DNA of 10,017 bases from Gammaproteobacteria bacterium (GTDB taxonomy: Bacteria; Pseudomonadota; Gammaproteobacteria; Xanthomonadales; Xanthomonadaceae). Both the position numbers and the translations under genes were made by a program. Positions 1-10,017 of this stretch are shown here, piece after piece. Within the stretch, counting starts at the first letter, position 1. Each line of letters opens with the position of its first letter. The notes beneath the pieces were generated by a model. It was not told where the DNA came from. It was given only the letters and a program-made list of their open reading frames with translations, and made no database searches. The stretch covers positions 1 through 10,017 of the forward strand of contig JAAZHF010000161.1 of NCBI GenBank assembly GCA_012510865.1, given 5' to 3'.

Positions 1-303
1 CCCGTCGAGCCGGCCGAGCGGCGCGCCGAGCCGGTCGGCGAGCTCGGCGGGGTCGTCGTAGGCGGCGCCGGCGAGGTCGAAGGGGTAGTTCACCGGCTCG
101 GGCAGCCCGGACGGATCGCGGACGATGGCGTCATACACGCGGTTCAGGCGCGGCACGCGGCGCCCGAGCAGGACCACGGTTGCGCCGGCCCGGGCGCAGG
201 ACACGGCGGCGGCCGAACCCAGCCCGCCGTGGGCGCCGGTCACGAGGACCACGCGCCCGGCCAGGGCGGCCGACGCGCCCGCGGCGGCCGCGGGCCCGCT
301 CAC
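1..303 (-). CDS. SDR-family oxidoreductase, N-terminal part (3' end outside window)
   Basis: This is the N-terminal 101 codons of a short-chain dehydrogenase/reductase; the rest lies beyond the left edge. The glycine-rich nucleotide-binding motif TGAHGGLG (TGxxxGxG) is at residues 22-29 of an N-terminal beta-alpha-beta Rossmann unit. It is followed by the second strand ATVVLLGRR, which ends in arginines and therefore suggests NADP(H) preference (inference). A PFDLAG segment fits the conserved acidic position after beta-3. The start is taken as GTG at 303-301, because it overlaps the stop of the upstream glutaredoxin gene as GTGA, a typical translational-coupling junction. The overall look resembles the YciK-type SDRs of gammaproteobacteria, but the catalytic Ser-Tyr-Lys region is not in the window, so substrate and exact subfamily cannot be stated. 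Confidence 0.85.
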   Translation of the reverse strand, partial: MSGPAAAAGASAALAGRVVLVTGAHGGLGSAAAVSCARAGATVVLLGRRVPRLNRVYDAIVRDPSGLPEPVNYPFDLAGAAYDDPAELADRLGAPLGRLDG

Positions 304-626
304 GCCTTCTGCGTCTCCGCGACCATGCGCGCGAGCTCGCCGGACTCGAACAGTTCCATGGTGATGTCGCAGCCGCCGATCAGCTCGCCGTTGATGAAGA
401 GCTGGGGGAAGGTGGGCCAGTTCGACACCCGCGGGAGGTTGGCCCGGACCTCGGGGTCCTCGAGCACGTTCACGCTGTGCAGCGTCGCCATGTCGGCGCC
501 GGCTTCGCGCAGCGCGCCGACGGTGCGGCTGGAGAACCCGCACATCGGGAACTGGGGCGTGCCCTTCATGAAGAGCACGATGGGGTGGCCGGTGATCTCG
601 GCCTGGATGCGTTCGATGATCGCCAT
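300..626 (-). CDS. grxD: Monothiol glutaredoxin, Grx4/GrxD type
   Basis: A 108-residue CGFS-type monothiol glutaredoxin, the usual length for the family. The active-site CGFS is at residues 29-32, preceded by KGTP (21-24); WPTFPQLFINGELIGGCD (70-87) carries the cis-proline and GG-C-D glutathione-binding elements. Members bind a bridging [2Fe-2S] cluster with glutathione and act in iron-sulfur cluster trafficking in the cytoplasm, often with BolA-type partners (family knowledge). The start ATG at 626 is preceded by an AGGAG Shine-Dalgarno six bases upstream; a longer in-frame extension on the same strand is rejected because similarity begins at MAIIERI. The gene lies 58 bp after purK and overlaps the downstream SDR gene by 4 nt. 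A -10-like TACAAT just upstream may give it its own promoter. Confidence 0.95.
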   Translation of the reverse strand: MAIIERIQAEITGHPIVLFMKGTPQFPMCGFSSRTVGALREAGADMATLHSVNVLEDPEVRANLPRVSNWPTFPQLFINGELIGGCDITMELFESGELARMVAETQKA

Positions 627-684
627 GTCGGCTCCTGCGTGTGGCGGCGCGGGCGGAGCCACGCGGCGCACGGTGGGGATCGCA

Positions 685-1863
685 CTATTGTAGCGTCGCG
701 CGGGCCGCGGCCGCGGGTGGGGCCTGGCGGAGGCGGCGGACCACCGGCTCCACCTGCGCTTCGCGCCCGAGCGCTGCACCCACCCGCTCCAGCGCGCCGG
801 CCAGGGCGGCGTCGCCGTCGGCACGCAGGGTGGCGTGTCCGACCTTGCGGCCTTCCCGCGCCGACTTGCCGTAGTCGTGCCAGGACCCTCCGGGTTCCGC
901 GAGCACCGGCCGCGGATCGGGCATGCCGCCGATCCAGTTCAGCATGCAGGACCGCCCGAGTGGACGCGTCGCGCCCAGCGGCAGCCCGAGCACGGCCCGC
1001 AGGTGGTTCTCGAACTGCGAGCACTCGGCCCCTTCGATGGTCCAGTGGCCGGAGTTGTGCACCCGGGGCGCGAGTTCGTCGGCCAGCAGCCCGCCATCGC
1101 GGCAGAACAGCTCCAGGGCGAACACGCCGACGTAGTCCAGCGCCTCGGCCAGGGCGCGCGCGTGCGCCTCGGCGCGGCCCGCGAGCGCGGGCTCCACGTC
1201 CGCCGGCGCCAGGCTCGCCGACAGCACGCCGTCCACGTGCCAGTTCTCGGTCAGCGGCCAGGCGCGGAACTCCCCGTCGCGGGAGCGCACGGCGACCACG
1301 CTGAGTTCGCGCTCGAAGGGCACGAAGGCCTCGAGGATGAGCCCGCCCGCCGCCGCCTGCCCGCCCAGCGCGGCCCAGGCTGCATCGGCATCGGCCGCGT
1401 CGCGGATGCGGAACTGGCCCTTGCCGTCGTAGCCCAGGCGCCGGGTCTTCAGGATGCAGGGCGTGCCAAGCTCCGCGACCGCCGTGTCCAGGCCGTCGCG
1501 CGAGTCGACCGCGATGAAGGCGGGCACCGGGATGCCCAGCTCCACGAACAGCCGCTTCTCCGCAAGGCGGTCCTGGCTGGTGGCCAGCGCGCGCGGGTTG
1601 GGGAACATCGGCACGCGCTCGCTCAGCCACTGCGCCGCGCCGGCGGGCACGTTCTCGAAGTCGAAGGTGGCGATGTCGATCCCCGACGCGAACGCCGCCA
1701 GCGCGTCGCGGTCGCGGTAGTCACCGACCACCAGCGGCGCGAACTGGCCGGCGCAGGCATCCGCGCTGGTGTCCATCACCGAGAAGCGCAGGCCCAGGCG
1801 CGCGCCCGCCAGCGCCATCATCCGGGCGAGCTGGCCCCCGCCGAGGATGCCGACCGTGGTCAT
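685..1863 (-). CDS. purK: 5-(carboxyamino)imidazole ribonucleotide synthase (ATP-grasp)
   Basis: A 392-residue PurK, which uses ATP and bicarbonate to convert AIR to N5-CAIR in de novo purine synthesis. The N-terminal [11 protein letters not shown] (5-15) is the PurK signature of the preATP-grasp domain. TSQDRLAEK (95-103), the glycine-rich loop YDGKGQ (145-150), E178 of the EAFV segment, and ELAPR/HNSGHW (263-274) with [16 protein letters not shown] (282-297) are ATP-grasp landmarks. The C-terminal ~20 residues after VVRR are an Ala-rich extension. The ATG at 1863 overlaps the purE stop as ATGA, so the two enzymes are translationally coupled and act consecutively. The stop is TAG at 687-685, which overlaps a -10-like element for the next gene. 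Confidence 0.97.
687..692 (-). promoter_or_regulatory. -10-like element for grxD inside the end of purK
   Basis: TACAAT on the minus strand lies within the last sense codons of purK, and the purK TAG stop follows directly so that the local sequence is CTACAATAG. It is 60 bp from the grxD start. No -35 hexamer is visible upstream, so promoter activity is tentative. Confidence 0.3.
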
Positions 1864-2366
1864 CGCCGCGGATCGTCGCTGCCGGCGACTTCGTCGGTCT
1901 GGCGCCTGCGGAAGGCGTCGAGCGCGGCGGCGACGGCGGCATCCCCGGCCGCCGCCAGCTGCGCCGCGGCGAACAGCGCGGCGTTCGCGGCGCCGGCATT
2001 GCCGATCGCGAAGGTGGCGACCGGGACGCCGGTCGGCATCTGCACGATCGACAGCAGCGAGTCCAGGCCGTTCAGGGCGCGGGTCTGCACCGGCACGCCG
2101 AGCACCGGCAGAGCGGTCTTCGCGGCGAGCATGCCGGGCAGGTGCGCGGCGCCGCCGGCGCCGGCGATGATCGCCCTGAGGCCGCGCGCGCTGGCGGTGG
2201 CCGCGTAGTCGAACAGCGCATCCGGCGTACGGTGCGCGGACACCACGCGCACTTCGTGCGCGATGCCCAGCGCGTCGAGCATGCCCGCGGCGTGCTGCAT
2301 GGTGTCCCAGTCGGATCGCGATCCCATCACGACGCCGACGACCGGCTGGCGGTTGGTGGCGGTCAT
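1860..2366 (-). CDS. purE: N5-carboxyaminoimidazole ribonucleotide mutase
   Basis: A class I PurE of 168 residues that moves the carboxylate of N5-CAIR to C4, giving CAIR; it works with PurK, encoded immediately downstream. The conserved substrate-binding segments are visible: GSRSDWDTM (15-23), SAHRTPD (43-49) with the catalytic histidine, and [11 protein letters not shown] (69-79). The C-terminal ~20 residues ([16 protein letters not shown]) are charged and variable. It is the first gene of a minus-strand run purE-purK-grxD-SDR. The start ATG at 2366 was chosen from family length and because the core [11 protein letters not shown] begins nine residues later; a GGGGA lies about six bases upstream. 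A TAGAAT -10 candidate lies 25 bp upstream of the start codon. Confidence 0.97.
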
Positions 2367-2390
2367 TGGCCGTCCCCGGTGGCAAAGACG

Positions 2391-2397
2391 TATTCTA
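2391..2397. promoter_or_regulatory. Symmetric -10 element between divergent purE and the Trm112-like gene
   Basis: The heptamer TATTCTA reads as TAGAAT (5 of 6 consensus bases) toward purE and TATTCT (4 of 6) toward the Trm112-like gene. It sits in a 59-bp divergent gap, about 25 and 29 bp from the two start codons. No convincing -35 is seen on either strand: a TTGGCC lies 19 bp upstream on the plus strand, and only a weak GTACGG at 17 bp on the minus. Confidence 0.45.
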
Positions 2398-2425
2398 GCG
2401 GTCCCACGACGCGACCGTACCGCCC

Positions 2426-2695
2426 ATGGACCGCAAGCTGCTCGACATCCTCGTCTGCCCCACCAGCCGCCAGCCGCTGGCGCTGCTGGAGCCCGCGGGC
2501 CTGGAGGCGCTGAACGGCGCCATCGCCGCGGGCGGGGTGCGCCGCGCCGACGACACGCCGCAGACCGAAGCGCTGCGCGAGGCGCTGGTCACCCGCGACC
2601 GGAAGACGGTGTACCGGGTGGACGACGGCATCCCGGTCCTGCTCGCGGACGAGGCGATCGCCACCTCGCAGGCCGGCGGCTTCCCGGGCGCATGA
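2426..2695 (+). CDS. Trm112/UPF0434 (YcaR-like) family small protein
   Basis: An 89-residue protein with the Trm112-family pattern: an N-terminal LLDILVCP (5-12) and a C-terminal [17 protein letters not shown] (62-78). Bacterial members are commonly near 60 residues; this one carries an inserted Leu/Ala-rich helical stretch (about 20-56). Of the cysteine pair often present after LxCP, only C11 remains (CPTSRQPL), so zinc binding through the usual knuckle is doubtful. The biochemical role of bacterial members is poorly defined; eukaryotic and archaeal Trm112 activates methyltransferases, which does not by itself give a function here. There is no clear Shine-Dalgarno before ATG 2426. It overlaps nadC by ATGA, so the two are probably cotranscribed. 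Confidence 0.85.
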
Positions 2696-3558
2696 GCGCC
2701 GGAGCCGACCGTCGGTTCGCCCCTCCCCCCGCGGAGGTGGTCGAGGCCGACGTGCGGCGGGCCCTGGCGGAAGACCTCGGCGGCGGCGACGTCACCGCGG
2801 CCCTGCTCCCGGACGGACCCGACTCCGCCTACCTGCTCTGCAAGGAGGACGCGGTGGTTTGCGGACGGCCGTGGTTCGACGCCTGCCACCGCGCGCTCGA
2901 TCCCGGGGTCCGGATCGACTGGCGCGTGGCCGAGGGGGACCGCGTCCCCGCGGGGACCGTGCTCGCCACCCTGCGCGGACGCAGCCGCGCCCTCGTCAGC
3001 GCCGAGCGCAGCTCGCTCAACTTCCTGCAGACCCTCTCGGGGACGGCGACCACGGTGGCCGCCCACGTCGAGGCGGTGCGCGGCACGCGCGCGCGGATCC
3101 TGGATACGCGCAAGACCCTGCCCGGCCTGCGGGTCGCGCAGAAGTACGCGGTCCGGGTGGGCGGCGGCGACAACCACCGCATGGGCCTCTACGACGCGGT
3201 GATGCTGAAGGAGAACCACGTGCGCGCCGCCGGTTCGATCGGGAAGGCGATCGCGGCCGCGCGCGCAAGCCAGCCGGCCCTGCCGCTGATCGTGGAGGTG
3301 GAAACGCTGGGCGAGCTGCGCGAGGCCCTCGACGCCGGCTGCGACCGGATCCTCATCGACGACTTCGACGCGGCCGACCGACGCGAAGCCGTGCGCATCG
3401 CCGCGGGGCGGATCCCGCTGGAAGCGTCGGGCGGCGTGGACCTCGACTCGCTGCGTGCGATCGCGGCCGACGGCGTGGACTGCATCTCGATCGGCGGCCT
3501 CACCAAGCACCTCCACGCGATCGACCTGTCGCTGAAGCTCGGCCCGCCGCCGGGCTAG
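2692..3558 (+). CDS. nadC: Quinolinate phosphoribosyltransferase (carboxylating)
   Basis: A 288-residue NadC that condenses quinolinate with PRPP to nicotinate mononucleotide, releasing CO2 and pyrophosphate, in cytoplasmic NAD synthesis. Conserved features in order are SAERSSLNFLQTLSG (103-117), DTRKTLPGLR (138-147), K151 followed by YAVRVGGGDNHRMGL (152-166), LKENH (172-176), IVEVE (200-204), LIDDF (221-225) and EASGG (244-248), which together form the phosphate and quinolinate sites. Length is normal for the family. The start ATG at 2692 overlaps the stop of the Trm112-like gene by 4 nt. The stop TAG (3556-3558) overlaps, on the opposite strand, the TAG stop of the convergent FHA gene through a shared CTAG. 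No terminator hairpin separates the two genes. Confidence 0.97.
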   Translation: MSAGADRRFAPPPAEVVEADVRRALAEDLGGGDVTAALLPDGPDSAYLLCKEDAVVCGRPWFDACHRALDPGVRIDWRVAEGDRVPAGTVLATLRGRSRALVSAERSSLNFLQTLSGTATTVAAHVEAVRGTRARILDTRKTLPGLRVAQKYAVRVGGGDNHRMGLYDAVMLKENHVRAAGSIGKAIAAARASQPALPLIVEVETLGELREALDAGCDRILIDDFDAADRREAVRIAAGRIPLEASGGVDLDSLRAIAADGVDCISIGGLTKHLHAIDLSLKLGPPPG

Positions 3559-4052
3559 CGCAGGACCAGCAGGGCGATCGCGGCGAGGACGACGACCGCG
3601 CCCATGCACCACCACAGCGGCCACAGCGGGCGCGACTTGCGCACCGGGGCGGCGGTGGCGCGGGCGCCGGGCGCCACCACCCGGAAGCGCAGCACGTCGA
3701 TGCCGATCTCGTCGCCATGGCGCGCCCAGGCGCGCTGCTGCCGCGTCTCGTTCAGGAGCCAGCCGTTCGTCGACCCCAGGTCCTCCACCAGCAGACCCTC
3801 CGCCGTGGGCGTCAGCCGCATGTGGTGGCGCGAGACCGCCGGGTGGTCCAGGTGGATGCCGCAGTCGGGCGCGCGCCCGAGCACGGTCGGGCCCACCAGG
3901 GGGAAGGTGCGCCCGAAGGCGACGCCGCCGACCCCGCGCAGGACGTAGGGCGGCAGCGCCGGCCGCACCACCGTGGCGACGACGGGAGCTTCGCGGGGAT
4001 TCGCGGGAGCGTCTGGGACAAGGGCCTCATCGGCCTGGCGGATACTGTTCAT
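3555..4052 (-). CDS. FHA-domain protein with C-terminal membrane anchor
   Basis: A 165-residue protein. Residues ~50-125 form a forkhead-associated domain, a phosphothreonine-binding module: LGRAPDCGI (58-66) with the GR motif, SRHH (74-77, the SxxH motif), and DLGSTNGWLLN (91-101) with the conserved N96-G97. A disordered Pro/Ala-rich head (1-35) precedes it, and a hydrophobic segment (about 143-164, ending at the C-terminus) follows basic residues RKSR, suggesting a tail-anchored inner-membrane protein with the FHA domain in the cytoplasm (inference). The phosphorylated partner is unknown and no Ser/Thr kinase gene is in the window. No Shine-Dalgarno is visible before ATG 4052. It is divergent from the DUF3301 gene and convergent with nadC. 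Confidence 0.88.
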   Translation of the reverse strand: MNSIRQADEALVPDAPANPREAPVVATVVRPALPPYVLRGVGGVAFGRTFPLVGPTVLGRAPDCGIHLDHPAVSRHHMRLTPTAEGLLVEDLGSTNGWLLNETRQQRAWARHGDEIGIDVLRFRVVAPGARATAAPVRKSRPLWPLWWCMGAVVVLAAIALLVLR

Positions 4053-4132
4053 CGTGTGGAAACTGCCGGGTGGTGCGTGAAGCCCGTGAAAACACTTGCC
4101 CAGGACGCGGCCGGGCCCCAGATTGCATGGCC

Positions 4133-4465
4133 ATGCCAGAACTGATCCTGCTCATGATAGCCGGCGCCTTCGCCTACGCGTGGTGGAACTCCGCCCGCGC
4201 AGCCAGCGAACACGCGATCGAGATCGGCCGCGCGGCCTGCCAGGCCGCGGGCGTGCAGCTGCTCGACCAGACGGTCCACGCGACCGGCCTGCGGCTGCGC
4301 CGCCGCCGCGACGGGCGCCTGGGCCTGGAGCGCAGCTTCCGCTTCGAGTACTCGCACGAGGGGACCGACCGCAACCGCGGACGCATGGTCTTCCACGGCC
4401 GTCGCCTGGTGGCCTTCAGCGGACCTTCGCCGGCGGTGTCGCACGTCCTGCCCGGCGCTGGCTGA
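4133..4465 (+). CDS. DUF3301-type small membrane protein
   Basis: A 110-residue protein of unknown function that looks like the DUF3301 family of gammaproteobacteria. One N-terminal transmembrane helix (about 3-19, ELILLMIAGAFAYAWW) is followed by a helix with charged faces, then GVQLLDQTVHATGLRLRRRRDGRLGLERSFRFEYS (40-74), the typical family core, and a short basic tail. Topology is probably a single span with a soluble domain. The start is uncertain: ATG 4133 matches the usual MP-hydrophobic start, ATG 4127 adds two residues, and an ATG at 4070 would add a non-hydrophobic 21-residue leader and is less likely. No strong Shine-Dalgarno is present. The gene converges on sspB with only 5 bp between stop codons. 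Confidence 0.8.
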   Translation: MPELILLMIAGAFAYAWWNSARAASEHAIEIGRAACQAAGVQLLDQTVHATGLRLRRRRDGRLGLERSFRFEYSHEGTDRNRGRMVFHGRRLVAFSGPSPAVSHVLPGAG

Positions 4466-4470
4466 GCCGG

Positions 4471-5049
4471 CTACTTCACCACCCGCAGGTGCGCGCCGCG
4501 ACGCGGCGGCGGCGTGCCGCCATCGTCCCCGCCGTCGCCGTCGCCATCCTCGTCGGACCGCGAGGCACCGGGATCGGGTTCGGTGCCGGCTTCGCTCCCG
4601 GCATCGCCTCCGCCGTCCACCACGCCGAGGACCACATCGCCAGGCGCAGTGCGTCCTGCGGTGGCCTCGCCCGCGCCTTCGGCGGCTTCCTGCCCGGCCT
4701 GGTCGTCGTGGCCCGCGCCGGGCGAATACTCGGGCAGGGCCATGCCCTGCCCCGTTTCGCGCGCATAGATCGCAAGCACCGCGTCGACCGGCACCAGCAC
4801 CGGGTGGCTCACGCCGCCGAAGCGGGCGGTGAAGCTCACCGCCTCGTTGTCCATCGACAGCCGGGCGACCGCCCGCTCGGCCACGTTCAACACCACGCGG
4901 CCGTCCTTCACGGTATGCGGGGGCACGCGTACGCCTGCGCGCGTCGCGTCGACCAGGAGGTGCGGCGTCATCCCGTTGTCCACGATCCACTCGTACAGCG
5001 CACGCAGCAGGTACGGGCGGTGGCTGGTCATCCGGGGAGCGTCGTTCAT
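4471..5049 (-). CDS. sspB: ClpXP protease specificity-enhancing factor SspB
   Basis: SspB is the adaptor that tethers ssrA-tagged and some other substrates to ClpXP. The folded substrate-binding domain is residues ~11-106 (YLLRALYEWIVDNGMTPHLLV, then VVLNVAERAV, FTARFGGVSHPVLVPVDAVLAIYARE). A long flexible linker (~107-183), rich in Gly, Asp, Glu and Ala, leads to the C-terminal ClpX-binding tail RGAHLRVVK (184-192), which closely matches the E. coli LRVVK end. At 192 residues it exceeds the ~165 of E. coli SspB, the difference being in the linker. ATG 5049 is used; ATG 5031 (residue 7) is an alternative. It lies 26 bp after sspA in the conserved sspAB order. Instead of a Shine-Dalgarno, a TAGAAT hexamer lies six bases before the ATG. 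Confidence 0.95.
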   Translation of the reverse strand: MNDAPRMTSHRPYLLRALYEWIVDNGMTPHLLVDATRAGVRVPPHTVKDGRVVLNVAERAVARLSMDNEAVSFTARFGGVSHPVLVPVDAVLAIYARETGQGMALPEYSPGAGHDDQAGQEAAEGAGEATAGRTAPGDVVLGVVDGGGDAGSEAGTEPDPGASRSDEDGDGDGGDDGGTPPPRRGAHLRVVK

Positions 5050-5055
5050 GCGCGG

Positions 5056-5061
5056 ATTCTA
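5056..5061 (-). promoter_or_regulatory. TAGAAT -10-like element immediately before sspB
   Basis: TAGAAT on the minus strand lies six bases before the sspB ATG, in the 26-bp sspA-sspB gap. If used, transcription would start at or next to the ATG and give a leaderless sspB mRNA, consistent with the missing Shine-Dalgarno. No -35 match is seen. Confidence 0.3.
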
Positions 5062-5075
5062 CCGCGTCGCGCGAC

Positions 5076-5714
5076 TCAGCCCGGCAGGTCGCGCAGGTTG
5101 CGCTCCTGGGGCGTCAGGCTCCGCGTGAACCCGGGATTGCGGAAGATCCGGTTGCCGTAGTCCTCGATCGCCTTTCCGTCCCTGGGCAGCGGGATCCCCA
5201 GCGACTCCAGGCGCCAGATGATCGGTGCCATGGCGCAGTCGGCCAGGCTCATCTCGGGATTGAGGAAGAACTTCGAGGCCTTGAACAGCGGCACCGAGGC
5301 CGTCAGCAGTTCCTTCAGGCGCTTGCGCGCGGCGTCGGCCTGCGCCTTGGTGCCGTTCTGCACCGCGCGCACCTCGGGCACCCAGTCGTGCTCGAGGCGC
5401 AGCATGGCCAGGCGCAGGCGCGCGCGGGAGAGCGGATCGACGGGCATCAGCGGCGGATGCGGGTAGCGCTCGTCGAGGTATTCGGTGACCACGCTCGAGG
5501 CGTAGAGCACGAGGTCGCGCTCGACCAGGGTCGGCACCGAGTGGTAGGGATTGAGGTCGATCAGGTCCTCGGGCGGGTCCTTCGGATCGACGGTGATCAG
5601 GTCGTAGGTGACGCCCTTGGCCGCGAGCACGAGGCGCACGCGGTGGCACAGGACGTCGTCGACGGAGGAAAAGAGCGTGAGTGCATTTCGCATGCGCGGA
5701 CTCGCTGCCATCAT
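5076..5714 (-). CDS. sspA: Stringent starvation protein A
   Basis: A 212-residue GST-fold protein that in E. coli binds RNA polymerase and modulates transcription in starvation and stationary phase (family knowledge). The thioredoxin-like N-domain contains LFSSVDDVLCHRVRLVLAAKG (14-34) and LIDLNPYHSVPTLVERD (51-67); there is no catalytic GST Ser/Cys at the usual spot. EYLDERYPHPPLMPV (78-92) contains the PHPP surface patch that in E. coli SspA is implicated in the polymerase interaction. The all-alpha C-domain contains LADCAMAPIIWRLESLGI (157-174). Tandem ATGs at 5714 and 5711 follow a GGGAGAG Shine-Dalgarno; residue 8 (ATG 5693) is a third possible start. It lies 88 bp downstream of petC, an arrangement common in beta- and gammaproteobacteria. 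Confidence 0.95.
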   Translation of the reverse strand: MMAASPRMRNALTLFSSVDDVLCHRVRLVLAAKGVTYDLITVDPKDPPEDLIDLNPYHSVPTLVERDLVLYASSVVTEYLDERYPHPPLMPVDPLSRARLRLAMLRLEHDWVPEVRAVQNGTKAQADAARKRLKELLTASVPLFKASKFFLNPEMSLADCAMAPIIWRLESLGIPLPRDGKAIEDYGNRIFRNPGFTRSLTPQERNLRDLPG

Positions 5715-5755
5715 CGATCAACTCTCCCGCGGCCGGATCCGCCAGCCGCATCGGC

Positions 5756-5778
5756 GCCGCCCGCACTCCGCGGGCGGC
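5756..5778. repeat. Perfect GC-rich inverted repeat between petC and sspA
   Basis: Two 9-bp arms, GCCGCCCGC (5756-5764) and GCGGGCGGC (5770-5778), are exact reverse complements around a 5-base loop. In the petC-sspA mRNA this would form a very stable hairpin about 25 nt after the petC stop and about 40 nt before the sspA start. No U-tract follows on the minus strand, so it is not a classic rho-independent terminator. On the plus strand a TTTT lies eight bases after the second arm, but no plus-strand gene is there to terminate. A role in partial termination or in mRNA 3'-end protection of petABC is inference. Confidence 0.5.
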
Positions 5779-5802
5779 TGCCCGGTTTTCCGCTGGCGCC
5801 CC

Positions 5803-6555
5803 TCAGTCGACGTCCTTCCAGTATTCCTTCTTCAGCAGCCACGCGAGGAAGGTGAAGAACGCAAGGAACAGGATGACCCAGACGCCGATCGCGTCGCGCT
5901 TGAGGGCGATCGGCTCGCCGGCGTACTCGAGGAACGCGGTGATGTCGCGCACCGCCTGGTCGAACTCCGCGCCGTCCATGGTTCCGGGCGTGGCCACTTC
6001 GAGGCGGTCGATCACGGGATCGCCGGTGGCCTCGTCCCTGCCGCCGTAGACCGGCCGCTGGACGCCCTGGAGCTCCCAGAGCACGTTCGGCATCGACGCG
6101 TTCGGGAACACGGTGTTGTTCCATCCCAGAGGGCGCTCGTCGTCGATGTAGAACGACTTGAGGTAGCTGAAGATCCAGTCGGGGCCGCGGACGCGAGAGG
6201 TCAGGCTCAGGTCCGGCGGCACGGTGCCGAACCACTGCGCCGCGCCCTCGGCCGGCATCGCGCTGAGGATGTGCTCGCCGAACTTGGCGCCGGTGAAGTT
6301 GAGGTTCTCCATCACCTCCTGCTCGCCCAGGCCGAGGTCCTCGGCCATGCGCGAATAGCGCAGGTACTTCAGCGAATGGCATGCCGAGCAGTAGTTCATG
6401 TACAGCTTGGCGCCGCGCTGCAGCGACGCGCGGTCGCCGAGGTCGGTGCCGGCCTGCTGGAGGCCCGCGCCCCCGGCGGCGAGCGCCGAGAACGAGAGCA
6501 GCATGGCGGCGGCGAAACCGGCGGCGCGGCCGATCAGGGTCATGGGCTTAGTCAT
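5803..6555 (-). CDS. petC: Cytochrome c1 subunit of the cytochrome bc1 complex
   Basis: A 250-residue cytochrome c1, which accepts electrons from the Rieske centre and passes them to soluble cytochrome c on the periplasmic side. A Sec signal peptide (~1-27, cleavage near ALAAG) is followed by the covalent haem site CSACH (56-60). Further on are PPDLSLTSRVRGPDWIFSYL (113-132) and NASMPNVLWELQG (152-164), whose M155 is the probable axial ligand. A C-terminal transmembrane anchor (~222-241) ends in the basic tail KKEYWKDVD. The gene overlaps the 3' end of petB by 8 nt, so it is translationally coupled; upstream pairing to the ribosome is weak (GGAACGGG). The separately encoded, ~250-residue c1 shows this is not the fused cytochrome b/c1 form. 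Confidence 0.97.
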   Translation of the reverse strand: MTKPMTLIGRAAGFAAAMLLSFSALAAGGAGLQQAGTDLGDRASLQRGAKLYMNYCSACHSLKYLRYSRMAEDLGLGEQEVMENLNFTGAKFGEHILSAMPAEGAAQWFGTVPPDLSLTSRVRGPDWIFSYLKSFYIDDERPLGWNNTVFPNASMPNVLWELQGVQRPVYGGRDEATGDPVIDRLEVATPGTMDGAEFDQAVRDITAFLEYAGEPIALKRDAIGVWVILFLAFFTFLAWLLKKEYWKDVD

Positions 6556-7807
6556 GCGTCGTCACCCGTTCCGGAACCGGCCTGGTGGCGTCGAGCCTGG
6601 TCCACAGCGGCATCGTGATGAAGAAGGCGAAGTAGTAGAAGGTCAGGAAACGGCCGACGATGGTCTCGACCGGGTCGGTGCCGGGGCCGGCGCCGATCTT
6701 GCCCGGCCACACGAAGCTCAGCGCGAACAGGCCGAGCAGCAGCTTCGACAGCCAGCCGCGGTAGCGGTACGAGCGGACCTTGGCGCGGTCGAGCCAGGGC
6801 ACCAGGAACAGGATCATGATCGCGCCGAACATGACCATCACGCCGCCGAGCCTGGCGGGGACCACCCGCAGCATCGCGTAGTAGGGCGTGTAGTACCACA
6901 CCGGCTTGATGTGCTGCGGCGTCACCAGGCGGTTCGCCTCGGGGAAGTTGTCGTGCTCGAGGAACCAGCCGCCGAAGGCGGGCGCGAAGAAGATGATGAA
7001 GGCCGCGATCATCAGGAAGAAGCCCACGCCCACCAGGTCCTTGACCGTGTAGTACGGGTGGAACGGGATGCTGTCCTTCGGCGCGGCGGGCGACCAGCGG
7101 TTGCCCTTCGGCCCCTTCTTGATGTCGACGCCGTCGGGGTTGTTCGACCCGACCTCGTGCAGCGCGCCCAGGTGCAGGACCACCAGCAGCAGCAGGACCA
7201 GCGGCAGCGCGATCACGTGGAGCGCGAAGAAGCGGTTGAGGGTCGCGTCGCTGGGCAGGTAGTCGCCCATGATCCACTCGACCAGGCCGTTGCCGATCAC
7301 GGGGATCGCGCCGAACAGCGAGATGATCACCTTCGCGCCCCAGAACGACATCTGGCCCCAGGGCAGCACGTAGCCCAGGAAGGCCTCGGCCATCAGCACC
7401 AGGTAGATCAGCATGCCGAGGATCCACACCAGCTCGCGCGGCTTCTGGTACGAGCCGTACATCAGGCCGCGGAACATGTGCAGGTAGACGACGATGAAGA
7501 ACAGCGAGGCCCCGGTCGAGTGCATGTACCGGATCAGCCAGCCCCACTCGACGTCGCGCATGATGTACTCGACCGAGCTGAACGCCTCGGCCGCGGACGG
7601 CTTGTAGTGCATCGTCAGGAAGATGCCGGTGACGATCTGGTTGACCAGCACCAGCAGCGCCAGCGAGCCGAAGTAGTACCAGAGGTTGAAGTTCTTCGGC
7701 GCGTAGTACTCGGTCATGTGCTTCCGGTACATCGGCATCATGCCCGGCGCGCGGTCGTTGACCCAGTCCATCACCGTGTTCGCGGTGCGCGTGATCACGT
7801 TCGACAT
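6548..7807 (-). CDS. petB: Cytochrome b subunit of the cytochrome bc1 complex
   Basis: A 419-residue full-length (N- plus C-terminal domain) cytochrome b with about eight transmembrane helices, carrying haems bL and bH and both quinone sites. Bis-histidine ligands are H96 (RYMHSTGAS) and H110 (YLHMFRG) in helix B, and H197 (FALHVIALP) and H212 (VVLHLGALH) in helix D. GYVLPWGQMSFWGAKVI (145-161) is the conserved cd1 region and HEVGSNNPDG (217-226) follows helix D. The Qo motif reads PVWY (302-305) in place of PEWY. The start ATG at 7807 lies 3 bp after the natural petA stop; an AGGGGG lies some 14 bases before it. The TAA stop is overlapped by the petC start. Confidence 0.98.
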   Translation of the reverse strand: MSNVITRTANTVMDWVNDRAPGMMPMYRKHMTEYYAPKNFNLWYYFGSLALLVLVNQIVTGIFLTMHYKPSAAEAFSSVEYIMRDVEWGWLIRYMHSTGASLFFIVVYLHMFRGLMYGSYQKPRELVWILGMLIYLVLMAEAFLGYVLPWGQMSFWGAKVIISLFGAIPVIGNGLVEWIMGDYLPSDATLNRFFALHVIALPLVLLLLVVLHLGALHEVGSNNPDGVDIKKGPKGNRWSPAAPKDSIPFHPYYTVKDLVGVGFFLMIAAFIIFFAPAFGGWFLEHDNFPEANRLVTPQHIKPVWYYTPYYAMLRVVPARLGGVMVMFGAIMILFLVPWLDRAKVRSYRYRGWLSKLLLGLFALSFVWPGKIGAGPGTDPVETIVGRFLTFYYFAFFITMPLWTRLDATRPVPERVTTHD

Positions 7808-7810
7808 GGC

Positions 7811-8446
7811 TTACGCGGCCCCCTGCGGATCGACGCCGACGACGATCGTGTTGTCGTCGACGAAATGGTGCGGCGGCACCACGAGGTTGGTCGGCGCCGG
7901 CACGCCCTGGTACACGCGCCCCGCCATGTCGAACTTCGACTTGTGGCAGGGGCAGAACTACCCGCCCTTCCACTCCGGGTCGAACGGCGCCGGGCCGATC
8001 TGCGCCACCATCTCGGGCGAGCAGCCCAGGTGGGTGCACAGGCCGACGAGCACCGAGCTCTCGGGCTTGAGGGAGCGCAGCTCGGGGCTGGCCTCGCGGA
8101 TGTAGTCGGGCTGCTGCTCGACGTTCTCGGACTCGGGGTCGCGCAGCTGGTCGTTGAGCGTGGGCAGCGCCTGCAGGATGGCCTGCGAGCGCTTCACGAT
8201 CCAGATCGGCTGGCCGCGCCACTCGAGGATCATGCGCTCGCCCTCGGCCAGGGCGCTGATGTCCGCGGTGACCGGCGCGCCGGCGAGCTGGGCGCGCTGG
8301 CTCGGAAACCAGCTCTTGATGAACGGAACCGCGGCCACGCCGACGCCCGCGGCGCCGACCACTGCGGTGGTGGCTGTCAGGAAGCGTCGGCGACCCGCGT
8401 CGACCGTGCCCCCCTCGACAGGATCCAGTACCCCTTCATTGCCCAT
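7811..8446 (-). pseudogene. petA: Rieske [2Fe-2S] subunit of cytochrome bc1, interrupted by an in-frame TAG
   Basis: The full frame is 211 codons, the family size, with one internal stop at codon 163. A twin-arginine signal/anchor (RRRFL at 19-23, hydrophobic 24-45) precedes the soluble domain. Cluster box I, CTHLGC, is at 137-142. The sequence then runs DPEWKGG, TAG, FCPCHKSKFDMAGRVYQG, so box II (CPCHKS, 165-170) and the last 48 codons lie after the stop in the same frame. Family members have Tyr or Phe at the stop position; TAC to TAG is a single change. Without box II two of four cluster ligands and the stabilising disulfide are lost, so the 162-residue product could not carry electrons. 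The frame ends at TAA 7813-7811, 3 bp before petB. ATG 8446 is preferred over GTG 8452 because a GGAG lies five bases upstream. It may be functional if the stop is a sequence error or is read through. Confidence 0.9.
7958..7960 (-). other. Premature in-frame TAG codon within petA
   Basis: The plus strand reads cta, that is TAG on the coding strand, between the glycine codons of EWKGG and the TTC of FCPCHKS. A tyrosine codon TAC is the expected reading and differs only at plus-strand position 7958 (C here, G expected). The stop is followed by T, not a context favourable to amber readthrough in E. coli. No frameshift or deletion accompanies it. Confidence 0.95.
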
Positions 8447-8534
8447 CGCCACTCCGAAAATCGTCCGGTCGCTGTTGTTCTGGCTGCCACGGGACGGGCG
8501 TCCGGTTCCGGAGGCCCGCCGTCAAAGACAATGA

Positions 8535-8564
8535 AGTGTAGCGGAACGGCGATTCAGGGGACAA
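8535..8564 (-). promoter_or_regulatory. Sigma70-like promoter of the petABC operon
   Basis: Read on the minus strand, a -35 element TTGTCC (8564-8559) is separated by 18 bp from a -10 element TACACT (8540-8535). It lies 88 bp upstream of the petA ATG, in the 139-bp gap between petA and the end of the lytic transglycosylase gene, and the match is good for so GC-rich a genome. It would drive petA-petB-petC and, by readthrough, sspA-sspB. This is a consensus call only. Confidence 0.6.
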
Positions 8565-8585
8565 CGTCCGGACCCCCGCGCCGCC

Positions 8586-9515
8586 TCAGTTCGCGGCCAG
8601 CTGGGTGCGGTAGCGGGCGGCGAGGATGCCGACGCGCTCGACGTAGCGCTGCGTTTCGTTGTAGGGCGGGACGCCCTTGTGGCGGTCCACCGCCCCTTCG
8701 CCGGCGTTGTAGCCGGCGGCGGCGAGGGTCAGGTCGCCGTTGAAGCGCTTGAGCAGCCACGCCAGGTACTGCACGCCGCCGCGGATGTTCTGCGACGGAT
8801 CGAATGCGTTGGCGACCCCGAAACGGTCCGCGGTGGCCGGCATCAGCTGCATGAGCCCCTGCGCGCCGACGCGCGACAGCGCGTTCGGGTTGAAGGCCGA
8901 CTCCGCGTGCATCACCGCGCGGATCACCGCCTCCTCGACCCCGAATTCCATCGCCGCGGCCTTGACCTCGGCCTCGTAGGCACTGGTGTTGAGGCGGACG
9001 TTGGCGAAGTCGAGGCCCGGCGAGCCGCAGGCGTAGCAGGTCTCGAAGAACGAATAGCGGATGGTGCGCACGGCCGATGCGCCGCCCCCGCTGGGCCGGC
9101 GGCTGGTGTAGTGGCGGACGCCGTCCTTGACATAGGAGTAGACCTGGCCCTGCACGAGGCGGCGGGTCCCGCTGCCCTGCGACGCCGCCGTGGGAGCCGC
9201 CGCCGCGCCGGCGGCACCGGTGCCCATGAAGGTCGCCGGGGCGCCGGCATCGGGCGATGCCGCCGCGACCGCCCCCGCGGCGCCGGCCCCGGGCGTGGTC
9301 GAGGGACGGCTCGGGCGCGACGGCCTGCCGGGGCGATACGTGGTGGCGACGGTGCAGTTGGCGCCCTGGATCCGCTTGCTCACGTAGCTGGTGACGCCGT
9401 CCTGGCCGTCGCAGCGGTAGATCGTGCCCGCGGCCGCCGTGGCGGGCACGGCGATGCAGGCGAGGCCGGCCACGGCCGCGCACGCGACACCCAGGATCGT
9501 CCCGAAGCGATTCAT
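8586..9515 (-). CDS. Secreted lytic transglycosylase (SLT domain) with N-terminal DUF4124-like modules
   Basis: A 309-residue exported protein predicted to cleave peptidoglycan glycan strands non-hydrolytically. A signal peptide (~1-28, ending ATAAAG) is followed by a short module [18 protein letters not shown] (31-48), a Pro/Arg then Ala/Gly low-complexity linker (60-116), and a second similar module [17 protein letters not shown] (125-141). The C-terminal SLT domain (~180-300) has [15 protein letters not shown] (200-214) with catalytic E205, [18 protein letters not shown] (217-234), [13 protein letters not shown] (243-255) and [15 protein letters not shown] (265-279). A CYAC motif (160-163) plus C35 and C54 may form periplasmic disulfides. 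The ATG at 9515 is chosen because GGAGG lies seven bases upstream and the signal peptide starts there; an upstream in-frame ATG at 9545 is unlikely. It is divergent from miaB. Confidence 0.92.
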
Positions 9516-9635
9516 CCCCGCCCCTCCATCGGGCGCAGTCTCCACTGTTGGACCGGGCTTGCCAAGGCCGGCAACCGTGACCGTCTTCGAAGAAACGCCC
9601 GCGCGCGCCGGGACAGGCCAGCCCCGGGCAGGCTG

Positions 9636-9641
9636 TAGAAT
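9636..9641 (+). promoter_or_regulatory. TAGAAT -10-like element upstream of miaB
   Basis: TAGAAT in the context TGTAGAATGCGC, 43 bp before the miaB ATG, within the 169-bp divergent gap to the lytic transglycosylase gene. The -35 region is GC-rich and poorly matching. Confidence 0.45.
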
Positions 9642-9684
9642 GCGCGCCCCGGCCCGGAATCACCGCCGCGCCCCGGAGAACCCC

Positions 9685-10017
9685 ATGGATCCCGCCGCCC
9701 GCTCGCCCCGCAAGCTCTACATCCAGACCCACGGCTGCCAGATGAACGAGTACGACTCGGCCCGGATGGCCGACGTGCTGGCCGAGTCCGACGGGTTCGA
9801 ACTGACCACGAAGGCCGAGGATGCCGACGTGATCCTGGTCAATACCTGCTCGATCCGCGAAAAAGCGCAGGAGAAGGTGTTCAGCCAGCTGGGCCGGTGG
9901 AAGCACCTGAAGCAGGACGGCCGCCCGGTCCTCATCGGCGTCGGCGGCTGCGTCGCCAGCCAGGAGGGCGAGGCGATCGTGAAGCGCGCGCCCTTCGTCG
10001 ACCTGGTCTTCGGTCCG
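9685..10017 (+). CDS. miaB: tRNA-2-methylthio-N6-dimethylallyladenosine synthase MiaB, N-terminal part
   Basis: The first 111 codons of MiaB, the radical-SAM enzyme that adds the 2-methylthio group to i6A37 of tRNAs reading UNN codons. Only the N-terminal UPF0004 domain is in the window. Its three auxiliary-cluster cysteines are visible: C18 in [12 protein letters not shown]55 in [12 protein letters not shown] and C89 in [12 protein letters not shown]. The [20 protein letters not shown] stretch is near-identical to E. coli MiaB as I recall it. The radical-SAM CxxxCxxC and TRAM domain lie past the right edge. ATG 9685 is preceded by GGAG at six bases, and a TAGAAT -10 candidate lies about 43 bp upstream. 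Confidence 0.97.

Follow-up and report, generated by a model that had tools for sequence, protein, structure and literature searches.

A premature amber codon in the Rieske gene petA of a Luteimonas draft genome is probably an error of the consensus sequence

In Luteimonas, the cytochrome bc1 complex is encoded by a petABC operon in which petA, specifying a Rieske iron-sulfur subunit of the TIGR01416 type with two cluster boxes, is followed by petB (cytochrome b) and petC (cytochrome c1). The 10,017-nucleotide stretch of DNA analysed here, referred to as the window, has the same gene order and encodes both boxes, but in place of the tyrosine found at petA codon 163 in the relatives it carries one in-frame TAG. 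A second body of knowledge against which such a codon can be read concerns short-read sequencing errors. According to passages of a review (PMC4719071), Illumina substitutions are most often A-C and G-T transversions, and the motif GGCGGG is linked to errors, chiefly indels. Sections of an evaluation study (PMC3334598) cite A to C as the error seen most often, report GGG and CGG as over-represented near error positions and find that Illumina data contain far more substitutions than indels.

The petA frame starts at a minus-strand ATG at 8446, with a GTG two codons upstream at 8452. The 162 codons preceding the TAG (7961–8446, minus strand) encode a TAT-signal anchor and cluster box I (CTHLGC), codon 163 itself (7958–7960, minus strand) lies directly 3' of GGCGGG, and the remainder of the gene (7811–7957, minus strand) opens with FCPCHKS (cluster box II) and ends in a TAA at 7813–7811, separated by a 3-base gap from the petB ATG at 7807. 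The initial annotation had placed a TAG at codon 163 of an otherwise intact frame, which was confirmed, whereas its count of 40 further residues had to be corrected: 48 residues follow the TAG, consisting of FCPCHKSKFDMAGRV and a further 33. When read through, the frame scored 218.7 bits against the TIGR01416 profile, covering it almost end to end, compared to 138.5 bits for the piece before the TAG (cut-off 97.4), and only the read-through version matched the Pfam Rieske family (PF00355); the frame is thus not a chance match. The read-through product is 94% identical over 211 residues to PetA from Luteimonas padinae, the nearest named petA in a search that may omit records very near the window. 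Under the standard code, no single product would contain both cluster boxes, box II lying behind the TAG. Besides the TAG, petA contains a second private change, defined here as a position where all genomes but one agree: codon 130 (8057–8059, minus strand) is AGC (Ser), compared to ATC (Ile) in 29 of 29 genus relatives.

The description of petB and petC as intact was borne out, both genes being open and matching their respective Pfam families. petB (6548–7807, minus strand; 419 amino acids) aligns with its relatives across all 419 columns and carries private changes at codons 319 and 368. petC (5803–6555, minus strand; 250 amino acids) shows no excess, with one private change in the source genome vs a mean of 1.9 across 13 relatives. 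In the single-contig genome of L. granuli, the last 73 residues of PetB match the petB of the window in another frame; that record may therefore contain an indel.

An alignment of codon 163 across relatives, one of the checks proposed in the initial annotation, revealed tyrosine throughout. The codon was TAC at 86 and TAT at 23 of 109 relative loci (some genomes being counted twice, once per collection), a TAG was found at none of them, and petA was free of inner stops in all 36 genomes of the same genus. Among 24 more distant genomes, a single one (G053) had a TGA reported inside its petA match; the gene itself is an open Rieske frame of 218 residues. The petB frame of that genome (L354, 240–638, minus strand) ends at 132 residues, and its match to the cytochrome b profile is confined to the first half, perhaps owing to a frameshift. 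A second petA had also been proposed as a way out of the functional puzzle, and none was found when the source genome was searched, the DNA search giving only a weak 56-base match on another contig (C225). When the 162-residue piece was compared to the protein database in search of short petA products, the best 120 of 4,348 matches were all full-length, with at least 203 residues.

The window corresponds to one contig (C404) of a 2.67 Mb draft in 469 contigs, which is 91% complete with 4.7% contamination. The 61 sequences sampled from it, i.e. the window and 60 further contigs (one read only to 20 kb), average 6.5 kb and amount to 398 kb, approximately 15% of the genome. This fragmentary state suggests a metagenome bin or low sequencing depth. 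A coding-potential scan of the 398 kb returned 11 candidate interruptions, of which seven were dismissed on visual inspection, being either weak or explained by normal adjacent genes; the four judged real by the same means are all TAG codons and lie in petA, gcvP, an M16 peptidase gene and a long gene on contig C3. The TAG in gcvP (contig C103, L214, 2366–2368, plus strand) replaces a codon for glutamine and that in the M16 gene (contig C401, L204, 4452–4450, minus strand) one for lysine, and 29 of 29 relatives sampled for each gene have the residue in question. For each of the two genes, 38 of 40 genus relatives possess a closely similar copy that is not interrupted. The gene on C3 forms a frame of more than 1,450 codons that runs off both contig ends, encodes a C-terminal peptidoglycan-binding domain and is interrupted by one in-frame TAG (L149, 1104–1106, plus strand). 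As it was found in none of the 40 genus relatives in which it was sought, its TAG cannot be judged against them. The same scan gave 25 unsorted candidates in L. granuli, a figure that does not serve as a control rate.

A tblastn comparison to 1.2 Mb of L. granuli, encompassing 65 genes and 19,323 aligned residues from 14 of the 61 source sequences, gave convincing stops only in petA and the M16 gene. Here, a stop in L162 was discarded by eye since the opposite strand reads as the true gene, and two TGA codons in L161 were discarded as the surrounding alignment is dissimilar. Three frameshift candidates in the sample were likewise set aside: in petB it is the L. granuli copy that deviates, L235 has a clean gene start, and the one in L161 was dropped by eye as falling in a poorly matching stretch. 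No inner stops were found among the listed matches to PF00005 in the source genome, nor in any of its 13 matches to PF00873, all of which were checked. In another poor draft (G064, 73% complete), a distant M16 paralogue with 36% identity contains one TAG (C15, 3583–3978, plus strand).

If the stops were random base errors, missense errors would have to be even commoner. Private missense changes were counted in five genes (petA, petB, a PF01464 lytic transglycosylase, gcvP and the M16 gene), three of which were picked for carrying a stop, and changes with a BLOSUM62 score of -2 or less were classed as radical. Stops aside, the source genome was odd at 10 positions, a total inside the relatives' range of 0 to 13, and only the radical class stands out: six of the 10 changes were radical, i.e. 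six in 2,541 columns vs nine in 73,353 columns of the relatives (0.31 expected; Poisson P 1e-6). The TAG in gcvP is accompanied by five private missense changes, each at a position that is invariant in the other genomes. Two further genes were picked regardless of stops. The transcription termination factor Rho (TIGR00767) of the source genome is 98% identical to its nearest relatives and has the private changes D142Y, S305R, H320P and V379G, three of the four being radical, vs three radical changes across 29 relatives together. Isocitrate lyase, on the other hand, showed no private change in the source genome across 425 columns, and in each of three relatives, out of 17, this enzyme carries two or three radical private changes. 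In another genome (G016), isocitrate lyase was matched in two slightly overlapping pieces (C1, 181873–183160), as if frameshifted. No private change was found in the lytic transglycosylase of the source genome either. An excess of isolated substitutions is seen elsewhere in the assembly, in the further TAG codons, the five-gene set and Rho; if it is error, the damage is uneven, isocitrate lyase and the transglycosylase being clean and petC showing no excess.

The private single-base changes also differ in kind from those of the relatives. T>G or A>C accounted for eight of 17 changes in the source genome, stops included, vs 12 of 121 in the relatives (Fisher P 5e-4), and the share of transversions was alike (12 of 17 vs 74 of 121; P 0.60). 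The change producing the TAG in petA is itself C>G, and thus neither T>G nor A>C.

The most exciting reading of the TAG would be that amber codons are decoded as sense, by a suppressor tRNA or programmed readthrough, yielding full-length PetA; if true, a gene of the respiratory chain would offer a remarkable example of amber suppression. It could draw on the fact that every one of the four interruptions judged real is a TAG, but with the codon usage seen here TAG results from 60% of all single-base changes to a stop, so that an all-TAG outcome has a chance of P 0.21 for three of three and P 0.13 for four of four. The TAG codons furthermore occupy tyrosine, glutamine and lysine positions, and consequently no single decoding restores petA, gcvP and the M16 gene. 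A reassignment of TAG was rejected as the codon serves as an ordinary terminator, ending 28 of 206 clear genes in the sample, similar to 95 of 630 in L. granuli. A tRNA with a CUA anticodon, which the initial annotation had suggested looking for, was not present at the 34 tRNA loci found in the 91% complete genome; the recovered set also lacks tRNAs for Tyr, Trp, Phe and Ile, and a suppressor could accordingly sit outside the assembly. At one of the tRNA-bearing sequences (L140, 806–1076, plus strand), ARAGORN predicts two tRNA-Leu genes (anticodon TAA) approximately 100 bases apart, and Rfam only the second. Among the publications listed on Rieske proteins with amber codons, readthrough or nonsense mutations, and among those on premature stops in metagenome-assembled or draft genomes, nothing was recognised as such a case. 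Suppression would also leave the missense excess unexplained, and we regard it as scarcely credible. The same applies to a variant in which a suppressor that is missing from the assembly, or of an unconventional kind, lets this Luteimonas lineage tolerate ambers in core genes (petA, gcvP and the M16 gene), TAG being partly sense and still a terminator; this, too, is exceedingly improbable.

More serious, and still unlikely, is a real nonsense mutation that arose recently in this strain or in a fraction of the sampled population, with loss of complex III and respiration via a cytochrome bd quinol oxidase. A gene for cytochrome bd subunit I without inner stops is present on contig C287, and going by known physiology a loss of bc1 could for this reason be survivable. 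A young mutation would fit a single clean stop in an otherwise intact petA frame, no second petA was found in the source genome, and the clean isocitrate lyase indicates that some genes of the draft are unaffected. However, petB and petC are still open, and a real mutation in petA requires the nonsense and radical missense changes in gcvP, the M16 peptidase and Rho to be real as well. Extending the argument to the whole lineage, many core genes might be gathering real damage under relaxed selection, and the scatter of nonsense and radical missense changes over several core genes would speak for it. The changes, though, are single-base substitutions with the T>G/A>C skew, two of the three frameshift candidates are not in the source genome and the third, in L161, was set aside by eye as poorly matching, and the total of 10 private changes is unremarkable among the relatives. 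Such a decay is very improbable, considerably more so than a lone recent mutation.

Instead, we conclude with good confidence that the TAG is a single wrong consensus base, stemming from a sequencing or assembly error, in an otherwise ordinary petA. Comparable single-base oddities occur in further conserved genes of this assembly, and the petA codon is for that reason most likely a mistake and not new biology. In a Luteimonas draft this fragmented, and perhaps covered by few reads, one incorrect consensus base would suffice to make the TAG, and the organism itself would most likely have an ordinary petA with tyrosine at codon 163 and a normal cytochrome bc1 complex. The further nonsense and radical missense changes in the draft are, judging from the sequences compared, likewise inferred to have arisen in sequencing or assembly and not by real mutation. 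The preference expressed at the outset for a base-call error or a very recent nonsense mutation over readthrough is therefore upheld, with error fitting best on the basis of the tyrosine at 109 of 109 loci, the glutamine and lysine positions of the other TAG codons and the radical missense excess in the five genes and Rho. More generally, when a draft genome shows a solitary in-frame stop, the yardstick ought to be how densely other private changes occur at invariant sites across that assembly.

Compared to the substitution errors described for short-read drafts, the locus differs in that the petA change is C>G. What it shares with them are the scattered single-base changes across the draft, their T>G/A>C skew and the GGCGGG motif at the petA site.
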